Positions 1 through 64,000 of a DNA stretch of 64,000 nucleotides are shown piece after piece. The DNA is taken from the NCBI RefSeq assembly GCF_013004105.1, contig NZ_CP053085.1:3596001-3660000 (forward strand), read 5' to 3'. The notes beneath the pieces are model-generated. The model had not been told where the DNA came from, did no database searches, and saw nothing but the letters and a program-made list of their open reading frames with translations. Position numbers and translations under genes: made by a program. Within the stretch, counting starts at the first letter, position 1, and every line of letters begins with the position of its first letter. The DNA is from Gemmatimonas groenlandica (GTDB lineage: Bacteria; Gemmatimonadota; Gemmatimonadetes; Gemmatimonadales; Gemmatimonadaceae).

Positions 1-745
1 TCACGGCGGTTCTACCATCGGGGGTGATGCCTACCCGATACGCCATGCCGAAGCCTTCGAGCTTGTGCATGACGTCGCCGGTGGTGCCGTTCAGCACGTA
101 CACCAGGTGCGACTCGTTGCCGCCCACCCACACTTCCCGTCCGTCGGGCGTAACCGAAATCCCCTCGATGCGCGCACCCACCTGGAACGTGGCGCGCACG
201 GTGCGCGAGGGCACGTCGATCGCGCTCACCGACATGCCGACGATGTTCGTCGTGAACGCCCGCGTGTAGTCGCGCGACAGGCTCACCATGTGCGTGGTGG
301 GCTGCTTGGTGCTCATGGACGAGTCGATCATGCCGTTGTCGACGTTCACCACCAGCACCCGTTGTGCGCGCTCACCGGTCACCAGCAGCGACGCGTTGTC
401 GGCGAGGAAGGCCAGACCATGCGGCCGCTGATTCCCGGCGCCCAGCTCCACGATCTTCGGCGGTGCCGTGGGCGCGGTGAGATCGATGACCATAAGCGAA
501 CTGCCGACCGCATTGCGATTGCCGTAGATCGCCACCACTGCGCGACGGCCATTGGGCGAGATCGCCACCTCATGCGGGCCCTCGCCGGTTTGGATAGTGG
601 TGATCGTGCGGCCGGAGGCCACGTCGACGATGGAAGCCGAGTGGGCGTCCATGTTGCTGGCCACGATCGTGCCGCTGGGGGCGCGCTGGGCGGCCAGAAG
701 GGGCGCCGCGAGGAATGTGGCGAGCAGGGCGATGGCTTTCGTCAT
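1..745 (-). CDS. Secreted YVTN-type beta-propeller protein (C-terminus beyond the window)
   Basis: The minus strand reads from ATG at 745 without a stop to base 1, giving about 248 residues of an incomplete gene. It starts with a signal peptide (MTKAIALLATFLAAPLLAA). Repeating units of about 40 residues follow, with the pattern of YVTN/cytochrome-D1-like propellers: SIVDVASGRTITTI, GPHEVAISPNGRRAVV, RPHGLAFLADNASLLV, RIEGISVTPDGREVWV. Such proteins are usually periplasmic or outer-membrane-associated and carry no recognisable catalytic residues. The start is followed at once by repeat A1, so its promoter must lie inside or across that repeat. The substrate or partner cannot be inferred. Confidence 0.8.
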   Translation of the reverse strand, partial: MTKAIALLATFLAAPLLAAQRAPSGTIVASNMDAHSASIVDVASGRTITTIQTGEGPHEVAISPNGRRAVVAIYGNRNAVGSSLMVIDLTAPTAPPKIVELGAGNQRPHGLAFLADNASLLVTGERAQRVLVVNVDNGMIDSSMSTKQPTTHMVSLSRDYTRAFTTNIVGMSVSAIDVPSRTVRATFQVGARIEGISVTPDGREVWVGGNESHLVYVLNGTTGDVMHKLEGFGMAYRVGITPDGRTAV

Positions 746-760
746 GGCGTGTCGCGTGGG

Positions 761-955
761 GGGATACGAACGGAAACTGCCGTTCCTGACTGATACGGAT
801 ACGAACTGATAGCAACAGACACAAGGGATTCGCTCCGTGGGACACGCCGAGACGTCGGCTCGCGAGGAGCCCTTCAAACATTTTTATCTGTTTCTACCTG
901 TTCCTATCGGTTCGTATCCGTGTCAGTCAGGAACGGCCTGTTTCCGTTGGTATCC
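761..955. repeat. Intergenic long inverted repeat, family A, copy 1
   Basis: Two imperfect complementary arms (about 761-820 and 890-955) surround a loop of about 70 bases. The diagnostic word is CGGATACGAAC on the left and its complement GTTCGTATCCG on the right, with TTCCTGACTGA paired to TCAGTCAGGAA. It lies between divergent genes and fills most of the space between their starts. The same family recurs near 5.8, 9.5 and 46.0 kb. Confidence 0.85.
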
Positions 956-1024
956 ATCAGCTGGCCTCCGAGCACACCCCATGCGGCCCGTGACAGAAGG
1001 CCCGCGTGGCGCGAAGTTGTCGGC

Positions 1025-3655
1025 ATGTCGACCTCATCATTCTTTCGCTTCGCCCTGACCGCTGCCGCACTCGCCGGCGCGCTCGCGGCGAGCCCGGCGC
1101 AGGCACAGCATGCCTTCGCCGACCCCGGCGCGACGTTCGATCCGCGCGTGCCCACTCCCGCGCTGATCCTGGGCTACGATATCGGCGCTCGCTTTACGCC
1201 GCAGCGCGCCATGATGCGCTACATCGAGCGCATTGCTGCCGCGTCGAAGCGGGTGAAGGTGGACACTGTGGCCCGCACGTTCGAGGGGCGCGAGATGCTC
1301 ATCATCACCATCTCGAGCGAAGCCAACATGGCGCGGTTGGAGGAAATCCAGCGCGATGCCAAGCGTATCGCCGATCCTCGCGGGGCGAGTGCGGGCGACA
1401 TCGATGCGGCGGTGAAGCGCATTCCCAGCATCGTGTGGCTCGAGCATTCCGTGCATGGTGGTGAAGCGTCGGGGGCCGAAGCGGGACTGGCGCTGCTGTA
1501 TCAGCTGGCGGCCGGTACCGATGCCGATACCAAGCTGGCGCTCGACAGCACCGTGGTGCTGATCGACCCCAATGAGAATCCCGACGGACGCGAGCGGCAC
1601 ACGCACGACATCGAGCGCTACGGCAGCTCGCAGGGTGTGGCCAGTGAGCCGGGCGCGCTCAACAACGCCGGGTCGTGGCCGGGGCCGCGCACGTCGCACT
1701 ACTACTTCGACCTCAATCGCGACTGGTACGCGCAGTCGCACCCTGAGTCGAAGGGACGCGTGAGCACGTACATGAAATGGTGGCCGCATGTGGCGGTGGA
1801 CCTGCACGAGCAGGGAAGCAGCTCTTCGTTCTACTTCGCGCCGCCGCGTGAGCCCGACAATCAGAACAACCCCAAGCATCTGCCCAAGTGGTTCGACATC
1901 TTCGCCGCCGCGCACGGAGCGGCGTTCGACGTGCATGGGTGGTCGTACTTCCGTCGTGAAGGCTACGACTCGTTCTATCCGGGCTACGGCGAAGGGTGGC
2001 CGATGCTGACCGGTGCGATCGGCATGCTGTTCGAGAGCGCGTCGAGCTCGGGCGGTGCGGTCATGCGCAACGACGGCACACTGCGTACGCTGAAGCAGGC
2101 GGCGTTCGAGCATTTTACGGCCGAGTGGGCGACGGTGAAGACGTCGGCGCGTCGGCGCACGGAGCTGGTGCGTGACTATGCGGCGGCGCGCGCGAATGCG
2201 ATCACAGTGCACGCCAAGGGTCCGCTGCGAGCCGTGATGCTGGTGCGTGACATGCAGGGTCGGGCCGATTCGCTGGTGCAGAAGCTGCGCGACAACGGCA
2301 TCGAGGTGCAGCGCCTCACCGCCGATGTCGCGGTGGCCAACGCGAATATGTACGCCGGCGGTACGGTGCCTACCATGACCGCCAAGGCTGGCAGTTACGT
2401 GGTCGATCTCGCGCAGCCGCAGGGCTATCTGGCCAAGGCGTTGCTGGAGCCCGATGCCGCACTCGATTCGGCGTTCATCAAGTTCGAGCTCGAGCTGCGT
2501 CGCACCGGACAGCGCAATCGCTTCTACGACATGACCGCGTGGTCGTTGCCGTTGGCGTGGCGCGTGGACGCGTACGCGCTCTCCACGGTGCCGGGGTCAC
2601 TGGCGCTGGTGACCGACATGCCGCGCGCGTTCGTGGCACCGGCGCGCTCGGTGTACGGCTATGCCTTCGCGCCTGGCAGCGAAGCGAGCATCCGCCTGCT
2701 GGCGTCGTTGCTGACCGACTCGGTGCGGGTGTGGTACGCGCCGTACTCGTTCACGTCGAAGACCAACAAGTTTCCCAACGGCGCCTTCGTGATTCGCGCG
2801 GCCCTCAACCGCGCCGATGTGCACGACGTGGTCATGCGTCGTGCCGCCGAAGCCGGGGCGCAGCTGGCCTCGATTCCGTCGGCGGGTGTAGACGAAGGCA
2901 CCGACCTGGGCAGCAACTCGGTGATCCCGGTGCAGCGGCCCAAGGTGGCATTGTTGGGCGGCGCGCCGGTGAACGGCACGTCGATGGGCTTTGCGTGGTA
3001 CGCGATGGATCAACGTATCGGCTACGCCAGCTCCATCGTCGACGCGAACTTCGTGGCCGGCGGCGACATGAGCGCCTTCAACACGCTCATCGTGCCGTCG
3101 GTGCAAGCCGGCGCACTCGATCGCGCCTTGGGCGATGCCGGTCGCGCGCGCCTGGCCGACTGGGTGCGCAACGGTGGCGTGCTGATCACGCTCGACGCCG
3201 CGAGCGCGTGGGTGGCGCAGGAGCGCGTGGGGCTCGTGCGCACGCGGGTGAAGCGCGACTCCACGCGCGCCGACAGCACGGGCGGCGCACCACTCCCGGG
3301 CAGCCTGCCGGGCGTGCTGGCGCGCGCCACGGTCGACACGCTGTCGCCGCTGATGGCCGGCATTCTGAATAAGGAGATGCCGGTGTTCGTGAACAGCGAC
3401 CGTGTGTACACGATCCCCAAGGATCTCGCCGCCGGCGACGCCGTGATGCGCTTCGCCCCGGCGGCGCGGGTGCGGATCTCGGGCTACTACTGGCCCGAAG
3501 CGGCCGCGAAGCTTGGTGGCTCGCCGTACCTCTGGACCGAGCGCGCGGGACGCGGACGCGTGATCATGTTCGCGCATGACCCGGTGTACCGCGATCAGCT
3601 ACGCGGGACGATGCCGATCTTTGCGAATGCGGTACTGCTGGGTGGGAGTTACTGA
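1025..3655 (+). CDS. Secreted M14-family zinc carboxypeptidase
   Basis: The product has 876 residues from ATG 1025. This start was chosen because a signal peptide (FALTAAALAGALAASPAQAQ) follows directly, while the frame upstream runs through repeat A1. The M14 zinc ligands are visible as HGGE (residues 144-147) and the later histidine in VAVDLHEQG (261). A candidate catalytic glutamate is E337 in MLFESASS. DPNENPDGRERH near 181-192 is the usual substrate-pocket region. The C-terminal half (about 620-870) contains a stretch resembling class I glutamine-amidotransferase or ThuA-like folds (LLGGAPVNGTS, NTLIVPSVQAG), as in other large secreted M14 proteins. It probably degrades peptides in the periplasm or outside the cell. 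Family assignment is firm; the specificity is unknown. Confidence 0.9.
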   Translation: MSTSSFFRFALTAAALAGALAASPAQAQHAFADPGATFDPRVPTPALILGYDIGARFTPQRAMMRYIERIAAASKRVKVDTVARTFEGREMLIITISSEANMARLEEIQRDAKRIADPRGASAGDIDAAVKRIPSIVWLEHSVHGGEASGAEAGLALLYQLAAGTDADTKLALDSTVVLIDPNENPDGRERHTHDIERYGSSQGVASEPGALNNAGSWPGPRTSHYYFDLNRDWYAQSHPESKGRVSTYMKWWPHVAVDLHEQGSSSSFYFAPPREPDNQNNPKHLPKWFDIFAAAHGAAFDVHGWSYFRREGYDSFYPGYGEGWPMLTGAIGMLFESASSSGGAVMRNDGTLRTLKQAAFEHFTAEWATVKTSARRRTELVRDYAAARANAITVHAKGPLRAVMLVRDMQGRADSLVQKLRDNGIEVQRLTADVAVANANMYAGGTVPTMTAKAGSYVVDLAQPQGYLAKALLEPDAALDSAFIKFELELRRTGQRNRFYDMTAWSLPLAWRVDAYALSTVPGSLALVTDMPRAFVAPARSVYGYAFAPGSEASIRLLASLLTDSVRVWYAPYSFTSKTNKFPNGAFVIRAALNRADVHDVVMRRAAEAGAQLASIPSAGVDEGTDLGSNSVIPVQRPKVALLGGAPVNGTSMGFAWYAMDQRIGYASSIVDANFVAGGDMSAFNTLIVPSVQAGALDRALGDAGRARLADWVRNGGVLITLDAASAWVAQERVGLVRTRVKRDSTRADSTGGAPLPGSLPGVLARATVDTLSPLMAGILNKEMPVFVNSDRVYTIPKDLAAGDAVMRFAPAARVRISGYYWPEAAAKLGGSPYLWTERAGRGRVIMFAHDPVYRDQLRGTMPIFANAVLLGGSY

Positions 3656-3671
3656 GTTCGGACGGATAGAA

Positions 3672-3863
3672 ACGGCAACTGCAACTGCAAAAGCAAAAGC
3701 AACAGCGGGAACACGGATTCAGGCAGCGATTCCACCGATCACACAGATAAGCAAAAAACGATGAATCATCGATTTCTGCGTCGCACCTCAATCGGCTTAT
3801 CTGTGTAATCGGCGAGATCGGGCTTTTTGAATCCGTGTTCCCGCTGTTGCTTTTGCGGTTCTC
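3672..3863. repeat. Intergenic long inverted repeat, family B, copy 1
   Basis: Arms of roughly 70-90 bases pair AAAAGCAACAGCGGGAACA with its complement TGTTCCCGCTGTTGCTTTT, and CACAGATAAGC with GCTTATCTGTG nearer the centre. It fills the gap between two converging genes (stops at 3655 and 3876), so a transcript from either side would read through a long hairpin. Other copies lie near 22.9, 24.1 and 59.6 kb. Confidence 0.85.
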
Positions 3864-3875
3864 GATCTCCCTCGC

Positions 3876-5090
3876 CTAGGCAATACTCGCCGCATACGCT
3901 GCCGCGAACCGCCCCGTATCCGCGGCCTTCATCCCGCACACGCCAACGCGCAGCCCTTCGGGCATCGGCACCACGAACACATCCGCCGCCTGCAGTTTCT
4001 CGCACACCGCAAATGGATCCGGCGGCGCCGGCAATGTCACGAAGAATCCGCCGTCCCACGCGGATCCCGGCAGTCCCTCAGCTTTGAGCGCGGCATCGAG
4101 CGCCGTCACGCGCTCGGTGAGCACGCCGCGCCAATGCGCATGTTCGGCGGCCAATGCAGCCTGCGCGGCTTCGCTCTTGGTCATGCGCAGCAGCACGCTC
4201 ATGGGCGCACGGGCGCAATTACTCCACGTGCCACGGCAGCTCGACACCAACGCGCCTTTGAGCGCGGCGTCGCTGCTCCACGGAAACACCAGTGCACCGG
4301 CGCGTGAGCCGTACAGCGTGAATGCCTTGCTGAGGCTCAGGCTCGCGCACACCAGCACGGATTGTTCGGCGCCGAACTCGGCGTAGTCATCGAGCGCTTC
4401 GCGCACGTCGTTGGGATCGCGCGCGTAGTCGAGATACGCGAAATCCAACAGCAGCGTGACAGGGCCCTGCGACGCGATGTCGCGCAGCACCGCCAACAGC
4501 GTGCGGCGATCGTCGCGCGACAGACTGCGGCCCGTGGGGTTGTGGCAGGGGTCATTGAGCCACACGAGCAACCGACCCTGCTCTTCCAGCAGGTCACGAG
4601 CCTTGGCTTCCCACGCGCCCACGTCGAGCGCTTCGCCGGGTGCGGGATACGGTGCCGTTTCCAGTCGCACCGAGGCTTCGGCGGCGATCGTGGCGTACGG
4701 ACCCCAGAAGGGCGCGGCGGTGAGAATGGCCTGCCCGCGCTCCACGAAGTTCTTGAGCGTGAGCGCCAACGCTCCCGATCCACCGGGCGTCGCCACGGCC
4801 ACGCCGGGGCTCGTGAGCTGCGGCCAATGCCGCTGGGTAAGCGCCAGCAGGAACGCCGGGTCACCGGCGATCGGCGCGTATGGCGCGATCTCCATGGGCG
4901 TGAGCTCGCGCCAGAGCGCCATCACACTATCGAGTACCACCAGCTTGCCATGGTCGTCGAGCAGCGCGCCGACGGTGGCGTTGATAACCGGCGCTCCCGT
5001 GGCCGCCCGTTGTTGGGCGGCCGCGTTGAGCGTGAAGATCAGATCGTCGCCGGCGAACCCCTGGCGCGAGTCGAGGAGATGAGTGCGCAT
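3876..5090 (-). CDS. PLP-dependent class I/II aminotransferase
   Basis: The 404-residue product has the fold-type I aminotransferase landmarks: NPTG at 184-187, Asp216 in LLLDFAYLDY that would hold the pyridine nitrogen, the PLP lysine K255 in SLSLSKAFTLYGSRAG, and R263 eight residues on. A C-terminal RVGVCGM takes the position of the carboxylate-binding region. The pattern and length resemble the AspC/TyrB branch, so an aspartate or aromatic amino-acid transaminase is likely. The amino-acid donor cannot be read from sequence. There is no signal peptide, so it acts in the cytosol. It converges on the M14 gene across repeat B1 and lies 31 bases upstream of a DinB-like gene on the same strand. 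Confidence 0.85.
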   Translation of the reverse strand: MRTHLLDSRQGFAGDDLIFTLNAAAQQRAATGAPVINATVGALLDDHGKLVVLDSVMALWRELTPMEIAPYAPIAGDPAFLLALTQRHWPQLTSPGVAVATPGGSGALALTLKNFVERGQAILTAAPFWGPYATIAAEASVRLETAPYPAPGEALDVGAWEAKARDLLEEQGRLLVWLNDPCHNPTGRSLSRDDRRTLLAVLRDIASQGPVTLLLDFAYLDYARDPNDVREALDDYAEFGAEQSVLVCASLSLSKAFTLYGSRAGALVFPWSSDAALKGALVSSCRGTWSNCARAPMSVLLRMTKSEAAQAALAAEHAHWRGVLTERVTALDAALKAEGLPGSAWDGGFFVTLPAPPDPFAVCEKLQAADVFVVPMPEGLRVGVCGMKAADTGRFAAAYAASIA

Positions 5091-5121
5091 CTCCTAACCT
5101 AATGCGATCAGCGTTTGCTGC

Positions 5122-5667
5122 TCAGCGCTTGCTCGACGGCGGGACCATCCCCTTCATGCGCATGTACGTCACGATGTTGCCGTAGTGCTCACCGTCATGC
5201 ACCGCATTGAGCGCGAGCGCGGCGATCTTGGTGCTCTTCGACCCGAACATGTCGACCATGGCCGTACCCGACGCGGCCGGGATGTTGTACGCCTTCATGC
5301 AATGCGCGGTCGACGCCTTGAGCGCAGCCACCAGCGCCGCCTTCGTCTTGGCCGTCTTCTCGATGGCGTCTTCGGCCGGCTGCTTCTCGCCCAGTACCGC
5401 CGCACAGATCATGTCCTGCGTGCCGGCCACATGCCCGATCAGTTCACCAAAGCTGCGCACGGTGGCCACCGGCTTGTACGCATAGTTGGCCTCCGTCATC
5501 TCTTCGGCGGCCTTGGTGATGAAATCGATCTGGCCCTGCCAGTTGGAATACAGGGCGGCCATCGCGGGATCCTTGGGCGCCTGCGCAGCGGCCGTGTTCG
5601 GCGAGGCCACAACGGAGAGGGCCGCGACGGCCATCACGGCCGTGAGCGTACGGGTGGTGCGAATCAT
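5122..5667 (-). CDS. Exported DinB-like four-helix protein
   Basis: The ATG at 5667 gives 181 residues. Extending upstream would translate repeat A2, so this start is preferred. A signal peptide (TLTAVMAVAALSVVASPNTAAAQ) precedes a DinB/YfiT-type four-helix domain. Two candidate metal histidine sites typical of the family are visible: IGHVAGTQ, and NAVHDGEHYGN near the C-terminus. DinB-superfamily members are metal-dependent enzymes, often thiol transferases or of unknown role, and export is less common. The gene sits on the same strand as the aminotransferase, but no shared pathway is evident. Confidence 0.82.
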   Translation of the reverse strand: MIRTTRTLTAVMAVAALSVVASPNTAAAQAPKDPAMAALYSNWQGQIDFITKAAEEMTEANYAYKPVATVRSFGELIGHVAGTQDMICAAVLGEKQPAEDAIEKTAKTKAALVAALKASTAHCMKAYNIPAASGTAMVDMFGSKSTKIAALALNAVHDGEHYGNIVTYMRMKGMVPPSSKR

Positions 5668-5720
5668 GAGAGCCTCGAGCAAAACGGGGGAGTGTTGGCG
5701 GGCTGCCCGGCCGTTGGGGA

Positions 5721-5926
5721 TTGGAACGGAAACGGGCTGTTCCTGACTGACACGGATACGAACTGGCAGGAACCGATAGCAACGGATCAAACAACAACCG
5801 ACAATGGTTTCTTGATGCTCGCGAGCGGGGACGGTGTGACCATCACGCGGAGCAGATCCACGGTGTCCGTTGCTATCAATTCGTATCCGTGTCAGGCGGG
5901 AACCACCAGTTTCCGTTCGTATCCCG
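5721..5926. repeat. Intergenic long inverted repeat, family A, copy 2
   Basis: The left arm (about 5721-5800) contains TTCCTGACTGACACGGATAC and GATCAAACAAC. The right arm (about 5860-5926) contains TTCGTATCCGTGTCAGG and TTTCCGTTCGTATCC. It is intergenic, between the DinB-like start and the end of the diguanylate cyclase gene on the same strand. Confidence 0.85.
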
Positions 5927-6007
5927 GTGCTACGAGCAGCTCCGAAGGACGCATCAATTATGCGGTCCACGACGCGAACCCGCGAACCCGAACCTGCCGC
6001 CCCCCGC

Positions 6008-8794
6008 TCAGGCCGCCTGAGCCGGTCGACGCTGCTTCTGGGCGTACAGTGCCTGGTCCGCCCGACTGAGCGCCATGGTCAACGTCTCGTCGTCATTGGC
6101 GTCGAAATAGGCGACGCCGAGCGACATGTGCACCTCCCACGGGGCGGCGGTGACGGAGCGCGCTTCATTGTCGATACGCAACCGCGCGCGCAGGCGCGCG
6201 CTCAGTGATTCCACAGCGGCGGGCGAGATACCGATAGCGAGAATCGTGAACTCGTCGCCGCCGAGTCGCGCCACGATGTCGCTCTCGCGGAAGATGCTGC
6301 GCAGCGTGTTGGCCGCCACGAGCAGGGCCTCGTCGCCGGCATCGTGGCCGTAGCTGTCGTTGATGCGCTTGAAGTGATCGAGATCGCCATAGAACAAGGC
6401 GCACCTCGGCGACGCGCGACGGGCGTTGCGAACCTGCTGTTCGGCCACCTCCATGAAGCCGCGGCGGTTGTACAGTCCCGTGAGTTCGTCGTGCAGCGAC
6501 TGATGCCGCAGCACCTCTTCGGCCCGTTTGGCGTCGGTAATGTCGCGCGCCACCAGCACCTGTCCGCCATTGGGCAGCTGCGAAAGCGACATCCACTGCG
6601 GGAACGATTCCCCGCCGGCGCGAACGCCCATGGCCTCGCCTTGCCACGCGCCAACCGACTGCACCACCGGACCAAACTCGCGCGCCAACCGGAGTGATTC
6701 GGCGGCCGAATACACGCGCTGCCACGGTGCACCGATGAGCTGATCGATGGGCATACCGTGCATGCGCGCGAATGCCTGGTTCACGAACTCCAGTGTGCCG
6801 GCCACCCCGAGAATCGCGATGCCATCGGTGGCCATGGCCACGGCCGCCGCAAAGCGTTCGCGCTCACGTTCGGCGTCACGGCGCGCGGTCACGTCATGCG
6901 ACAACGAGACCCATCCCGTGAGCCGACCGTCGGTGCCACGCAACGCCGTCGTACTCAACTCACGCCAGTAGGGCGAGCCGTCTCGACGATAGTTGAGAAT
7001 CTCCCCCGACCAACTGCGCTCTTCACGTAGCGCCTGCTGCAAATTCGCCACGGTGGCGGGGTTCGTATGCAATCCCTCCGTAAGCTCGGACGGTCGATGC
7101 CCTAGACTGTCCGACATGGTGTAGCCGGTCATGCGCTCCCACGCTTCGTTCACCCACGTCACAAGGAGGTCGGCATCGGTCATCACGACGGCGTGATCGG
7201 TCTTGCGGGCCAACACCGACAGCATTTCGTGCTCTTCGGCCAGCAGCAACTGGTCGGTGATGTCGGAGAAGGTCGCGACTGCCGCCATCGGGGTCTCACG
7301 CTCGTGTGTGACGATGGGGCGCGCATTGACACTCAACCAGCGGCGACTGCCATCAGCGCGCGACACCTGTATGCGCGTGCCATCCACGGGCATGTTCTCG
7401 ATCCGGGCGCGCACGATCGGATGCGCCTCTGGCGCCATCGCGTGGCCATTCGCGTCGAGGGCCTGCCAAGTCTCATCGTACGACGAGCGTCCCGCGAGCT
7501 GATCACCGGTAAGTCCCAGAATGCGTTCGGCGCTGGCGTTCCAAGCGATGATTTTCCCGTGCTCGTCCTGCATCACCACGCCTTCGGCCAGCGAATCCAC
7601 CAACGTGCGATAGCGCGCCTCGTTGGCGACCAAGGCGTCCTGCACGCGACGAATCTCACTGAGGTCCTGCATCACACTCGACACGAACTGTAGCGAACCA
7701 TCGGGCCAGTGATGGGCTACGAGCGTCTGCCGTACTGGGCGGGTGGTCCCGTCGTCGAGTGTCAACCGTACTTCATCACGCCACAATCCCGTGGCGATGA
7801 CCTGCGGGAGTCCGGTCTCCCGCACCAACTGGCGGCTTTCACGATCGAGTACGTCGATGGCTTCCTGCGCTGTCGCGGCACCACCGGAGCCTCCTGACAG
7901 GGCGCGGGCCGCCCGATTCGCGTAGAGAATGTTTCCGCTGGGATGGAACGCTACGATCGGGTCGGGTGACGCGTCGCTGATCTGATGCAGGCGCGCGAGC
8001 TCGGATGCCTGATGCTCGAGCTCATCCTGATGCTGGAGCAACGCGAGATGCTGGGCCTCGAGCTCCGTCGACGACCGCTCGAGCGCCTCCGACTGCTTCT
8101 CGAGCGTGCTGTTGCTGGCCTGCACTGATGTGACGAGCTGCTCGATCGCGCGCGTGGTCGGGTGAATGATCAACCGTACGACGAGCACGCTGATGCCGAG
8201 CAGTAGGAGTGCGCCGACGATCTGGAAGCTCACGAGGCGATTGACCGAGCTCCGTTCCTCGGCCGCCAGGTCGCCGACCAGGTGATCCATGGCCGCCACG
8301 TAGCCGATGCGCGTATTCACGAGCTCATGCGCGCGTTTGGCGTAATCGCCGTCGAGCTGTTGCTCGCGGAGCGCCCGACCGACGCCAGTCACGACGGAGT
8401 CGGTGACCGTCACCAACCCGTCGAGCGCATCGAGTCGGGCGCGTGTGGCGCGCGACGGCGTGGGCAGCCCCAGCGCCTTCGATCCGACCTTGAGGGAATC
8501 GTGCACCCGACGCCATTCACGGTGCGTGTCGGCAAGCTCCTTCGCCAACGAATCAAGCGACACGGTCTGTTGTGCCGGATTTCCCTGGAGCTCGTTGCGA
8601 AGCAGTGGGCCCCAGACCACCAAGGCCACGATTCGCTGCGCCAGCATGCGCTGACGGCCAGCCACATTGATCAGCTGAGCGGAGTCGGCGTGCCGGTTGG
8701 TCTGCCACACCACGAGCGCCGCGTTCGCCGCAAAGAGGAGGGCAATGGCGACGAGCGAAATGATGTATCGGCGCGTGAGCTGAGGAACAAGCAC
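6008..8794 (-). CDS. Membrane-anchored multi-PAS diguanylate cyclase
   Basis: The 928-residue protein begins with TM1 (about 10-30), then a PilJ/NarX-like four-helix sensor region (NVAGRQRMLAQRI, about 42-185), TM2 (about 188-210) and a coiled coil (218-270). Four PAS domains follow: about 270-380, 395-515, 525-640 and 650-765. The C-terminal GGDEF domain (about 770-925) has an intact RLGGDEF active site at 843-849. RESD at 836-839 sits exactly five residues before it, as in the inhibitory I-site, so product inhibition by c-di-GMP is expected. There is no EAL domain. It should make c-di-GMP in response to a periplasmic or PAS-sensed signal. The gene stands alone between repeat A2 and an uncharacterised gene. 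Confidence 0.92.
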   Translation of the reverse strand: MLVPQLTRRYIISLVAIALLFAANAALVVWQTNRHADSAQLINVAGRQRMLAQRIVALVVWGPLLRNELQGNPAQQTVSLDSLAKELADTHREWRRVHDSLKVGSKALGLPTPSRATRARLDALDGLVTVTDSVVTGVGRALREQQLDGDYAKRAHELVNTRIGYVAAMDHLVGDLAAEERSSVNRLVSFQIVGALLLLGISVLVVRLIIHPTTRAIEQLVTSVQASNSTLEKQSEALERSSTELEAQHLALLQHQDELEHQASELARLHQISDASPDPIVAFHPSGNILYANRAARALSGGSGGAATAQEAIDVLDRESRQLVRETGLPQVIATGLWRDEVRLTLDDGTTRPVRQTLVAHHWPDGSLQFVSSVMQDLSEIRRVQDALVANEARYRTLVDSLAEGVVMQDEHGKIIAWNASAERILGLTGDQLAGRSSYDETWQALDANGHAMAPEAHPIVRARIENMPVDGTRIQVSRADGSRRWLSVNARPIVTHERETPMAAVATFSDITDQLLLAEEHEMLSVLARKTDHAVVMTDADLLVTWVNEAWERMTGYTMSDSLGHRPSELTEGLHTNPATVANLQQALREERSWSGEILNYRRDGSPYWRELSTTALRGTDGRLTGWVSLSHDVTARRDAERERERFAAAVAMATDGIAILGVAGTLEFVNQAFARMHGMPIDQLIGAPWQRVYSAAESLRLAREFGPVVQSVGAWQGEAMGVRAGGESFPQWMSLSQLPNGGQVLVARDITDAKRAEEVLRHQSLHDELTGLYNRRGFMEVAEQQVRNARRASPRCALFYGDLDHFKRINDSYGHDAGDEALLVAANTLRSIFRESDIVARLGGDEFTILAIGISPAAVESLSARLRARLRIDNEARSVTAAPWEVHMSLGVAYFDANDDETLTMALSRADQALYAQKQRRPAQAA

Positions 8795-8871
8795 GAGTCA
8801 GGACCTGAGGCGACGAGAGGAGATGACTTCTAGGTATCGGCATCTCGTTCCACTTCCTGATAGTCGCCGTC

Positions 8872-9393
8872 TCAATTCGAGGTGCGATACTCCAGGTCCA
8901 GATCGCCATCGGCCGGCACGGCCGCCCATCTCGCCAGCAATGCATCCCGCAGCGAGCGTACGCTCTCCAGTTCGCCGTCCGACAGCTGCCACCGCCCTGC
9001 CGGTATGGTCTTTCCCACGGCTTCCCGTGACGCCACATACTGCGCCGCCTGCACCGCGAAAGCCTCCGCGGTCATGGCCTCACCCTGACGCCGCTCGGCG
9101 TCGAAGAACCCCACGATCAGCTCCACGACCAACGCTTCGTCGGGAATCGGTCCCCGTGGCCACGGCTTGGCGAAGTCGGTGATCTCCCACCCGTCGGCCA
9201 ATAGCCCGTAGAACCCCCGCCGAAAACCCAATGTGCTCTCGACGGCATAGTGCGTGAGATCGTGGACCGGCATCACACTCGCGGTCGGTCCATGTAGCCG
9301 CTGCCACGTGACTGACCCATCGCGACGCGTGCACGTGAGCGACGCGGAGCCGTCGGCGTGCCGCTTTAGTCTGATACGCAGGTCGACGGTCAT
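8872..9393 (-). CDS. Uncharacterised protein, 173 residues
   Basis: The start at ATG 9393 (MTVDLRIRLKRHADG) was chosen because the upstream extension runs into repeat A3. No signal peptide or membrane segment is visible. The N-terminal part looks beta-rich and amphipathic, with alternating charged and hydrophobic residues (SLTCTRRDGSVTWQRL). The C-terminal half looks helical and acidic. HDLTHYAVE around residue 54 is a histidine-rich patch, but I recognise no family. It is followed on the same strand by the diguanylate cyclase gene 77 bases downstream. Even codon use supports a real gene; the function is unknown. Confidence 0.7.
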   Translation of the reverse strand: MTVDLRIRLKRHADGSASLTCTRRDGSVTWQRLHGPTASVMPVHDLTHYAVESTLGFRRGFYGLLADGWEITDFAKPWPRGPIPDEALVVELIVGFFDAERRQGEAMTAEAFAVQAAQYVASREAVGKTIPAGRWQLSDGELESVRSLRDALLARWAAVPADGDLDLEYRTSN

Positions 9394-9400
9394 ACGGTTG

Positions 9401-9589
9401 GATAAAAGCAGAAACAGCGGTTCCTGACTGACACGGATACGAACCGGTAGGAACTGATAGCAACCGATCAAACAACGCAAAGCAATGAGAAGCTTCTCTC
9501 GGCGGATCGCCCGACGTTCACACGGAGCTAATCCCTCGTGTCCGTTCGTATCGGTTCATATCCGTGTCAGGCAGGAACTGTTCTTATCC
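9401..9589. repeat. Intergenic long inverted repeat, family A, copy 3
   Basis: The left arm (about 9401-9475) carries GGTTCCTGACTGACACGGAT and GATCAAACAAC. The right arm (about 9535-9589) carries CATATCCGTGTCAGGCAGGA and ends in a TTCTTATCC that pairs with the GGATAAAAGC beginning. It separates the start of the 173-residue gene from the end of the outer-membrane protein gene on the same strand. Confidence 0.85.
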
Positions 9590-9613
9590 CCAAACGAATC
9601 TCCGATAGCCGAC

Positions 9614-11830
9614 TTACCACTGCTGGCCAAACGTAATCAACGCCTTCCACGGCGACGCCTGGTCAACCTTACGCGTCGCGCCCACAAACACACCGCCCGA
9701 GAAAAATCGAAGTCCGGCGGTAACCGACGCGCGAATGCCGTCGGTGGGTCGCGCCACGGGTGCCCATTGCGCCAGCAGCGTGCTGTCGATCGGCGCGCCG
9801 AGTCGGTCGATGCTGGTGCGCGCCGCGTCGGTGACCGCATCGGCCCAGCCACTCTGCACACCGACACTCAAGCCCGGCGCGAACGCCGGCAAGAAGAAAC
9901 GCCCGGCGCGAATTGGCTGACGGAGATACGGGCTCGTGTACTGCAGTGAGGCGCGCAGCACGGCGGCGCGTGAACCGGCAAACTCCTTGTCCTCGTAGCC
10001 GGGGAGATTCTGGAACTTGCCCAGCTCGAACAGCTGTTGCGGCGGGATGCGTGAACCGAATACCGCGCCGACATCGCCGCGCGCCAGCGCCACGAACGGA
10101 CCGAACGGCTTGCGGGCGGTCGCGCGCACCTCGGCCCGCTGCCACTGCAGTGTGCCGTCGCCGCGCTCGTACGAGAGGCGCGCGCCGACGCCCGGCTTGG
10201 CGAACTCCGCGCTGAAATCCGGATGCCATTCGATCAGGGCGGCGCTGCGCAGATAGCTGCCTTCGTCGATGCGACGATTCTCGCGATATGCATCGCCGCC
10301 CAACGGGCTGCGCACATACGAAGCCGGGCGATAGCGGTCGTCCGCCACGCCGAATTCCACGCGCGTCAGCAGTCGGCGCGCACCAGTCGTGCGCACGGCA
10401 GCAACGGTGGCGCTGCGACGGTCCACGTAGTCGTAGGGATCCTGCGACGCGAACAGCGCGCCAAGGGTGTTGCCCGAGTCGAGCGGTACGCGGAAGTCGT
10501 TCGTGTTATCGAGCGAGCGGCCACCGCGAAGTTCGAGCGCCGTGTTCCCACGCTTGCGTTCCACCGAGAGACGACCGCGCGCCGTGCCTTCACTCCACGC
10601 CCAGCCGGCATTGGCGCGCACCACGACCCCGGGGGCGAGATCGCGCATCGACCACTTGAGGCCCGTACCCGTGTACACGCCTTCGACGCGATTGAAATGG
10701 AACGCGTCGCTGGCGCGCGGCACCGTGTAATCGATCCGCGGGGCGCCGGTGGAACGCCAGCGGTCGGGACCGATGTCGTTGAAGTCGTCGGCGTGCATAC
10801 CGAGCGAGAGGTCACCGACGTTGGCTTGCCAGGTGCCGAAGCGACCGAGCGAATCGGGGCTCGCAAACGAGAGGCGGCGGCGCGACAGGGCGCGCAACGA
10901 GTCGGCGGCGGCGAGTGTGCGCGCATCGAGCACCGTGTCGTTCACGTCCAATTGCGAGAAGCGTGACACGATGCGAATCACGGCGCGACCGTCGCCCAAG
11001 CCCGGGAAGGTGGCCTGCAGTTCGATGCGCTGCTTGGCCGGCAGCCAGTACTCGCCGTTGCGTTCGCCGTTCTCGTATTCCACGAAGGCGACGGCGTCGC
11101 CGAGCGAGGCCACCAAGCCGCGACGTGGGGCGTTGGTGCGCACGAAGTAGCCACGCAGGCGAACGAGTGTGCCGCGTGAGGCGTCGAGATCCATCTCGCC
11201 GTCGAAGAGCACCGCCGAGCCTTTGAGATCGGTACGCGGCTGCACGCGTACATGCGCGATGGGAATCACGCGATCACCGGCGCGGACCGTCACGATCGTG
11301 TCGCCACCCGAGTAGCGGTAGTACTGATCGCGATCGACCGCCAGCGGATGAATGGCCGGCAGCGTGTCGGCGACGTCGTTGCGCGTACTCGGGCGACCGG
11401 GCGGCGTGCGGCGCGACGATCCGGAGCGCACGCGCAGCCGGTTGCCGTACAACACCGGATTGAGCCACCCCGTCTGGAACACCGAGAGCATGGAAATATT
11501 CGGACCCGTCTGCTGCGCGCGGTATCCGACAATGCGCTGATCGTAAAAGCCGGTGCGATTCCACTTGAGCGTACTGGCCACCTGCTCCACAGCCGCCACG
11601 GCCTCGGTGCCCTCTTCGCGCCGAAGCAGCACCGAGATCTCGGTCTCCACATTCGCCCGGAAGCTGATCAACGACGTCGGCAGCACATTCCGTTTACTGG
11701 CATCCGCCAGCAGATCGCGGAGCGCGCGGGGGGCGGTGGCCTTGGTCGTGTCCGTCTGAGCGGCGACGGGATCGGGCGCGCCGAGTATCAGGAGCGCGGC
11801 GGAAGCGACGAGAAACGAGGGAATTCGCAT
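9614..11830 (-). CDS. Probable outer-membrane beta-barrel protein
   Basis: The start at ATG 11830 gives 738 residues beginning with a signal peptide (MRIPSFLVASAALLILGAP). The middle and C-terminal parts are rich in alternating hydrophobic strands. The protein ends in ITFGQQW, an aromatic last residue as expected of a Bam-inserted barrel. The segment LFELGKFQNLPGYEDKEFAG about 140 residues from the end resembles the GxxxLRGY-type strand regions of Omp85/TamA-like barrels. An N-terminal globular part (about 30-330) precedes it. It likely resides in the outer membrane, with either a transport or assembly role. The family call is tentative. Confidence 0.72.
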   Translation of the reverse strand: MRIPSFLVASAALLILGAPDPVAAQTDTTKATAPRALRDLLADASKRNVLPTSLISFRANVETEISVLLRREEGTEAVAAVEQVASTLKWNRTGFYDQRIVGYRAQQTGPNISMLSVFQTGWLNPVLYGNRLRVRSGSSRRTPPGRPSTRNDVADTLPAIHPLAVDRDQYYRYSGGDTIVTVRAGDRVIPIAHVRVQPRTDLKGSAVLFDGEMDLDASRGTLVRLRGYFVRTNAPRRGLVASLGDAVAFVEYENGERNGEYWLPAKQRIELQATFPGLGDGRAVIRIVSRFSQLDVNDTVLDARTLAAADSLRALSRRRLSFASPDSLGRFGTWQANVGDLSLGMHADDFNDIGPDRWRSTGAPRIDYTVPRASDAFHFNRVEGVYTGTGLKWSMRDLAPGVVVRANAGWAWSEGTARGRLSVERKRGNTALELRGGRSLDNTNDFRVPLDSGNTLGALFASQDPYDYVDRRSATVAAVRTTGARRLLTRVEFGVADDRYRPASYVRSPLGGDAYRENRRIDEGSYLRSAALIEWHPDFSAEFAKPGVGARLSYERGDGTLQWQRAEVRATARKPFGPFVALARGDVGAVFGSRIPPQQLFELGKFQNLPGYEDKEFAGSRAAVLRASLQYTSPYLRQPIRAGRFFLPAFAPGLSVGVQSGWADAVTDAARTSIDRLGAPIDSTLLAQWAPVARPTDGIRASVTAGLRFFSGGVFVGATRKVDQASPWKALITFGQQW

Positions 11831-11881
11831 GCCACATGGTACGCAGGGGCGCAACCGAAGTTGCACCCCTCAGATTTCAGA

Positions 11882-11999
11882 GGTTCACGCGAAGCACGCG
11901 AAGGGCCGCGAAGGTTCGCGAAGAACAGCAACAGCCTTTTTGTTGTTCTTCGCTGTTCTTCGCGTCTCTTCGCGGCCCTTCGCGCCCTTCGCGTGAACC
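11882..11999. repeat. Intergenic long inverted repeat, family C, copy 1
   Basis: GGTTCACGCGAAGCACGCGA on the left pairs with the complementary CTTCGCGCCCTTCGCGTGAA on the right, with repeated GCGAAG and CTTCGC words and CGAAGAACAGCAAC near the loop. It lies between two genes of the same strand (ABC-F stop at 12058 and the barrel gene start at 11830). A second copy and a half-copy are found near 50.0 kb. Confidence 0.85.
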
Positions 12000-12057
12000 A
12001 AAGGGCTCTCCGACGGCACGGTGCTATCCGAAACCACCGCACGACTTCAGGACGACT

Positions 12058-14124
12058 TCAACTCTTGAGCTGCTGCACCCGCTCGGCCGCCGCGGTCCAG
12101 TCGTGCACGGCGTCATCGAGCTCATCACGCGTATCGTCGAGCGCCTTGCCCATGGCGGCCGCCTTCTGCACCCCGGCCGGCGTGTCGTAGAGCGTGGCGT
12201 CATCCAGTTCTTCGGTGATGCCCGCGATCTTCGCTTCCAGCATCGACACCCGCAGCTCGGCGTCGCTCAGCGCCTTGTCGGCCGCCCGCTGCGCTTTGCG
12301 CACATCGTTCGACGTCGGCGCTGCTTGGGCGTAGCCAGCTTTGCCGTGACCACCGCCGTGGCCGTGCTTGCCCTGCGACTTGTCGTACGCCTGTTCCTTC
12401 GCCTTGTCGGCGCGCTCGCGCTCACGCTGCAATTCGCGTTCACGATCGCGCACCTTCGCCTTCTTCTCCGACTCGCGCTGGGAAATCTCGCGCGCCTCCT
12501 TCTCCGCCTTGATCTTGTTCTCGGCCCGCAGCGCTTCCCACTCCACGAAACTGCCCGGGAAGATGATCAGCTTCTGATCCTTCACTTCCCACACCTGCGT
12601 GGCGAGACCGCGCAGCACGGCGCGGTCGTGGCTTACGATCAGGCAGCTGCCCTCGTACGCCTCGATCGCATCCTCGAGCGCTTCGATGCTTTCCACGTCG
12701 AGGTGATTGGTGGGCTCGTCGAGAATGAGCAGGTTGTTGGTGGACAGCGTGAGCAGCGCCAACGCCACCCGTGCGCGTTCACCACCAGACAACGTGCCCA
12801 CGGTGCGCTGCACTTCGTCGCCGCTGAAGCCGAAGCGACCGAGGTGACCCTGCACCTGGCGACGCTCCCAGAGCGGACGCTGCGTGGCGATGGCTTCGTA
12901 GATGGTGCTGTCGAGCGGCAGGTGCCCGACGTCCTGACGGTAATACGCCACCGTCGTGCTGGGTCCCATCTTCACGCGACCCGCATGCGCCGGATGCTCT
13001 TCGACCAACGTCTTGATGAGCGTACTCTTGCCGGCGCCGTTCGGGCCCACGAGCGCCACCACTTCATTGCGCTCGAGCACCACGTTCACGTCACGCAACA
13101 GTTCGCGCGTGCCATTCGGCGTTTCCACAGCCACCGTCACATGCTCGGCTTCGATGACGCGATCGCCGCTGCGATCGCCGGCCGATAAACGCAGCGCCAT
13201 GACGCCGTCACCGCCGATGGGCGCCGACAGGCGCGGCATGCGCGCCAGCAACTTGCGGCGTCCCTTGGCCTGCTTGGTGTTCTGACCGGCGAGATTGCGC
13301 GCGATGTACTCGGTTTCCGACTGGATCTTCGACTGCTGCTTGTCGAACTGGCGCTGTTGCGTGAGCCGCTTCTCTTCGCGCTGAATGAGGAACGACTCGT
13401 AGCTGCCTTCGTAGGAAAAGGCGGAGCCACCCTCGAAATGCAGCACGTGATTGGCCATCACCGCGAGAAAGGCGCGATCGTGGCTGATGCAGATGACGGT
13501 GCGATCAGTGTCGCGCAGATACTGCTCGAGCCACGCCGTCGTTTCGAGATCGAGGTGATTGGTCGGTTCGTCGAGCAGCAGGATTTCAGCCGGCGTGGCG
13601 AGCTGACGGGCCAACGCCACGCGTCCCCGTTCACCGCCGCTGAGCGTGCCGATACTGGTGGCCCTCGCGGCCTCGGGATCGAAGCCGACGCCCATCAGTA
13701 CCGCGTCGACCTTCGCGGCCATCTGATAGCCACCCTCGCGTTCGAACCGTTCGAGATCGCGGCCGTACTTCTCCATCGCCTCTTCGCCGTGATCATGCTC
13801 GAGATTCGCCGCCTGCGTGGCCAGCGACGCCTCGAGCGACCGCAGATCACCAAACGCGTCGGCCACGATCTCCCAGAGGGTCATGCCATCGGGGAAACGA
13901 CGGTGCTGGTCCATGAGCGCGACCCGCAGTCCGGGCATACGCGCCACGGAGCCGCTGGTGGGCTGGAGGTCGCCGGTGATCAGGCGGACGAGCGTCGTCT
14001 TGCCCGTGCCGTTGCGTCCGACCACGGCCCAGCGGTCGCCCGAGCCGACCGTGAGCGAGATGTCGCGAAAGATCTCGGTCGCGCCGAAATCCACCCGCGC
14101 GTTACCGATCGAGATAAGAGTCAT
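12058..14124 (-). CDS. ABC-F family ATPase (Uup/EttA-like)
   Basis: The 688-residue cytosolic protein has two ABC ATPase domains and no transmembrane segment, which defines ABC-F. Walker A motifs are GRNGTGKTT (36-44) and GPNGAGKST. The signatures are LSGGERGRVALA and LSGGERARVALA, and each domain has the Walker B end LLDEPTNHLD or LILDEPTNHLD. The interdomain linker carries the expected charged helices. A long arginine/glutamate coiled coil follows domain 2, then a His/Gly-rich segment (585-594) and a final coiled coil, as in Uup-type members. These proteins act on the ribosome or on translation stress. Which subfamily it belongs to is uncertain. Confidence 0.93.
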   Translation of the reverse strand: MTLISIGNARVDFGATEIFRDISLTVGSGDRWAVVGRNGTGKTTLVRLITGDLQPTSGSVARMPGLRVALMDQHRRFPDGMTLWEIVADAFGDLRSLEASLATQAANLEHDHGEEAMEKYGRDLERFEREGGYQMAAKVDAVLMGVGFDPEAARATSIGTLSGGERGRVALARQLATPAEILLLDEPTNHLDLETTAWLEQYLRDTDRTVICISHDRAFLAVMANHVLHFEGGSAFSYEGSYESFLIQREEKRLTQQRQFDKQQSKIQSETEYIARNLAGQNTKQAKGRRKLLARMPRLSAPIGGDGVMALRLSAGDRSGDRVIEAEHVTVAVETPNGTRELLRDVNVVLERNEVVALVGPNGAGKSTLIKTLVEEHPAHAGRVKMGPSTTVAYYRQDVGHLPLDSTIYEAIATQRPLWERRQVQGHLGRFGFSGDEVQRTVGTLSGGERARVALALLTLSTNNLLILDEPTNHLDVESIEALEDAIEAYEGSCLIVSHDRAVLRGLATQVWEVKDQKLIIFPGSFVEWEALRAENKIKAEKEAREISQRESEKKAKVRDRERELQRERERADKAKEQAYDKSQGKHGHGGGHGKAGYAQAAPTSNDVRKAQRAADKALSDAELRVSMLEAKIAGITEELDDATLYDTPAGVQKAAAMGKALDDTRDELDDAVHDWTAAAERVQQLKS

Positions 14125-14213
14125 GCCTGCGCCTGCAGGAGATGTGCAAAAACGGTCATTGGTGAGACTAATGGGAGCCGGCCGATAACGCTCCTGTGGC
14201 CCCGCTCACATCA

Positions 14214-15644
14214 CTATCCCGGGCCGGCCCGCCACTCACTGCGCAGCGCCTCGGCCACGCGGGCAATCTCCGTCCGGCGCGCGGCCGGCCAGCGTTGCAC
14301 CCGCCACACGAGCGCACGCCCGCGCCATCCGTCGCGCCAGGCCACCGCCACATCGGCCGCGGTGGGCAGCTGCGTCAGCAGCAACAGGAGCACGACCACC
14401 GTGAGCCAGGTGGCCGCACCGCTGAACACCAGCGTGACGACGGCGGCGATGGTCAGGAGCAGGTACCACGCCGCCACCACCTGCAGTCCCGGTACGAACG
14501 CGCGGGCGACCACATCGGCGCGCGCCTTGGCGAACCGGTGCGCCAAGCGCCACACCACCCAGAAGATCGGCCCGTGCGTGATCCACCCGATCAGCGCCGC
14601 CGGCGTCATCAGCAGCAGCGCCCAGAGCGGCGTGAGCCGGGCTTCGGCGGCGACCCCAGCGCCTTGCAGCACGCGGGCGTGGTCGCGGGCGGAGGTGCGG
14701 ACGCCGCCGGCCTCCTGCACCAGATGCGAGAGTTCGGAGACGAACGTGTGCACGCGACCGGCGTGCGGCGTGGCGGCATCGGAGCGACGGTTCGCCACCA
14801 GCGGTTCGGCCAGCGGAACCAGACGCGCGGCTCGTTCCAGCAGCGGCGCCTGCGACGCGCTGGTCGCGGGCGGTTGCACGGCGGCAACCGCGGCCACGAG
14901 TTCGTCGCATTCGGTGCGCGACTCCCAGTCGGGTGCATTCCGCGTGACGGCCAACAGGGACGTGCGAAGCTGGTCGGTGAGGGCCGAAACGCCGGCCTCG
15001 CATCCGTTGGCCAGCCGTTCGTCGCGCCATCCACGCAGCGACCATCCGCGTCCGACCACGGCCATGGCGTCCGTTCCGCCAGTACGTGGGGCCTCGTACT
15101 GATTCCCGAAGGGCACCACGGTTACGTCGAATACAGAGCCATTATCAAGCGCTTGAAGCGCCATCATGGCAACACCTGTCCGCAATCTCCCGATTTGCGG
15201 CGCGTCGTGAACACCGCCCTGCGGAAAGACGCCCACCACGTGCCCTTGGGCGAAGGCCTGTGCCATCCGGCGTCCGGCTTCGGCGTTCACGGCCGCCATG
15301 TCGACGCCCATCGCCCGCATTTTCCGCGCGTCGCGGACGCGCGTGACCGGGATGACCCCCATGGCGTCGTAGCCCCTTCCGGCGGCGCCGCCCGCGCCGG
15401 CGGCAATGGTGGCCAGGTAGCGCACGTGACGGGGGCAGGCCTGCAGCCCCAACAATACGTCGGGGAGATCGTTGGGATGATTGCCGATGAACAGCACCGG
15501 CCCCGTGCTCGGGACCATCCCCATCTGCACCACCGCCGTCTCGCGGTAGAACCATCGCAGCGCGCGCCGCGCCGACCATCGCAGGAAGGCGCGGAGCAGG
15601 CTGAAACGATCCGGGTTGAACGACGGGAGCGGCGCGGGCACCAT
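14214..15644 (-). CDS. Membrane-bound PlsC-like acyltransferase
   Basis: The product has 476 residues from ATG 15644. A TTG at 15680, six bases after the preceding stop, is an alternative start that would add 12 residues. The N-terminal domain has the acyltransferase block NHPNDLPD (55-62), matching the NHxxxxxD form of glycerol-3-phosphate/lysophosphatidate acyltransferases. The later block reads VFPQGGVH (139-146), where the usual FPEG glutamate is a glutamine. The C-terminal half carries several hydrophobic segments (LLLMTPAALIGWITHG, VVAAWYLLLTIAAVVTLVF, LTVVVLLLLL). It should acylate a lipid precursor at the inner membrane. It probably shares a transcript with the sorbosone-dehydrogenase-like gene just upstream. 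Confidence 0.82.
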   Translation of the reverse strand: MVPAPLPSFNPDRFSLLRAFLRWSARRALRWFYRETAVVQMGMVPSTGPVLFIGNHPNDLPDVLLGLQACPRHVRYLATIAAGAGGAAGRGYDAMGVIPVTRVRDARKMRAMGVDMAAVNAEAGRRMAQAFAQGHVVGVFPQGGVHDAPQIGRLRTGVAMMALQALDNGSVFDVTVVPFGNQYEAPRTGGTDAMAVVGRGWSLRGWRDERLANGCEAGVSALTDQLRTSLLAVTRNAPDWESRTECDELVAAVAAVQPPATSASQAPLLERAARLVPLAEPLVANRRSDAATPHAGRVHTFVSELSHLVQEAGGVRTSARDHARVLQGAGVAAEARLTPLWALLLMTPAALIGWITHGPIFWVVWRLAHRFAKARADVVARAFVPGLQVVAAWYLLLTIAAVVTLVFSGAATWLTVVVLLLLLTQLPTAADVAVAWRDGWRGRALVWRVQRWPAARRTEIARVAEALRSEWRAGPG

Positions 15645-15685
15645 GCCCGCAAAGAAAGCGCACCCGAGCGGCCCGGACAATGAAG

Positions 15686-17083
15686 CTACGGCTTTACCGC
15701 ACCCTGGTACGTCACGAGGTACACCCGGCCGCCGGCATCATCGGTGATGATGAGCGATCCATCGGGCATCGCGCCGATGCCAACCGGACGGTGCTTGGCG
15801 CGATCGGGCTGGATCTCCTCGGCGGGCAGACCCGCGAAGCCGTCAGCAAAGGTGATGGACTCGCCGCCCGAGAGCGGCTGGAACACCACGCGATAGCCGG
15901 TCTGCGGTGCCGGTGCGCGATTCCATGAGCCATGGAACGCGATGAACGCGCCACCGCGAAACCGGTCGGGGAAGTTGCCGGTGACCGGATAGATGAACAG
16001 CGACATCGGTGCCCAATGCGCCGGAAAGACCGCGCGCGGTTCCTTCTTGGCGGTGCAGCGCGTGGTCTTCTTGCCGTCCCCACCATACTCGGGCGCATCG
16101 ACGAGGTGCCGCTCGGTGATCGAGTAGTAGCAGTCGGGCCAGCCGAAGTCGTCGCCCTGATTGATCTGAATCAGTTCTTCACCGGGATTTTCGGCCTGAT
16201 ACGCCACCTCGGGAAAGACATCAGGCCAGCTGTCGTGGAGCTGATCGCGACCGTGCTGCGTGCCGTACAGCGTGCCATCCTGTGCGATGGCCAAGCCCAT
16301 ACCGTTGCGGATGCCGCTCGCATATCGCGCTTCAGGGTTGAAGTGCTGCCCGAGCCGGTTCGCGTCGAAGCGCCAGATGCCGGCGCGCGTGAGCAGCTCC
16401 GTGCACGGATCGACACCGGGCGACCCCAACGTGCGGTCTTTCACCTGACAGCTGTTGGTGGCGGAGCCGACGTTCACGAACAGCGACCCGGTCGTGTCGA
16501 TGGCGAAGTTGCGCGCGCGATGTCCGGGCGAGAGCGGGAATCCATCCACCACGACTTCGCGCTTCCCGGCCGGCACGAGGGCGGTATCGGCGCGAGCGTA
16601 GCGCACGATCGCTGTGCCCTCGTCCACATACACGAAACCGGCGGCGATCGCGATGCCGGTGTTGCCGAGTGTGCCGATGCGACGCATGAGATCGGCGCGA
16701 CCGTCATGGTTGGTGTCGCGCAATGCGACGAACGACGTCGGCGGCGGCGCGGTGGTACCGGTTGGCAAGGCCTTGGGCGTGGGGTTCGTGCCTTCGATCG
16801 CGATGTACACATCGCCGTTGGCGGCTACCGCGACATGCCGTCCGTGAGCGACCCCTTCGGCGAACACCGTAGCGCAGAATCCGGTGGGAAGGGTGAGGCC
16901 GGCGCTGGCTGCGCCGCTGCTGTCAGCGCAGGCCACCGCCGTGGTGTCATCCAGCGAGGCGGCGGCGCGGCCGGAGTCGGACGGCGAGCGGTCGGGGGCG
17001 CTACAGGCGGCCACGAGCGCAACGGTTGCCGCGACTGCGACGACGGCGAGGCGCGGAAATACGCGCGATTGAGACGAAACCAT
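15686..17083 (-). CDS. Glucose/sorbosone dehydrogenase-like lipoprotein
   Basis: The 465-residue protein starts with a lipoprotein signal (AVVAVAATVALVAACS; the cysteine is the lipidation site). It continues as a propeller typical of the PQQ-dependent soluble glucose dehydrogenase/L-sorbosone dehydrogenase family: GRHVAVAANGDVYIA, HRARNFAIDTTGSLFV, YASGIRNGMGLAI, THGRDQL-like QHGRDQL, NQGDDFGWPDCYY, FHGSWNRAP, PVGIGAMPDGSLIITDDAGGRVYLV. Such proteins oxidise sugars in the periplasm when PQQ is bound, but many relatives are of unproven activity. It faces the SGNH hydrolase gene across a divergent promoter region of 78 bases. Confidence 0.87.
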   Translation of the reverse strand: MVSSQSRVFPRLAVVAVAATVALVAACSAPDRSPSDSGRAAASLDDTTAVACADSSGAASAGLTLPTGFCATVFAEGVAHGRHVAVAANGDVYIAIEGTNPTPKALPTGTTAPPPTSFVALRDTNHDGRADLMRRIGTLGNTGIAIAAGFVYVDEGTAIVRYARADTALVPAGKREVVVDGFPLSPGHRARNFAIDTTGSLFVNVGSATNSCQVKDRTLGSPGVDPCTELLTRAGIWRFDANRLGQHFNPEARYASGIRNGMGLAIAQDGTLYGTQHGRDQLHDSWPDVFPEVAYQAENPGEELIQINQGDDFGWPDCYYSITERHLVDAPEYGGDGKKTTRCTAKKEPRAVFPAHWAPMSLFIYPVTGNFPDRFRGGAFIAFHGSWNRAPAPQTGYRVVFQPLSGGESITFADGFAGLPAEEIQPDRAKHRPVGIGAMPDGSLIITDDAGGRVYLVTYQGAVKP

Positions 17084-17161
17084 GGACGGAAGCTCCAGTT
17101 CAGGGACATTCTAGGAACACCGAACAGTCGAGCAAGAACTGCACCACGTACCGAGTCACCC

Positions 17162-17899
17162 ATGCCCCGCAGGACTTCGTCGTCGATCTTCTGGTTGGCC
17201 GCGTGCATGCTGGCCGTTACGAGTATGAGCACGTCCACGATGCAGGCGCAGGCGCCCAATCCCGATTGGGCCAACCTGGCGCGCTTCCGCAGTGAGAACG
17301 CGCGCATCGGCGCGCCGCGCGCGGGCGAGCAACGCGTGGTGTTCATGGGCAACTCGATCACCGAAGCGTGGGCACCGCACTTCGCCGCGATGTTTCCGAG
17401 CAAACCGTACATCGGGCGCGGCATCAGCGGGCAGACCACGCCGCAGATGCTGGTGCGTTTTCGTCAGGACGTCGTCGCGCTCGCGCCAGCCGTCGTCGTG
17501 ATCCTCGCCGGCACGAACGACATCGCCGGCAACACGGGGCCGTCGACGCTCGAGATGATCGAGGACAACATCGCGTCGATGGCAGAGATCGCACAGGCGA
17601 ACGGCATTCGCGTGGTGTTGTCGTCCGTGCTCCCGGTGTTCGACCATCCGTGGAAGCCCGGTCTCGAGCCGGCACCGAAGATCGTGGCGCTGAATGCGTG
17701 GATCAAACAGTACGCGCGCGCACACCACGCGGTGTATCTGGACTATCACACACCGATGGCCGACGAGCGCATGGGGCTCAAGCGCGAACTCGGCGACGAC
17801 GGCGTGCATCCGAACATGGCGGGCTATCGCGTTATGGCGCCACTGGTGGAGTCGGCGATTCGTGCGGCGCTGCAGTTACCGTCACCACGCGCGCGGTAA
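17162..17899 (+). CDS. Secreted SGNH/GDSL-type hydrolase
   Basis: The ATG at 17162 gives 245 residues; the longer frame upstream only reads antisense through the neighbouring gene. A signal peptide (FWLAACMLAVTSMSTSTMQAQ) is followed by the four SGNH blocks. The nucleophile is S65 in FMGNSITEAW, the oxyanion glycine is in GRGISGQTT, the asparagine is in LAGTNDI, and D213/H216 are in DDGVHPN. It is the form often annotated as a platelet-activating-factor acetylhydrolase-like or sialate-esterase-like enzyme. It probably removes acyl groups from sugars or lipids outside the cytosol. Its 3' end overlaps the converging DinB gene by 68 bases. Confidence 0.9.
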   Translation: MPRRTSSSIFWLAACMLAVTSMSTSTMQAQAPNPDWANLARFRSENARIGAPRAGEQRVVFMGNSITEAWAPHFAAMFPSKPYIGRGISGQTTPQMLVRFRQDVVALAPAVVVILAGTNDIAGNTGPSTLEMIEDNIASMAEIAQANGIRVVLSSVLPVFDHPWKPGLEPAPKIVALNAWIKQYARAHHAVYLDYHTPMADERMGLKRELGDDGVHPNMAGYRVMAPLVESAIRAALQLPSPRAR

Positions 17900-18389
17900 C
17901 CGATAGCTGACCGTAGTGCCGCGTGCCATGTTCGGCGGCATGCACCAGACATCCGATCACGGTGGTGGGCAACTTCGCGCGGCCAAGTGTGCGGGCGTCG
18001 GTGAGACGCGATTCGTCGACGCGACGGAGCTCGTGGAGTCGCTCGTCGATCTGGGCCGAAAACCACGCGAGCAGCACGGGAATGTCGTGCGCGGCCACCG
18101 GTGCGTTCTCCAACGCGAGTGCGGCAAACTGCGCGTCGCTGAGCGTGTCACCGCGAGCATAGGTGAACATGCGGTCGAACACGCCGCCGATGTGTCGCAC
18201 ATGAAAGGCGATCGACGCCACACCGGCCGGTCGCGCGTTCCACTGGGCTTCGGTGAGTGCTGCGACCGCCGCGGGCACGTCGTCCCGAAGCTGCAGCAGA
18301 ACGTGCGCGACCGGCTGTAGCAGCGCCGCGATGCCGGGCGCGGGGCCGCGCTGCCACCACTCGGGTAGTGCAGAAGATGGGATCGTCAT
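17832..18389 (-). CDS. DinB-family protein (cytosolic)
   Basis: The 185-residue protein has the DinB four-helix pattern: GVASIAFHVRHIGGVFDRM in the second helix and GCLVHAAEHGTRHYGQL near the C-terminus. Histidines sit in the family's metal-site positions. No signal peptide is present, unlike the other DinB-like protein in this window at 5.1-5.7 kb. The gene overlaps the end of the SGNH hydrolase gene in convergent orientation. Members include bacillithiol or mycothiol transferases, but nothing here identifies the thiol. Confidence 0.85.
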   Translation of the reverse strand: MTIPSSALPEWWQRGPAPGIAALLQPVAHVLLQLRDDVPAAVAALTEAQWNARPAGVASIAFHVRHIGGVFDRMFTYARGDTLSDAQFAALALENAPVAAHDIPVLLAWFSAQIDERLHELRRVDESRLTDARTLGRAKLPTTVIGCLVHAAEHGTRHYGQLSVTARVVTVTAAPHESPTPPVAP

Positions 18390-18460
18390 GTGTGTGAAGC
18401 ATACCGCCTACGCCGCGCGACGTATATCAGGCGGCGTGCAGCCTACGTATCCTTGGGGAC

Positions 18461-19723
18461 ATGACACCTCGTCGTCACACGCATCGCGTACCCGTCTCGT
18501 GCATCCCCGCCGCCGTACGCGTGGCGCGGTTGCTCACACTCTTGCTCGCCCTGTCCGCCTGCGACGCGGCCGCCGTGAACAATCCATACGCCGGGCGCGC
18601 GGTGCCGACGCCGGTGAGCGTGAGTGGCGCGCGGCAGTACGCGCGGGTGTCGGCTGGCTTCTTCCACAGCTGTGCGGTCACCACGAATGGCGAAGGCTGG
18701 TGCTGGGGAAGCAACGAGTATTTGCAGCTCGGCGCCGCCAGCACGCCGCCACGGTGTGAGTCGTTTTCTTGCAGCCGGACTCCGCTACGGGTCGCCGGTG
18801 CGCTGGCGTGGTCGGATATTGCGGCGGGAGTGACCTCCACCTGTGCGCTCACCACCAACGGGCGGGCCTATTGCTGGGGTGGCGGGTATCCCGGCGTGCG
18901 TACGCTGCTCGGCGACAGCACAACCGTATCGAGCCAGACACCGGTGCGCGTGCAAACCGATTCCACGTTCATCGCCATCACTGTCGGCGGTTCGCATAGC
19001 TGCGCGCTCACCGCCGGCGGCACGGCGATGTGCTGGGGCGAGAATCAGTTCGGACAGTTGGGTGATGGCACGGCCACATCGAGCACCACGCCGGTAGTGG
19101 TGGGAAGCGCCGTACGCTTCGCGTCGATCAGCGCTTCGCTGAGCACGACCTGTGCGGTGGCCGTTGGCGGCGTCGGCTACTGCTGGGGATCGAACCGGTG
19201 GGGACAGATCGGTGTGGGTGAGGTGCCGTACAATTCGTTCGGTTTGTCCGAGCGTCGTCCGCGGGAAATCAGCGGCGACCGGCGGTGGACCCAACTGGCG
19301 ACTGGCCACGAACACACCTGTGGGATCACCACCGACGGCGCGGCACTGTGCTGGGGCCTCAACGAGAACGCCGGACAGCTTGGCGACGGCACCACGGTCT
19401 CGCATCGCGGCGTGCCCACGCCGGTATCGGGCGGTCGCACCTACGACGGCATCACCGCCGGTGCCGCGGCCGCGTGCGCGCATACGCCGGCCAACGAGCT
19501 GTATTGCTGGGGGAGTAACTACTTCGGCGGCCTCGGCAACGGGCAGACACAGTCGGTGGGCGTGAACCGTCCGGTAAAGAACATCGGCGGCGCCTTCCGC
19601 GGGCCCGACGCGTCGCGGAACCACAGCATGGGCCTGGGCAGCAGCCATGGCTGTGCCATCAAGACCGACGGTTCGGTGAGCTGCTGGGGCGATGCGTTTT
19701 ACGGACAAACCGGCGATCGCTAG
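18461..19723 (+). CDS. RCC1-like seven-bladed propeller lipoprotein
   Basis: The 420-residue product has a lipobox (TLLLALSACD, cysteine around residue 34). Seven RCC1-type units of about 50 residues follow. Each unit carries a paired cysteine motif of the form C-x9-C-W-G: SCAVTTNGEGWCWG, TCALTTNGRAYCWG, SCALTAGGTAMCWG, TCAVAVGGVGYCWG, TCGITTDGAALCWG, ACAHTPANELYCWG and GCAIKTDGSVSCWG. Seven units would close a propeller, and the cysteine pairs look like one disulfide per blade, which fits an extracytoplasmic setting. Interaction scaffolding is the usual role of RCC1 folds. The partner is unknown. Confidence 0.88.
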   Translation: MTPRRHTHRVPVSCIPAAVRVARLLTLLLALSACDAAAVNNPYAGRAVPTPVSVSGARQYARVSAGFFHSCAVTTNGEGWCWGSNEYLQLGAASTPPRCESFSCSRTPLRVAGALAWSDIAAGVTSTCALTTNGRAYCWGGGYPGVRTLLGDSTTVSSQTPVRVQTDSTFIAITVGGSHSCALTAGGTAMCWGENQFGQLGDGTATSSTTPVVVGSAVRFASISASLSTTCAVAVGGVGYCWGSNRWGQIGVGEVPYNSFGLSERRPREISGDRRWTQLATGHEHTCGITTDGAALCWGLNENAGQLGDGTTVSHRGVPTPVSGGRTYDGITAGAAAACAHTPANELYCWGSNYFGGLGNGQTQSVGVNRPVKNIGGAFRGPDASRNHSMGLGSSHGCAIKTDGSVSCWGDAFYGQTGDR

Positions 19724-19777
19724 TATACGCGGGGAAGCCACAAGCTTTTCACGCTCACCCTTTGGCCGGATCCGCCC

Positions 19778-20098
19778 ATGCGTCTGCTCCGCACGTTCTG
19801 CCTCGCTCTCGCTTTCGCCACCCCGGTGGCGGTTCACGCGCAGGCGGCGAAGCCATCGGCCAAGCCGGCCGCCGTGGCTGTACCGAAGGCCGCTGCCGTG
19901 GCCGCCGCGTCTGGCCTGATCGACATCAACAGCGCCAGCGCCGATGTGCTCAAGGGCATTCCCGGCATCGGTGACGCCTACGCTGCCAAGATCATCGGCG
20001 GCCGTCCGTACAAGGCGAAGAACGATCTCGTGTCGAAGAAGATCCTCTCGGCGGTGCTGTACGCGAAGATCAAGGACCGCATCATCGCGAAGCAGTAG
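19778..20098 (+). CDS. Exported helix-hairpin-helix (ComEA-like) protein
   Basis: The product has 106 residues. A signal peptide ([20 protein letters not shown]) is followed by an Ala/Pro/Lys-rich linker and a C-terminal HhH domain ([27 protein letters not shown]) that matches the ComEA DNA-binding hairpin. It could bind double-stranded DNA in the periplasm during uptake. No other competence gene lies in the window, so this role is inferred from the family. A small basic reading frame starts three bases after its stop. Confidence 0.85.
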
Positions 20099-20101
20099 GC
20101 G

Positions 20102-20281
20102 ATGAAAGGCGGCAAAGGCGGCCAGGGTCGCAAGCGTCTCCCGGCCAAGCCGGTCACGAAGGAAAAACCGCGTGAAGGCCCGAAGCGCGGCGCGCCGAAA
20201 CGCGACTGGGGGGCAGTGGATCGTGAAGATCCCCTGCCCCCCACGACCCCCAAACCCGCGCGCGGCTCTACTTCTTCCTGA
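20102..20281 (+). CDS. Possible small basic protein, 59 residues
   Basis: An ATG three bases after the ComEA-like stop opens a 59-codon frame beginning MKGGKGGQGRKRLPAK. It is lysine/arginine/glycine/proline-rich, and its codon third positions are mostly G or C like its neighbours. It would be co-transcribed with the HhH gene and overlaps the converging DUF1080 gene end by 14 bases. No ribosome binding site is evident, and a strong hairpin lies inside it, so it could be an accidental frame. Basic character suggests nucleic-acid binding if real. Confidence 0.4.
   Translation: MKGGKGGQGRKRLPAKPVTKEKPREGPKRGAPKRDWGAVDREDPLPPTTPKPARGSTSS
20208..20242. terminator. Strong G/C-rich hairpin between converging genes
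   Basis: GGGGGGCAGTGGATC pairs with GATCCCCTGCCCCCC (one bulged base) around a GTGAA loop, at the 3' ends of two converging genes. No U-tract follows on either strand, so a classical rho-independent terminator is not proven. A transcript-ending or RNA-stabilising hairpin fits the position. Confidence 0.5.
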
Positions 20282-21845
20282 GACGTCGCAGTTCGACTTC
20301 AGCGGCCATGAAGGCGAAACCGGGCCATCCACCGCCCTGCATGGCCCGCTCGAAGGAGCCACGTGCGCGGACGGTATCGCCCTTCACGAGATACCACGTG
20401 CCGAGGCCGTAGCTGAGCGTCGCGATCTGCACGTCGGCGGTATCGGCCGGTGTGAAGAGTTGGTCTGGGGAGACGGCGCCGCGATACAATCTGAGTCGCG
20501 ACGCGTACGCGTACCCCGGCGGCGCGGCGAGTGAGTCGGGCTTCCGCGCGAGCATGGCGGTGGCTTCGGCGGCGCGACCGGCGCGCGAAAGCGAGAGCCA
20601 CAACCAGTCGGTGCTACCGGTCAGCTCACCACCATCGGGCGCGCGCGGCTGCGCTTTCGCGAACAGTGAGGCGGCCTGCGCGAAGTTGCCTTGCAGATAG
20701 CGCAACACGCCGAGGTGGAACAGAATGCCGTAGTTGGTGCTGTCGAGTGCGTAGCCGACGGTGAGATCGGCATCGGCCTTGGCGAACTCGCGTACCGACA
20801 GGAAGCGATGTCCGCGCCACCGCAACAGCATCGCCCGATCGCGCTTCGATTGCGCCGTGCCGTCGTTGGGAACGGCGGCCAGTCCGCGGGTGAACGTCAC
20901 GATGGCTTCGCGGAACTGTCGCACATTCGACTGCGCCACACCGAGCGTGATGTAGCGCGGCAGATGTGTGCGATCGCTCTCGAGCTGTTCCTTCGCGTCT
21001 GCCACCTCACGCGTCGTCGCCATCGAGCGATACACCTCGCCTTCGGGCGAACGATACTGCACCGACTCGCCCGGTAACGCTTCGAGCGAGCGATACCACA
21101 CGTTGCGAAAGCGCACGGGATGCTCATGATCCTGCAGCGAAATCGGCAACCGGTCGGGATGCGCCTCGTACGGCGGACGCGAGCCGTTGGCGGTGGGCCC
21201 GATGAGTTCACGATGATCCTGCACCAGCACACCATTGTGCAGCACGGAGATCATCGCCGGCGAGAGCAACTTGTTGGCGGCCGAGAAGCGCGGACGACGA
21301 TACGTGATGTCGTAGCTCTGCCACTCACCGGGCGCGCGACTGGCGTTCACCAGCGGCGGATACTGCCCGTACAGCGACGCCGCTTGACCGTCGGCGTACG
21401 TGGGATTGCGATACGAATCCAGCACCTGCACTTCGTAGCGGCCGCCGCCGAAGAACACGCCGCTGTTGCCGCGATCCTGATCGCTGCCGCGCGCCGGTGT
21501 GGGCGACATCCACTCGATGTGCAGCTGCACGTCACCGACCGAATCACGCGACATAATCCCACCCGTGCCGGGCGCCACTTCGAACGCGCCGTCCGCAATG
21601 CGCCACTTGGCCGGGCTGCCGTCGCTCTGCGTCCAGCGCGCGAGCGACGTGCCGCTGAACAGCACAATGGCATCGGATGGCGGCGGTGTGAACGGACCAG
21701 CGCCCGGTGTCACGACCTTGGGGGTGGGGCGCGCGCGCGAATGCTGCGGCCACCCGCCGAGGGGAGCTTGCTGCGCCGAGAGTGCCGTCGATGGTGACGT
21801 CGAAACCGACGCCAGCGCGAGGCTGAACAGGAGAATGAGTCGCAT
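20268..21845 (-). CDS. Secreted DUF1080 (3-keto-disaccharide hydrolase-like) protein with TPR region
   Basis: The 525-residue protein has a signal peptide (LILLFSLALASVSTSPSTALSAQ). A DUF1080/laminin-G-like jelly roll follows (about 50-265): IVLFSGTSLARWTQSDGSPAKW, FEVAPGTGGIMSRDSVGDVQLHIEW-type strands, GNSGVFFGGGRYEVQVLDS and PVRFRNVWYRSL. The C-terminal half (about 300-525) is helical, with tetratricopeptide-like units (AIVTFTRGLAAVPND, ADADLTVGYALDSTN, RARGSFERAMQGG). DUF1080 members cleave 3-keto-glycosides in the periplasm. Fusion to a helical repeat may add protein binding. It is followed by a DUF808 gene upstream on the same strand, 33 bases away. Confidence 0.85.
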   Translation of the reverse strand: MRLILLFSLALASVSTSPSTALSAQQAPLGGWPQHSRARPTPKVVTPGAGPFTPPPSDAIVLFSGTSLARWTQSDGSPAKWRIADGAFEVAPGTGGIMSRDSVGDVQLHIEWMSPTPARGSDQDRGNSGVFFGGGRYEVQVLDSYRNPTYADGQAASLYGQYPPLVNASRAPGEWQSYDITYRRPRFSAANKLLSPAMISVLHNGVLVQDHRELIGPTANGSRPPYEAHPDRLPISLQDHEHPVRFRNVWYRSLEALPGESVQYRSPEGEVYRSMATTREVADAKEQLESDRTHLPRYITLGVAQSNVRQFREAIVTFTRGLAAVPNDGTAQSKRDRAMLLRWRGHRFLSVREFAKADADLTVGYALDSTNYGILFHLGVLRYLQGNFAQAASLFAKAQPRAPDGGELTGSTDWLWLSLSRAGRAAEATAMLARKPDSLAAPPGYAYASRLRLYRGAVSPDQLFTPADTADVQIATLSYGLGTWYLVKGDTVRARGSFERAMQGGGWPGFAFMAAEVELRRLRKK

Positions 21846-21878
21846 GCGGTGGAACGTGCAACCGCCCGCGCTTCAGCG

Positions 21879-22796
21879 CTACTTCCCCTTGCCGACCACC
21901 TTCTTGGCCACTGTGAACAGCATCACGGCAATCGCACCGGAGACGAGACCGACCAGGGCATCGATAGCGGTGGTGGCGACAAACGCGAGGACGGCGCTGC
22001 GCTCAGTGAGCGAGTGGCCGATGCCTTCCACGACGTGCTCGATGAACGGCACGCCGTGGGCGATGATGCTGCCACCGACCGTGAACATCGCGGCCGTGCC
22101 AAGCACCGAGAGGCTCTTCATGAGCAACGGCGCGGCGCGCAGGATAAACGCACCCAGCGCGCGGGCGGTCGCGTCCTGCTTGCGGTGCAGGGCGAGCCCG
22201 AGGTCGTCGAGCTTCACGATGCCGGCCACCAAGCCGTACACGAGTACGGTGGCACCGATCGCGACGGCACTGAGCGCGACCACCTGCTGCACGAGCGGCG
22301 CCGTGGCCATGGTGCCCAGCGTGATTACCACGATCTCGGCCGACAGCACGAAATCGGTGCGCACCGCGCCCTTCACCTTGCCCTTCTCGAAGGCCACCAG
22401 ATCCACCGACGGGTCGGCGACGGCCTTGAGCAGTTCACCCGGCTTCAGCTCATCGTCGTGGTGCAGATACTTGTGCGCGAGCTTCTCGACGCCTTCGAAG
22501 CAGAGGAACAAGCCGCCGATCATCATCAGCGGCATGATGGCGACCGGCACGAACGCACTGATCAGCAGCGCCGCCGGCACCAGAATGAGCTTATTGACGA
22601 ACGATCCCTTGGCTACGGCCCACACGACCGGCAGCTCACGGTCGACACTCACTCCTGACACCTGCTCCGCATTCAGCGCGAGGTCGTCACCCATGACCCC
22701 GGTCGTCTTCGTCGCCGCCACTTTGGTGAGCACCGCGACGTCATCGAGCAGCGTCGAGATGTCATCGATCAGAGCGAGCAGACTGGAAGCAGCCAT
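21879..22796 (-). CDS. DUF808 (YedI-like) inner-membrane protein
   Basis: The 305-residue protein opens with the family signature MAASSLLALIDDISTLLDDVA. TKTTGVMGDDLALNAEQVSG follows, and then several membrane segments (LILVPAALLISAFVPVAIMPLMMIGGLFL, EIVVITLGTMATAPLVQQVVALSAVAIG, FVATTAIDALVGLVSGAIAVMLFTV). This matches the widely conserved DUF808/YedI family in length and order. The function of the family is not established. The gene diverges from the alpha/beta hydrolase gene across repeat B2. Confidence 0.92.
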   Translation of the reverse strand: MAASSLLALIDDISTLLDDVAVLTKVAATKTTGVMGDDLALNAEQVSGVSVDRELPVVWAVAKGSFVNKLILVPAALLISAFVPVAIMPLMMIGGLFLCFEGVEKLAHKYLHHDDELKPGELLKAVADPSVDLVAFEKGKVKGAVRTDFVLSAEIVVITLGTMATAPLVQQVVALSAVAIGATVLVYGLVAGIVKLDDLGLALHRKQDATARALGAFILRAAPLLMKSLSVLGTAAMFTVGGSIIAHGVPFIEHVVEGIGHSLTERSAVLAFVATTAIDALVGLVSGAIAVMLFTVAKKVVGKGK

Positions 22797-22861
22797 TGGT
22801 CCGGATTTGGAGGGGCGGGGTGTGGTGCGCTGTCAGGAATTTGACTGACAGGCACATGGTG

Positions 22862-23060
22862 TGCCAGACGGGAACGGCAACGGCTGAACGGCAACGGCTG
22901 AACGGCAGCTGCAACAGCCGGAACACGGAGACCACCGATCACACCGAAAGAACCACAGATAAGCCAAAAGCGCCGTTCGCTTATCTGTGTTGATTCCGTG
23001 AAGATCCGTGGTCTCCGTGTTCTGGCTGTTGCTGTTGCAGTTGCCGTCGCTGTTGTCGCC
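22862..23060. repeat. Intergenic long inverted repeat, family B, copy 2
   Basis: The left arm contains GAACGGCAACGGCTGAACGG and CCGGAACACGGAGACCACCG. The right arm contains CCGTGTTCTGGCTGTTGCTG and GTTGCAGTTGCCGTC. The centre forms ACAGATAAGC paired with GCTTATCTGT. It lies in the divergent region between the DUF808 gene and the alpha/beta hydrolase. Bases 23061-23204, the rest of that gap, hold nothing I recognise. Confidence 0.85.
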
Positions 23061-23204
23061 ATTCGGTGGACATCGGCCACAGGGACAGCCAATGTATGCA
23101 CAGCACGGCAGGCGCGAGAGCGAGGCCGGTGATGATCGTGTCCACGAACACCACCGACACTGAGGCCCACAGCAACCGAGCCGTACCACGCGAGGTCGCA
23201 GCTC

Positions 23205-23978
23205 TTGAGCGATACGCAGAGCATTCATCCCGCCTCGCACCACCCTGAACAGTGCCACGTTCAGGGCGAAGGGCCACCGTTGATCTATATCGCCGGCCTC
23301 GACGGGACAGGTCTGCTCTTCTACCGACAAGCGCGCCTGCTGGCGCACCGGTTCCGCGTGATCACCTTCCGGCTGCGCGATGATGCGCTCAGCATGGACG
23401 CGCTCGTGTCCGAGGTTGTCCGCCACCTGAACGACGCCGTGCCCGACGGGACGCCGGCCATCGTGGTCGGCGAATCGTTCGGTGGCGCACTGGCGATGAG
23501 CTTCGCGCTGGCACATCCGGACCGCATCCGCGCCCTGGTGATCCTGAACTCCTTCTCACGCATCACACCCAAACTCAAACTGTACGCGGCCATCACCGCC
23601 GCGAGCCTCGTGCCGTGGAGCACCATGCGCATCGCTCGGCGCCTCACGGCGTCGCGCCTGCACTCGTCGCACACACACCGCGACGAGATCAGCCGCTTTC
23701 TCCTGCTCACTCGCGCCACCACGCGACACGGCTACATCAACCGGCTGCGCATCCTCACCCACTACGACCTGCGTCGCCATCTGAAAGAGATTCGCGTGCC
23801 CACTCTGTTTCTCGCCGCCGACGAGGACCACCTCATTCCATCAGTCGAGCAAGCGACCTACATGTCGGCGCGTGTCCCCAACGCTGCCATGCGTGTGCTG
23901 CACGGTCACGGACACGGCTGCTTCCTGGCGCCTGATCTCGATCTTGACGAGATCCTGAAGGAGTGGGGTAACCGCTAA
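23205..23978 (+). CDS. Alpha/beta-fold hydrolase
   Basis: The 257-residue protein is read from a TTG at 23205, because no ATG or GTG occurs between it and the in-frame stop upstream. Core elements are the oxyanion region IAGLDGTGL, the nucleophile elbow GESFGG, the acid region FLAADEDHLIP and the catalytic histidine in HGHGHGCFLAPD. The helical cap lies between residues about 120 and 195. The substrate is unknown; esterase or lyase roles are equally possible. It ends against repeat B3. Confidence 0.85.
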   Translation: MSDTQSIHPASHHPEQCHVQGEGPPLIYIAGLDGTGLLFYRQARLLAHRFRVITFRLRDDALSMDALVSEVVRHLNDAVPDGTPAIVVGESFGGALAMSFALAHPDRIRALVILNSFSRITPKLKLYAAITAASLVPWSTMRIARRLTASRLHSSHTHRDEISRFLLLTRATTRHGYINRLRILTHYDLRRHLKEIRVPTLFLAADEDHLIPSVEQATYMSARVPNAAMRVLHGHGHGCFLAPDLDLDEILKEWGNR

Positions 23979-23980
23979 CA

Positions 23981-24160
23981 GCAACGGCAACGGCAACGGC
24001 AACGGCCAGAACACGGAGATCACGGAGGCTACTGAAACAACACAGATAAGCAAAAAGCGGCTTTTGCTTATCTGTGTTGTTACGGTCAGATCGGTGATCT
24101 CCGTGTTCTGGCTGTTGCCGTTTTTGCTGTAGCTGTTGCCGTTCTTGCCGGAGCCGTTGC
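23981..24160. repeat. Intergenic long inverted repeat, family B, copy 3
   Basis: The left arm has four CAACGG units, then CCAGAACACGGAGATCACGG and ACACAGATAAGCAAAA. The right arm mirrors them as TTTTGCTTATCTGTGTTG, GATCTCCGTGTTCTGG and CTGTTGCCG. The core hairpin is nearly perfect here. It fills the gap between converging genes (stops at 23978 and 24177). Confidence 0.88.
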
Positions 24161-24176
24161 CGTCGCCCTCACGCCA

Positions 24177-25082
24177 TCAGGCCACGTCCATCCCCGTGCC
24201 CGCGGTATTGATCTCCGTCCATTCCTGTGCATCGAGGCGAACAGAAAGCGCCGCGACTGCTTCGCGCATCGCCTCCAACCGTCCGGAGCCGGCCACGGGA
24301 ATCGGGCGACTCGGATGACGCAGGAGCCACGCGAAGGCGATCGTGGCCGCGCTCACACCGTGCGTCGCCGCGATCTGCTGCAGCATGCCGCGCACGCGGC
24401 GGGCGGCGACGTCTTCGCTGGTGAACAGCTTGCCGCCGGCCAGTGGTGACCAGATCATGGGGCGGATGCGCCGGCGCTGGCAGTGATCGAGCGTGCCGTC
24501 GGTGAGCGGCGCGCGATGCAGTGGATGCAACTCGATCTGGTTCGTCACCAACGGCGTACGACTTTGTAGCAAATCGAACTGCGCCGGGGTGAAGTTCGAG
24601 ACGCCGAAATAGCGCACCTTGCCCGACGCGCGCAGTTCGTCGAACGCGCGGGCCACTTCGTCGGCGTCCATCAGCGGGTCGGGGCGATGCAACAGCAGCA
24701 CGTCCAGATAGTCCGTACCCAGCAGGCGGAGTGATTCCTCGGCGCTGGCAATGATGTGCAACGCCGAGCTGTCGTAGTGCTTGATCCGGTGCGCCGGGCG
24801 GGCGGGATGACGTAGCCGAATGCCACACTTGCTCACCAGCTGCATGCGCTCCCGCACGCTCGGCGACAGCGCCAACGCCTCGCCGAACAGTTCCTCGACC
24901 CGATAGCCGCCGTAGATGTCGGCGTGATCGAAGCTGGTGACACCGAGATCGAGACAGCCCTCGATCCACGTCAGACGCTCCGCCGCGCTCCACGTCCAAT
25001 CCGCCAGGCGCCACACGCCGGCCACGATCGGCGACAATGCGTACTGACCAGGCGACGCCGAAGCGTGCATACTTTCCGTCAT
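24177..25082 (-). CDS. Aldo/keto reductase (YdhF-like)
   Basis: ATG 25082 gives 301 residues; the longer open frame upstream reads antisense through the kinase gene. The AKR tetrad is present: Asp in FDHADIYGG with its tyrosine, Lys in QLVSKCGIR and His in VLLLHRPDPLMD. The barrel continues with KVRYFGVSNFTPAQFDLL, QIELHPLHR, WSPLAGGKLF and IPVAGSGRLEAMREAV near the NADPH-binding end. The closest pattern is the YdhF group of oxidoreductases. It would reduce carbonyls with NADPH in the cytosol. It is divergent from the hybrid kinase with 81 bases between starts. Confidence 0.93.
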   Translation of the reverse strand: MTESMHASASPGQYALSPIVAGVWRLADWTWSAAERLTWIEGCLDLGVTSFDHADIYGGYRVEELFGEALALSPSVRERMQLVSKCGIRLRHPARPAHRIKHYDSSALHIIASAEESLRLLGTDYLDVLLLHRPDPLMDADEVARAFDELRASGKVRYFGVSNFTPAQFDLLQSRTPLVTNQIELHPLHRAPLTDGTLDHCQRRRIRPMIWSPLAGGKLFTSEDVAARRVRGMLQQIAATHGVSAATIAFAWLLRHPSRPIPVAGSGRLEAMREAVAALSVRLDAQEWTEINTAGTGMDVA

Positions 25083-25163
25083 AGTTATACGGTTATCGTT
25101 CAGTTGGCCTGAGCTCCGGACGTACGGAGGTCGGCTCCTGCCTGTCTTCAGCTGGTTGCTGCC

Positions 25164-27476
<2,313 letters not shown>

Positions 27477-27486
27477 CCGGCGTTCG

Positions 27487-27852
27487 CTACTCGTCTTCGC
27501 CGCGGTAGACGCACCCCGACGTGCACGTTTCCCGCACGACGATCTGACTGAGTCCCGGGAGCGCCGGCGCGAGACGACGCCAGATCCACCGGGCGATGAC
27601 TTCGCTGGTCGGATTCTCGAGCCCGGCAATGTCATTCAGGTAGTAGTGATCGAGCTCCTCGATGATCGGCTTGACCGACGCTTTCAGGTCGGCGAAGTCC
27701 ATGACCCATCCCTCGTGGGCCGAGAGCGGCCCCCGCACGTGGACGGTCACTTCGAACGAGTGCCCATGCAGCCGCGCGCATTTGTGCCCCGGTGGCACAT
27801 TCGGCAACCGATGCGCGGCTTCGAACGTGAACTGCTTGTAGATCTCCATCAT
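27487..27852 (-). CDS. queD: 6-carboxy-5,6,7,8-tetrahydropterin synthase (QueD-like)
   Basis: The 121-residue length and all landmarks fit the PTPS/QueD family. Zinc histidines are in FEAAHRLP and LHGHS, the catalytic cysteine is in [13 protein letters not shown], and [10 protein letters not shown] and the C-terminal [12 protein letters not shown] substrate-binding region are present. The family makes CPH4 from dihydroneopterin triphosphate on the way to preQ0 and queuosine. No other queuosine gene is in the window. It converges with the hybrid kinase gene, 10 bases apart. Confidence 0.88.
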
Positions 27853-27922
27853 CGCCTCGGCTGCCGGATCGTGTGTCCGAATGAGTGTTCGAACTTAGCG
27901 AAGTCGGCTGTCGAAGTCGCCG

Positions 27923-28696
27923 TCATTGCGGCACCGCCCGCGGACGCGCGGGATTGCGATCGAGCGCCGTACGCGCGGCTCGCTGCAGTGCACGCACGTC
28001 GTTCGGGGCGATGGCCGAGCCCGGAATCGTGGCCGGTAGCAGCTCGACTCGAATGCCGGTGAGTCGTTCCAGCAGCACGATCGCGGCGAGGTAGGTGCCG
28101 GCAGTGGTCGGATGCAGTCCGTCGGCCGCATAGAGCGCGTTGAGATTGCCGTAGGCCACCCACGCATCACCGGCCGGCGCGAAGAGGCCGTCGATGGCGA
28201 AGGCGGCGTTCGTGTACGATTCACGGACGGCAGGAAAATCGAACGTCCGGTCGACCGTCGGCCACACCATGTACATCACCGGCGTGGCACCGGCAGCCCG
28301 GATTTTGGAATCGAATTGCAGGCTCCAGGTGCGCAGGTTGCTCTGGCTGGCCGCGAGCGCCGACGACCCCTGCTGCATCACCACGTACTCCCACCGGTTC
28401 TTCGCCAACGACGACAGCGCCGTACCCTCGGCCCAGTGGTCCTCGAGCGCGAAGTCGGCAAAGGCCACGCCTGCCGCCCGCACGTCGGTGCGTCCGGCCT
28501 GCTGCGCGACCGCCGCGAACATGCCCGGGAGGTCATTCGTGTACGTCAGCGAGTTGCCGATGAAGAGCACTCGCACCGTGCCCTCAGGGAAGCCGGGGGC
28601 CGTGGGCGCGCTCTTGCAGCCGGCCAGCATCGACGGCACGAATATGGTTGCCAGCATCGTGATCGACGCCAGCGCGGTCGAGAGGAATCGAGGCAT
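27923..28696 (-). CDS. SGNH-hydrolase lipoprotein
   Basis: The 257-residue product has a lipobox (SMLAGCKS; the cysteine is the lipidation site). The nucleophile block is VLFIGNSLTYTNDLPGM, and the late catalytic block is ADGLHPTTAGTYLAA (Asp-x-x-His). EYVVMQQGSSAL and MYMVWPTVDRTFDFP fill the middle. This is the DUF4886-like/GDSL branch often tied to carbohydrate esters. It likely acts in the periplasm on the inner or outer membrane. It diverges from the beta-lactamase-fold gene. Confidence 0.85.
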   Translation of the reverse strand: MPRFLSTALASITMLATIFVPSMLAGCKSAPTAPGFPEGTVRVLFIGNSLTYTNDLPGMFAAVAQQAGRTDVRAAGVAFADFALEDHWAEGTALSSLAKNRWEYVVMQQGSSALAASQSNLRTWSLQFDSKIRAAGATPVMYMVWPTVDRTFDFPAVRESYTNAAFAIDGLFAPAGDAWVAYGNLNALYAADGLHPTTAGTYLAAIVLLERLTGIRVELLPATIPGSAIAPNDVRALQRAARTALDRNPARPRAVPQ

Positions 28697-28786
28697 ATGA
28701 TGATCGTAGCACGCTCCCCCCGCGAAGCAACCAGGCGCACATTAAGGGCGTCGCCCTTCCCGTTCGCTCTGCCGGAGTCTGCCGCT

Positions 28787-29692
28787 ATGTCCGTTCGTCC
28801 CACCCGCGTCGTGCGCGGCGTCCTCGCACTGTGCTGCACGCTGTCACTGCTCACCGCCCGCCGCGACCTCGGTGCCCAGAGCACAAAGTCAGCCGTGCTC
28901 CGCCGCACGCTCGACAGTCTGTCGGCGGCGCATCGCGGCGTGGTCGGCTACAGCATCACCAACCTCGAGTCCGGAGAGCATCTCGAACAACGAGGCAACG
29001 AGACGTTCTCCACGGCCTCGCTGATCAAGGTGCCGATTCTCGTCACGCTGTTCGACTTGGCGGAGAAGAAGCAGCTCACGCTCGACGATCCAATCGTGCT
29101 CACCGACATCGACAAAGTCGGCGGCGCCGGCCAGCTGCAGTATCTGCGCACGCCACTCACGCTGCGGCTCTGGGACGTGGCCTATCTCATGAGCACGCTG
29201 AGCGACAATACCGCCACGAATCTGTTGCTCGACCGTATCAAGATCCGGCGCGTCTGGCAGAAGATGGAGGCGCTGGGGCTCGCGCACACGAAAGTGCACA
29301 GCGGCTCGATGACGCGCATTGCGAGCGTCGCGCCCGACAGCTCGGCCAAATACGGGCTGGGGGTGACCACGCCGAATGAGATGGCGCAGCTATTCACGCT
29401 GTTGGCGCAGGGGAAGGCGGTGAGCCCGTTCGCCGACTCGACCATGTTGGGCATGCTGGCCAACAATCAGGACGACTCGAAGCTGGCGCGGTTTACGTAT
29501 GGCACGCAGCTGGCGCACAAGAGCGGCGACGTGGATGCGTCACGCACCGACTGCGGCGTGTTCTCGTTGCCGGCGCGCGTGGTGGCCTGCGTGCTCACCA
29601 AAGAGAACACTGACACGCGCTATTGGGTGGACGCCGAAGGCAACGCGGTGATCGGTCGGATCGGTGAAGCGATCGTGAAGGCGTGGAAATGA
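28787..29692 (+). CDS. Exported class A beta-lactamase-fold serine hydrolase
   Basis: ATG 28787 gives 301 residues; the longer frame only reads antisense through the SGNH gene. A signal peptide (GVLALCCTLSLLTARRDLGAQ) is followed by the penicillin-binding fold: SxxK as SLIK (78-81), SDN (139-141) and KSG (245-247). Between SDN and TTPNEMAQLF there is no ExxLN omega-loop motif; the region reads SMTRIASVAPDSSAKYGLG. The general base Glu166 of true class A beta-lactamases is therefore not evident. It may be a peptidase or transpeptidase-like hydrolase, or a weak beta-lactamase. It is probably periplasmic. Confidence 0.87.
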   Translation: MSVRPTRVVRGVLALCCTLSLLTARRDLGAQSTKSAVLRRTLDSLSAAHRGVVGYSITNLESGEHLEQRGNETFSTASLIKVPILVTLFDLAEKKQLTLDDPIVLTDIDKVGGAGQLQYLRTPLTLRLWDVAYLMSTLSDNTATNLLLDRIKIRRVWQKMEALGLAHTKVHSGSMTRIASVAPDSSAKYGLGVTTPNEMAQLFTLLAQGKAVSPFADSTMLGMLANNQDDSKLARFTYGTQLAHKSGDVDASRTDCGVFSLPARVVACVLTKENTDTRYWVDAEGNAVIGRIGEAIVKAWK

Positions 29693-29795
29693 AGGTTGTG
29701 GGACCAAAGGTGTAGTGCTGGCTCGTGTCATGCTGCCAGTGCCTCCGTGGTCGTCACCTGGGCGACGCGCGCGTCCGACTTCGACGGAGGAGTTC

Positions 29796-30419
29796 ATGGA
29801 TCGTTTCAACATTCGCAGCCTGAGCATTGGTGTGGCACTCGGGCTCGCTTCGGCGTCTACGACGGTGATGGCGCAGCCTAAGACGTTCAGTGCGACGCTA
29901 AGTGGACCGAATGAATCTCCGCCGGTCGCGTCAGCGGGCACCGGCTTCGCGCTGTTTGTCTACGATAACGTGGCGCACACGCTGAGCATCAACGTCTCGT
30001 TCTCGGGGCTCACGGGCACCACCACTGCTTCGCACTTGCATTGCTGCACCGCGGCCGCGCTTGCCGGTACTGCGGGGGTAGCAAGCACCACGCCAACGTT
30101 TGCGGGATTTCCACTCGGTGTAACTAGCGGAAATTACGCGAACCTTCTCGATCTCACGTTGGCCAGCTCGTGGAATCCTGCCTTCATCACAGCCAACGGC
30201 GGCACGCCAGCCTCTGCTGAGGCCATTTTTGCGACAGGCCTGAATGCCGGCAAGGCCTACCTCAACATTCACACGTCCTTCGCCGGCGGCGGCGAAATCC
30301 GCGGCTTCGTCACTACCGTGCCCGAGCCGTCCTCAATGCTGCTGATGGCCGCTGGGCTGGCCGCCGTCGGCGTCATAGCCCGTCGACGCCGCGGAGTTGT
30401 TTCCGCACCACGAGCGTAG
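29796..30419 (+). CDS. CHRD-domain protein with PEP-CTERM sorting signal
   Basis: ATG 29796 lies after a good ribosome binding site (GGAGG, five bases away) and gives 207 residues. A signal peptide (SLSIGVALGLASASTTVMAQ) precedes a CHRD domain (TFSATLSGPNESPPVASAGTG-like start, SHLHCC, IHTSFAGGGEIRGFV). The C-terminus is a textbook PEP-CTERM tripartite tail: VPEPSS, then the hydrophobic MLLMAAGLAAVGVIA, then RRRR. Such tails are processed by an exosortase and sort proteins to the surface or into exopolysaccharide. No exosortase is in the window. Confidence 0.9.
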   Translation: MDRFNIRSLSIGVALGLASASTTVMAQPKTFSATLSGPNESPPVASAGTGFALFVYDNVAHTLSINVSFSGLTGTTTASHLHCCTAAALAGTAGVASTTPTFAGFPLGVTSGNYANLLDLTLASSWNPAFITANGGTPASAEAIFATGLNAGKAYLNIHTSFAGGGEIRGFVTTVPEPSSMLLMAAGLAAVGVIARRRRGVVSAPRA

Positions 30420-30447
30420 GCCCTGGTCGAACGACCGTCCCGAGTCG

Positions 30448-30909
30448 TCAACGCTCGGGACTAGGAGGCGGTCCGCCACCCGGCGGGCCGCCTCTCGACG
30501 TTTCACCACCCGGAGGCCCACCACCCGGAGGCCCACCACCCGGAGGCGGTCGAAACGGATCGGGCAGTCGTCCCATCTCATTCATCCGTCTCCGTTGATC
30601 GGCATCGAGCACGGGCTCGAGCTGCGCACGCATCGCCTCGAGCGTGGATCGCAACTCAGCCTGCGCAGCACCGATGATCTGCGAATTGCGAGCGCCCGTT
30701 TTCTCCAGCAGAGGCATGATGACCGCGCGTTGGTCGGCTCGTGGTTGGATAATCGACTCCATGTGTCGCACGAAGCCCTGTTCATGTCGGAGCTGACCCA
30801 TGCGATCATTGCGTCGACGTTGCAACGTGCCTTGCAACACCAGGCCCAGCACGATCCCCAACGCGAGCGTGCCGCCCACGATCGTGGTCGACCTCAGGTC
30901 CATCTTCAT
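30448..30909 (-). CDS. CnrX/Spy-like periplasmic sensor of an ECF module
   Basis: ATG 30909 overlaps the preceding stop as ATGA, which fixes the start and gives 153 residues. A membrane anchor (TIVGGTLALGIVLGLVL) is followed by a helical region of about 80 residues (GQLRHEQGFVRHMESIIQ, LRSTLEAMRAQLEPVLDADQRRRM). This resembles the LTxxQ-type CnrX/CpxP heavy-metal-sensor fold. The tail is Gly/Pro-rich with repeated PPGG units. As third gene after sigma and anti-sigma it likely modulates the anti-sigma factor from the periplasm. The signal (metal, misfolding) is not shown. Confidence 0.75.
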   Translation of the reverse strand: MKMDLRSTTIVGGTLALGIVLGLVLQGTLQRRRNDRMGQLRHEQGFVRHMESIIQPRADQRAVIMPLLEKTGARNSQIIGAAQAELRSTLEAMRAQLEPVLDADQRRRMNEMGRLPDPFRPPPGGGPPGGGPPGGETSRGGPPGGGPPPSPER

Positions 30910-31277
30910 CGATTGGTTTCTCCCCAACTCGTGAGCGCACCGTCGAGTGTGTAGGCCGATGCCAGTGTCACCGTGGGCAAGCCGAACAACCGATCGAGAA
31001 TCGGCTGACCGCGACCGCTGGCGTTCATGAGATTCACAGTGCTCAACACCAGCACCGCGGCGGCCGCTAGCGGCGCGAGACGCACGAACACGTACTGCAA
31101 CGCATCGGTAGACGAATCAGTAGACGAATCGCCAGCGGCGCGGGTCGCCGCCCGCCGAGCCATGACGCGATCGGCGAAGCCCGGCGCAAACGCCACGTGG
31201 CCGGCGGCCTCGCGCAGCACACGCAGCTCGTTCTCGGTTGGCTCGGATGTCAGATCATGCCCGTGGTCATCACGCAT
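30906..31277 (-). CDS. Anti-sigma factor-like membrane protein
   Basis: ATG 31277 gives 123 residues and overlaps the sigma gene end by 8 bases, as in translationally coupled sigma/anti-sigma pairs. The N-terminal cytosolic part is acidic and helical (ENELRVLREAAGHVAFAPGFADRVMARR). It is followed by one membrane span (LAPLAAAAVLVLSTVNLM, about 74-91) and a short periplasmic part. No zinc-binding HxxxCxxC motif is seen, so it is not a ZAS type. The assignment rests mainly on topology and gene order. Confidence 0.72.
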   Translation of the reverse strand: MRDDHGHDLTSEPTENELRVLREAAGHVAFAPGFADRVMARRAATRAAGDSSTDSSTDALQYVFVRLAPLAAAAVLVLSTVNLMNASGRGQPILDRLFGLPTVTLASAYTLDGALTSWGETNR

Positions 31278-31848
31278 TGCGTTGCTCCTTGCTGTCGTTC
31301 GCGTACCAACCCAACCGTCGTTGCAGTTCAGCCACGCCACGAGATAGTCGGCTCATGACGGTGCCCGGTGGCAGGTCCAGTACCTCGGCCGTCTCGTTCG
31401 TGGAAAGTCCGTCGAGCAAACGAAGCACCACCACGCTGCGCTGCTTCTCACCCAGCTGCGCAACGGCCCGTCGCACCACGGCCACGCGTTCAGCACCTTC
31501 GGCGTCGTACGCGTCCACCACCGGCTCATGCAGCGGTGTCGTGGCGTGATCGCGACTCACGAGCCGCAGCGAGAACCGTCGTCGTCGCTTGAGCGCGTTG
31601 AGCGACAAATTCATCGCGATGCGCCGCAGATACGTTCCGAGCGCTGCTTCGCCGCGAAACGTCGAGATCGCGGCCGAGAATCGAATGAACGTTTCCTGAC
31701 CGACGTCGTCCGCATCGTCGCCCGCGCCCAGCATCCCGATCACCACCGACGCCACGGCCTGCTCGTAGCGTTCGACGAGCGCGCGAAACGCGGCCTCGTC
31801 GCCGCTCCGGGCGCGGTCCAGCAGGATATCGTCGGACAGTGATGACAT
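31270..31848 (-). CDS. ECF-family RNA polymerase sigma factor
   Basis: ATG 31848 gives 192 residues of a group IV sigma factor. Region 2 spans FRALVERYEQAVASVVIGML and DADDVGQETFIRFSAAISTFRGEAALGTYLRRIAMNL. Region 4 spans VAQLGEKQRSVVVLRLLDGLSTNETAEVLDLPPGTVMSRLSRGVAEL. There is no C-terminal extension. It heads a three-gene operon: sigma, membrane anti-sigma, then a periplasmic CnrX-like protein. It diverges from the YHYH-domain lipoprotein, which lies 151 bases away and is a plausible regulon member. Confidence 0.92.
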   Translation of the reverse strand: MSSLSDDILLDRARSGDEAAFRALVERYEQAVASVVIGMLGAGDDADDVGQETFIRFSAAISTFRGEAALGTYLRRIAMNLSLNALKRRRRFSLRLVSRDHATTPLHEPVVDAYDAEGAERVAVVRRAVAQLGEKQRSVVVLRLLDGLSTNETAEVLDLPPGTVMSRLSRGVAELQRRLGWYANDSKEQRNA

Positions 31849-31998
31849 CGTGGATGAGAAAGGTGAGCACCGGGATTGGACAATCACGGCGCGGCGTTCA
31901 TTCCATCCGGTCGGCCGCCGAGTCGGAGCAATCTGAAATGGAATGAGCGGGAAGGATCGGTTGTCGAACCGGTAACCCAACCACTTCCGGGAGCCTAC

Positions 31999-32868
31999 AT
32001 GACACGTCTCGCTCACTCGCTGTCCACACGCCGCGCGATCATCGCCTGCGGCATGACCTGCGCGGTCGCAGTGACCATGATCGGTGCCTGCGCCGACAGC
32101 AGCACCGCCACCGAAACCGAGAGCACCGACAGCTCGGCCACCTCCACGCAGGCCGGGTTGCAGTCGGCCAAGTGGGGGAGCAATGTCACCGTCTCGTTTG
32201 CCAACGGCGCGATGCGCTATCGGTCGAACGGAATCCCGAACCATGCACGGCAGGCACAATATGCCTTGCCCAACCCTGGCGTGCGGGTGCCCGGCGCGAC
32301 GAGCGCGTATGCCGGGGCCGATCCCACCGCTGCGCAGTCGTATGACTTCCAGATTCCACTGGTGCCGAAGAAGGCCGCCTCGCCCACGTCAACGAATCTG
32401 GGCACCATCGGTGTCATGATCTCCGGCGCCGCCCTCTTCAATCCGTACGAAGGGGACGGCACGACCGTCGCGATGGCGTCGAACTTCACCGTGAAGAATG
32501 CCGCTGGCGCCAACATCGCCTTCCTCGATGTCTGCAACGGACATCCCACACCGATGGGCGCGTACCACTACCACGCGCTGCCGCCCTGCGTGACCTCGAT
32601 GGTGGATACTGACGGCGGACCGTCGCACATCATCGGCGTGGCGTTCGACGGCTATCCCATCTACGGCGATCGCGACATCAATGGCAAGCAACTCACGGCG
32701 GCGAATCTCGACCAGTGTGGTGGCGTAACCAGTGCCACGCCGGAGTTTCCGCAGGGCACGTACCACTACGTGCTGTTGGCGACGACAACGGCGGCATCGT
32801 CGATCCGCTGCTTCATGGGCCAGGTCTCGATCTCGCCGGCGATGATGATGCCCGGCATGCACATGTAG
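31999..32868 (+). CDS. YHYH-domain lipoprotein
   Basis: ATG 31999 follows GGGAG at six bases and gives 289 residues. The signal peptide ends in a lipobox (TMIGACADS). The YHYH domain includes VCNGHPTPMGAYHYHALPPC and SHIIGVAFDGYPIYGDRDINGK, plus GTYHYVLL further on. Histidine-rich motifs and paired cysteines suggest a metal-binding exported protein. The C-terminus is Met/His-rich (MMMPGMHM), as in copper-handling proteins. The function of this family is not established; metal binding is inferred. A small palindrome (CGGTT-GTCG-AACCG, 31958-31971) lies in its leader. Confidence 0.85.
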   Translation: MTRLAHSLSTRRAIIACGMTCAVAVTMIGACADSSTATETESTDSSATSTQAGLQSAKWGSNVTVSFANGAMRYRSNGIPNHARQAQYALPNPGVRVPGATSAYAGADPTAAQSYDFQIPLVPKKAASPTSTNLGTIGVMISGAALFNPYEGDGTTVAMASNFTVKNAAGANIAFLDVCNGHPTPMGAYHYHALPPCVTSMVDTDGGPSHIIGVAFDGYPIYGDRDINGKQLTAANLDQCGGVTSATPEFPQGTYHYVLLATTTAASSIRCFMGQVSISPAMMMPGMHM

Positions 32869-32878
32869 TCAGTGGCCG

Positions 32879-33292
32879 TCACCCGCCGTCGCGGAGTGCT
32901 TTCCGCACCACGAGCTTAAGACCCGACCAGACCTCGTCGACGGCGCACACCTTCACGTCGACGAACCCCAAGGGAAGTGCCACGGCGCGGACGGTATCCT
33001 CGGTGATATCGGTCGCGACCTTGGCGCTTTTCTTTGGCCACGACACCCAGATCACCACCGTGTCGGGCAGCGCCGTGCGCCACGCCGTGAGTTTCGACGC
33101 GAGTTCAGCGCGCTCGGTCGTGAACAAGTGCACCACCTGCGCCGCAGGCGCGAGCCGCGCGAGAAAGCACACTGACGGCGGCAGCGGTGCGAGCAACGAC
33201 TGATAGTGCGACGGCGCGTGTACCACATGCACCACCGTGCCCTCGACGATGCCCAGTTTCTTCGCCAGCGGTGTACCGGAGTAGCCAGCCAC
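32879..33292 (-). CDS. DUF3052-like protein
   Basis: GTG 33292 is preceded by GGAG at about six bases and gives 137 residues beginning VAGYSGTPLAKKLGI (written as Met). The start GYSGTPLAKKLGI, the VVHVVHAP strand and VIWVSWPKKSAKVATDITEDTVRAVALPLGFVDVKVCAVDEVWSGLKLVVRKALR match DUF3052-type proteins. They are small cytosolic proteins of unknown function. It is divergent from the second ECF sigma gene. Confidence 0.8.
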   Translation of the reverse strand: MAGYSGTPLAKKLGIVEGTVVHVVHAPSHYQSLLAPLPPSVCFLARLAPAAQVVHLFTTERAELASKLTAWRTALPDTVVIWVSWPKKSAKVATDITEDTVRAVALPLGFVDVKVCAVDEVWSGLKLVVRKALRDGG

Positions 33293-33300
33293 GCGATCTC

Positions 33301-33322
33301 CAAGTTGGTTTCCCCCAACTTG
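33301..33322. promoter_or_regulatory. Perfect 8-bp palindrome between divergent genes
   Basis: CAAGTTGG and CCAACTTG are perfect complements separated by six bases. They sit in the 62-base gap between the DUF3052-like start (33292) and the ECF sigma start (33355). It overlaps the DUF3052 leader next to its ribosome binding site, so it could be an operator or a leader hairpin. Confidence 0.45.
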
Positions 33323-33354
33323 TGACGATCCTCGATTTCCGCGAGTTATTGGGC

Positions 33355-33966
33355 ATGCCCACGCCACAGGCCACCACGGCCGACGCCACGATTATCCGAC
33401 GGGTGCTGGCCGGCGACGTCAACGCCTTCGCGCTGATCGTCGACCGGTATCACGCCCGTTGTCTGCGCGTGGCCACGCACCTGCTGGGCGATTCCGACGA
33501 CGCCGAGGATGCGGTGCAGGACGCCTTTGTGCGCGCCTACCGGCATCTCGGGAGCTATCGGCCCAGAGACGTCGGTGTCGACAACGCCGGTGGCGAGAGC
33601 GGCGGTGACGGCGCGTTCGGGGCGTGGCTGCTGCGCATCCTCGTGAACCAGTGTCGCACTCGCTCCGCCCGTATGTCCCGGTATGCACGGTTCGACGCCG
33701 AACCATCTGAGCAGATTGAGGGGGGCGCTGCGGAGCCTACGGCGGCGACTGATCATGAAGCCGCCGAGCGACGGACCGATCTCGCCCAGGCGCTGGCCCT
33801 GCTCAGCCCCGAACACCGGGAAGCGGTCGTCCTGCGCTTCGCCGACGAATTGAGCTATGACGAGATGGCGTCAATCACCGGGGTCGGCGTGTCCGCCCTC
33901 AAGATGCGCGTGCAACGCGCCTGTACCCGACTGCGCGCCCTGCTCGCGGAGCACCTTCATGCCTGA
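33355..33966 (+). CDS. ECF-family RNA polymerase sigma factor (second module)
   Basis: ATG 33355 gives 203 residues; an in-frame GTG at 33322 would add 11. Region 2 runs from FALIVDRYHARCLRVATHLLGDSDDAEDAVQDAFVRAYRHL to AWLLRILVNQCRTRSARM. Region 4 is AQALALLSPEHREAVVLRFADELSYDEMASITGVGVSALKMRVQRACTRLRALL. A glycine-rich insertion (VGVDNAGGESGGDG) splits region 2 from the usual WLxRI motif. It is followed by a membrane protein and a DUF2723 gene on the same strand, with gaps of 18 and 9 bases, so all three probably share a transcript. Confidence 0.92.
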   Translation: MPTPQATTADATIIRRVLAGDVNAFALIVDRYHARCLRVATHLLGDSDDAEDAVQDAFVRAYRHLGSYRPRDVGVDNAGGESGGDGAFGAWLLRILVNQCRTRSARMSRYARFDAEPSEQIEGGAAEPTAATDHEAAERRTDLAQALALLSPEHREAVVLRFADELSYDEMASITGVGVSALKMRVQRACTRLRALLAEHLHA

Positions 33967-33984
33967 GTCCCATGCCTGAGTCTC

Positions 33985-34590
33985 ATGACTGACCAGATCC
34001 CTCCTTCGCTTCCCGGCTGGGCGATCGACGCGTTGCGCACCCCGGTCACCAGTCGGGCCGGATCGCGGGACGGTATCATGCGCGCCGTACGCGGCCTCCC
34101 GGCGCCGCGGCGGCTCTCGGCACCGGCCGCCGCCGTGCGGGCGTCGCGCTGGTTTCGCCGTGGCTCGCTCACCGGCGCCGGCAGCGTGTTGCTCACCGCG
34201 GTGCTGGCCTTCATGGTGTCGGTGCATCGCGGTGACCAACTGGCCGTGATGGCGCAGATGCAGACATCGGCCGTAGTCCTTGGCGACACCGTCGTACCCG
34301 CCGTCGGCGCCCCCGACTCGCTCGGCGCACGACTGCTCGACACCCTGCGGATCGTGCAGTTCGCTATTCGCGGACCACATATCGGCGCGGCCGAAGTCAT
34401 CGGCACGTTCAACGGCTGGCATCGCGGGAGCACCGCCATGGCCAGCGCCTCGCGGCATTCCGACGAATGGCGGGCGCGTGTGCTGGTGCCCCGCGACGCC
34501 CTCGACTTCGCGTTCGTGGTCAGCGACGCGAGCGAAACACCGATGCGCGAGCGGGTTATTCCGGCCGCGCCACTCCCCGCTCAGAACTAG
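33985..34590 (+). CDS. Membrane protein with glycogen-binding (CBM48-like) domain, putative anti-sigma
   Basis: The 201-residue protein has a cytosolic N-terminal part (1-60), one membrane span (62-80: LTGAGSVLLTAVLAFMVSV) and a C-terminal E-set fold of about 60 residues (122-185). The fold includes QFAIRGPHIGAAEVIGTFNGWHRGSTAM, which matches the AMPK/isoamylase-type glycogen-recognition pattern (FNGW). WRARVLVPRDALDFAFVVSD follows, as in CBM48. Being second in a sigma operon and one-pass, it probably holds the sigma factor. The outward CBM48-like domain would sense polysaccharide, which is inference. Confidence 0.78.
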   Translation: MTDQIPPSLPGWAIDALRTPVTSRAGSRDGIMRAVRGLPAPRRLSAPAAAVRASRWFRRGSLTGAGSVLLTAVLAFMVSVHRGDQLAVMAQMQTSAVVLGDTVVPAVGAPDSLGARLLDTLRIVQFAIRGPHIGAAEVIGTFNGWHRGSTAMASASRHSDEWRARVLVPRDALDFAFVVSDASETPMRERVIPAAPLPAQN

Positions 34591-34599
34591 TCACTCCTC

Positions 34600-36897
34600 A
34601 TGCTGCTTCACGCTCTCCGCTCGCGCGGGGCCCCCGCTGGCTGCGCGCTTCTCGCGTTGTGTACCCTCATGGCGGGCTATGCCGACCTATGGCGCGGCGG
34701 CACCGATCTGGCCGCGGCGCTCCTCACCATCGGTTACGTCGTCTGCGTGCCGCTCGCGATCCTCGTCGCCGGTGGCGCCCTCGGTGCGGAGCGTCAGGAA
34801 GCCGGCGCGCCGCCGTACCGCGCGGCGGCCGTGGTGTCGCTCGCGGTCCTCGCGCTCTATGCGTTCACGCTCGCGCCCACCACCGCAATGTGGGACGCCA
34901 GTGAGTACATCGCCGCGGCCAAAGTACTCGGTATTCCGCATCCGCCGGGGAATCCGATGTTCGTGCTGCTGGCCCACGCATTCGCGCAAGCGACATCGCT
35001 CCTACCGGTATCGCTGACGTATGCGGCGCGCGTGAATCTGCTGGCCGCCACCACCAGTGCCCTGTCGGCCGGTTGCTGGTTTCTCGTCGCGCATCGATCG
35101 CTGCACGAATTCGACATGCCGCGCGTGCCGCGACTGGTCACCGCTGCTGCCGCCGCGTGGATCGGTGCCACCGCCTTCACGGTGTGGAACCAGAGTGTCG
35201 TGAACGAGAAAGTGTACACCGTCGCCATGCTGGGCCTCGCGGCATCGGCGTGGTGTGCGCTGCGCTGGCACGACACGCGAAACGATGCATTCCTCGTGCT
35301 CATCGCGTATCTGTGCGGGTTGGGCTATGCCAATCACCCCGCCGGCTTTCTGCCGGTACCTGCGGTCGGATTGTTCGTGTTGTTGCGCCGTCCTGGCACG
35401 TTGCTACGCTGGCGCACGCTGAGTGCGGTCGCGCTGCTGCTGGGCGTCGGCCTCACGCCATTCCTGTTTCAGCCCATTCGCGCCGCGCATCGCCCGGTGA
35501 TCAATGTGGGCGAACCCACCGCCTGCGTCGGTGCGCCGGAGCTATCGTGTACGTTCAGCGCCGAGACGTGGACGAAGCTGATGTCGAACGTGAGCCGCGA
35601 GCAGTACGGCGGACACAACGTCGCGGTGCGACAGGCGCCGATCGGTGCGCAGGTCGGCATGTGGTGGCAGTACTTCGAATGGCAATGGATGCGCGACGCG
35701 TGGCAGCAGCATCCGCGCGTACAGCAACTGGTCGCGCTGTGCGTGCTCGCGCTCGGCCTGTTCGGTGGTGTACGCCATTTCCAGCGCGACCGTGCAACCT
35801 TCGCGTTCGTAGCGCCACTCATTTTCACGCTGACACCGGCGCTGATCGTGTATCTGAACTTCAAGTACGGCGCTTCACAGGCACCGGAGCTTGGCGACAG
35901 CGTAAATCGCGAAGTCCGCGATCGCGACTACTTCTACCTCTGGAGCTTCGCTACCTGGAGCGTGTGGGTGGGTATTGGCCTCGGCGCACTGTGGCAACAG
36001 CTGGCCCGGCGCGTCACGTGGGCGCGCACCAGTGTCGTGATGTCGCTGGCGTTGGTGCCCGTGATGCTGAACGGCGCGTCCGCTTCGCGGCGCGGACAGG
36101 CGTTCACGGCGCTCTGGGCGCGTGACCTACTGCAATCGGTCGAACCCAACGGCGTGCTCATCACCAACGGCGACAACGATTCCTTTCCCGTCTGGTATGC
36201 GCAGTTCGTGGAGGGGGTGCGGCCCGATGTCACCATTGCCCTCGTGCCATATCTCAATACCGATTGGTACGCACGACAGCTGCTCAATCGCCCGCCTGTG
36301 CCGTACGACGGCAGTGGCATTGCGGCTTATCGCGCCTTGCGCACGAACACGCCCGCGACCGCCTTCGGAACACTCACGGCCGCAGAGACCGACGCCATTC
36401 CGCCATATCTCCAGCTGCCGGAGCCGGCGCGATTCCAGCACGCCGGTATCGATGCCGTCATTCCGGCCGGCTATCTCACACGGGATCAGCTGATGGTACT
36501 GCAATTCATCAAGTCGACTTTCCCAGCGCGGCCCATTCACTTCTCGATTGGCGGCTATCCGCGCGGCATCGGCTTGAACGACTACGTGGTGACGCAGGGA
36601 CTCACGCAGCGGCTGCTGAACGAACCCGCCGCCTCGCACCCGGAGTATCTGGCCTATCCCGGTGGTCACCTCGATCTCGAGCGTACGCGCGCCCTCTGGC
36701 AGACATACGGCGCACCTGGAGCCTTGCTGGCGCAGGGTACGTGGATCGACGCGCCGTCGGTATCGATACCGGCCGCGTACGTGATCACCGGACAACTGTT
36801 GGGCTTCGCCTCGCGGGCGGTGGGAGACAGCGCGACCGGCGGCGCAGTGTTGCGGCAGGTTGACCGCCTGTCACGCGCCGCCGGATTACAGCAATAG
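34600..36897 (+). CDS. DUF2723 multi-pass membrane protein (glycosyltransferase-like)
   Basis: The 765-residue protein has about ten membrane segments in the N-terminal half (LLALCTLMAGY, AALLTIGYVVCVPLAILVAGG, AAVVSLAVLALYAF, ALLLGVGLTPFLF and others). The DUF2723 signature is WDASEYIAAAKVLGIPHPPGNPMF; the Asp/Glu pair resembles the catalytic acid of GT-C protein O-mannosyltransferases. The C-terminal portion (about 480-765) is outside the membrane. GT-C enzymes transfer sugars from polyprenyl carriers. The link to the sigma operon suggests an envelope-glycosylation regulon. Confidence 0.85.
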   Translation: MLLHALRSRGAPAGCALLALCTLMAGYADLWRGGTDLAAALLTIGYVVCVPLAILVAGGALGAERQEAGAPPYRAAAVVSLAVLALYAFTLAPTTAMWDASEYIAAAKVLGIPHPPGNPMFVLLAHAFAQATSLLPVSLTYAARVNLLAATTSALSAGCWFLVAHRSLHEFDMPRVPRLVTAAAAAWIGATAFTVWNQSVVNEKVYTVAMLGLAASAWCALRWHDTRNDAFLVLIAYLCGLGYANHPAGFLPVPAVGLFVLLRRPGTLLRWRTLSAVALLLGVGLTPFLFQPIRAAHRPVINVGEPTACVGAPELSCTFSAETWTKLMSNVSREQYGGHNVAVRQAPIGAQVGMWWQYFEWQWMRDAWQQHPRVQQLVALCVLALGLFGGVRHFQRDRATFAFVAPLIFTLTPALIVYLNFKYGASQAPELGDSVNREVRDRDYFYLWSFATWSVWVGIGLGALWQQLARRVTWARTSVVMSLALVPVMLNGASASRRGQAFTALWARDLLQSVEPNGVLITNGDNDSFPVWYAQFVEGVRPDVTIALVPYLNTDWYARQLLNRPPVPYDGSGIAAYRALRTNTPATAFGTLTAAETDAIPPYLQLPEPARFQHAGIDAVIPAGYLTRDQLMVLQFIKSTFPARPIHFSIGGYPRGIGLNDYVVTQGLTQRLLNEPAASHPEYLAYPGGHLDLERTRALWQTYGAPGALLAQGTWIDAPSVSIPAAYVITGQLLGFASRAVGDSATGGAVLRQVDRLSRAAGLQQ

Positions 36898-36915
36898 CGA
36901 TTCGACTATCGCCAC

Positions 36916-38217
36916 TCAGTCGAGCAACAGCAACGTCTGACCACCTTCGTGCACGATGCGCATGACCTGATCGCGGCCTTTCGCATTCGAGATGGTGTGC
37001 ACCGACTCGCAGCCCTGCATGCGGTGACTGAGATGCTCACCCAGCAGGCTCGATGCGCCGAACATCAGCGCGATGCTGCGATCGTGCTTGTCATAGGTGG
37101 CACCGACCAGCGGCATACCGTGCCCCAGCGACTGCGCACCGAAGTCGTCGCGATCCATCTCGATGCTGCAGGAGCGTCCCGCGTTTCTCGTGGTGAAGGC
37201 GTTCAACGCGGCGTCGAGCACATCGAGTGCGTAGCTGTGGGTCTGTTGCGTTCCGCTCGACTCGGCGCGGGCCGCCGCGATCGTCTGCGCGCGTCCAGGC
37301 ACGCACAAGACGGAACACGGCGCCGAGCGCACCAGCTCAGAGGTCACGCTTCCCAGTACCATGCGGCGCAGAAAGCCGTAGCCGTGGGTGGCGGTCACCA
37401 CGAGATCGGCATGCGCCGACTCGAGATATTCGAGCAGACGCTCCGACGGACTACCCTGCAGCGACACGGTCTCTACGATGAAACCGCGCGGCTCGAGATG
37501 CTCCTTCAGCAGCGCGAATCCTTTGGCGATCTCTTGCCTGTACCCATCCACAATGGCCGCGTCTGCCGCGTCGGGTTCGCTGAGCGTAGGACCCACGTGC
37601 ACCAGCCGAACGGTCGCCGCCGGCGCAATCAGGCCCATGGAAACCTGCGCCGCATAGAGACTGAATGGGCTGAAGTCGGTAGCGATCACCACATTCTTCG
37701 GCAGGGTGTCCGAGCCCGGTTCGACGGCCAATACCGGCGCATCGCTCAGCTGCAGCAGCCGCAACACTGATTCGCCACCGAACACCCGGGCGAGCACGGA
37801 GTGCCGTCCGCGACCAACGATGATCACGCGCGCGCCGATGGCACGCGCATCTTCCACGATCTCCGTGAGTGGCTCGCCCACGCGCACGCGCACGGGCCAC
37901 GACGTGCCGATGGGCGTCGTACGCGCCATCTGCCGCTCGATCTCCGACTGGCGACCTTCCATGATATACGGCTCGGCCTGCGTCCAATACGGGACGGGCT
38001 CGTACGCGTACAACGGCATGGCGTTCGGTCGCAGCCCACTCACGACTTCCACCGGTGCGTGCACTGAGGCCGCGAGCAGGCGCGCCATGGGAAACGCGGC
38101 ATCGGACGCGGGCGACGTATCGGTGGCGACGAGAATCGGGCCAGCTGGGGCTATCGTCGGTTCGAATGTGTTCGAAATGTCAGTCGCAGTGCGAATGTTC
38201 GGCGCATGGGTCGACAT
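36916..38217 (-). CDS. Tandem universal stress protein with extra C-terminal domain
   Basis: The 433-residue protein has two USP folds. The first (about 25-165) starts GPILVATDTSPASDAAF and ends GARVIIVGRGRHSVLARVFGGESVLRLLQLSDAPVLAV. The second (about 170-310) starts KNVVIATDFSPFSLYAAQ and ends HADLVVTATHGYGFLRRMVLGSVTSELVRSAPCSVLCV. Its G-x2-G-x9-G-S/T motif is compatible with ATP binding. A C-terminal region of about 85 residues (SIEMDRDDFGAQ to the end) resembles DUF5335-type proteins. It is downstream of the BON gene by 36 bases and probably in one operon with the regulator at 39.7 kb. Confidence 0.88.
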   Translation of the reverse strand: MSTHAPNIRTATDISNTFEPTIAPAGPILVATDTSPASDAAFPMARLLAASVHAPVEVVSGLRPNAMPLYAYEPVPYWTQAEPYIMEGRQSEIERQMARTTPIGTSWPVRVRVGEPLTEIVEDARAIGARVIIVGRGRHSVLARVFGGESVLRLLQLSDAPVLAVEPGSDTLPKNVVIATDFSPFSLYAAQVSMGLIAPAATVRLVHVGPTLSEPDAADAAIVDGYRQEIAKGFALLKEHLEPRGFIVETVSLQGSPSERLLEYLESAHADLVVTATHGYGFLRRMVLGSVTSELVRSAPCSVLCVPGRAQTIAAARAESSGTQQTHSYALDVLDAALNAFTTRNAGRSCSIEMDRDDFGAQSLGHGMPLVGATYDKHDRSIALMFGASSLLGEHLSHRMQGCESVHTISNAKGRDQVMRIVHEGGQTLLLLD

Positions 38218-38253
38218 TGTCGGCTCCGGTGGGGAGAAGGTGAGGCAACACAG

Positions 38254-38817
38254 CTAGGTGCTGACGATCAGGTTGTCGATCACGGTGCGCACACCGTCTA
38301 CCGTCCGTGCGGCACGCTCAGCCACATCGCGCTCCGCAGACGAGGACACGATGCCCTGCAGTATCACCGTCCCCCCAACCGCCTGCACCGCGATCTGAGT
38401 GGCTTCGTCAACAGCGGTGCGAAGCAACGCATCGGCAATACACACACGCACGTCGTGCGCCAGCGCGGGCGGCTCCACCAAAATGTGGTTCTCGACGGAG
38501 CGCACACCGTCCAGGAAGCGCACCGCGCACTCCGCCGCCGCGCGCTCGTAGTAGTACGAGGTGCGTCCATCGAGCACGACCGTGCCGTTGTTCACGCTGA
38601 CGACCACGCGACCCTTCGGCACGTTTGACGCATCGCGCAGCGCACGAAGTGACGCAGCGAGCAACTCGCGGTCGTCACGCATCACGCAGTGCCGATCGGT
38701 GATGACGCTGATCTCCGCTTCGACGCCGTTATCGAATACCGTGCGCGCAGCCGACGCCGGCGGTGACAGCGGAGCAAACGAATGTGCGTCGAGCAAGCGC
38801 GGCATTGAAGTAGACAT
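38254..38817 (-). CDS. Double BON-domain protein
   Basis: ATG 38817 lies behind a GGAG and gives 187 residues. Two BON units are visible: about 65-125 (VVVSVNNGTVVLDGRTSYYYERAAAECAVRFLDGVRSVENHI) and about 130-187 (IAVQAVGGTVILQGIVSSSAERDVAERAARTVDGVRTVIDNLIV). There is no signal peptide, although BON proteins usually bind membranes from the periplasm, so a cytosolic role is possible. It sits between the LuxR-type regulator and the USP gene in the same direction. Confidence 0.87.
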   Translation of the reverse strand: MSTSMPRLLDAHSFAPLSPPASAARTVFDNGVEAEISVITDRHCVMRDDRELLAASLRALRDASNVPKGRVVVSVNNGTVVLDGRTSYYYERAAAECAVRFLDGVRSVENHILVEPPALAHDVRVCIADALLRTAVDEATQIAVQAVGGTVILQGIVSSSAERDVAERAARTVDGVRTVIDNLIVST

Positions 38818-38913
38818 CAGGATCTCCGTGTGGGCGTGCGGGGAATGCGTCGCGGACGCAGAATTTCGGGTTGCACCCTCAGCGCGTCTGTCCGGCGAAG
38901 GCCTCACACGGTA

Positions 38914-39717
38914 TCAGGGGCTATGGGGCTCTCGAAGTAGCAGACCATTGTCGAGGGCGATCCGCACATAGTCGCTGCGATGATGCACGCCGAGCTTCTC
39001 GTGAATGCGATGCCGATAGGTGTCCACGGTTTTCACCGTGATGCCCAACTGCTCGGCGACCTCCGGCCCGCTGAAACCGCGCGCGATGCGCTCGAGCACA
39101 GTTCGCTCGCGTGCGCTCAACGTGTCGAGACGCGAGCTCTCTGGTAGCGCGACCGCCTTCGGGGGCGTACGGAGCCCGGTGGCCAGCGCCTTTGCGGTCG
39201 TCGGCAACACATAGCTCATACCGTCCGCGACCATCTCGATCGCTTCGATCAGCTCGGTGACTGAGGCGCTCCATGGCAGATAGCCAAAGGCCCCGGCGCG
39301 GAATGCGTCGAGCACTTCCTCGGGCTGCTGCTCACCGTTGAGCACGATCACGTGCGGACCGAGCGGCACTGCCGCCAGCGCGGTGACCTGTTTGATCACG
39401 GTCGCGACGTCGGGTTCGGCAGACAGCAGCACGACCTGCGCCGCTCGATGCGTCGCGTAGCTGATGCACTGCTCGAGGTCGCACGAATCACCGACGACAT
39501 GGAGCCGCGGATCACGTGCCAGCAGCGCCGTCATCGCCTGTCGCATGAGCTGATTGCGATCGAGTACCGCAATGCGAATGGGCTCACCGGTAAACCGGGC
39601 CCCTCGTCGTCGCGAGGCGTCACTCAACAGCGCGGCGGCGAGTGCGTCGCTTGACTCCACCGGAAAGACGCCTGCCATCAGCGGTCGCTGCGAGACGTTC
39701 GGAATTCGCGTTCGCAT
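38914..39717 (-). CDS. NarL/LuxR-type regulator with degenerate receiver
   Basis: ATG 39717 is preceded by GGAGG at five bases and gives 267 residues; a GTG two codons upstream is less well placed. The receiver domain (about 48-163) keeps Asp in IAVLDRNQ but lacks the phospho-accepting aspartate. VVLLSAEPD has Ser99 where VVLLDxxMP is expected, and the conserved lysine is missing (GYLPWSAS). The C-terminal LuxR HTH (about 200-262) is complete (LSARERTVLERIARGFSGPEVAEQLGITVKTVDTYRHRIHEKLGV). It should bind DNA without classical phosphorylation. It heads the BON/USP stress cluster. Confidence 0.88.
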   Translation of the reverse strand: MRTRIPNVSQRPLMAGVFPVESSDALAAALLSDASRRRGARFTGEPIRIAVLDRNQLMRQAMTALLARDPRLHVVGDSCDLEQCISYATHRAAQVVLLSAEPDVATVIKQVTALAAVPLGPHVIVLNGEQQPEEVLDAFRAGAFGYLPWSASVTELIEAIEMVADGMSYVLPTTAKALATGLRTPPKAVALPESSRLDTLSARERTVLERIARGFSGPEVAEQLGITVKTVDTYRHRIHEKLGVHHRSDYVRIALDNGLLLREPHSP

Positions 39718-39846
39718 ATCCACCTCCGTTGTCCGCAGTCTGCGTGGACCGAACCCGCCAGGTTATCAGGGTATCCCCATTTCTGCTGTCAGGAAAACAC
39801 CTGTCAATGGGACGGTCCATTTCTGCTCGCGGCGTACATTTCAGCC

Positions 39847-40302
39847 ATGCCGACGCCATCCTCGACGCTGCTGCGTCAGCTGTTTCCGTCGTGGGCGTTC
39901 TTTGATGAAGCCCGTCTGCCGCCCACGCTCCAGCTCAGACTGCTTCCGGATAGCGGCACGACTGGCTCGTGGCAGCATGTTATTCGCCCGTCGCCGCGCC
40001 GTTGGTGGCATGTGGTGTTCAATCCTGCAGGCACCCAGACGCTCGCCGCCCAAACACTCGTGGAGCGCTGGTATACCGAGCTCGTCGAACTGGGAGAGCG
40101 CTCCGCCGCCTGCCAGGAGTCGCTCAGCCTGGTTACCTCGCTGGCCGAACATGCGCTGGCCGAACATGCGCTGGCGGCGTCGACCGACGGGCGCGACGCC
40201 TGGCAGCTTCGGCTGATCGTCACCGACGACGACGATGGCGTCATACACGTCGTGTACGAGAGCGACCGCCTGCTGTGCACGAACGTTCGCGGGACATCGT
40301 GA
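39847..40302 (+). CDS. Uncharacterised protein paired with an HTTM-like membrane protein
   Basis: The 151-residue soluble protein (PTLQLRLLPDSGTTGSWQHVIRPSPRRWWHVVFNPAGTQTLAAQTLVERWYTELVEL) has no signal peptide and no known motif. A 15-base tandem duplication codes for LAEHA twice. Its TGA overlaps the GTG of the next gene (GTGA), so the two are translationally coupled and likely work together. The function is unknown. Such a small tryptophan-rich partner next to HTTM-like proteins could be an accessory subunit; that is inference. Confidence 0.78.
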   Translation: MPTPSSTLLRQLFPSWAFFDEARLPPTLQLRLLPDSGTTGSWQHVIRPSPRRWWHVVFNPAGTQTLAAQTLVERWYTELVELGERSAACQESLSLVTSLAEHALAEHALAASTDGRDAWQLRLIVTDDDDGVIHVVYESDRLLCTNVRGTS

Positions 40303-41090
40303 GCGAACTCCCGGCCCTGCTGACCACGACCATCGTTTGGATGTGCCGCATCGCGGCGCTGGCGGCTGCGGTGAACGCACTCGAGCTCATCACCATGCGG
40401 CAGGCGCTGTCCGACCGTGGCGTCTGGCGGGCGCCGCTGCTTTCGCCGCGGTGGGGCGTCTGGGGTCTGCTGCTCGGCCCGCGCGCATTCCTCGTGGTCC
40501 TCGTGGCGCAGCTCGCACTCGCGGTGATCCTGGCCGTGGCGCCGGGCACCACGGCAGGTTGCGTCGCTGCCGCCGCGCTGGCGTTCACCTCGTGGCTGGC
40601 GGCCCTACGCTTCCGCGGGAACGTGAACGGCGGCAGCGATGCCATGCTCTTCACCGTGCTCGGTGGGCTCGCGGTGGCGCAGCTCCCCAACGTGACCAGC
40701 GTCGTCCACGAGGGCGGTGTGCTCTACATCGCGGCGCAGCTCACACTGTCGTACGTGCGCGCCGGCATCGTAAAAGCGAAGGAACGCAGCTGGTGGAGCG
40801 GACGGGCTCTCTCGGCCTTTCTGGCGCTGCCGGCGTACGGTGTACCGGCCTGGGCGCAGCGTCGCGTCCCGAACGACCTGTTCGCGCTGCGCATCGCGTC
40901 CGCAGGCGTCATCGCCTTCGAGTGCCTCGCTCCGTTGGCGTGGTTCGATCGCATCGCCTGTATCGCGCTGATGGCCATGGCGCTCACGTTTCACACCGCC
41001 ACGGCGGCACTCTTCGGACTCAATCGGTTTCTGTTGGCATGGAGCGCGGCACTGCCCTCGCTCTGGTACGCGGTGCACCGCGTGCGCTAG
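40299..41090 (+). CDS. HTTM/SdpB-like membrane protein
   Basis: GTG 40299 overlaps the upstream stop, which fixes the start and gives 263 residues. About six or seven hydrophobic segments are seen. ALRFRGNVNGGSDAM and AQLTLSYVRAGIVKAKERSWWSGRAL are the hallmarks of the HTTM/SdpB family (related to vitamin K-dependent carboxylase membrane domains). SdpB has a role in maturation of a bacterial toxin in Bacillus; other members are uncharacterised. No toxin gene is adjacent here. Confidence 0.8.
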   Translation: MSELPALLTTTIVWMCRIAALAAAVNALELITMRQALSDRGVWRAPLLSPRWGVWGLLLGPRAFLVVLVAQLALAVILAVAPGTTAGCVAAAALAFTSWLAALRFRGNVNGGSDAMLFTVLGGLAVAQLPNVTSVVHEGGVLYIAAQLTLSYVRAGIVKAKERSWWSGRALSAFLALPAYGVPAWAQRRVPNDLFALRIASAGVIAFECLAPLAWFDRIACIALMAMALTFHTATAALFGLNRFLLAWSAALPSLWYAVHRVR

Positions 41091-41116
41091 TTCGCGCTAA
41101 ATCGCGACAGTACGCG

Positions 41117-41470
41117 CTACGACGCGAGCCACTCCTTCCACAGCTTCTCGTCGACACCGATGCACACCTTGTTCTGGAACCGCACGAGCGGCTGCTTCAG
41201 AATGAACGGCTCATCGGCGAGGATGCTGAGCCAACGCTCCTCGCCGTACAGCGCCTGACGCAACCCGAGATCGAGAAAGCGCTTCGACGTGCGATCGATG
41301 ACCGCGTCCACGCCGAACTTCTGCGTGAACCGCTTGAGCTCCCCGATGGACGCCGGCCGCTCAGCCAAGTCACAGAAGTGCACCTTGATGCGGCGCTCCT
41401 GAAAGAAGCGCTGCGCTTTTCGCGTGTCGGCACTTTTCTTGGTGCCAAAAACCTGGACCACGGTTTCCAT
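41117..41470 (-). CDS. ArsC/Spx-family protein lacking the active cysteine
   Basis: The 117-residue protein has the ArsC/Spx thioredoxin-like layout: VQVFGTKKSADTRKAQRFFQERRIKVHFCDL, a helix, then FGVDAVIDRTSKRFLDLGL and LADEPFILKQPLVRFQNKVCIGVDE. The ArsC/Spx Cys (usually NCDTCRK or RCSKSR) is replaced; here the site reads KKSADTRK with no cysteine. It is therefore unlikely to be an arsenate reductase; a protein-binding or degenerate role is more likely. It is the last gene of a three-gene operon, and its start lies one base after repeat D1. Confidence 0.82.
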   Translation of the reverse strand: METVVQVFGTKKSADTRKAQRFFQERRIKVHFCDLAERPASIGELKRFTQKFGVDAVIDRTSKRFLDLGLRQALYGEERWLSILADEPFILKQPLVRFQNKVCIGVDEKLWKEWLAS

Positions 41471-41471
41471 G

Positions 41472-41611
41472 GTGTGATTTCCGGGGGGAAGCTGTTTGGG
41501 GGTGAACGTGTGGGCGACAGGTGGAAGCGGTGCGTACCGACCGTCCGAAGCGGTACTTCACCCCGACGCCCACACGGTGGCACCTAAACTACTTCCGGTG
41601 GGAAATCACAC
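41472..41611. repeat. 140-bp intercistronic inverted-repeat element, family D, copy 1
   Basis: The element is bounded by GTGTGATTT at 41472 and its complement AAATCACAC ending at 41611. Internal arms also pair (GTGTGGGCG with CGCCCACAC, and AAGCGGTGCGTACC with GGTACTTCACC-like sequence). On the minus strand its first six bases, GTG TGA, form the last codon and stop of the acetyltransferase gene. Its end lies one base before the ATG of the ArsC-like gene. It is about 85% identical by eye to copy D2. Confidence 0.9.
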
Positions 41612-42196
41612 GTTAACCACCGCGGCCGGGTTGCCGTACGCCACCGCATCGGCCGGGATGTCTTTGGTGACCACACTACCCGCGCCGATCACGGCCCGCG
41701 CTCCGATCGTAATTCCCGGCATTACCAGCGCACCGGCACCGATCCATGCGCCGTCACCGATGGTGATGGGCGCCGCCTGCGTGACGTACGGCGAGAGCCC
41801 CGAGTCCGGCGTCCACGACGCCGGCAGCCGCTCCTCGGCGCGGAGCGGGTGAAACGCGGTGAGCAGTTGCACGCCCGGTCCGATCAAGACTTTCTCGCCG
41901 ATGGTGATCCGCGCAGAATCGAGAAAGACCGCGTTGACGTTGACGAACGTGTGTGCGCCGATGCTGATGTGCACGCCGTAATCGCAGAAGAACGGCGGCT
42001 CGATCCAGACACCGTCTCCGACCGCACCGAGCAGCTCGGTCAGTACCCGATTGCGCCAAACAGCATCGGTGGAGGGAACCGCCGCATACTCGCGCATCAG
42101 CGCTCGCGCCCGGTGGGCCAGCGCCAGCAACTCGGGATCACGCGAGTTGTAGCGCGCGCCCGAAAGCATGAGTTGCCGCTGGGTCACGGTGTCCAT
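41606..42196 (-). CDS. Maltose/galactoside O-acetyltransferase-like enzyme
   Basis: ATG 42196 gives 196 residues and lies one base after repeat D2. The N-terminal part is the Maa domain (MLSGARYNSRDPELLALAHRARALMREY). The C-terminal part is a left-handed beta helix with hexapeptide repeats (ISIGAHTFVNVNAVF, ITIGEKVLIGPG, ITIGDGAWIGAGALVMPGITIGARAVIGAGSVVTKDI). A catalytic histidine of this family falls in LLTAFHPL. The enzyme acetylates sugars with acetyl-CoA in the cytosol. The last two codons and stop (NV and TGA) fall at the edge of repeat D1. Confidence 0.92.
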   Translation of the reverse strand: MDTVTQRQLMLSGARYNSRDPELLALAHRARALMREYAAVPSTDAVWRNRVLTELLGAVGDGVWIEPPFFCDYGVHISIGAHTFVNVNAVFLDSARITIGEKVLIGPGVQLLTAFHPLRAEERLPASWTPDSGLSPYVTQAAPITIGDGAWIGAGALVMPGITIGARAVIGAGSVVTKDIPADAVAYGNPAAVVNV

Positions 42197-42197
42197 C

Positions 42198-42337
42198 GTG
42201 TGATTTCCCGGGGGGAGCTGTTTGGGGGCGAACGCGTGGAAGTCTAGCGGAAGCGGTGCGTACGGACCGTCCGAAGCCGTACTTCCCCCCGACTCCCACA
42301 CCTTGGCACCTAAACTACTTCCGGTGGGAAATCACAC
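42198..42337. repeat. 140-bp intercistronic inverted-repeat element, family D, copy 2
   Basis: The length (140 bases) and boundaries are the same as copy D1: GTGTGATTT at 42198 and AAATCACAC ending at 42337. On the minus strand its GTG TGA ends the DctA-like gene, and its far end is one base from the acetyltransferase ATG. Differences from D1 are mostly in the middle (AAGTCTAGCGG replaces GCGACAGGTGG). Confidence 0.9.
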
Positions 42338-43597
42338 GTTCGCCACCGCGCCCGGGTTGGCATCCGCGTATGCCATTTTCGCATCGTCGAACGCGCCTTC
42401 ACTCCGCGACACCACCAGCGTCGCGACACCGTTGCCGATCAGGTTCGTGATCGCCCGCGCTTCCGACATGAAGCGGTCCACGCCCAGCAGCAGCGCGACG
42501 CCCTCCACCGGTACGGTGCGGGTGGCGGCCAGCGTACTGGCCAGCACGATGAAGCCGGACCCGGTCACGCCGGCGGCGCCTTTGCTCGTCAGCATGAGAA
42601 TGCCAAGGAGCGTGATCTGTTGCGAGATGCTCAAGTCCACCTTGTACACCTGCGCGATGAAGATCGTGGCCATCGACAGGTAGATGCTGGTGCCGTCGAG
42701 ATTGAACGAATAGCCGGTGGGGATCACCAGCCCCACGACGGGCTTCGCGCAGCCGTACTGTTCGAGCTTGATCAGCATGCGCGGCAGCGCCGCTTCGGAA
42801 CTCGACGTGCCGAGCACCAACAGAATCTCGTCCTTGATGAAGCGCAGGAACTTCCAGATGCGGAAGCCGTACGCGCGGCAGATCAGACCCAGCACCACGA
42901 ACACGAACACCGCCATCGTCAGGTAGACGTCGAGCATCAGGCGCGCGAGTGGGATGAGCGTCTTGAGGCCGAAGGTACCCACCGTGTAGGCCATCGCACC
43001 GAATGCACCGATCGGCGCGAGCACCATCACCATCGACACGATCTTGAAGAACACCGCCTGAAATCGCACCAGCAGATCGGCGATGTCGCGTCCCGCGTCA
43101 CCCACCGCCGTGAGCGCGACGCCGAAGAGCACCGAGAAGAACACGACGGGCAGCAACTCACCGCTCGCGAACGCCGCAATGATGTTGCTGGGCACGATGT
43201 GCAGCAGGAACTCGAGCGTGCTCTGTTGCGCACCGGCCGTCGTGTACTTGCTCACGTCGCCCAGTTGCATGGTCGAGATGTCGAGACCGGCGCCCGGCTT
43301 CGTCACGTTTACGATGATCAATCCAATCGCCAAGGCGAGCGTGGACACCAGCTCGAAATACAGCAGCGCCTTGCCGCCGACGCGTCCGAGCTTGCGCAGG
43401 TCCGCCATGCTCGCGATGCCGTGCACGATCGTGAGGAAGATGATCGGCGTGATCACCATCTTCACGAGATTGATGAACGTGTCGCCGAGGGGCTTGAGCG
43501 ACTTGGCGGTATCCGGGGCGACGACGCCCAGCAGAATGCCGAGCGAGACGGCGACGAGCACCTGAAAAGTCAGGTTCCTGAGGAGGCGCGAGATCAC
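42332..43597 (-). CDS. DctA/GltP-type dicarboxylate or glutamate:cation symporter
   Basis: GTG 43597 gives 421 residues, close to the 428 of DctA. It keeps the family core: LVKMVITPIIFLTIVHGIASM early, the serine-rich HP1 loop VLGTSSSEAALPRM, the GYSFNLDGTSIYL transmembrane motif (family NMDGT) and the HP2 loop TSKGAAGVTGSGFIVLASTL. Eight helices plus two hairpins are expected. It imports C4-dicarboxylates or acidic amino acids with protons or sodium. It is first in an operon with the acetyltransferase and ArsC-like genes, and is divergent from the YheT-like gene. Confidence 0.93.
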   Translation of the reverse strand: MISRLLRNLTFQVLVAVSLGILLGVVAPDTAKSLKPLGDTFINLVKMVITPIIFLTIVHGIASMADLRKLGRVGGKALLYFELVSTLALAIGLIIVNVTKPGAGLDISTMQLGDVSKYTTAGAQQSTLEFLLHIVPSNIIAAFASGELLPVVFFSVLFGVALTAVGDAGRDIADLLVRFQAVFFKIVSMVMVLAPIGAFGAMAYTVGTFGLKTLIPLARLMLDVYLTMAVFVFVVLGLICRAYGFRIWKFLRFIKDEILLVLGTSSSEAALPRMLIKLEQYGCAKPVVGLVIPTGYSFNLDGTSIYLSMATIFIAQVYKVDLSISQQITLLGILMLTSKGAAGVTGSGFIVLASTLAATRTVPVEGVALLLGVDRFMSEARAITNLIGNGVATLVVSRSEGAFDDAKMAYADANPGAVANV

Positions 43598-43650
43598 GTG
43601 GGGGGGTGACAGAGGAAGGAACCTTGCCGAACACTCTACATATTGTCTCC

Positions 43651-44661
43651 ATGTCCACGACATCGCGCCCCTATCGGCCAGCTTGGTGGCTTCCAGATCC
43701 TCACAGCGCCACGCTGTGGGGACGGATCGGCCGCCGGGAGCCCCAGTTGGCGGTCCGCGTGGAGCGCTGGGACACCCCCGACGGCGACTTCGTCGAGATC
43801 GCCCGATTGGAGAGTGCCGATGGAGCGGCCGCGCCGCGTTTGCTGCTTTTTCACGGGCTCGAAGGCGGCATGCACTCGCATTATGCCCGCGCCATGTTCC
43901 GCGAGGCGAGTCAGCGGGGATGGGCGGCCGATTTGCTGCTCTTCCGGACCTGCGGCACCGAGCCGAATCGACTGCCTCGCAGCTACCACTCCGGCGAAAC
44001 CTCCGACCCGCTTTGGGTCGTCGAGCAGATTTCCCGCGAATTCCCCGATGCGCCCCTCGGCCTGATGGGCGTCTCGTTGGGCGGCAATGTGCTGTGCAAA
44101 CTGCTCGGCGAGTTCGGTGACGTCATGCCCGAGCAGGTCGTTGGCGCCGTGGCGATGTCGGTGCCGTTCGACCTGGCCCGGGCCTCGCGGCATATCGGTC
44201 GGGGGTTCGGCGCGATCTACGAGAAGTTCTTTCTCAAGTCGCTGATTCCGAAGGCGCTGGCCAAGATCGATCGGCATCCCGAGCTGGCGGGGCTGCGCCG
44301 GGTGCAGCAGGCCCGCACGCTCTGGGAATTCGACGATGCCTTCACCGCACCGTTGCACGGCTTTCGCGACGCGGCCGACTACTATGCCCGCGCCAGTTCG
44401 CTGCGGTATCTGGCGCGGATTCAAGTCCCGACCCTCCTGCTCAGCGCCGTCGACGACCCGTTCCTGCCGTCTGATGTGCTGCAGGAGGTCACGCGCGAGG
44501 TGTCTGAGAACCCGCACGTCGAGCTCGAATTCCCGTCCCGTGGCGGACACGTCGGATTCACGGCCGGTACGCGTCCGTGGAATCCCTGGTACTACGGCGA
44601 GTGGCGGGCCGCCGAGTTCCTTGCCGCCCGGATGCGACGGTTCGTGCGCGCGCCCCGATAG
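43651..44661 (+). CDS. YheT-family alpha/beta hydrolase
   Basis: ATG 43651 gives 336 residues. YheT-type landmarks are PAWWLPDPHSATLWGRI at the start, LLLFHGLEGGMHSHYAR at the oxyanion hole, the nucleophile elbow MGVSLGGNVL, the acid region LLSAVDDPFLP and the catalytic histidine in GGHVGF. The cap holds IYEKFFLKSLIPKAL. Family members are esterases of broad or unknown substrate. There is no signal peptide. It is 21 bases upstream of the frameshifted amidohydrolase. Confidence 0.9.
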   Translation: MSTTSRPYRPAWWLPDPHSATLWGRIGRREPQLAVRVERWDTPDGDFVEIARLESADGAAAPRLLLFHGLEGGMHSHYARAMFREASQRGWAADLLLFRTCGTEPNRLPRSYHSGETSDPLWVVEQISREFPDAPLGLMGVSLGGNVLCKLLGEFGDVMPEQVVGAVAMSVPFDLARASRHIGRGFGAIYEKFFLKSLIPKALAKIDRHPELAGLRRVQQARTLWEFDDAFTAPLHGFRDAADYYARASSLRYLARIQVPTLLLSAVDDPFLPSDVLQEVTREVSENPHVELEFPSRGGHVGFTAGTRPWNPWYYGEWRAAEFLAARMRRFVRAPR

Positions 44662-44682
44662 CCAACATCCATCACACCACTC

Positions 44683-45916
44683 ATGAATCCACGCGCGCTG
44701 ATCCTCTCCGTGGCCCTGTTGGCCGGTTGCCTCCTCAGCCTTTTCCCTAAGCCGGCTCGCGCTTCACGCGGACTCCCCGACTCGCTCACCGTCATTCACG
44801 CCGGTACCATGCTCGACGGGCGTGGCGGGCGTCTCAGCAATGTGTGGGTGGTCGTGCGGGGGGGGGCGCATCGAGCGGGTGAGCACGAAGCCCATCACGC
44901 TCTCGGGCGCGACCCGCATCGAGCTCGGCGCGGCGACGCTGTTGCCCGGGCTGATCGACGCGCACACCCATCCCGGCTGGTACGTCGACAAGCAGGGAAA
45001 GCGGAATTCGCCCCGCAGTGGTGATTCGCCCGCCGAGGCCGCGCTGGCGCGGGCCGGCAACCTGTACGCAACACTGATGGCGGGGTTCACCACGATCCAG
45101 AGCATCGGTGGACCGGAAGATGACGAGCTGCGTGATGCCATTTCCCGCGGGCGCATTCCGGGGCCGCGATTGCTCACATCGCTCGCGCCGATCAACAGCA
45201 CGCGTCCGTCGCCCGATTCCATGCGTGTCATCGTACGCGGGCTCAAGGCACAGGGTGCCGATTTGATCAAGCTGTTTGCGTCCAGCGGTTTGGGCGCGGG
45301 CGGTGCGCAGACGCTGTCCAACGAGCAGATCGCGGCAATCTGCGGCGAGGCGAAATCGCTGGGATTGCGCACGCTGGTGCATGCGATCAGTGCGGCGAGC
45401 GTGAGGGCGGCGGTACTCGGTGGATGCACGCAAATCGAGCATGGCATCTTCGTCACCGATGCCGAGCTCACACTCATGGCGGAGCACGGCACGATCTTCG
45501 ATCCGCAGCTCTGTCTCGTATTCCAGAATTACATCGACCATCCCGACGCCTACAGCTTCACCGACTCCACACTCGCACCACTGAAGGCGGCAATCCCCAC
45601 GGCCAGCGCGATGTATGCGCGCGCGCTGCGCGTCCCGAAGCTCAAGATCGTGTTCGGCACCGACGCCGTAGCCCTCGCCCATGGGCGAAATGCCGACGAA
45701 CTGCTCTGTCGCGTGAAGTCGGGTCAGTCACCCATGGCGGCGATCATCTCGGCGACTAGTGTCGGTGCCGACGCGCTCGGCCTCGGTGACCGCATCGGCA
45801 GCATCGTGCAGGGCTACGAAGCGGATCTGATCGCCGTCGATGGCGATCCCTCGCGCGACATCGGCGCGACGCGGCGGGTGACGTTCGTGATGCGGGGCGG
45901 CGTCCGCTATCGCTGA
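44683..45916 (+). pseudogene. Exported amidohydrolase interrupted by a frameshift in a G run
   Basis: The first frame (44683 on) encodes a signal/lipoprotein-like leader (LSVALLAGCLLS) and the start of the amidohydrolase fold (VIHAGTMLDGRGGRLSNVWVVVRGG). At a run of nine G bases (44858-44866) the match continues in another frame as RIERVSTKPITLSGATRIELG to 45916. Deleting one G restores a single protein of about 410 residues. It would carry the metal site DAHTHPG, HAISAASVRAAVLGG, QIEHGIFV and FGTDAVALAHG (imidazolonepropionase/dipeptidase-like). The break may be a sequencing error, a real lesion or a slippery tract. Confidence 0.85.
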
Positions 45917-45935
45917 ACGTCGGCCTGCGTTGACG

Positions 45936-46128
45936 GGATAGGAACGGTTCCAGCTTGACACAGATACGAACCGATATGAACGGACACGTTGGACTTGCTC
46001 CGTGTAGACATCGGGCGACCCTGCTCGCACGACGAGTTCTATTTCCTGTTGTTGTTTGATCTCTTGCTATCAGTTGCTACCGGTTCGTATCCGTGTCAGG
46101 CCGGAACCGCCGTTTCTGTTTGTATCCG
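45936..46128. repeat. Intergenic long inverted repeat, family A, copy 4
   Basis: The left arm has GGATAGGAACGG and GACACAGATACGAACCG. The right arm has CGGTTCGTATCCGTGTCAGG and GGAACCGCCGTTTC, with GTTTGATC matching the loop word GATCAAAC of copies 2 and 3. It separates two converging genes (stops at 45916 and 46201). Bases 46129-46200 hold nothing else I recognise. Confidence 0.82.
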
Positions 46129-46200
46129 TCGGGGTGTCGAATTGGCGTTGACGGGACGTGTGCGGAGATGTGCCGATGATGCGGTTCAGTCGCGACGTCG

Positions 46201-47097
46201 TCAGCGTGGCCAGATCGTAAAGCGCGGCAAGCGCGTGCGCGTGAATCGGCCGCGCATGGTGCGAACGGTGGAGTCGAGCATGATCAGATCGGCGCGCGAG
46301 AGTTCGAGTCGGTCCTCGTCCGGCTGGTCAACCGTGCCCACCGGATAGTCCGTGAACGGCGTACGCGCTTGTTCAATGTGGGTGCCGAGGATTGCCGACA
46401 CCTGACGTGATCGCGTGAACCCGACTAGGCGCGCCGTGCTGGCGGCGAACGCCGCGGTGTCGCGCACATAGAGCCGTCCCGGGTAGAACGTGTCTCCCGT
46501 CAGGAGCACTGCCGTCTTTCGATCGTACACGGCGATGCTTGCGGGCTCGTGTCCCGGAATGGCGAGCACGTCCAGCATACGGTCGCCCAGGTCGAACGCC
46601 ACGGCGTCGGAGCGCTGCGCGCGAAATCCGAAGAAGGCGTAGACCGCCGCGCTATCGCGGGGAACGAGCATGATGCCGGCGCGGTCACGGAATTGCGCGT
46701 CGCCGGCGATATGGTCACCGTGACCGTGACTGTGCGCCACCACGAGCGTACGCACAGCGCCGCCGTGCTTCGCGCGCCATGCGGTGAGCAGACTGTCGAT
46801 TGGCGCCGCCACGTCGATGCCGCCGGCGCCCGTGTCGATCAGCAACGCCCGCGTGCTACCGATGAGCAGATAGAGGAACGGCTTCTCGTAGTTCGTGCAG
46901 GCGGGCTGCCGCAAGATGTAGAGGCCCTCCCGGTACTCATGTATACGGAACGTTGGGCGGGCGTCACAGGTTATGCCTCCGGCGTACCACGTGACGGGCA
47001 TACTGCTCCCACTCGACCGCGACCGCGCCACCGTGCCAGCGCAGGCGACCAGGGCGAGGCTGCACGTGAACGCGCGAACCAGCGTTTTAATACACAT
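46201..47097 (-). CDS. Metallo-beta-lactamase-fold lipoprotein
   Basis: The 298-residue product has a lipobox (LALVACAG, Cys 19). The metal site is complete: HSHGHGDH (122-129), a later His in AIPGHEPAS, Asp in LLTGDTFYPG and a final His in LGTHIEQ. The core strand LIGSTRALLIDTGAG is as in glyoxalase-II/MBL hydrolases. It hydrolyses an unknown substrate in the periplasm. Nothing in the sequence points to beta-lactams specifically. It is divergent from the small zinc-ribbon gene by 24 bases. Confidence 0.9.
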   Translation of the reverse strand: MCIKTLVRAFTCSLALVACAGTVARSRSSGSSMPVTWYAGGITCDARPTFRIHEYREGLYILRQPACTNYEKPFLYLLIGSTRALLIDTGAGGIDVAAPIDSLLTAWRAKHGGAVRTLVVAHSHGHGDHIAGDAQFRDRAGIMLVPRDSAAVYAFFGFRAQRSDAVAFDLGDRMLDVLAIPGHEPASIAVYDRKTAVLLTGDTFYPGRLYVRDTAAFAASTARLVGFTRSRQVSAILGTHIEQARTPFTDYPVGTVDQPDEDRLELSRADLIMLDSTVRTMRGRFTRTRLPRFTIWPR

Positions 47098-47121
47098 CGC
47101 TCTCCCGCTTAGATTTTTCTG

Positions 47122-47484
47122 ATGCCAGGACGCTGGAGCTGGACCGATGCAGCCATCTTCATCGTCTTTTTCGTGACGATTCGCTGCGTGCTTATCTGGC
47201 TCGCCACCAAGGCCTTCGTCATGATGATCCCCGACGGCGACGCCTGCCCGATGTGCGACGACGAAACGCTGGCGATCGAGCGGGTGGGCGGGTGGCGGGT
47301 GCTTGGTGAGCGCTTCCGCCGCAGCTGGTGCATTGGCTGCGGCTGGGAAGGGGTGCTCCGGCGGAGCGACGTGTGGTTGTCAGCCGAACGGCATCGCAAG
47401 CTGGTAAATCAGATCGAGGCATCCATGGCGAAGAGCCGGAGCCATTCGGGCCAGTTGCCGCTCAACTCGAAGAAATCGTCGTAA
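47122..47484 (+). CDS. Small membrane protein with zinc-ribbon-like cysteines
   Basis: The 120-residue protein has one N-terminal membrane span (AAIFIVFFVTIRCVLIWLATKAFVMM, about 10-35). A cytosolic or periplasmic domain follows with two CxxC pairs (ACPMCDDET and WCIGCGWEG) about 24 residues apart, which suggests a zinc ribbon. The C-terminal part is basic. No family is recognised. Its 3' end overlaps a converging gene by 76 bases. Confidence 0.7.
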   Translation: MPGRWSWTDAAIFIVFFVTIRCVLIWLATKAFVMMIPDGDACPMCDDETLAIERVGGWRVLGERFRRSWCIGCGWEGVLRRSDVWLSAERHRKLVNQIEASMAKSRSHSGQLPLNSKKSS

Positions 47485-47699
47485 TACACGAGCCCGGCCC
47501 CCTCGAGGCGCTCGATCAGCTCACCGAGCGTGTCCTCACCGACCAGGGGTCCGATGGCGATCAACGACCCTTCGATCCGGAATTCGTCGGGTGTGAGCCC
47601 CAGCGCTTCGTCCACCTGAGCGCGGGTCATCTCTACGCGTTCGAACGCCGACTTCCGGATCAGCAGGGTGGGCGCAGTATTCGGGAGGATCAGCGGCAT
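47409..47699 (-). CDS. Uncharacterised 96-residue protein
   Basis: The frame starts MPLILPNTAPTLLIRKSAF and has a balanced composition with acidic helices (RAQVDEALGLTPDEFRIEGSLIAIGPL, LGELIERLEGAGLVYYDDFFEL). It ends in GNWPEWLRLFAMDASI. No signal or membrane segment is seen. Its 3' part overlaps the zinc-ribbon gene on the other strand by 76 bases. The regular amphipathic pattern makes it a plausible real gene. The function is unknown. Confidence 0.6.
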   Translation of the reverse strand: MPLILPNTAPTLLIRKSAFERVEMTRAQVDEALGLTPDEFRIEGSLIAIGPLVGEDTLGELIERLEGAGLVYYDDFFELSGNWPEWLRLFAMDASI

Positions 47700-47740
47700 G
47701 AGCGGGCGTGGTCGGCAGGTGAGGATCGGGCGATGTCACT

Positions 47741-47802
47741 GGGACATAGCGGGATATAGCGGCTTCTGGCGGGATATAGCGGCTTCTGGCGGGATATAGC
47801 AG
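47741..47802. repeat. Short 20-bp tandem repeat upstream of mnmG
   Basis: The unit GGGATATAGCGGCTTCTGGC occurs twice in tandem (47751-47790), preceded by GGGACATAGC and followed by a partial third unit (GGGATATAGCAGC). It lies 53-114 bases before the mnmG start, where copy-number change could alter spacing of promoter elements. Confidence 0.9.
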
Positions 47803-47854
47803 CGCAGACGGTCGCGGCGGAACTGGCTTGCCACCGCGTCTACCTTGAAGCGAT

Positions 47855-49840
47855 ATGACCGTGCCCCCGACCCACCATCTGCACTCCGCCACCAGCGCCG
47901 CGTTCGAGGCGTCGTTCGAGGCGTCGTTCGAGGCGTCGTTCGACGTCGTCGTGATCGGCGCCGGACACGCCGGGACTGAGGCGGCCGTCGCGGCGGCCCG
48001 TTCGGGCGCCTCGGTTGCACTGATCACCGGCGCCCTCGAGCAGATCGGACAGCTCTCGTGCAACCCGGCCATCGGTGGCATCGCCAAAGGCACGGTGGTG
48101 CGTGAAGTCGACGCCCTGGGCGGCATCATGGCGCGCGCTACCGACCTGGCGTCGGTGCAGTTCCGGATGCTGAACCGTGGCAAAGGACCAGCCGTGTGGG
48201 CACCGCGGGCGCAATGCGATCGCGGGCTCTATCGACGTGCGGTGCGACAGCTGCTCGAAGCGCAACCAAACCTCGTCACCATCCAAGGCATGGTGGCACG
48301 ACTGCTGTTCGACGGGACCGGCGAGCGCGTGTCCGGCGTGGAAACGCTGGAAGGGCGTCGCTTCGGCGCGCGCGCGGTCGTGCTCACCACCGGCACGTTC
48401 GGTCGCGGCAAGATGCACATCGGCACCGGGACGCAGATCAGCGGCGGTCGCGCCGGCGAAGCGTCATCGGTGCTGCTCGGCGAGCAACTGGATGCACTCG
48501 GTCTCACCACCGAACGCTTCAAGACGGGGACGCCGCCGCGCATCGATGGTCGCAGCGTGCGTACCCGCGATCTCGAGTTGCAGCACAGTGAGATCGAACA
48601 GTTCGACTATTCGTGGTCGCATTTCTGGAGCACGCCGCGCGCGAATGTCGTCGACTGCGCACGGCGCACGCGGCATCCGGCGCAGATGCCCTGCTGGCTC
48701 ACGATGCTCGACGAGGCCGGCACGTCGATCATTGCCACGCATCTCGCCGAGTCGGCGATGTATGGTGGTGCGATCGCATCGCGTGGTCCGCGCTATTGCC
48801 CGAGTGTCGAAGACAAGGTCGTGAAGTTTCCCGACAAGGCGCAGCATCAGCTCTTTCTCGAGCCGGAAGGTCACGATACGAGCGAGTTGTATGTGAACGG
48901 GTTGTCGACGTCGCTGCCGGCACCGGTGCAACTCACGATCCTGCGCAGCGTGCGCGGACTCGAAGACGTGCGCATGACGCGCGCGGGCTACGCGATCGAG
49001 TACGACTACTATCCGCCCACGCAGCTCTCGTCGACACTCGCGTCGCGCGCCGTGTACGGGTTGTATTTCGCCGGTCAGGTGAACGGCACCACCGGTTACG
49101 AAGAAGCAGCCGGTCAGGGCGTGATCGCCGGACTGAATGCCGCCCGTTGGGTGCAGGAACGCGAGCCCGTGATCCTCGGTCGCGAGACGAGCTACATCGG
49201 TGTGCTGATCGACGACTTGGTCACGCGCGGTGTCGACGAACCGTATCGGCTGTTCACATCACGCAGCGAATTTCGCCTCACGGTGCGGCAGGACAACGCA
49301 CTCGCGCGGCTCGGCGAGATCGCCGATGGCCTCGGGCTCCTGGCACCGGATGAACAGGCACAAATGGGCTTACGATTGGGCGCGGTGCGAGAAGCCTACG
49401 CGCTGGCGGAACGCACGAGCATGACGCCTGCCGTAGCCGACCCGCTGCTGCTGGCCGTGGGGTCGGCGCCCCTGCAGCACGCAGTGCGCGCGATCGAACT
49501 CACGCGCCGCCAGGACGTGTCGCTACAAACCCTCTTCGCCGCCGCCGGCGTGGGCGACGCGCTCCCGGTGGACGCGGTGGTCGGCGCGGAGCTCGAGATC
49601 AAATACGAGCGCTACTTCGAGAAGGAGCGCAATCGCGCGATTCGACTCAAGGCTCAAGGGTCGGTGTCGTTGCACGAGACGCTGAATTACGAGGCGATGA
49701 CCACGATCTCGATCGAAGCGCGCCAGAAGCTGACGCGCATCCGGCCGGCCACACTGGCCCAGGCGGGTCAGATCCCCGGCATCAGCCCGGCCGATCTGCA
49801 GAACTTGTTGATGGAGCTGCGGCGAACGCTGCCCGAGTAG
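47855..49840 (+). CDS. mnmG: tRNA uridine 5-carboxymethylaminomethyl modification enzyme MnmG
   Basis: The 661-residue product has the FAD-binding dinucleotide fold VVVIGAGHAGTEAAVAAARSG (31-51), CNPAIGGIAKG and RMLNRGKGPAVWAPRAQCDR. DSTGTF-like TGTFGRGKMHIG, FKTGTPPRIDGR and the C-terminal helical tRNA-binding domain (ERYFEKERNRAIRLKAQ, ARQKLTRIRPATLAQAGQIPGISPADLQNLL) complete the family pattern. With MnmE it installs cmnm5U34 at the wobble position. The N-terminal 29 residues hold three tandem FEAS units, an extension not needed for the fold. Downstream is a long non-coding region with family C repeats. Confidence 0.95.
   Translation: MTVPPTHHLHSATSAAFEASFEASFEASFDVVVIGAGHAGTEAAVAAARSGASVALITGALEQIGQLSCNPAIGGIAKGTVVREVDALGGIMARATDLASVQFRMLNRGKGPAVWAPRAQCDRGLYRRAVRQLLEAQPNLVTIQGMVARLLFDGTGERVSGVETLEGRRFGARAVVLTTGTFGRGKMHIGTGTQISGGRAGEASSVLLGEQLDALGLTTERFKTGTPPRIDGRSVRTRDLELQHSEIEQFDYSWSHFWSTPRANVVDCARRTRHPAQMPCWLTMLDEAGTSIIATHLAESAMYGGAIASRGPRYCPSVEDKVVKFPDKAQHQLFLEPEGHDTSELYVNGLSTSLPAPVQLTILRSVRGLEDVRMTRAGYAIEYDYYPPTQLSSTLASRAVYGLYFAGQVNGTTGYEEAAGQGVIAGLNAARWVQEREPVILGRETSYIGVLIDDLVTRGVDEPYRLFTSRSEFRLTVRQDNALARLGEIADGLGLLAPDEQAQMGLRLGAVREAYALAERTSMTPAVADPLLLAVGSAPLQHAVRAIELTRRQDVSLQTLFAAAGVGDALPVDAVVGAELEIKYERYFEKERNRAIRLKAQGSVSLHETLNYEAMTTISIEARQKLTRIRPATLAQAGQIPGISPADLQNLLMELRRTLPE
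47903..47942. repeat. 12-bp in-frame tandem repeat in the mnmG N-terminus
   Basis: TTCGAGGCGTCG occurs three times in tandem, followed by TTCGA, encoding FEASFEASFEASFD just before the FAD-binding strand. Being a multiple of three, copy-number change would lengthen the leader without a frameshift. Confidence 0.85.
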
Positions 49841-49902
49841 TTCGTGGTGCGTGGTGCGGGGTTCGCGTCTGCGGACGGCGCTGGGTTGGCTGAAAGCACG
49901 GA

Positions 49903-50061
49903 GGTTCACGCGAAGGGCGCGAAGAGCCGCGAAGCTTCGCGAAGAACAGCCATTGTAAAAGTTAGGCTTTGGTGCCGTGCCGACGTATCGCACGGGGCCC
50001 ACTCAAAGTATTTGCTGTTCTTCGCGTCTCTTCGCGGCCCTTCGCGAACTTCGCGTGAACC
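49903..50061. repeat. Intergenic long inverted repeat, family C, copy 2
   Basis: The left arm starts GGTTCACGCGAAGGGCGCGA and has GCGAAGAACAGC. The right arm has GCTGTTCTTCGCGTCTCTTC and ends CTTCGCGTGAACC. The loop of about 60 bases is unrelated to that of copy 1. It lies in the 580-base gap between mnmG and the SIMPL gene. Confidence 0.85.
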
Positions 50062-50100
50062 AGCTGGCTGTCCGACGGCACCGAGCACGCCGAAAGCACC

Positions 50101-50140
50101 GCGGTTTGACGCCAAGGGCGCGAAGTACGCGAAGAACGGC
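50101..50140. repeat. Half-copy of family C next to copy 2
   Basis: GGTTTGACGCCAAGGGCGCG followed by AAGTACGCGAAGAAC resembles one arm of family C (GGTTCACGCGAAGGGCGCGA) with no matching second arm nearby. It may be a decayed or incomplete copy. The following bases, about 50140-50348, are AT-richer than the rest of the window and hold no gene or repeat I recognise, apart from a weaker promoter-like pair (TTGACA at 50288, ACTTAT at 50311). Confidence 0.65.
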
Positions 50141-50348
50141 AGCGCGCGTGTGCAAGTTTTTCGGATCTGTTCGTCTCCGAAGAGTGGGCTCGCCGTACCC
50201 GGGTGACCAGCCTCGACGCGGCCAACGTGATGCCGAATGATGCGACTATTAGTATTGATGATGGCGTTATAGTGTGTAGATACTGTATTGACAAACGACC
50301 ACGTTCTGCAACTTATTTTGTACGGTTCGCCATCAAACTGTGCCGAAT

Positions 50349-50378
50349 TTGACCGAATCGGCAACTTCGGGGTATAAG
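50349..50378 (+). promoter_or_regulatory. Predicted housekeeping-type promoter of the SIMPL gene
   Basis: TTGACC (50349-50354) and TATAAG (50373-50378) are separated by 18 bases and lie 45 bases before the gene start. They are close to the standard -35 TTGACA and -10 TATAAT. The ribosome binding site GAGGAG follows at 50410-50415. Transcription would start near 50385. Confidence 0.55.
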
Positions 50379-50422
50379 CGATCTACCAGCACTCGCCTTC
50401 TTTATAGATGAGGAGTTTCACC

Positions 50423-51181
50423 ATGATTATTCGTTCGTCGAACCGGGCCGTTCGCCCGCTAACGGCCGCCGCCTTCGTGCTCGGCGCCCTCGCCGCGCCC
50501 GCACTTGCCACGCACGCCGCCGCGCAGATGTCCATGCCGCAGCCTCCGCCTCAGATCGTCGTTACCGGTCGCGGTGAAGTGCAGGTGGCACCAGATCGGG
50601 CGCAGGTGCAGGTCGGCATGGAAACCCAGGCCAAAACCGCCGCGATTGCGTCGCAGGAAAACAACAAGAAGCAGACGGCGATCCTGGCCGCCATCCGCGC
50701 ACTCGGCATTCCCGCCGCACAGATCCAGACGCTCAACTACAGCGTCATGCCAATCCAGCGATACGATGAGAAGACCCAGCGCGTCGTGATCGAGGGCTAC
50801 CGGGTCAGCAACATCGTGCAGGTCGAGACCGATAAGATCGAACAGGCCGGCCCGATCATCGACGCGGCCCTCACCAACGGCGGCAATCGCGTGGCTGGAC
50901 TCGACTTTCTGGTGAAGGATCGGGCAAAGGCGCAGGAAACGGCGCTCACAAAGGCCGTCGAGAGCGCCCGTCGTCAGGCGGAGGTTGCCGCCAAGGCGGC
51001 CGGCGGGCAGATCGCCGAACTGCTCGAGCTCAATATCAACGAGTACGAGCGCCCGCAGCCCCGAGCAGTCATGGCGATGGCGAAGATGGAGATGGCCGAC
51101 GCGTCCGCCCCAACACCGGTCAGCGAAGGCATGGCCACCATCGCCGTAAGCGTGTCCACGCGCTGGCGCTTCACGAAGTAG
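50423..51181 (+). CDS. Exported SIMPL-domain (DUF541) protein
   Basis: ATG 50423 follows GAGGAG at eight bases and gives 252 residues. A signal peptide (AAAFVLGALAAPALATHAAAQ) precedes a SIMPL/DUF541 domain: QIVVTGRGEVQVAPDRAQVQVGMETQAKTAAIA, ALGIPAAQIQTLNYSVMPIQRYD, GYRVSNIVQVET and a C-terminal EGMATIAVSVSTRWRF. SIMPL proteins are periplasmic, often linked to oxidative stress, and form large assemblies. The gene stands alone, with its own promoter and a strong terminator. Confidence 0.92.
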   Translation: MIIRSSNRAVRPLTAAAFVLGALAAPALATHAAAQMSMPQPPPQIVVTGRGEVQVAPDRAQVQVGMETQAKTAAIASQENNKKQTAILAAIRALGIPAAQIQTLNYSVMPIQRYDEKTQRVVIEGYRVSNIVQVETDKIEQAGPIIDAALTNGGNRVAGLDFLVKDRAKAQETALTKAVESARRQAEVAAKAAGGQIAELLELNINEYERPQPRAVMAMAKMEMADASAPTPVSEGMATIAVSVSTRWRFTK

Positions 51182-51203
51182 CCGAAACGGTCGTACGGAA
51201 GAG

Positions 51204-51241
51204 AAAGGGGGAGGCCTGATTGTCAGGCCTCCCCCTTTTCT
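51204..51241 (+). terminator. Rho-independent terminator after the SIMPL gene
   Basis: AAAGGGGGAGGCCTGA and TCAGGCCTCCCCCTTT are perfect complements around a TTG loop and are followed by TTTTCTT on the plus strand. The position, 23 bases after the stop, and the U-rich tail fit a factor-independent terminator. Confidence 0.92.
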
Positions 51242-51248
51242 TGGTAAC

Positions 51249-51264
51249 TGTTCCACGTGAAACG
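51249..51264. promoter_or_regulatory. parS site 1
   Basis: TGTTCCACGTGAAACG matches the broadly conserved chromosomal parS palindrome TGTTNCACGTGAAACA at 15 of 16 positions. It lies 217 bases before parA, in the leader between the SIMPL terminator and parA. ParB would nucleate here and spread. Confidence 0.9.
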
Positions 51265-51302
51265 GCGTGATATCGCCCCTCTGTGTTCGCCGTACCGCTC
51301 CT

Positions 51303-51318
51303 GGTTTCACGTGAAACA
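51303..51318. promoter_or_regulatory. parS site 2
   Basis: GGTTTCACGTGAAACA matches parS at 15 of 16 positions (first base G instead of T). It lies 54 bases from site 1, centre to centre. Two closely spaced sites upstream of parAB are usual for chromosomal partition loci. Confidence 0.9.
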
Positions 51319-51465
51319 CCGAGATAGGGACAGTATGGGCTTACGGACGCCGAAAGTCGCCAAATTCGTGGCCCAAAGCGTCGGATTGGTCTGCTCACAC
51401 GATAGTCCCGGACTCGAGCGCGACCTATACTACCGCTCCCCGCGCACCCTCCTCGCAGACGAATC

Positions 51466-52260
51466 TTGGCACGCATCCTCGCTATCGCCAATCAGAAAGG
51501 TGGAGTCGGTAAGACCACCACCGCTGTGAATCTCGCCGCCTCCCTTGCCGTAGCGGAGCAGCGCACGCTGCTCATCGATGCCGATCCCCAGGGCAACGCC
51601 ACCAGCGGCTGCGGTATCTCCCGCGACGACTTCACCGTGGACTGCTATGACGTCCTTATTGGCGGCGCTTCCGTCGATCAGGCCCTCATTCGCAACGTCC
51701 ACTTCCGCCACCTCGACGTCCTTCCAACGACGCCCGAGCTCTCGGGAGCCGAGGTCGAGCTGGTGGACGCAGAGGATCGCGGAACGCGGATGCGCGACGC
51801 GCTCGCACCCATCCGTGACCGTTACGATTTCATCCTGATCGACTGCCCCCCATCTCTGGGGTTGATCACGCTGAACATGCTCGTCGCGGCCGACGCGATC
51901 CTCATCCCGCTCCAGTGCGAGTACTACGCTCTCGAGGGACTCTCGCAGCTCCTCGGCACCGTGCAGCGCGTGCAGGACTCGCTCAACCCCGAGCTCGAAG
52001 TCGATAGCGTCCTCCTCACGATGTACGACGCCCGTCTGAATCTGTCGAGACAGGTTGCAGCCGATGCCCGCGCCCATTTCGGCGAGAAAGTGTTCAGCAC
52101 CGTCGTGCCCAGAAACATCCGGCTGGCCGAAGCCCCGAGCTTCGGCAAGCCGATCGTGGTGTATGACGTGTCGTCCGTTGGCGCGCAGGCCTACATGGCC
52201 GTGGCCCGCGAGCTAATCGATCGAACGGCCGCCGCATCGAAGCCTGTCGAAGGCGCGTAA
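51466..52260 (+). CDS. parA: Chromosome-partitioning ATPase ParA
   Basis: The 264-residue protein reads from TTG 51466 (MARILAIANQKGGVGKTTTAVN), with no ATG in frame close by. The deviant Walker A KGGVGKTT, switch I region LIDADPQGNATSG, Walker B FILIDCPPSLGLITLNML and PLQCEYYALEGLSQLL are all present. It binds DNA non-specifically and moves ParB-parS complexes apart. TATACT at 51426 could be its -10 element, though a clear -35 is missing. The parS sites lie in its leader, and parB follows by 32 bases. No rsmG gene precedes it, although rsmG-parA-parB is the common order. Confidence 0.95.
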   Translation: MARILAIANQKGGVGKTTTAVNLAASLAVAEQRTLLIDADPQGNATSGCGISRDDFTVDCYDVLIGGASVDQALIRNVHFRHLDVLPTTPELSGAEVELVDAEDRGTRMRDALAPIRDRYDFILIDCPPSLGLITLNMLVAADAILIPLQCEYYALEGLSQLLGTVQRVQDSLNPELEVDSVLLTMYDARLNLSRQVAADARAHFGEKVFSTVVPRNIRLAEAPSFGKPIVVYDVSSVGAQAYMAVARELIDRTAAASKPVEGA

Positions 52261-52292
52261 CATTCATTGCATCAAGCACTTACGTAGCATTT

Positions 52293-53276
52293 ATGACGCC
52301 TGAACCCCCTCGCCGCCTCGGACGCGGGCTCGACGCCCTCCTGGCGCGACGCGACGCGCCGAAAGACGCCGCCAAAGCTGCTGCGACCGGGAGCGACACG
52401 TCCGCCGCCGCCAATGCAAATACGTCTGCGGCGCCGAACGTCGAGCGCGAAGAATCACCGCTCCGCACACTCAAGCTCTCGCAGATTCGCGCGAATCCGT
52501 ATCAGCCGCGTCAGGAGTTCCGGCCCGAGGAACTGGCCGATCTTGAAGCGAGCCTGCGGGTGAACGGACTGCTGCAGCCAATCACCGTGCGCCCTGCCCC
52601 GAACGGCACGGGCTACGAGCTGATCGCCGGCGAGCGTCGCTTCCGCGCAGCCTCCCGCTTGGGCTGGACCGAGATCCCCGCCCTCGTGAAGCCGGTCGAC
52701 GACAAGACGCTCCTCGTCCTGGCGATGATCGAGAACCTTCAGCGCGCCGACCTCGACCCGATCGAAGAGGCCGACGGCTATCAGCGACTCGCCGACGAAT
52801 TCCAACTCAACAACCAGGAAGTCGCCGACGTCGTAGGAAAGGATCGCTCGACCGTCGCCAATGCGCTCCGCCTCCGGCAGCTTCCCGCCTCGGTGCGCCG
52901 GATGTTGCAGGAAAAGCAGCTGACGGCCGGACACGCCCGCGCCCTCCTGCCGCTCGCCACCGAACGTGCGATCGTGGACATGGCGCGCGACATCATCGAC
53001 GGTGGGCTCTCGGTGCGCGAAGTCGAGCGGCGCGTGCAGGCCGGTCGCCCCAAGCCTCCCGCCGCCGGCAAGAAACAGTCGGACGCCGAAGGCACCGTTC
53101 CCGCCGGCGCCTCTGCCGCCACCGTTCGGCAGATCGAGGAGCGTCTTCGTCGGAAACTCCAGACAGGCGTGTCCATTCAGCTATCAGCCAAGGACAAAGG
53201 CGAAGTCCGCATCGCGTTCTTCTCCAACGATGACCTCGAGCGCCTGCTCGACCTCCTCGGCGTCTCGCTCGAATAG
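52293..53276 (+). CDS. parB: Chromosome-partitioning CTPase ParB
   Basis: The 327-residue protein starts MTPEPPRRLGRGLDALLARR, the conserved ParA-stimulating leader. A linker rich in Ala/Thr/Asn (25-50) leads to the ParB/Spo0J CTP-binding domain (KLSQIRANPYQPRQEF, ELIAGERRFRAASRLG with GERR at 113-116, MIENLQRADLDPIEEA). The HTH that binds parS follows (LADEFQLNNQEVADVVGKDRSTVANALRLRQLP). The C-terminal dimerisation part ends at LLDLLGVSLE. It clamps on the two parS sites upstream of parA. Confidence 0.95.
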   Translation: MTPEPPRRLGRGLDALLARRDAPKDAAKAAATGSDTSAAANANTSAAPNVEREESPLRTLKLSQIRANPYQPRQEFRPEELADLEASLRVNGLLQPITVRPAPNGTGYELIAGERRFRAASRLGWTEIPALVKPVDDKTLLVLAMIENLQRADLDPIEEADGYQRLADEFQLNNQEVADVVGKDRSTVANALRLRQLPASVRRMLQEKQLTAGHARALLPLATERAIVDMARDIIDGGLSVREVERRVQAGRPKPPAAGKKQSDAEGTVPAGASAATVRQIEERLRRKLQTGVSIQLSAKDKGEVRIAFFSNDDLERLLDLLGVSLE

Positions 53277-53356
53277 TTCAAGTTCGGGCGTTTATGCAAC
53301 ACGAAAGCGCCACCATTGATGCATCAACGCGCCTAAACATCCGCAAGGATACCTTT

Positions 53357-54400
53357 ATGCTCACGAATCGTTTTTCCCGCGTTACCGCTGGCGCCCTGCT
53401 CAGTCTCCTCGTCGCCTGCGGCGGAGAGAAGGCCGGCACGACCGCCGATTCCACCGGCGCCAAGAAAATGCGGGTGGCCCTGCTCACGCCGGGACCGATT
53501 TCGGATAAGTCCTGGAACGGCATCGCCCACGAAGGGCTGCTCGCGATCCGCGATTCGCTGGGCGCCGAAACGTCGCACATCCAGACCAAGACACCGGCCG
53601 AGTTCGACGAGAACTTCCGGCAGTATGGGGCGCAGGGATACGACCTCGTGATCGGCAACGGCTTCGAGTACCAGGAAGCTGCCACCCGCGTCGCCCCCAG
53701 CTACCCCAAGACGAACTACGTCATCACCTCGGGGCGCGTGACCGCACCCAACGTGGCCGGCCTCGCCTTCGCGTTCGAAGAAGCGTCGTATCAGGCGGGC
53801 ATGATCGCCGGTGCCATGACCAAGACCAACAAGATCGGTCTGATTGCCGGCACCGAGTTGCCGCCGGTGAAGACCAGCTTCCTCGCCTTCGAGCGCGGCG
53901 CCAAGTCGGTCAACCCGAAGGTCAGCATCATCACGTCGTACATCGGCAACTGGGAGGACGTGAGCGCTGGCAAGGAACAGGCGCTCGCCCAGATCGCGCA
54001 GGGCGTCGACATCATTCTGCAGAACGCCGACGCTGCCGGACTCGGCGTGTTTCAGGCCGCGCGTGAAAAGAAGATCCTCGCCTTCGGTACCAACGCTGAT
54101 CAGAACAGCGTCGCACCCGACGTCATCATTGCCAGCGTCGTGATCGATTTGCCGAAGGCGTTTCTGATGGTTGCGCGCGAAGTGCAAGCCGGCACCTTCA
54201 AGGGACGCGTCATCAACCTCGGTGTGAAGGACGACGTCGTGCGTCTCGTCATGAACCCGGCGCTGCGCGAGCGCGTGCCGGCGGCCGCGATCGCCGCGAG
54301 TGATTCCGTGGGTCTGATGCTCAAGGCGGGTACGTTCACCGGACTCGCCGACGTGCTCCAAGGCACCGACAGCGCGAAGCCACTTCCGCCGGCGAAGTAA
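53357..54400 (+). CDS. BMP-family substrate-binding lipoprotein of an ABC importer
   Basis: ATG 53357 is preceded by AAGGA at nine bases and gives 347 residues. The lipobox is LLSLLVACGG. The BMP/PnrA fold shows as RVALLTPGPISDKSWNGIAHEGL, YDLVIGNGFEYQEAATRVAPSYPKTNYV, GLAFAFEEASYQAGMIAGAMTKTNKIGLIAG and QGVDIILQNADAAGLGVFQAA. Family members bind purine nucleosides or similar ligands at the membrane. It opens a five-gene row with Nif3, ATPase and two permeases. Confidence 0.92.
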   Translation: MLTNRFSRVTAGALLSLLVACGGEKAGTTADSTGAKKMRVALLTPGPISDKSWNGIAHEGLLAIRDSLGAETSHIQTKTPAEFDENFRQYGAQGYDLVIGNGFEYQEAATRVAPSYPKTNYVITSGRVTAPNVAGLAFAFEEASYQAGMIAGAMTKTNKIGLIAGTELPPVKTSFLAFERGAKSVNPKVSIITSYIGNWEDVSAGKEQALAQIAQGVDIILQNADAAGLGVFQAAREKKILAFGTNADQNSVAPDVIIASVVIDLPKAFLMVAREVQAGTFKGRVINLGVKDDVVRLVMNPALRERVPAAAIAASDSVGLMLKAGTFTGLADVLQGTDSAKPLPPAK

Positions 54401-54403
54401 CTC

Positions 54404-55189
54404 GTGTCGATGCCGTCGGTCTCACTCCGCGACGTCGTGTCCGCACTCGACGCCGAACTGCGCACGAGTGAGATCCCCGACTATCCGGGCGCGGTGAACG
54501 GACTGCAGGTGGCGAACCCCGGTACCGTACATCGCGTCGCCGTCGCCGTCGATGCATCCCGCGCCGCCATCACCGAAGCCGTCGTCTCCGGCGCCGATCT
54601 CCTGATCGTGCACCACGGTTTGTTCTGGAGTGGTGTGCAGCCGTTGGTCGGGATGCAGTACGATAAGTATCGCGCGATGCTGTCCAACGGTCTGGCGGTG
54701 TACTCGTCACACCTACCGCTGGACTTGCACGCCGAGCATGGCAACAACGTGCGATTGGCGCAGGCGCTGGGGCTTAACCCCGATGGCGGCTTTGCGCGAT
54801 TCAAGACCGTGGACATCGGCGTGACCGGAACCGCCGACGAGCCCACCGACGAACTGGTGCATCGCGTGCAGGCCTTTTCGGCCCGCTACGGCGGCAGTGT
54901 GCGCACGTCGATTCCGGCCCCGGGTCGTCGCACGCATCGGTGGGCAATCTGCACCGGTGGGGGCGCGTCGTCGGAGTCGCTGCGCGAGGCACGCGATCGT
55001 GGCGTCGATACGCTGATCGTGGGCGAGGGGCCGCACCACACTACCGTCGATGCGATCGAGCACGACCTGTGCGTGGTGTACGCCGGGCACTACGCCACCG
55101 AGACACTTGGCGTGCAGTCGCTCGGTGCGTTTCTCGAAACGCGCTTCGGGCTTCCCTGGACCTTCCTGCACCTGCCCACGGGATCGTGA
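54404..55189 (+). CDS. Nif3/YbgI-family dinuclear-metal protein within the transporter operon
   Basis: GTG 54404 (ATG two codons on) gives 261 residues. Metal ligands are in LIVHHGLFWSG, SSHLPLDLHAEHGNN and, near the C-terminus, VVYAGHYATETLG. CTGGGASSESLREARDRGVDTLIVGEGPHHTTVDAIEHD precedes the last. The family often is annotated as GTP cyclohydrolase I type 2 without proof and is widely conserved. It starts three bases after the BMP stop and ends with GTGA touching a possible start of the ABC ATPase gene, so all are co-translated. A purine-related link to the importer is plausible but inferred. Confidence 0.9.
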   Translation: MSMPSVSLRDVVSALDAELRTSEIPDYPGAVNGLQVANPGTVHRVAVAVDASRAAITEAVVSGADLLIVHHGLFWSGVQPLVGMQYDKYRAMLSNGLAVYSSHLPLDLHAEHGNNVRLAQALGLNPDGGFARFKTVDIGVTGTADEPTDELVHRVQAFSARYGGSVRTSIPAPGRRTHRWAICTGGGASSESLREARDRGVDTLIVGEGPHHTTVDAIEHDLCVVYAGHYATETLGVQSLGAFLETRFGLPWTFLHLPTGS

Positions 55190-55218
55190 TCCCACGGGAT
55201 CGTGATCCCGGCGGGAGC

Positions 55219-56787
55219 ATGACGACCCCGCCCTCGGGAGCGGTGCTGCTCTCGCTCGACGGCATCACGCACACGTTCGGTCGTGTGCGCGCGCTCGACG
55301 GCGCGTCGCTTCAGGTGCGAGCCGGCAGCGTGCATGCGTTGCTCGGCGAGAATGGTGCCGGCAAGACGACGCTCATGCGAGTGGTGTTCGGACTGTTGCG
55401 CGCGCAGCAGGGGGTGATGCAGTGGCGTGGCGCACCGATGACGATGCGATCGCCATCGGATGCCCTGGCCCATGGTATAGGGATGGTGCACCAGCATTTC
55501 ACGCTGGTCCCCACAATGACGGTGGCCGAGAACGTCGCCCTCGGTGGACATGGCGGCTTCGATCCAAAGCGCGCGGCCGCGCGCGTACGCGAGGTCGCCG
55601 CACGCGCCGGCCTGGCGCTCGATCCCGACGCGCGCGTGCAGGACCTGCCCGTCGGTGCGCAACAGCGCTGCGAGATCGTCAAGGCGCTCGCGCGCGACGT
55701 GACGCTCCTCATCCTCGACGAGCCTACCGCGGTGCTGGCGCCGGCCGAAGCGGCGGAGTTGCTGCGCTGGATGCGCGCCTATGCGGATGCCGGCAATGCG
55801 GTCGTGTTGATCACGCACAAGTTGCGCGACGCGCTCGCGGTGGCGGATGACATCACCGTGTTGCATCGCGGACGCACGGTACTGAGTACGCCCGCGCGCG
55901 ATACCGATCAGGCCCGTGTAGCCAATGCGATGCTGGGCGGTGCCACGGTGCGCACGGCGAGTGTTCTCACCGGCAGTGAGGCGCCTGACGCGATGTCCAA
56001 CCGTGCGGATACTGGTGCTGCGACGGAGAACGCCGACGCGATGCCGCCGGTACTCGCACTCAACGCCGTGGCGGTGCGCGATGCGAACGGCGTGGATCGC
56101 GTGCGATCGGCCACACTGCAGGTGCGCGCCGGTGAGATCGTCGGCATCGGCGCTGTGGAAGGCGCCGGGCAGCATGAGCTGTTGCGCGTGCTGGCCGGAC
56201 GCCTTTCACCAACGTCCGGTACCCGTGTCATTCCCAAGAGCGTGGGGTTCGTACCGGAGGATCGTCACCGCGACGCCCTGTTGCTCGATGCGCCACTGTT
56301 CGAGAACACGGCGCTGCAGGGTGCGGGCGCACGGCGCGGTGTGATCGACTGGAACGGTTTCCGTACCCGCACGACTGCCCTCCTGCAGCGATTCGACGTG
56401 CGGGCATCGGGTGCCGATGCCGTGACCCGCACACTCTCTGGAGGCAACCAGCAAAAGCTGGTACTGGGGCGCGAACTCGAGGCCGCACGCGAAGCGCTCG
56501 TGGTCGAGAATCCCTCGCGCGGGCTCGACTTCGTGGCAACCGACGCGGTGCATCAGGCCCTGCGGGCGGCGCGCGACGCGGGGATGGCGGTGGTGGTGTA
56601 CAGCAGCGATCTCGATGAAGTCGTGCAGTTGGCCGACCGCGTCTTCGCGATGCACAACGGCACGTTGATCGAGAGCGCGCGGAATCGGGACGCGCTGGGC
56701 CGCACCATGCTAAGTGGTGCGGACGGTATCACGGTGGGAGCGGGCACGGACGCGAACGCGGGAACTCACGCAGGATCGAACGCATGA
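55219..56787 (+). CDS. Double-domain ABC ATPase of a nucleoside-type importer
   Basis: ATG 55219 gives 522 residues. A GTG at 55186, overlapping the Nif3 stop, would add 11 residues; a 16-base tandem duplication sits in this junction. Domain 1 has GENGAGKTT and LILDEPTAVLAPAEA, with the signature region replaced by LPVGAQQRCEIVKAL, normal for sugar/nucleoside importers. Domain 2 has a degenerate Walker A (IGAVEGAGQHEL), the signature LSGGNQQKLVLGREL and VENPSRGLDFVA. This fits the NupO/RbsA class that powers BMP-type importers. It is coupled to permease 1 by ATGA. Confidence 0.93.
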   Translation: MTTPPSGAVLLSLDGITHTFGRVRALDGASLQVRAGSVHALLGENGAGKTTLMRVVFGLLRAQQGVMQWRGAPMTMRSPSDALAHGIGMVHQHFTLVPTMTVAENVALGGHGGFDPKRAAARVREVAARAGLALDPDARVQDLPVGAQQRCEIVKALARDVTLLILDEPTAVLAPAEAAELLRWMRAYADAGNAVVLITHKLRDALAVADDITVLHRGRTVLSTPARDTDQARVANAMLGGATVRTASVLTGSEAPDAMSNRADTGAATENADAMPPVLALNAVAVRDANGVDRVRSATLQVRAGEIVGIGAVEGAGQHELLRVLAGRLSPTSGTRVIPKSVGFVPEDRHRDALLLDAPLFENTALQGAGARRGVIDWNGFRTRTTALLQRFDVRASGADAVTRTLSGGNQQKLVLGRELEAAREALVVENPSRGLDFVATDAVHQALRAARDAGMAVVVYSSDLDEVVQLADRVFAMHNGTLIESARNRDALGRTMLSGADGITVGAGTDANAGTHAGSNA

Positions 56788-57845
56788 CGGCGGTGCGTGC
56801 GCTCGCGGCTACGACGGCGCGCGTCGGAGTGCTGCTGGGTCTCGCCATCGCGATGCTCGCGGTGCTGTTGATCATCACCGGACATGACGTGGTGCCGGCA
56901 TTGTCGGCGATGGTGCGCGGCGCGGTTGGATCGTACTATGCGATCACGTCAGCCACGATCGTGCGCATGGTGCCGTTGGCGTTGGCCGGCCTCGCTGTCT
57001 CCGTCGCCTTTCGCGCGGGCATTCTGAACATCGGCGCGGAAGGCCAGCTGCTGGTCGGTGCAGCAGCGGCCACGGCGATCAGCGGCTCTCTCGGTGGCGT
57101 GTCGTGGTTTGTCGGCATTCCCGTGATGTTGGTGGCGGGTTCGATCGCGGGTGGTGCGTGGGCCGGCATCGCGGGTGCCTTGCGTCTACGATTCGGCGTG
57201 CTGGAAGTGATCAGCACGATCATGCTGAATTTCATCGCGCAGTATCTCACCGGATGGCTGGTGCGTGGTCCGTTGCAGGAACCGATGCGGGTGAATCCGC
57301 AGTCGGTGACACTTGCTCCCGAACTCCAGATGCCGGTGCTGCTCGAGGGCACGCGTCTGCACGCCGGTGTCCTGCTCGTCGTGTTGGTCGCAGTCATGAC
57401 GTGGTGGTGGCTACGTAGCACGTCCAGCGGATTCCGGTTGCGGGCGGTGGGTGCCACCCCAACGGCCGCGGCGAGCGCGGGTGGCATCGATGTTCCGCGC
57501 ACGATGTTCGGGGCGTTTCTGCTGAGTGGTGTGCTCGCGGGGTTGGCGGGCTCGGTGGAGTACACCGGCATCACGTACGCGCTGTACGAAAACTTCTCAC
57601 CGGGCTACGGCTACACGGCCATCGCGGTAGCGCTGCTCGCGCGACTGCATCCGTTGGGCGTGCTGGCGACCGCCCTGTTGTTCGGTGCGCTCGAAGCGGG
57701 CGCGAATGCGATGCAGCGCGATGCCGGCGTGCCGAGTGTCGTGGTATCGGTGGTGGAAGCGCTGCTGATTCTGCTGGTGCTGGCGGCCGATCGCTGGCGG
57801 CCATCGCGCGCCGATAGGACGGGCATCGACGAGACAGGCACATGA
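56784..57845 (+). CDS. Nucleoside-type ABC importer permease 1
   Basis: The 353-residue membrane protein starts at ATG 56784, overlapping the ATPase stop. It has about nine helices. The EAA-like region of the RbsC/NupP class is seen in PLALAGLAVSVAFRAGILNIGAEGQLLVGAAAATAI, and further on FRLRAVGATPTAAASAGGIDVPRTMFGAFLLSGVLAGLAGSVEYTGI. GYGYTAIAVALLARLHPLGVLATALLFGALEAGA closes the core. It forms the channel with permease 2. Confidence 0.92.
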   Translation: MTAVRALAATTARVGVLLGLAIAMLAVLLIITGHDVVPALSAMVRGAVGSYYAITSATIVRMVPLALAGLAVSVAFRAGILNIGAEGQLLVGAAAATAISGSLGGVSWFVGIPVMLVAGSIAGGAWAGIAGALRLRFGVLEVISTIMLNFIAQYLTGWLVRGPLQEPMRVNPQSVTLAPELQMPVLLEGTRLHAGVLLVVLVAVMTWWWLRSTSSGFRLRAVGATPTAAASAGGIDVPRTMFGAFLLSGVLAGLAGSVEYTGITYALYENFSPGYGYTAIAVALLARLHPLGVLATALLFGALEAGANAMQRDAGVPSVVVSVVEALLILLVLAADRWRPSRADRTGIDETGT

Positions 57846-58767
57846 TGCAAGACGTGACCGTTGGCGTGAGCGCCCTGGCCGTTGGTGCGGGCCTGCTGGA
57901 AGCGACGGTGCGCACCGCCACACCGCTGGCCTACGCAGCGTTGGGTGAGAGTGTGAGCGAGCGGGCCGGCGTGATCAACATCGGACTCGAAGGGTCGATC
58001 ATCGCGGGGGCGCTCAGCGCGACCATCGTGGCGGGGGCGATCGGTGTGGGTCGGATTCGCGGCGGGGGCGGGGGCGGGTTTTGCTGGTCGCGGCGCTGTT
58101 TGCGCTCTTCGCCGTGGGGCTGCGCGCCGACCAGATCATTACCGGGACGGCGATCACGCTCTTTGCGCTGGGGCTCACCGGCACCGTGTACCGATCGGTG
58201 TACGGCTCAGGCGGCGTCGCGCTCACCACACCGACAGCCGCGACGCATGCGCTGCCGGTGCTGTCGGCGCTCCCGCTGATCGGGCGCGCCTTCTTCGCGC
58301 AGCCGCTGGTGACCTACGCCCTGTACGTGATCACGCCGCTTCTGGCGTGGTGGATGCAGCGAACCCATGCAGGGCTGGCGCTGCGGGCCGTGGGCGAATA
58401 TCCCGAGGCCGCCGTATCGGCCGGGATCTCGCCGAGGCGGACTCAACTGGTTGCAGTGCTCTTTGCCGGCGCGATGGCGGGCTTGGCCGGGGCCACGCTG
58501 GTACTCGCCCAGGCGGGAACGTTCGTGGAAGGGATGTCAGCCGGGCGCGGCTTTATCGCTATTGCCATCGTGGTTCTGGGACGGTGGCGCCCGCTTGGCG
58601 TGGCGGCAGCGGCCTTGTTGTTCGGCGCCGCGACGTCGCTCCAGACGCTGTTCCAGTCTATGGGATGGACCGGCGTGCCGTATCAGCTGTTTCTGGCGGT
58701 CCCGTATCTGCTCACCCTGGTGGTGTTGGCCGTCACGGCAAAACGGGGGCAGCGCAACGTGGTATGA
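57842..58767 (+). pseudogene. Nucleoside-type ABC importer permease 2, frameshifted
   Basis: The frame starting at ATG 57842 (coupled to permease 1 by ATGA) encodes the N-terminal part up to SERAGVINIGLEGSIIAGALSATIVAGAIGVGR. After a G-rich stretch (about 58060-58082) the family match continues in another frame: LLVAALFALFAVGLRADQIITGTAITLFALGLTG to the stop at 58767. One extra T in the TTTT at 58079-58082 would join them into a protein of about 308 residues. Later motifs (ALRAVGEYPEAAVSAGISPRR, GRGFIAIAIVVLGRWRPLGVAAAALLFGAA) are intact. Either the sequence has an error or the importer is broken. Confidence 0.85.
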
Positions 58768-58811
58768 AGTGTGCCATTCACCATCGGTACACACTTGAAG
58801 AGAGGATCGAC

Positions 58812-59486
58812 ATGATGACCAATCGGACCGGCCGCGTGAACACGCGCCTACTGTTGCTTGCAGTGATGGCGAGCTCGACGGTGACTGGATGTGCCAGCCT
58901 GAGCCAGAAGGAAAAGGGCGCTGTGATCGGCGCCACGGCTGGTGGTGTGGCCGGCGGCGTGATCGGCCGCAACAATGGCTCGACCGCCAAGGGCGCGATT
59001 CTGGGCGCCGCGGTGGGTGGCGCGATCGGCGCCGTGATCGGCCACCAGATGGATCAACAGGCCAAGAAGATCGAGCAGCAGGTCGCCGGCGCCACCGTGG
59101 AGCGCGTTGGCGAAGGCATTCAGGTCACCTTCGCGAGCGGTCTGCTCTTCGACTTCGACAGCGACAAGATCCGCGGTGAAGCGGCCACCAACCTGCGCAG
59201 CCTCGCGCAGAGCCTGACTGAATATCCGAAGTCCGATCTGCTGATCGTCGGGCACACCGATTCAGTGGGCGACGACAACTACAATCAGTCGCTCTCCGAA
59301 CGTCGCGCCCGCGCCACCGCCGACTACCTCGTGTCGCAGGGCATCTCGCGTGACCGCCTCCGCACATCAGGCCGCGGCGAGTTGGAGCCGATCGCCAACG
59401 CCGACGACCAGAAGAACCGTCGCGTGGAAGTCGCGATCTATGCGAGCGACGCGTACAAGACCGAGCTGAAGAAGGGCAACAACTAA
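58812..59486 (+). CDS. OmpA-family lipoprotein with glycine zipper
   Basis: ATG 58812 follows AGAGG and gives 224 residues. The lipobox is SSTVTGCAS. A glycine-zipper stretch (AVIGATAGGVAGGVIGRNNG, GAILGAAVGGAIGAVIG) would insert into or pair at the outer membrane. The OmpA domain (about 105-215) has FASGLLFDFDSDKIR, LLIVGHTDSVGDDNYNQSLSERRARATADYLVSQGI and the C-terminal NRRVEVAI, so it binds peptidoglycan. This YiaD-like layout anchors the outer membrane to the wall. Confidence 0.93.
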   Translation: MMTNRTGRVNTRLLLLAVMASSTVTGCASLSQKEKGAVIGATAGGVAGGVIGRNNGSTAKGAILGAAVGGAIGAVIGHQMDQQAKKIEQQVAGATVERVGEGIQVTFASGLLFDFDSDKIRGEAATNLRSLAQSLTEYPKSDLLIVGHTDSVGDDNYNQSLSERRARATADYLVSQGISRDRLRTSGRGELEPIANADDQKNRRVEVAIYASDAYKTELKKGNN

Positions 59487-59488
59487 CA

Positions 59489-59651
59489 ACCATTGCGAAC
59501 AGCAACAGGAACAGCCAGAACACGGAGACGACAGATCACACCGAAACCGACACCGATAAGCAAATAGCGCTTCTAGCTTATCTGTGCGTATTCTGTGAAT
59601 TCAGTGATCTCCGTGTTCTGGCTGTTGCCGTTGCTGTTGCTGTTTCTATCC
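59489..59651. repeat. Intergenic long inverted repeat, family B, copy 4
   Basis: The left arm has GCAACAGGAACAGCCAGAAC and ACACGGAGACGACAG, then CGATAAGCAAATAGCG. The right arm has GCTTATCTGTG, GTGATCTCCGTGTTCTGG and CTGTTGCCGTTGCTGTTGC. It fills the gap between converging genes (stops at 59486 and 59657). Confidence 0.87.
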
Positions 59652-59656
59652 CGGCC

Positions 59657-60820
59657 CTAGAACCGATAGATCGCCGCAATGCCCGTGATCGACGGCATGC
59701 GGTCACGCGGCACCATCACCACATCGCCGCCCATACGCAACACGATCTCGGCGAGATCGTCGAGAATGTCATCGACATGCGGATCGTCGAGCTGCCCGTG
59801 CGAGACATGCGCGGTCGCGCGATCGACGCGGCCTGGCACGACACGATCATCGTCGACCAGTAACGTGCGCACGCGTCCGCCGAGTGCCGCCATGGCGACA
59901 TCTGAGAGCGCGTCAGAGGCGAGACCGCGCGGAAGGCCGGCCCCGTATTCATCCATGTAACCCTGCAGACGTGCCGTGTATCGCGGCTCGACGATCTCCC
60001 ATGCCTTCTGCCGGAGCTCATCAGGCGAGAACGCGTCGGGATTGCCGGCAATCGCATCAGGCAGCAGGTGCGTGTTGTGGCTCACCTCGCGGTACAGCGC
60101 GTGATGCTCGGGCAGCGCAGCGAGCACCATCGGCAGTCCCGAATGCTTCGCATGGTGCTCGAGAATCGCCCGATCGACCACGCGGAAGAACCGCTCCGTG
60201 TCCTTGTCGATCTCGTCCTTGCGTGAACCCGATCCGGCATGCATCGCGATCTGCGCGCCACCGTGTCCAAGTTGACCGACAGAGTTGAACGCGGTGTGCG
60301 CGTCCGTGACCTCCTCGCCGAGCGCCTCGATGAGCGTGCGCGGCACGGCCGGGTGCAACACGATTTCGTCGACCGAATCACGATTGCCGTGAAAGAGCCG
60401 CACATGATCACGCGTGATCGCGAGCAGCTGGAATCGATCCGCCGACTGTAACACGCGCAACAGCGGCTTGATGTGGAACGAGTCGGCCACGATGGCGCGC
60501 TCGGGGACCGCGCGTTGAAGCTTGTACACCTTGTAGAAGTCGGCGTGCAGAAACACCGCCAGCCCGTCGAGCGAATGCGACCAGAATCGCTCGCTGTCGG
60601 CCAGATCATGCAGCGGCGCGGTGAAGGCCTCCAACTCGGCGGCGCCCAACACATCGCTCAGCGACGATTCCGCCTGTCGCAGCAGATTGCGAAAGCGCAC
60701 CACATCCTGTTGCGACTCGGGAAAACGCCGACCTGTGGGAAGGTAGATCGATACACACGGACCGGTGCGATCGAGCAACAGCTCGGGGAAGTGCTCGACC
60801 GTTGGCGTGGTGAGCGTCAT
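59657..60820 (-). CDS. BaeRF-type (bacterial eRF1-like) protein
   Basis: ATG 60820 overlaps the preceding gene's stop as ATGA and gives 387 residues. The layout matches the bacterial/archaeal-eukaryotic release factor families: an N-terminal domain (PCVSIYLPTGRRFPESQQDVVRFRNLLRQAE, LAVFLHADFYKVYKL, VPERAIVADSFHIKPLLRVLQ), a middle RNase H-like domain (FQLLAITRDHVRLFHGN) and a C-terminal L7Ae-like domain ending in IVLRMGGDVVMVPRDRMPSITGIAAIYRF. GHGGAQ at 185-190 sits near where eRF1 has its GGQ loop, but is not identical. A role in ribosome rescue or stress is inferred. It is coupled to an HPF-like gene. Confidence 0.78.
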   Translation of the reverse strand: MTLTTPTVEHFPELLLDRTGPCVSIYLPTGRRFPESQQDVVRFRNLLRQAESSLSDVLGAAELEAFTAPLHDLADSERFWSHSLDGLAVFLHADFYKVYKLQRAVPERAIVADSFHIKPLLRVLQSADRFQLLAITRDHVRLFHGNRDSVDEIVLHPAVPRTLIEALGEEVTDAHTAFNSVGQLGHGGAQIAMHAGSGSRKDEIDKDTERFFRVVDRAILEHHAKHSGLPMVLAALPEHHALYREVSHNTHLLPDAIAGNPDAFSPDELRQKAWEIVEPRYTARLQGYMDEYGAGLPRGLASDALSDVAMAALGGRVRTLLVDDDRVVPGRVDRATAHVSHGQLDDPHVDDILDDLAEIVLRMGGDVVMVPRDRMPSITGIAAIYRF

Positions 60821-61182
60821 AGCGACATCCCTTGGTCGACCGCAGGACGGTCGAACGGATCGACCCCCTTCGGCGGGCGAAGCTTGGCCAGACGCTTGTC
60901 CAGCACGCGAACGAGCTTCTCGCGCGCGCCGTGAAACGCGGCCGTCAGCGTCGCGGCTGAGTGCGTCACCGCCGTCGGGTCCTGCCCAGCCACGCGTGCT
61001 TCGAGCGTGCACTCCTTGTCGGACGCGCCGGACTTCTCGGCGTTCGTGTCCCGGAAGTGCACGCCGATCCTGGTGATCTGGCTCGAAAAGCGGGCGAGCG
61101 TGCGATTGAGATCGGTCTCGACTTCACGCATCGCCTCGTCCCGTCCGTCGACGTGGTTGTCCGTATTCAGCTGAATGAGCAT
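60817..61182 (-). CDS. Short HPF/RaiA-like ribosome-associated protein
   Basis: The 121-residue protein has the S30AE/HPF fold: MLIQLNTDNHVDGRDEAMREVETDLNRTLARFSSQITRIGVHFRDTNAEK and CTLEARVAGQDPTAVTHSAATLTAAFHGAREKLVRVLDKRLAKL. It is a short form without the C-terminal dimerisation domain of long HPF. The usual basic patches are weaker than in E. coli HPF. By family it binds the 30S decoding region in stationary phase. The ATGA overlap with the BaeRF gene indicates coupled translation of the pair. Confidence 0.82.
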   Translation of the reverse strand: MLIQLNTDNHVDGRDEAMREVETDLNRTLARFSSQITRIGVHFRDTNAEKSGASDKECTLEARVAGQDPTAVTHSAATLTAAFHGAREKLVRVLDKRLAKLRPPKGVDPFDRPAVDQGMSL

Positions 61183-61316
61183 GTCCTCTCGCTGTCAGGG
61201 GGAAACCCGGAAAGAGTGCACACCGTGTGCCGCACCAGCGGGTCGGCCGGGCCCGGCGTACACTCTTGTAGCTACGGTCCGCGTTATACCCCCTGTCTCC
61301 TCAGATACTCCCCTTT

Positions 61317-62624
61317 ATGCCGATTTCGAATACGCTGCGTTGCGCTGCACTTGGATTGGTCGCCGCACCGTCCCTGCTCAGCGCGCAGAACCGCAAGCCG
61401 GTTACCGATGAAGCCGCCGTGATGGCCAGTGCGAAGACCGTCCACGCGTCCGTGCTGTCGATCGACACGCACGTCGATATCGCGCCCAGCAACTTCTCGG
61501 CGACCGGCCCGAACTACACACAGAAATTGCCGCGCACGCAGGTCGATCTCGCCAAGATGGAAGAAGGCGGACTCGGAGGGGCATTTCTGGTCGTGTACGT
61601 CGGACAGTCACCCAAGCTCGACGATGCCGCGTTCGCCAGCGCCAATGCGCAAGCGCTCGAGAAGTTCGACGCGATTCACCGCCTCACCGAACAGCTGGCG
61701 CCGTCGCGATCCGAAATCGCGTACACCGCGGCCGATGCCCGACGCATCCACGCCGCCGGCAAACGCGTGATCTTCATCGGCGTCGAGAACGGCTTCCCCA
61801 TCGGCGCCGACATCACGAACGTGCAGAAGTTCTTCGAACGCGGCGGCCGCTACATGTCGCTCGCGCACAACGGTCACAGCCAGCTCTCCGATTCGAACAC
61901 CGGTGAACGCGACGGCGTGTGGCTCCACAACGGCCTCAGCCCACTCGGCCGGCAAGTGATCGCCGAAATGAATCGGCTCGGCATGATGATCGACGTGTCG
62001 CATCCGTCGAAGCAGTCGATGCTGCAGACGATCGCACTCTCAAAGGCGCCGATCATTGCGTCGCACTCGGGTGTGCGCGCGATCTGCAATCACAGCCGTA
62101 ACATGGACGATGAACAGCTGACCGCGCTCAAGAAGAACGGCGGCGTGATCCAGCTCGTCGCGTTCAACAGCTACGTGAAGTGCGATCCCGCGCGCGACCT
62201 GCCGCGTGAGCAGGCCCGTGCCGCCGCGATGACCGATCTGCGCGCGGAGTTCGGCATCACCGCCACCGATCGTCGTGAACAGCAGGCGCAGATCCAAGCG
62301 CTCGCCGACGAGAAGCGCAACGCGTATCTGGCGAAGCAGGAGGACATCACCGCGCGACGCTATCCGTCGGATCCGCCGGCGAACGTGAAGGACTTCGTGA
62401 ACCACATTGACTACGTGGTAAAGCTGATCGGCATTGACCACGTGGGCATCAGCTCGGACTTCGACGGCGGTGGCGGCGTGGACGGCTGGCGCAACGCGTC
62501 GGAATCGCTGAACGTCACGGCGGAACTGGTGCGCCGCGGGTACTCGAAGAGCGAGATCGAGAAGATCTGGGGCGGGAATTTGCTCAGGGTCATGGAGCAG
62601 GCGGCTGCAGCGTCGAAGCGCTGA
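61317..62624 (+). CDS. Exported M19 (renal dipeptidase-like) metallopeptidase
   Basis: The 435-residue protein has a signal peptide (LRCAALGLVAAPSLLSAQ). The dinuclear zinc site is intact: H52 and D54 in IDTHVDIAP, Glu in FIGVENGFPIG, His in MMIDVSHPSKQSM and SHSGVRAI, and the late Asp in GISSDFDGGG. SLAHNGHSQLSDSN is another conserved stretch. The enzyme cleaves dipeptides in the periplasm. An insertion of about 45 residues (RAAAMTDLRAEFGITATDRREQQ) precedes the final zinc motif, as in several bacterial relatives. It converges on the TldD-family gene across a short inverted repeat. Confidence 0.93.
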   Translation: MPISNTLRCAALGLVAAPSLLSAQNRKPVTDEAAVMASAKTVHASVLSIDTHVDIAPSNFSATGPNYTQKLPRTQVDLAKMEEGGLGGAFLVVYVGQSPKLDDAAFASANAQALEKFDAIHRLTEQLAPSRSEIAYTAADARRIHAAGKRVIFIGVENGFPIGADITNVQKFFERGGRYMSLAHNGHSQLSDSNTGERDGVWLHNGLSPLGRQVIAEMNRLGMMIDVSHPSKQSMLQTIALSKAPIIASHSGVRAICNHSRNMDDEQLTALKKNGGVIQLVAFNSYVKCDPARDLPREQARAAAMTDLRAEFGITATDRREQQAQIQALADEKRNAYLAKQEDITARRYPSDPPANVKDFVNHIDYVVKLIGIDHVGISSDFDGGGGVDGWRNASESLNVTAELVRRGYSKSEIEKIWGGNLLRVMEQAAAASKR

Positions 62625-62645
62625 ACTGGCCGTCACGTGGGTTCT

Positions 62646-62713
62646 GAGTGGTGAGTTGAAGTCTGGAGTTCTGGGTTGGAACACTTCCGACTCGAAACTT
62701 CAACTCACCACTC
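62646..62713. repeat. Intergenic inverted repeat, family E
   Basis: GAGTGGTGAGTTGAAGT (62646-62662) and ACTTCAACTCACCACTC (62697-62713) are perfect 17-base complements with a 34-base loop that itself pairs partly. It fills the gap between converging genes (stops at 62624 and 62732). Only one copy is in the window. Confidence 0.85.
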
Positions 62714-62731
62714 GAAACTCACAGCAATCCG

Positions 62732-64000
62732 TCAGACTGCTTCAGACAGACTCGTAAAATTGAAATCCCGCGCCTTGATCGACGGCATCACCACATCACC
62801 GCCCTGCTCTGTTCCTGCCAGACGCTCGGGACGGCCGAGTGCCTCGATGTTGTTCAAGAGGAACAGCGGCGACTCATTGAAGCGGAAGTTGCGCAGCGAC
62901 TTGGTGATCTTGCCGTTTTCCACGAGGAACGTGCCATCGCGCGTGAGTCCGGTGTAGAGCACCGTGCGCGGATCGACTTCGCGCAGATACCACAGGCGCG
63001 TGACCAGAATGCCGCGCGTGGTGCCCTTGATCAGATCCTCCACCGACTGTGTTCCGCCGGCCATCTTGAACGTGCTCGGGCCACCGGTCGGTGTCTTGCT
63101 CTGCTTCTTTGCCCAGAAGCGTGAGTAGATGAGCTGCTTGAGCACGCCGTTTTCGATCCACACCTGCCGACCCAGTGGCATGCCTTCGAAGTCCCACGGA
63201 CGACCGAGCAGCTGCGGGTCGGAGGGATCGGAAAAGATCGTGACGCGTTCGTCGACGATCTTCTCGCCCACTTTGTTTCCGCCGCCCTGCTTCACGAAGG
63301 GACTGCGTCCTTCATCGGCGCTGCGCGCGTCGGCGTAGTTCGCAATCAGCTGCACGAGATCACCGACCGCCTGTGGCTCGAGGATCACGGTGTAGCGTCC
63401 CGGCTCGAGCGCCACCGGCTTCTGTGACAGGCGCGCCTTCTGCACGGCGGTTTCGGCCACCCGGCGCGCATCGATCTGTGCCCAGTCGGCATGATCGGCA
63501 GCGGCCCAACCGGATCCGGTGCCGTCGCTGGTCCGCGCGGTGAGCGTGTAGTTCACATTCGTGCTGCGATGATACGCGAACATGCCGGTGCTGTTGCCGA
63601 TCGCCAGCGCACCGGCCGTGTTCACGAGATAGCCGGCGGCCTTCACATCGCCCGCCTTGCGCGCCATCTCGAGCGCGATGAGGGCCGCCTTCGCCCGGTC
63701 ATCGGCCGTGAGCGATGCCGATGATTCGAAGTACGAGTTCACCGGCGTGTACTGCTGCGACCCGAGCTGTGGCATCGACTCTGGATCGTCGGGCGCGAGA
63801 CGTGCCAACCGTTCGCTCTGCTCGACGGCGCGCTTGATCGCTTCGTCGGAGAGATCATTCGTGGTGACCACCGCATGCTTGGGGCCGAACGCGCTCTGGA
63901 TGCCCAGCTGCGCGTCGGTGGTCGCACCGGCGGTGGAGACCTGATTGTCGGCGAAGCGGATGTTGCCCTGCGTGTAGGTGTTGACCTGCACGTCAACGGC
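62732..64000 (-). CDS. TldD/PmbA-family protein (N-terminus beyond the window)
   Basis: The minus frame runs from 64000 to the stop at 62732, about 422 residues of an incomplete gene. The beginning (VQVNTYTQGNIRFADNQVSTAGATTDAQLGI) is the typical PmbA/TldD N-terminal strand pattern. Later YTVILEPQAVGDLVQLIANYADARS, RPWDFEGMPLGRQVWIENGVLKQLIYSRFWAKK and GLTRDGTFLVENGKITKSLRNFRFNESPLFLLNNIEALGR are family hallmarks. No HExxxH is seen, so it is the TldE/PmbA-like partner, not the TldD metallopeptidase subunit. The heterodimer cleaves unfolded peptides and matures some modified peptides. The TldD gene may lie just outside. Confidence 0.9.
   Translation of the reverse strand, partial: AVDVQVNTYTQGNIRFADNQVSTAGATTDAQLGIQSAFGPKHAVVTTNDLSDEAIKRAVEQSERLARLAPDDPESMPQLGSQQYTPVNSYFESSASLTADDRAKAALIALEMARKAGDVKAAGYLVNTAGALAIGNSTGMFAYHRSTNVNYTLTARTSDGTGSGWAAADHADWAQIDARRVAETAVQKARLSQKPVALEPGRYTVILEPQAVGDLVQLIANYADARSADEGRSPFVKQGGGNKVGEKIVDERVTIFSDPSDPQLLGRPWDFEGMPLGRQVWIENGVLKQLIYSRFWAKKQSKTPTGGPSTFKMAGGTQSVEDLIKGTTRGILVTRLWYLREVDPRTVLYTGLTRDGTFLVENGKITKSLRNFRFNESPLFLLNNIEALGRPERLAGTEQGGDVVMPSIKARDFNFTSLSEAV

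Follow-up and report, generated by a model that had tools for sequence, protein, structure and literature searches.

Sugar modules of the RsgI anti-sigma factors include CBM3, CBM42 and PA14. In the RsgI/SigI system of Clostridium thermocellum a co-encoded membrane anti-sigma factor senses extracellular polysaccharide with its outside part (PMC10766802); the sigma factor is of the SigI family, the host is Gram-positive and the regulons are multi-gene, cellulosomal ones. The locus described here, by contrast, combines an ECF sigma factor with a CBM48/AMPK fold, belongs to Gemmatimonadota and has a regulon of apparently one operon. Similar components, i.e. ECF sigma factor, membrane span and outside carbohydrate-binding domain, are also found in ECF52/ECF53 (SCO4117; PMC8999054, PMC10766802), in which sigma factor, anti-sigma and carbohydrate-binding domain are fused in a single protein of Actinobacteria, whereas two genes and a CBM48-type domain are involved here. 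Class I anti-sigma factors (RseA, RskA, RsiW) are co-encoded with ECF sigma factors and often membrane-bound, and about 79% of Gemmatimonadetes ECFs have a co-encoded anti-sigma factor of this type (PMC7406223); the present protein differs from them in its outside domain, which is of CBM48 type, and the words “carbohydrate” and “glycogen” have no occurrence in the main text of that paper. With the glycogen-binding CBM48 domain of AMPK beta the protein shares the fold and the FN.W motif, and its relatives match both Pfam models; unlike in AMPK, the domain sits on an anti-sigma factor, and the copy studied here lacks the second Trp and the Asn. Neither an anti-sigma factor with a CBM48/AMPK-type domain nor a Gemmatimonadota system of this kind was found described in the open-access literature, subscription papers and preprints lying mostly outside the scope of the search.

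The locus is, in our judgement, quite likely an autoregulated ECF sigma/anti-sigma switch that drives its own operon, including a glycosyltransferase (GT) gene. Such a switch would equip a bacterial anti-sigma factor with a fold of the glycogen/starch-binding type, provide a testable sensor for the whole phylum Gemmatimonadota and a promoter motif by which regulons could be read off the sequence, and add a TMEM260-like transferase from bacteria that is under regulation. It would also illustrate how a sensor domain loses its ancestral ligand site as the switch is rewired to a different output.

Organisation of the locus and the promoter dyad

The window, i.e. the whole stretch of 64,000 nucleotides that was analysed, contains three consecutive open frames on the forward strand (33355-36897), and the row of sigma factor, one-span protein and DUF2723 gene reported in the first-pass annotation was confirmed (Table 1). 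The sigma factor stop is separated from the 201-aa ORF by 18 nt and the anti-sigma stop from the GT gene by 9 nt. Between 33200 and 37000 no sigma-70 promoter was found and all terminator-like sites were located within the GT gene, while Rfam and tRNA scans of the whole window returned no matches.

Table 1. Features of the proposed sigma/anti-sigma/glycosyltransferase locus (window coordinates)
Feature	Position	Strand	Basis or remark
Perfect inverted repeat, CAAGTTGG-N6-CCAACTTG	33301..33322		Abuts -35-like box
Promoter-like dyad GTGAC-N16-GAGTTA	33322..33348	+	Ends 6 nt 5' of sigma ATG; no second strict match genome-wide
ECF sigma factor, 203 aa	33355..33966	+	ORF, Pfam/NCBIfam
Membrane anti-sigma factor (most likely) with CBM48-type outside domain, 201 aa	33985..34590	+	Family, fold, pairing, co-variation
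Putative cytosolic anti-sigma part (residues 1-63), Arg-rich and with short helices	33985..34173	+	Model, co-variation with sigma
Transmembrane helix, residues 64-91	34174..34257	+	Structure model
Outside CBM48/AMPK-type beta-sandwich, residues 93-201	34261..34587	+	Model, structural matches
FNGW motif, residues 142-145	34408..34419	+	W145 equivalent to first ligand Trp; second Trp and Asn without equivalent
TMEM260-like (former DUF2723) GT-C-type glycosyltransferase (predicted), 765 aa	34600..36897	+	ORF, Pfam

The sigma factor matched Sigma70_r2 (PF04542, 7.4e-14), Sigma70_r4_2 (PF08281, 4.8e-12) and, in NCBIfam, TIGR02937, all above cut-off. It thus possesses regions 2 and 4 only, as ECF (group 4) sigma factors do, and no SigI model was among the NCBIfam matches listed (25 of 93). 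Its frame is open already from 33187, and the ATG at 33355 was favoured as the start because the promoter-like dyad ends at 33348. From the short distance between this dyad and the ATG we infer a leaderless, autoregulated ECF-type promoter.

The conserved form of the dyad is GTGAC-N16-GRGTT, and the same dyad precedes the sigma gene in relatives. Of 158 regions upstream of sigma, 110 contained TGAC-N16-18-G(N)GT vs 13-21 in ten shuffles, and 40 contained GTGAC-N16-GNGTY vs 0-1 in three shuffles (three of 161 regions were excluded as too short). The classical ECF motifs (GAAC...CGT), also tried upstream of sigma, were not in excess over shuffles. Within its own 5.18-Mb genome the strict dyad occurred once, at the window sigma factor, with no match for the reversed control. 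Across 30 same-genus genomes there were 24 matches (13 at the sigma gene, one at a detached GT gene and 10 scattered) vs 28 for the reversed control, and in view of the scattered and control matches the dyad alone is no predictor of targets. A looser form, which was set aside, yielded 55 matches in the own genome vs 12 in the control, so that additional targets with weaker sites may exist there.

The CBM48-type protein and its pairing with the sigma factor

Structure prediction for the 201-aa protein produced one span and a CBM48-type beta-sandwich, with helices 11-18, 25-37 and 51-55 ahead of the span. The modelled helix 64-91 and the distribution of Lys and Arg (11 in residues 1-63, none in 92-115) point to a cytosolic N-terminus and a single span, in agreement with the anti-sigma topology proposed earlier.

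On its own, the protein does not reach the gathering score of CBM48/AMPK1_CBM: its only Pfam match was CBM53, below threshold (E 0.0022, 18.7 bits vs cut-off 27.6), as was GlgB in NCBIfam (E 0.0064). A PDB sequence search with it gave no match, and a scan of genome contigs with this protein alone returned 126 pattern matches, none of them confirmed. Among 41 aligned members of its family (alignment A1, E 0.01), 31 matched AMPK1_CBM and 32 CBM_48. The best structural matches of the outside domain were CBM48 domains of branching enzymes and amylases (VIA, residues 93-201, Z 9.5 vs 4aef and 9.0 vs 4lpc, the E. coli branching enzyme; Foldseek best E 0.002), the alignment underlying the model including canonical family members. 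The VIA list also contained immunoglobulin domains of PD-L1 and CD1 (Z 6-7), ranked under the branching enzymes, and the fold class on its own, without family evidence, is therefore ambiguous. It is because family and fold agree that we assign the domain to CBM48, with its own Pfam score sub-threshold; the carbohydrate-binding-type domain with FNGW, as initially recognised, stands.

All 39 loci with about 6-kb flanks had a co-oriented sigma gene immediately upstream. Across Gemmatimonadota a sigma gene also directly preceded 161 of the 177 distinct members of full length, which are best-scoring matches and not a random sample (match start before profile position 46, score 60 bits, identical matched stretches merged). 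The other 16 comprised seven with sigma one gene downstream, five at a contig end and four with no sigma in the flanking stretch. The start of the anti-sigma gene was offset by -4 or -8 nt relative to sigma, i.e. the genes overlap, in 110 of the 161 pairs. Among 60 lower-ranked control loci (L156-L215), mostly ordinary CBM48 proteins, sigma was found in none. The arrangement of sigma and anti-sigma genes is far beyond chance.

A further contig scan with alignment A2 confirmed at least 529 relatives, of which the best 80 were analysed; a profile detected a sigma gene in 15 of these 80 (L136-L138, L140-L143, L145, L146, L148-L150, L152, L154, L155) and none in 65, including two (L139, L144) whose sequence ends just upstream of the match. 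Non-Gemmatimonadota positives among the best 80 were affiliated with Eisenbacteria (L138), a deltaproteobacterium (L149), Acetothermia (L154) and a “Thermotoga sp.” MAG (L155). The latter is similar to L154 and possibly mislabelled. Profile matches were present in 281 of 395 genomes; the anti-sigma family itself occurs in at most that many, as CBM-only matches in long frames are included in the count.

We consider the 201-aa protein most likely to be a membrane anti-sigma factor with an outside domain of CBM48/AMPK glycogen-binding fold. Its gene is co-encoded with an ECF sigma gene, as for known ECF anti-sigma factors. Co-variation with sigma was highest in the cytosolic part (r 0.70), followed by the CBM part (0.56, or 0.54 +/- 0.03 when column numbers were equalised) and the span (0.44), and yet the cytosolic part is the least conserved of the protein. 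Mean-field DCA of sigma and partner placed the cytosolic part in 10 of the 20 top pairs vs 31.5% of columns, a weak enrichment. The deltaproteobacterial L149, adjoining an ECF gene, carries zf-HC2 just above cut-off together with AMPK1_CBM. The protein could be a co-transcribed envelope protein with no anti-sigma function, as its cytosolic part, with about 63 aa, falls below the mean of 101 +/- 33 aa for class I anti-sigma factors (PMC7406223) and the families listed for A1 (41 rows) include no Pfam anti-sigma domain. We consider this very improbable, however, given the near-obligate pairing with sigma, the zf-HC2 in a distant relative and the peak of co-variation in the cytosolic part. When the corresponding part of a related clade was searched as a profile against PDB, no anti-sigma structure was retrieved (best E 0.027, REV1). 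The anti-sigma role suggested initially is thus upheld by gene overlap in most relatives, cytosolic co-variation and zf-HC2.

The predicted glycosyltransferase gene and its link to the sigma factor

The third gene matched PF11028 (TMEM260-like) with 2.3e-36 and 125.7 bits vs a cut-off of 24.2, which substantiates the GT-C-like enzyme gene noted after the pair; its product is probably an envelope sugar transferase. Conservation of the trio held in part: the sigma/anti-sigma pair is kept, whereas the GT gene adjoins it in only 7 of 39 relatives (flanks about 6 kb). Among 30 same-genus genomes, 16 had the sigma orthologue, 11 a close GT orthologue and 10 both (Fisher p 0.0024, with kinship left in the test). 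Six of the 16 sigma-bearing genomes (G338, G351, G366, G039, G055, G078) had no close GT orthologue, hence the pair persists there without it.

These six genomes and the rare adjacency would fit a GT gene that lies downstream of the pair by accident, but the co-occurrence, even if shared ancestry is still in it, and the detached GT genes with their own dyad render such a bystander rather improbable. GT was detached from the pair in three relatives (G398, G068, G372), two of which carried a dyad of their own at GT, with a chance of about 4e-4 judged from local density, while the copy in the third had a single mismatch; G218 possessed GT with no close sigma orthologue and no dyad at GT. Since two of the three detached GT genes carry the dyad and that of G218 does not, control of the GT gene by sigma, as anticipated in the first-pass annotation, is supported by the shared promoter dyad.

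Under the favoured autoregulated switch, the cytosolic tail of the 201-aa protein would hold sigma in the resting state, with the CBM48-type domain residing in the periplasm. Once this domain met a ligand or partner, sigma would be freed and read its own leaderless promoter GTGAC-N16-GAGTTA, and one operon with sigma, anti-sigma and the TMEM260-like glycosyltransferase would be transcribed. The output, provided that the predicted enzymatic activity of the latter is real, would be an increased envelope-facing sugar transferase.

The ligand site and the phylum-wide system

The ligand residues of AMPK beta1, the tryptophans W100 and W133 and the asparagine N150, are represented in the window protein only by the first Trp, W145 being the equivalent of W100. 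The DP and DDFG..N stretch of canonical members is also absent from it. In the 12 same-genus rows the second Trp was replaced throughout and the first in 10; both were retained in 126 of 135 members farther from the window (near/far split of 26 and 135 drawn by sigma identity, the boundary being set by us). A true polysaccharide sensor, still binding alpha-glucan or a related polysaccharide via W145, would accord with these intact farther members, with the retained FNGW and with Trp at the first position in three GT-bearing relatives of the same genus (L010, L350, L355, the last two assigned by eye), but is unlikely considering the replaced tryptophans and the missing stretches. Polysaccharide sensing by the window protein, as originally put forward, was therefore not borne out, and it fits canonical family members better, one of which (L072:7917-8576) is encoded as a paralogue in the same genome.

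The outside domain nevertheless evolves under purifying selection, 10 close pairs giving dN/dS values of 0.02-0.17. Its maintenance while ligand residues were lost would suit a protein-protein module, contacting e.g. GT or another envelope protein, or regulated proteolysis as in RseA/RsgI, with no sugar involved; that the controlled neighbour is itself a sugar enzyme and that no candidate partner was found speak against it, and we regard it as plausible, if somewhat short of even chances. With the canonical alpha-glucan site decayed in the branch of the window protein, the trigger there would probably be another glycan or a protein contact and not starch or glycogen.

In its canonical form the anti-sigma factor has both ligand tryptophans. 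Further products of the canonical operon are often a helical protein that is exported and a CymA/OmpG-like barrel, the latter carrying a CBM48 domain at its C-terminus; the barrel is absent from the window locus. The window's branch appears to be a re-purposed form of a phylum-wide sigma/CBM48-anti-sigma system. A broader reading, to which we give nearly even chances, is that Gemmatimonadota possess a class of glucan-sensing ECF systems composed of sigma, an inner-membrane CBM48-type anti-sigma factor, a helical adaptor that is exported and a CymA/OmpG-like porin of 14 strands, with a CBM48 domain at its C-terminus that would face the same periplasm. Twin domains on the two membranes would thus link the import of an alpha-glucan to its sensing. 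In the genus to which the window belongs, one copy would have been rewired to a TMEM260-like O-glycosyltransferase, with loss of both the glucan site and the porin, giving a one-operon switch for glycosylation of surface proteins or the envelope. The canonical barrel has its best fold matches in CymA/OmpG porins (VIA, Z 17.9, rmsd 4.2 over 248 residues and Z 17.8, rmsd 4.3 over 227 residues), from which it differs by the additional C-terminal CBM48 and an identity of 6%.

The probable sigma/anti-sigma pair and its sensor fold

Three plus-strand genes, spaced by 18 and 9 nt, encode an ECF sigma factor, a 201-aa one-span protein and a 765-aa TMEM260-like protein in a genome of 5.18 Mb assembled as a single contig; open frames and Pfam searches bear out the first-pass annotation of a sigma factor, a one-span membrane protein and a DUF2723 gene in one row. 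The locus is ordinary in kind, an ECF sigma with its likely anti-sigma; what sets it apart is the fold of the sensor, a spread across the phylum Gemmatimonadota and an output rewired to a TMEM260-like transferase.

Features of the locus, its surroundings and related loci
Feature	Source	Coordinates	Strand	Remark
Second ECF sigma gene	window	31270-31857	-	first gene of 30448-31857
Probable second sigma/anti-sigma operon	window	30448-31857	-	1.5 kb from locus
Opposite-strand gene	window	within 32879-33367	-	weak DUF3052 match (E 0.01)
Inverted repeat	window	33301-33322		perfect, 8 bp
Dyad GTGAC-N16-GAGTTA	window	33322-33348	+	ends 6 nt ahead of sigma ATG
ECF sigma gene	window	33355-33966	+
201-aa protein gene	window	33985-34590	+
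TMEM260-like GT gene	window	34600-36897	+
Universal-stress gene	window	36916-38217	-	two universal-stress domains, sub-threshold C-terminal DUF5335 match
Canonical copy	own genome, L072	G000:C1:234000-248000		at ~240 kb; sigma, anti-sigma, 251-aa and 487-aa proteins
zf-HC2 anti-sigma-like gene	L149	3620-4291		AMPK-type domain, one in-frame TAG
63-aa open frame	L043	6651-6842		right after pair

The 201-aa product is most likely an anti-sigma factor, the role that its topology had first suggested and that is supported by sigma pairing, cytosolic co-variation and a zf-HC2 domain in a distant relative. A sigma gene lies immediately upstream in all 39 family loci with about 6-kb flanks and in 161 of the 177 distinct full-length members among the best-scoring matches; seven further members have it one gene downstream, five are cut by contig ends and four lack it in the stretch examined. 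Sigma and anti-sigma genes overlap by 4 or 8 nt in 110 of the 161 pairs, and the control set of lower-ranked loci from the relative search, mostly ordinary CBM48 proteins, had a sigma neighbour in 0/60. Co-variation with the sigma sequence was highest for the cytosolic part (r 0.70; CBM 0.56, span 0.44); since the three parts have their ancestry in common, common descent by itself does not account for this lead. For comparison, a distance correlation of 0.82 is given for class I anti-sigma factors and ECFs (PMC7406223). Furthermore, a deltaproteobacterial relative carries zf-HC2 (22.8 vs a cut-off of 22.2 bits) ahead of the span and AMPK1_CBM, with one in-frame stop read through.

The TAG in the L149 gene may reflect assembly error, decay or recoding. 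At seven loci (L117, L123, L125, L126, L132, L135 and L152) the sigma gene follows the anti-sigma and one further gene, the latter bearing a second CBM match in all except L125; gene order appears inverted there and the gene set kept together.

Searched by itself against Pfam, the 201-aa protein matched no family over the cut-off; among its 41 aligned relatives, CBM_48 was matched in 32 and AMPK1_CBM in 31 at the E 0.01 threshold. Its structure model (mean pLDDT 75.6) consists of short N-terminal helices, a span at residues 64-91 and a beta-sandwich at 93-201, and the top structural match was the CBM48 domain of archaeal amylase 4aef (Z 9.5, rmsd 2.5, 85 residues), followed by the CBM48 domains of glycogen branching enzymes, at Z 9.0 or lower. 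The AMPK-type carbohydrate-binding fold proposed from the FNGW pattern is thereby upheld; by analogy with AMPK beta, FNGW is the first of the motifs through which this fold contacts glucan.

Canonical systems and the ligand site

In the canonical copy the anti-sigma retains both ligand Trp and the Asn, the 251-aa protein has an apparent signal peptide, and the 487-aa protein ends in an AMPK1_CBM-like domain (27.5 bits in one search and 23.5 in another, vs a cut-off of 26.8). Downstream of the pair, 23 of the 39 loci encode an exported helical protein, also found after the pair at the deltaproteobacterial locus (E 1.6e-9), and 16 encode a barrel protein, which co-occurs with the GT in none of the 39. 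One barrel protein, modelled at pLDDT 82, comprises a helix of signal-peptide type, 14 long strands and a CBM domain, and resembles the cyclodextrin porin CymA (Z 17.9, the best match) and OmpG (Z 17.8, among the best). As the strand number is even, the C-terminal CBM domain would face the periplasm; all 27 aligned rows have both of its ligand Trp. These features suggest that canonical systems couple import and sensing of alpha-glucans.

In the 135 members whose sigma sequences are more distant from that of the window, the first Trp is always present, and both are in 126. The 12 same-genus rows have all lost the second and ten the first, which the window protein retains. The ancestral glucan site of the window branch is thus damaged, as judged from these residues, and the polysaccharide sensing initially proposed is not supported for the window copy. 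It should be added that the outer domain is under purifying selection (dN/dS 0.02-0.17 in 10 close same-genus orthologue pairs), and is therefore still a working domain.

The promoter-like dyad and the probable glycosyltransferase gene

A dyad of GTGAC, 16 or 17 nt and GRGTY is enriched ahead of family sigma genes. The own genome has a single match to its strict form, at the sigma gene of the window, and since this ends so close to the start codon, the sigma transcript is likely leaderless. GTGAC-N16-GRGTT precedes sigma in all 16 same-genus genomes with a sigma orthologue, in strict form in 13 and with a different last base in G039, G269 and G372. Same-genus genomes hold 24 strict matches, one of them at a detached GT gene; 10 others are scattered and likely due to chance, because they are no commoner than the reversed pattern (28 matches).

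A close GT orthologue (at least ~60% identity, in some genomes split into pieces) was found in 11 of the 30 same-genus genomes, a sigma orthologue in 16 and both in 10 (Fisher p 0.0024, a value weakened by partial genomes and shared ancestry). The expected conservation of the trio held for the pair, kept in 39/39 loci, and in part for the GT, contiguous with it in seven of the ten genomes and detached in three, by 5 kb in G068, by 10.7 kb in G398 and on a separate contig in G372. Where detached, the gene is preceded by a dyad ~56 nt upstream in G068 and ~125 nt in G398, for which local pattern density gives a chance of ~4e-4 (two of three genes), and by a one-mismatch dyad, read by eye, in G372; none was seen upstream of the GT gene of G218, which lacks a close sigma orthologue. 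Of the evidence for placing the GT gene in the regulon of this sigma, these dyads are the strongest, and they support the sigma control of a GT-C-like gene that had been suggested. Outside the genus, the GT directly follows the pair in L040, L041, L042 and L061 (genomes G184, G144, G199 and G071).

The L043 open frame matches the TMEM260-like protein in its N-terminal membrane hairpin and nowhere else, as a remnant or small partner of it. The inverted repeat directly adjoins the -35-like box of the putative sigma promoter, and the opposite-strand gene is transcribed away from it. Two genes follow the second ECF sigma gene: one for a one-span protein of 121 aa, in which the motif before the membrane is similar, and one for a membrane-anchored protein of 159 aa.

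Follow-up and report, generated by a model that had tools for sequence, protein, structure and literature searches.

The window, a 64,000-nucleotide stretch of the Gemmatimonas groenlandica genome, contains two overlapping genes which, judged from their sequences, very probably form a cistron of two genes for ribosome hibernation, a known type of pairing exemplified by RaiA and Balon. An earlier note on this DNA had described a coupled pair coding for an HPF-like and a BaeRF protein. Both reading frames are indeed present on the minus strand and share an ATGA overlap. The features discussed below are:

60817..61182, minus strand: short HPF/RaiA-type protein, 121 aa (PF02482, TIGR00741, PDB 7m4z chain v)
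59657..60820, minus strand: baeRF family 3 protein (Balon homologue), 387 aa (PF18845, NF052287, phmmer, Foldseek)
60817..60820, minus strand: ATGA overlap of the HPF stop and the BaeRF start (from the sequence; also in the related loci L005-L008)
60829..60833, minus strand: AAGGG, putative Shine-Dalgarno-like element, inferred from the sequence
60251..60268, minus strand: GHGGAQ, residues 185-190 of BaeRF, in a loop of unconserved length (alignments of 29 homologues)

The HPF stop codon TGA (60819-60817) lies over the BaeRF start codon ATG (60820-60818), and the AAGGG element is located 8 nt ahead of this ATG within the 3' end of the HPF gene. With this arrangement it is plausible that HPF and BaeRF are made together, and ribosomes finishing HPF probably restart on BaeRF via the overlap. 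A promoter scan, which says little for the phylum Gemmatimonadota, found no sigma-70 site. On the other side of the pair, between the 3' ends of the BaeRF and OmpA genes, lies a REP- or MITE-like palindromic repeat of about 140-150 bp (59498-59638; arms of 48 nt, 81% complementary). Copies also occur near 22911-23032 and 23999-24118; genome-wide, the repeat matches about 25 sites, almost all of them within 3.16-5.18 Mb.

The HPF protein matches the S30AE domain (PF02482) over residues 8-102 with 27.2 bits, above the curated cut-off of 23.7 bits, and does not reach the threshold of TIGR00741, the HPF/YfiA equivalog model (17.9 vs 40.9 bits). By these scores it is a divergent HPF/RaiA-domain protein. 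It contains one S30AE domain, and with 121 residues it is too short for the C-terminal dimerization domain of long HPF. Its sole solved relative by sequence is PDB 7m4z chain v (E = 5.7e-19, 108 aligned residues), the HPF that was seen on the Acinetobacter baumannii 70S ribosome (PMC8263017). This protein is also short and single-domain but differs in its surroundings, as no baeRF is annotated within 3 kb of the gene copy examined (CP040042.1). A dN/dS of 0.11 between two intact copies indicates that the window HPF is constrained. The same genome codes for a second HPF (C1:1624258-1624527), for which blastp finds no similarity to the window protein (P0001). The ORF following this second gene reads like an HPr kinase, and an HPr kinase neighbor is the usual housekeeping position of HPF.

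The partner protein matches PF18845 (baeRF_family3) over residues 129-316 with 161.5 bits, far above the curated cut-off of 31.5 bits, and nothing sets it apart from baeRF family 3 as described by Burroughs and Aravind in 2019 (PMC6514570). Its best NCBIfam match is NF052287, the AOC03_06830 ribosome hibernation family (Balon), yet the score of 186.1 bits falls short of the curated cut-off of 330 bits and leaves the protein outside the Balon equivalog. The sole significant PDB match by phmmer is Balon itself (8rd8_B, E = 1.4e-18); the molecule name of this chain is "Methyl-accepting chemotaxis protein", and the entry is the Psychrobacter urativorans ribosome with Balon and RaiA. The alignment is full-length, pairing BaeRF residues 17-386 with Balon residues 11-368.

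An AlphaFold model computed from eight sequences (the window and related loci) is weak because the sequences are so few (mean pLDDT 62.7); the N-terminal part and the middle domain are usable, and the C-terminal domain is below 50. The top five Foldseek hits of this model are all Balon structures, from P. urativorans and Mycobacterium smegmatis (Msmeg1130). VIA-align Z values are 13.1-13.3 for Balon versus at most 10.3 for eRF1, and the rmsd of about 15 Å is high because the placement of the domains is uncertain. Both phmmer and Foldseek (E = 9.5e-14) thus point to the aeRF1-type three-domain architecture over the full length, with a low-confidence C-terminal domain in the model. The stop-codon motif NIKS of aeRF1 is absent from the BaeRF translation. 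Within the clade of paired genomes discussed below, BaeRF evolves under constraint with dN/dS of 0.07-0.14.

On this evidence from sequence and model, we count BaeRF among the Balon homologues broadly defined but not as the Balon equivalog. Like Balon (AOC03_06830 of P. urativorans; PDB 8rd8, 8rdv, 8rdw), it combines a predicted aeRF1-like fold with the lack of a conserved GGQ, and Balon genes too are found most often beside an HPF/RaiA gene, as was published in 2024 (PMC10901736). In contrast, identity to Balon is only about 20%, the loop that holds GHGGAQ is longer in the window protein, and at the aligned N-terminal site Phe-Pro (RRFPESQQD) takes the place of the Balon His-Pro (REHPAND), an assignment read from the alignment, as the text of the Balon paper gives no residue numbers for the HP motif.

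The earlier note had suggested ribosome rescue as a second function of the pair, and had pointed out that GHGGAQ resembles the GGQ release motif without equalling it. The stretch is present at residues 185-190 (60268..60251) and the protein contains no GGQ, so that the catalytic motif of aeRF1 is missing, as it is in Balon. Conservation of the stretch, the test set beforehand, did not hold: GHGGAQ occurs in 3 of 29 baeRF3 homologues, namely in the window, L005 and L006, all members of the window's clade. It is absent from the L007 protein, which is 89% identical to that of the window, and the corresponding position reads HGGAI in L008 and SGGSS in L009. The length of this loop segment varies from 0 to 33 residues among the 29 homologues, and loop residues 181-197 have pLDDT values below 50 in the model. 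L007 (G014:C499) lost the GGAQ loop by an in-frame deletion of 15 residues, and the same genome has an internally deleted HPF.

We therefore rejected GGAQ as a catalytic motif. That BaeRF serves as an alternative factor for release or rescue, hydrolyzing peptidyl-tRNA through this motif, appears extremely improbable, even though GGAQ is compatible with the loose GxuQ pattern seen in VLRF1 proteins, and a catalytic glutamine persists in a few baeRF families, family 10 above all (PMC6514570). The same study takes low conservation and an unconstrained loop length as marks of catalytically inactive baeRF proteins, and Balon, devoid of GGQ, keeps the peptidyl-transferase center inert (PMC10901736). 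Since the motif is unconserved, the loop is free in length and the Balon-bound center is inert, peptide release by BaeRF is not supported.

The other half of that proposal, ribosome hibernation, gains support by homology, as BaeRF is related to Balon and the closest solved relative of the HPF comes from a structure of the A. baumannii 70S ribosome. Moreover, a single ribosome can carry both Balon and RaiA (PMC10901736). From these homologies we infer that the pair binds and inhibits ribosomes. Under stress, the short HPF would bind the mRNA/tRNA channel of the 30S subunit. The Balon-type protein would enter the A site, probably with EF-Tu as Balon does, span the distance from the decoding center to the peptidyl-transferase center and block translation without peptide release. 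Both proteins would act in hibernation without being an obligate pair.

The local history of the locus, which is marked by a dipeptidase gene upstream of HPF (61317-62624), bears on this last point. Six genomes of the same genus contain the HPF without BaeRF at this position. In five (G001, G004, G013, G018, G023) the gene stands alone between the dipeptidase and an ABC permease; in G029 it is followed by an OmpA gene, and BaeRF is found 133 kb away. Several further genomes of the genus have neither gene between dipeptidase and permease. BaeRF lies directly behind HPF or an HPF remnant in G000, G025, G015, G014 and G011, which form one clade with support 99/98 on a dipeptidase tree that is midpoint-rooted and one gene deep. 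Because the five paired genomes form one clade, the pattern agrees with BaeRF having been placed once behind an HPF that was already there; loss elsewhere could be the alternative.

In three of these five genomes (G015, G014 and G011) the HPF gene is internally deleted by differing deletions, and BaeRF is open and constrained. The remnants of 43, 72 and 30 codons (L006, L007 and L008, respectively) run from the same start to the ATGA overlap. Each of the three genomes has one other HPF (G014 and G015 are 80-82% complete), and a second HPF of the window type (P0001) was not found in G011. Since the HPF decayed next to an intact and constrained BaeRF, the coupled HPF is dispensable and the two proteins need not act as an obligate pair.

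A search of 298 genomes from the phylum at E <= 1e-20 found BaeRF in 22, and 7 of the 30 same-genus genomes searched contain it. Intact HPF occurs within 1 kb in 3 of the 22: the window and G025, both with the overlap, and G302, at a distance of about 760 bp. In genomes with class-level and Bacillota baeRF3 homologues, HPF is located elsewhere. Genes for proteins of about 113 residues upstream of class-level BaeRF3 resembled HPF by length; they were rejected as hydrophobic membrane proteins without a PF02482 match. Such a small membrane protein gene (about 112-132 aa) precedes BaeRF3 in L038, L041, L042, L046, L048 and L051 and is a recurrent neighbor other than HPF. A plasmid of Spirosoma oryzicola codes for an annotated HPF/RaiA protein 99 bp upstream of baeRF, an independent case of the pairing; the other annotated baeRF loci viewed have no HPF annotated alongside, and the viral contigs searched contained no relatives. 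HPF-baeRF neighborhoods were published for several baeRF families in 2019 (PMC6514570). Checked in relatives, as the earlier note had proposed, the pairing does recur, but not as an obligate unit, given the decayed HPF in the clade and the separate location of HPF from most other baeRF3 genes sampled.

These observations leave some room for the idea that the overlap arose as a rearrangement accident behind the resident HPF, with two hibernation proteins acting independently and a coupling devoid of function. We hold this to be the less likely account, though one to be taken seriously: HPF without BaeRF in six genomes, confinement of the paired state to one supported clade and decay of HPF in three of its five members all speak for it. 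Against it stand the recurrence of the pairing on the Spirosoma plasmid and in the literature, and the frame from HPF start to BaeRF start, which none of the three decayed copies has lost. Simulated single deletions keep this frame in 33% of cases, so the chance of three out of three is about 0.037; with three cases, all from fragmented assemblies, at least two of them metagenome bins, and one remnant carrying more than one indel, the kept frame is a suggestive hint only. Following this hint, the HPF frame may have been retained after BaeRF was placed behind it, serving as a leader for translational coupling of the Balon-type protein even in genomes that lost HPF itself, an idea that we offer as speculative and rather unlikely.

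The association of HPF with baeRF, or of RaiA with Balon, is already known from the 2019 and 2024 studies (PMC6514570, PMC10901736). What is new here is how the pair came about and decayed at this locus, together with the idea that HPF remnants may act as leaders. The hibernation cistron described above adds an example from Gemmatimonadota to the RaiA-Balon association. Within one genus, the pair can be seen forming behind a resident HPF and then losing the HPF half while keeping the Balon half, which speaks against any need of Balon-type factors for a dedicated HPF expressed along with them.
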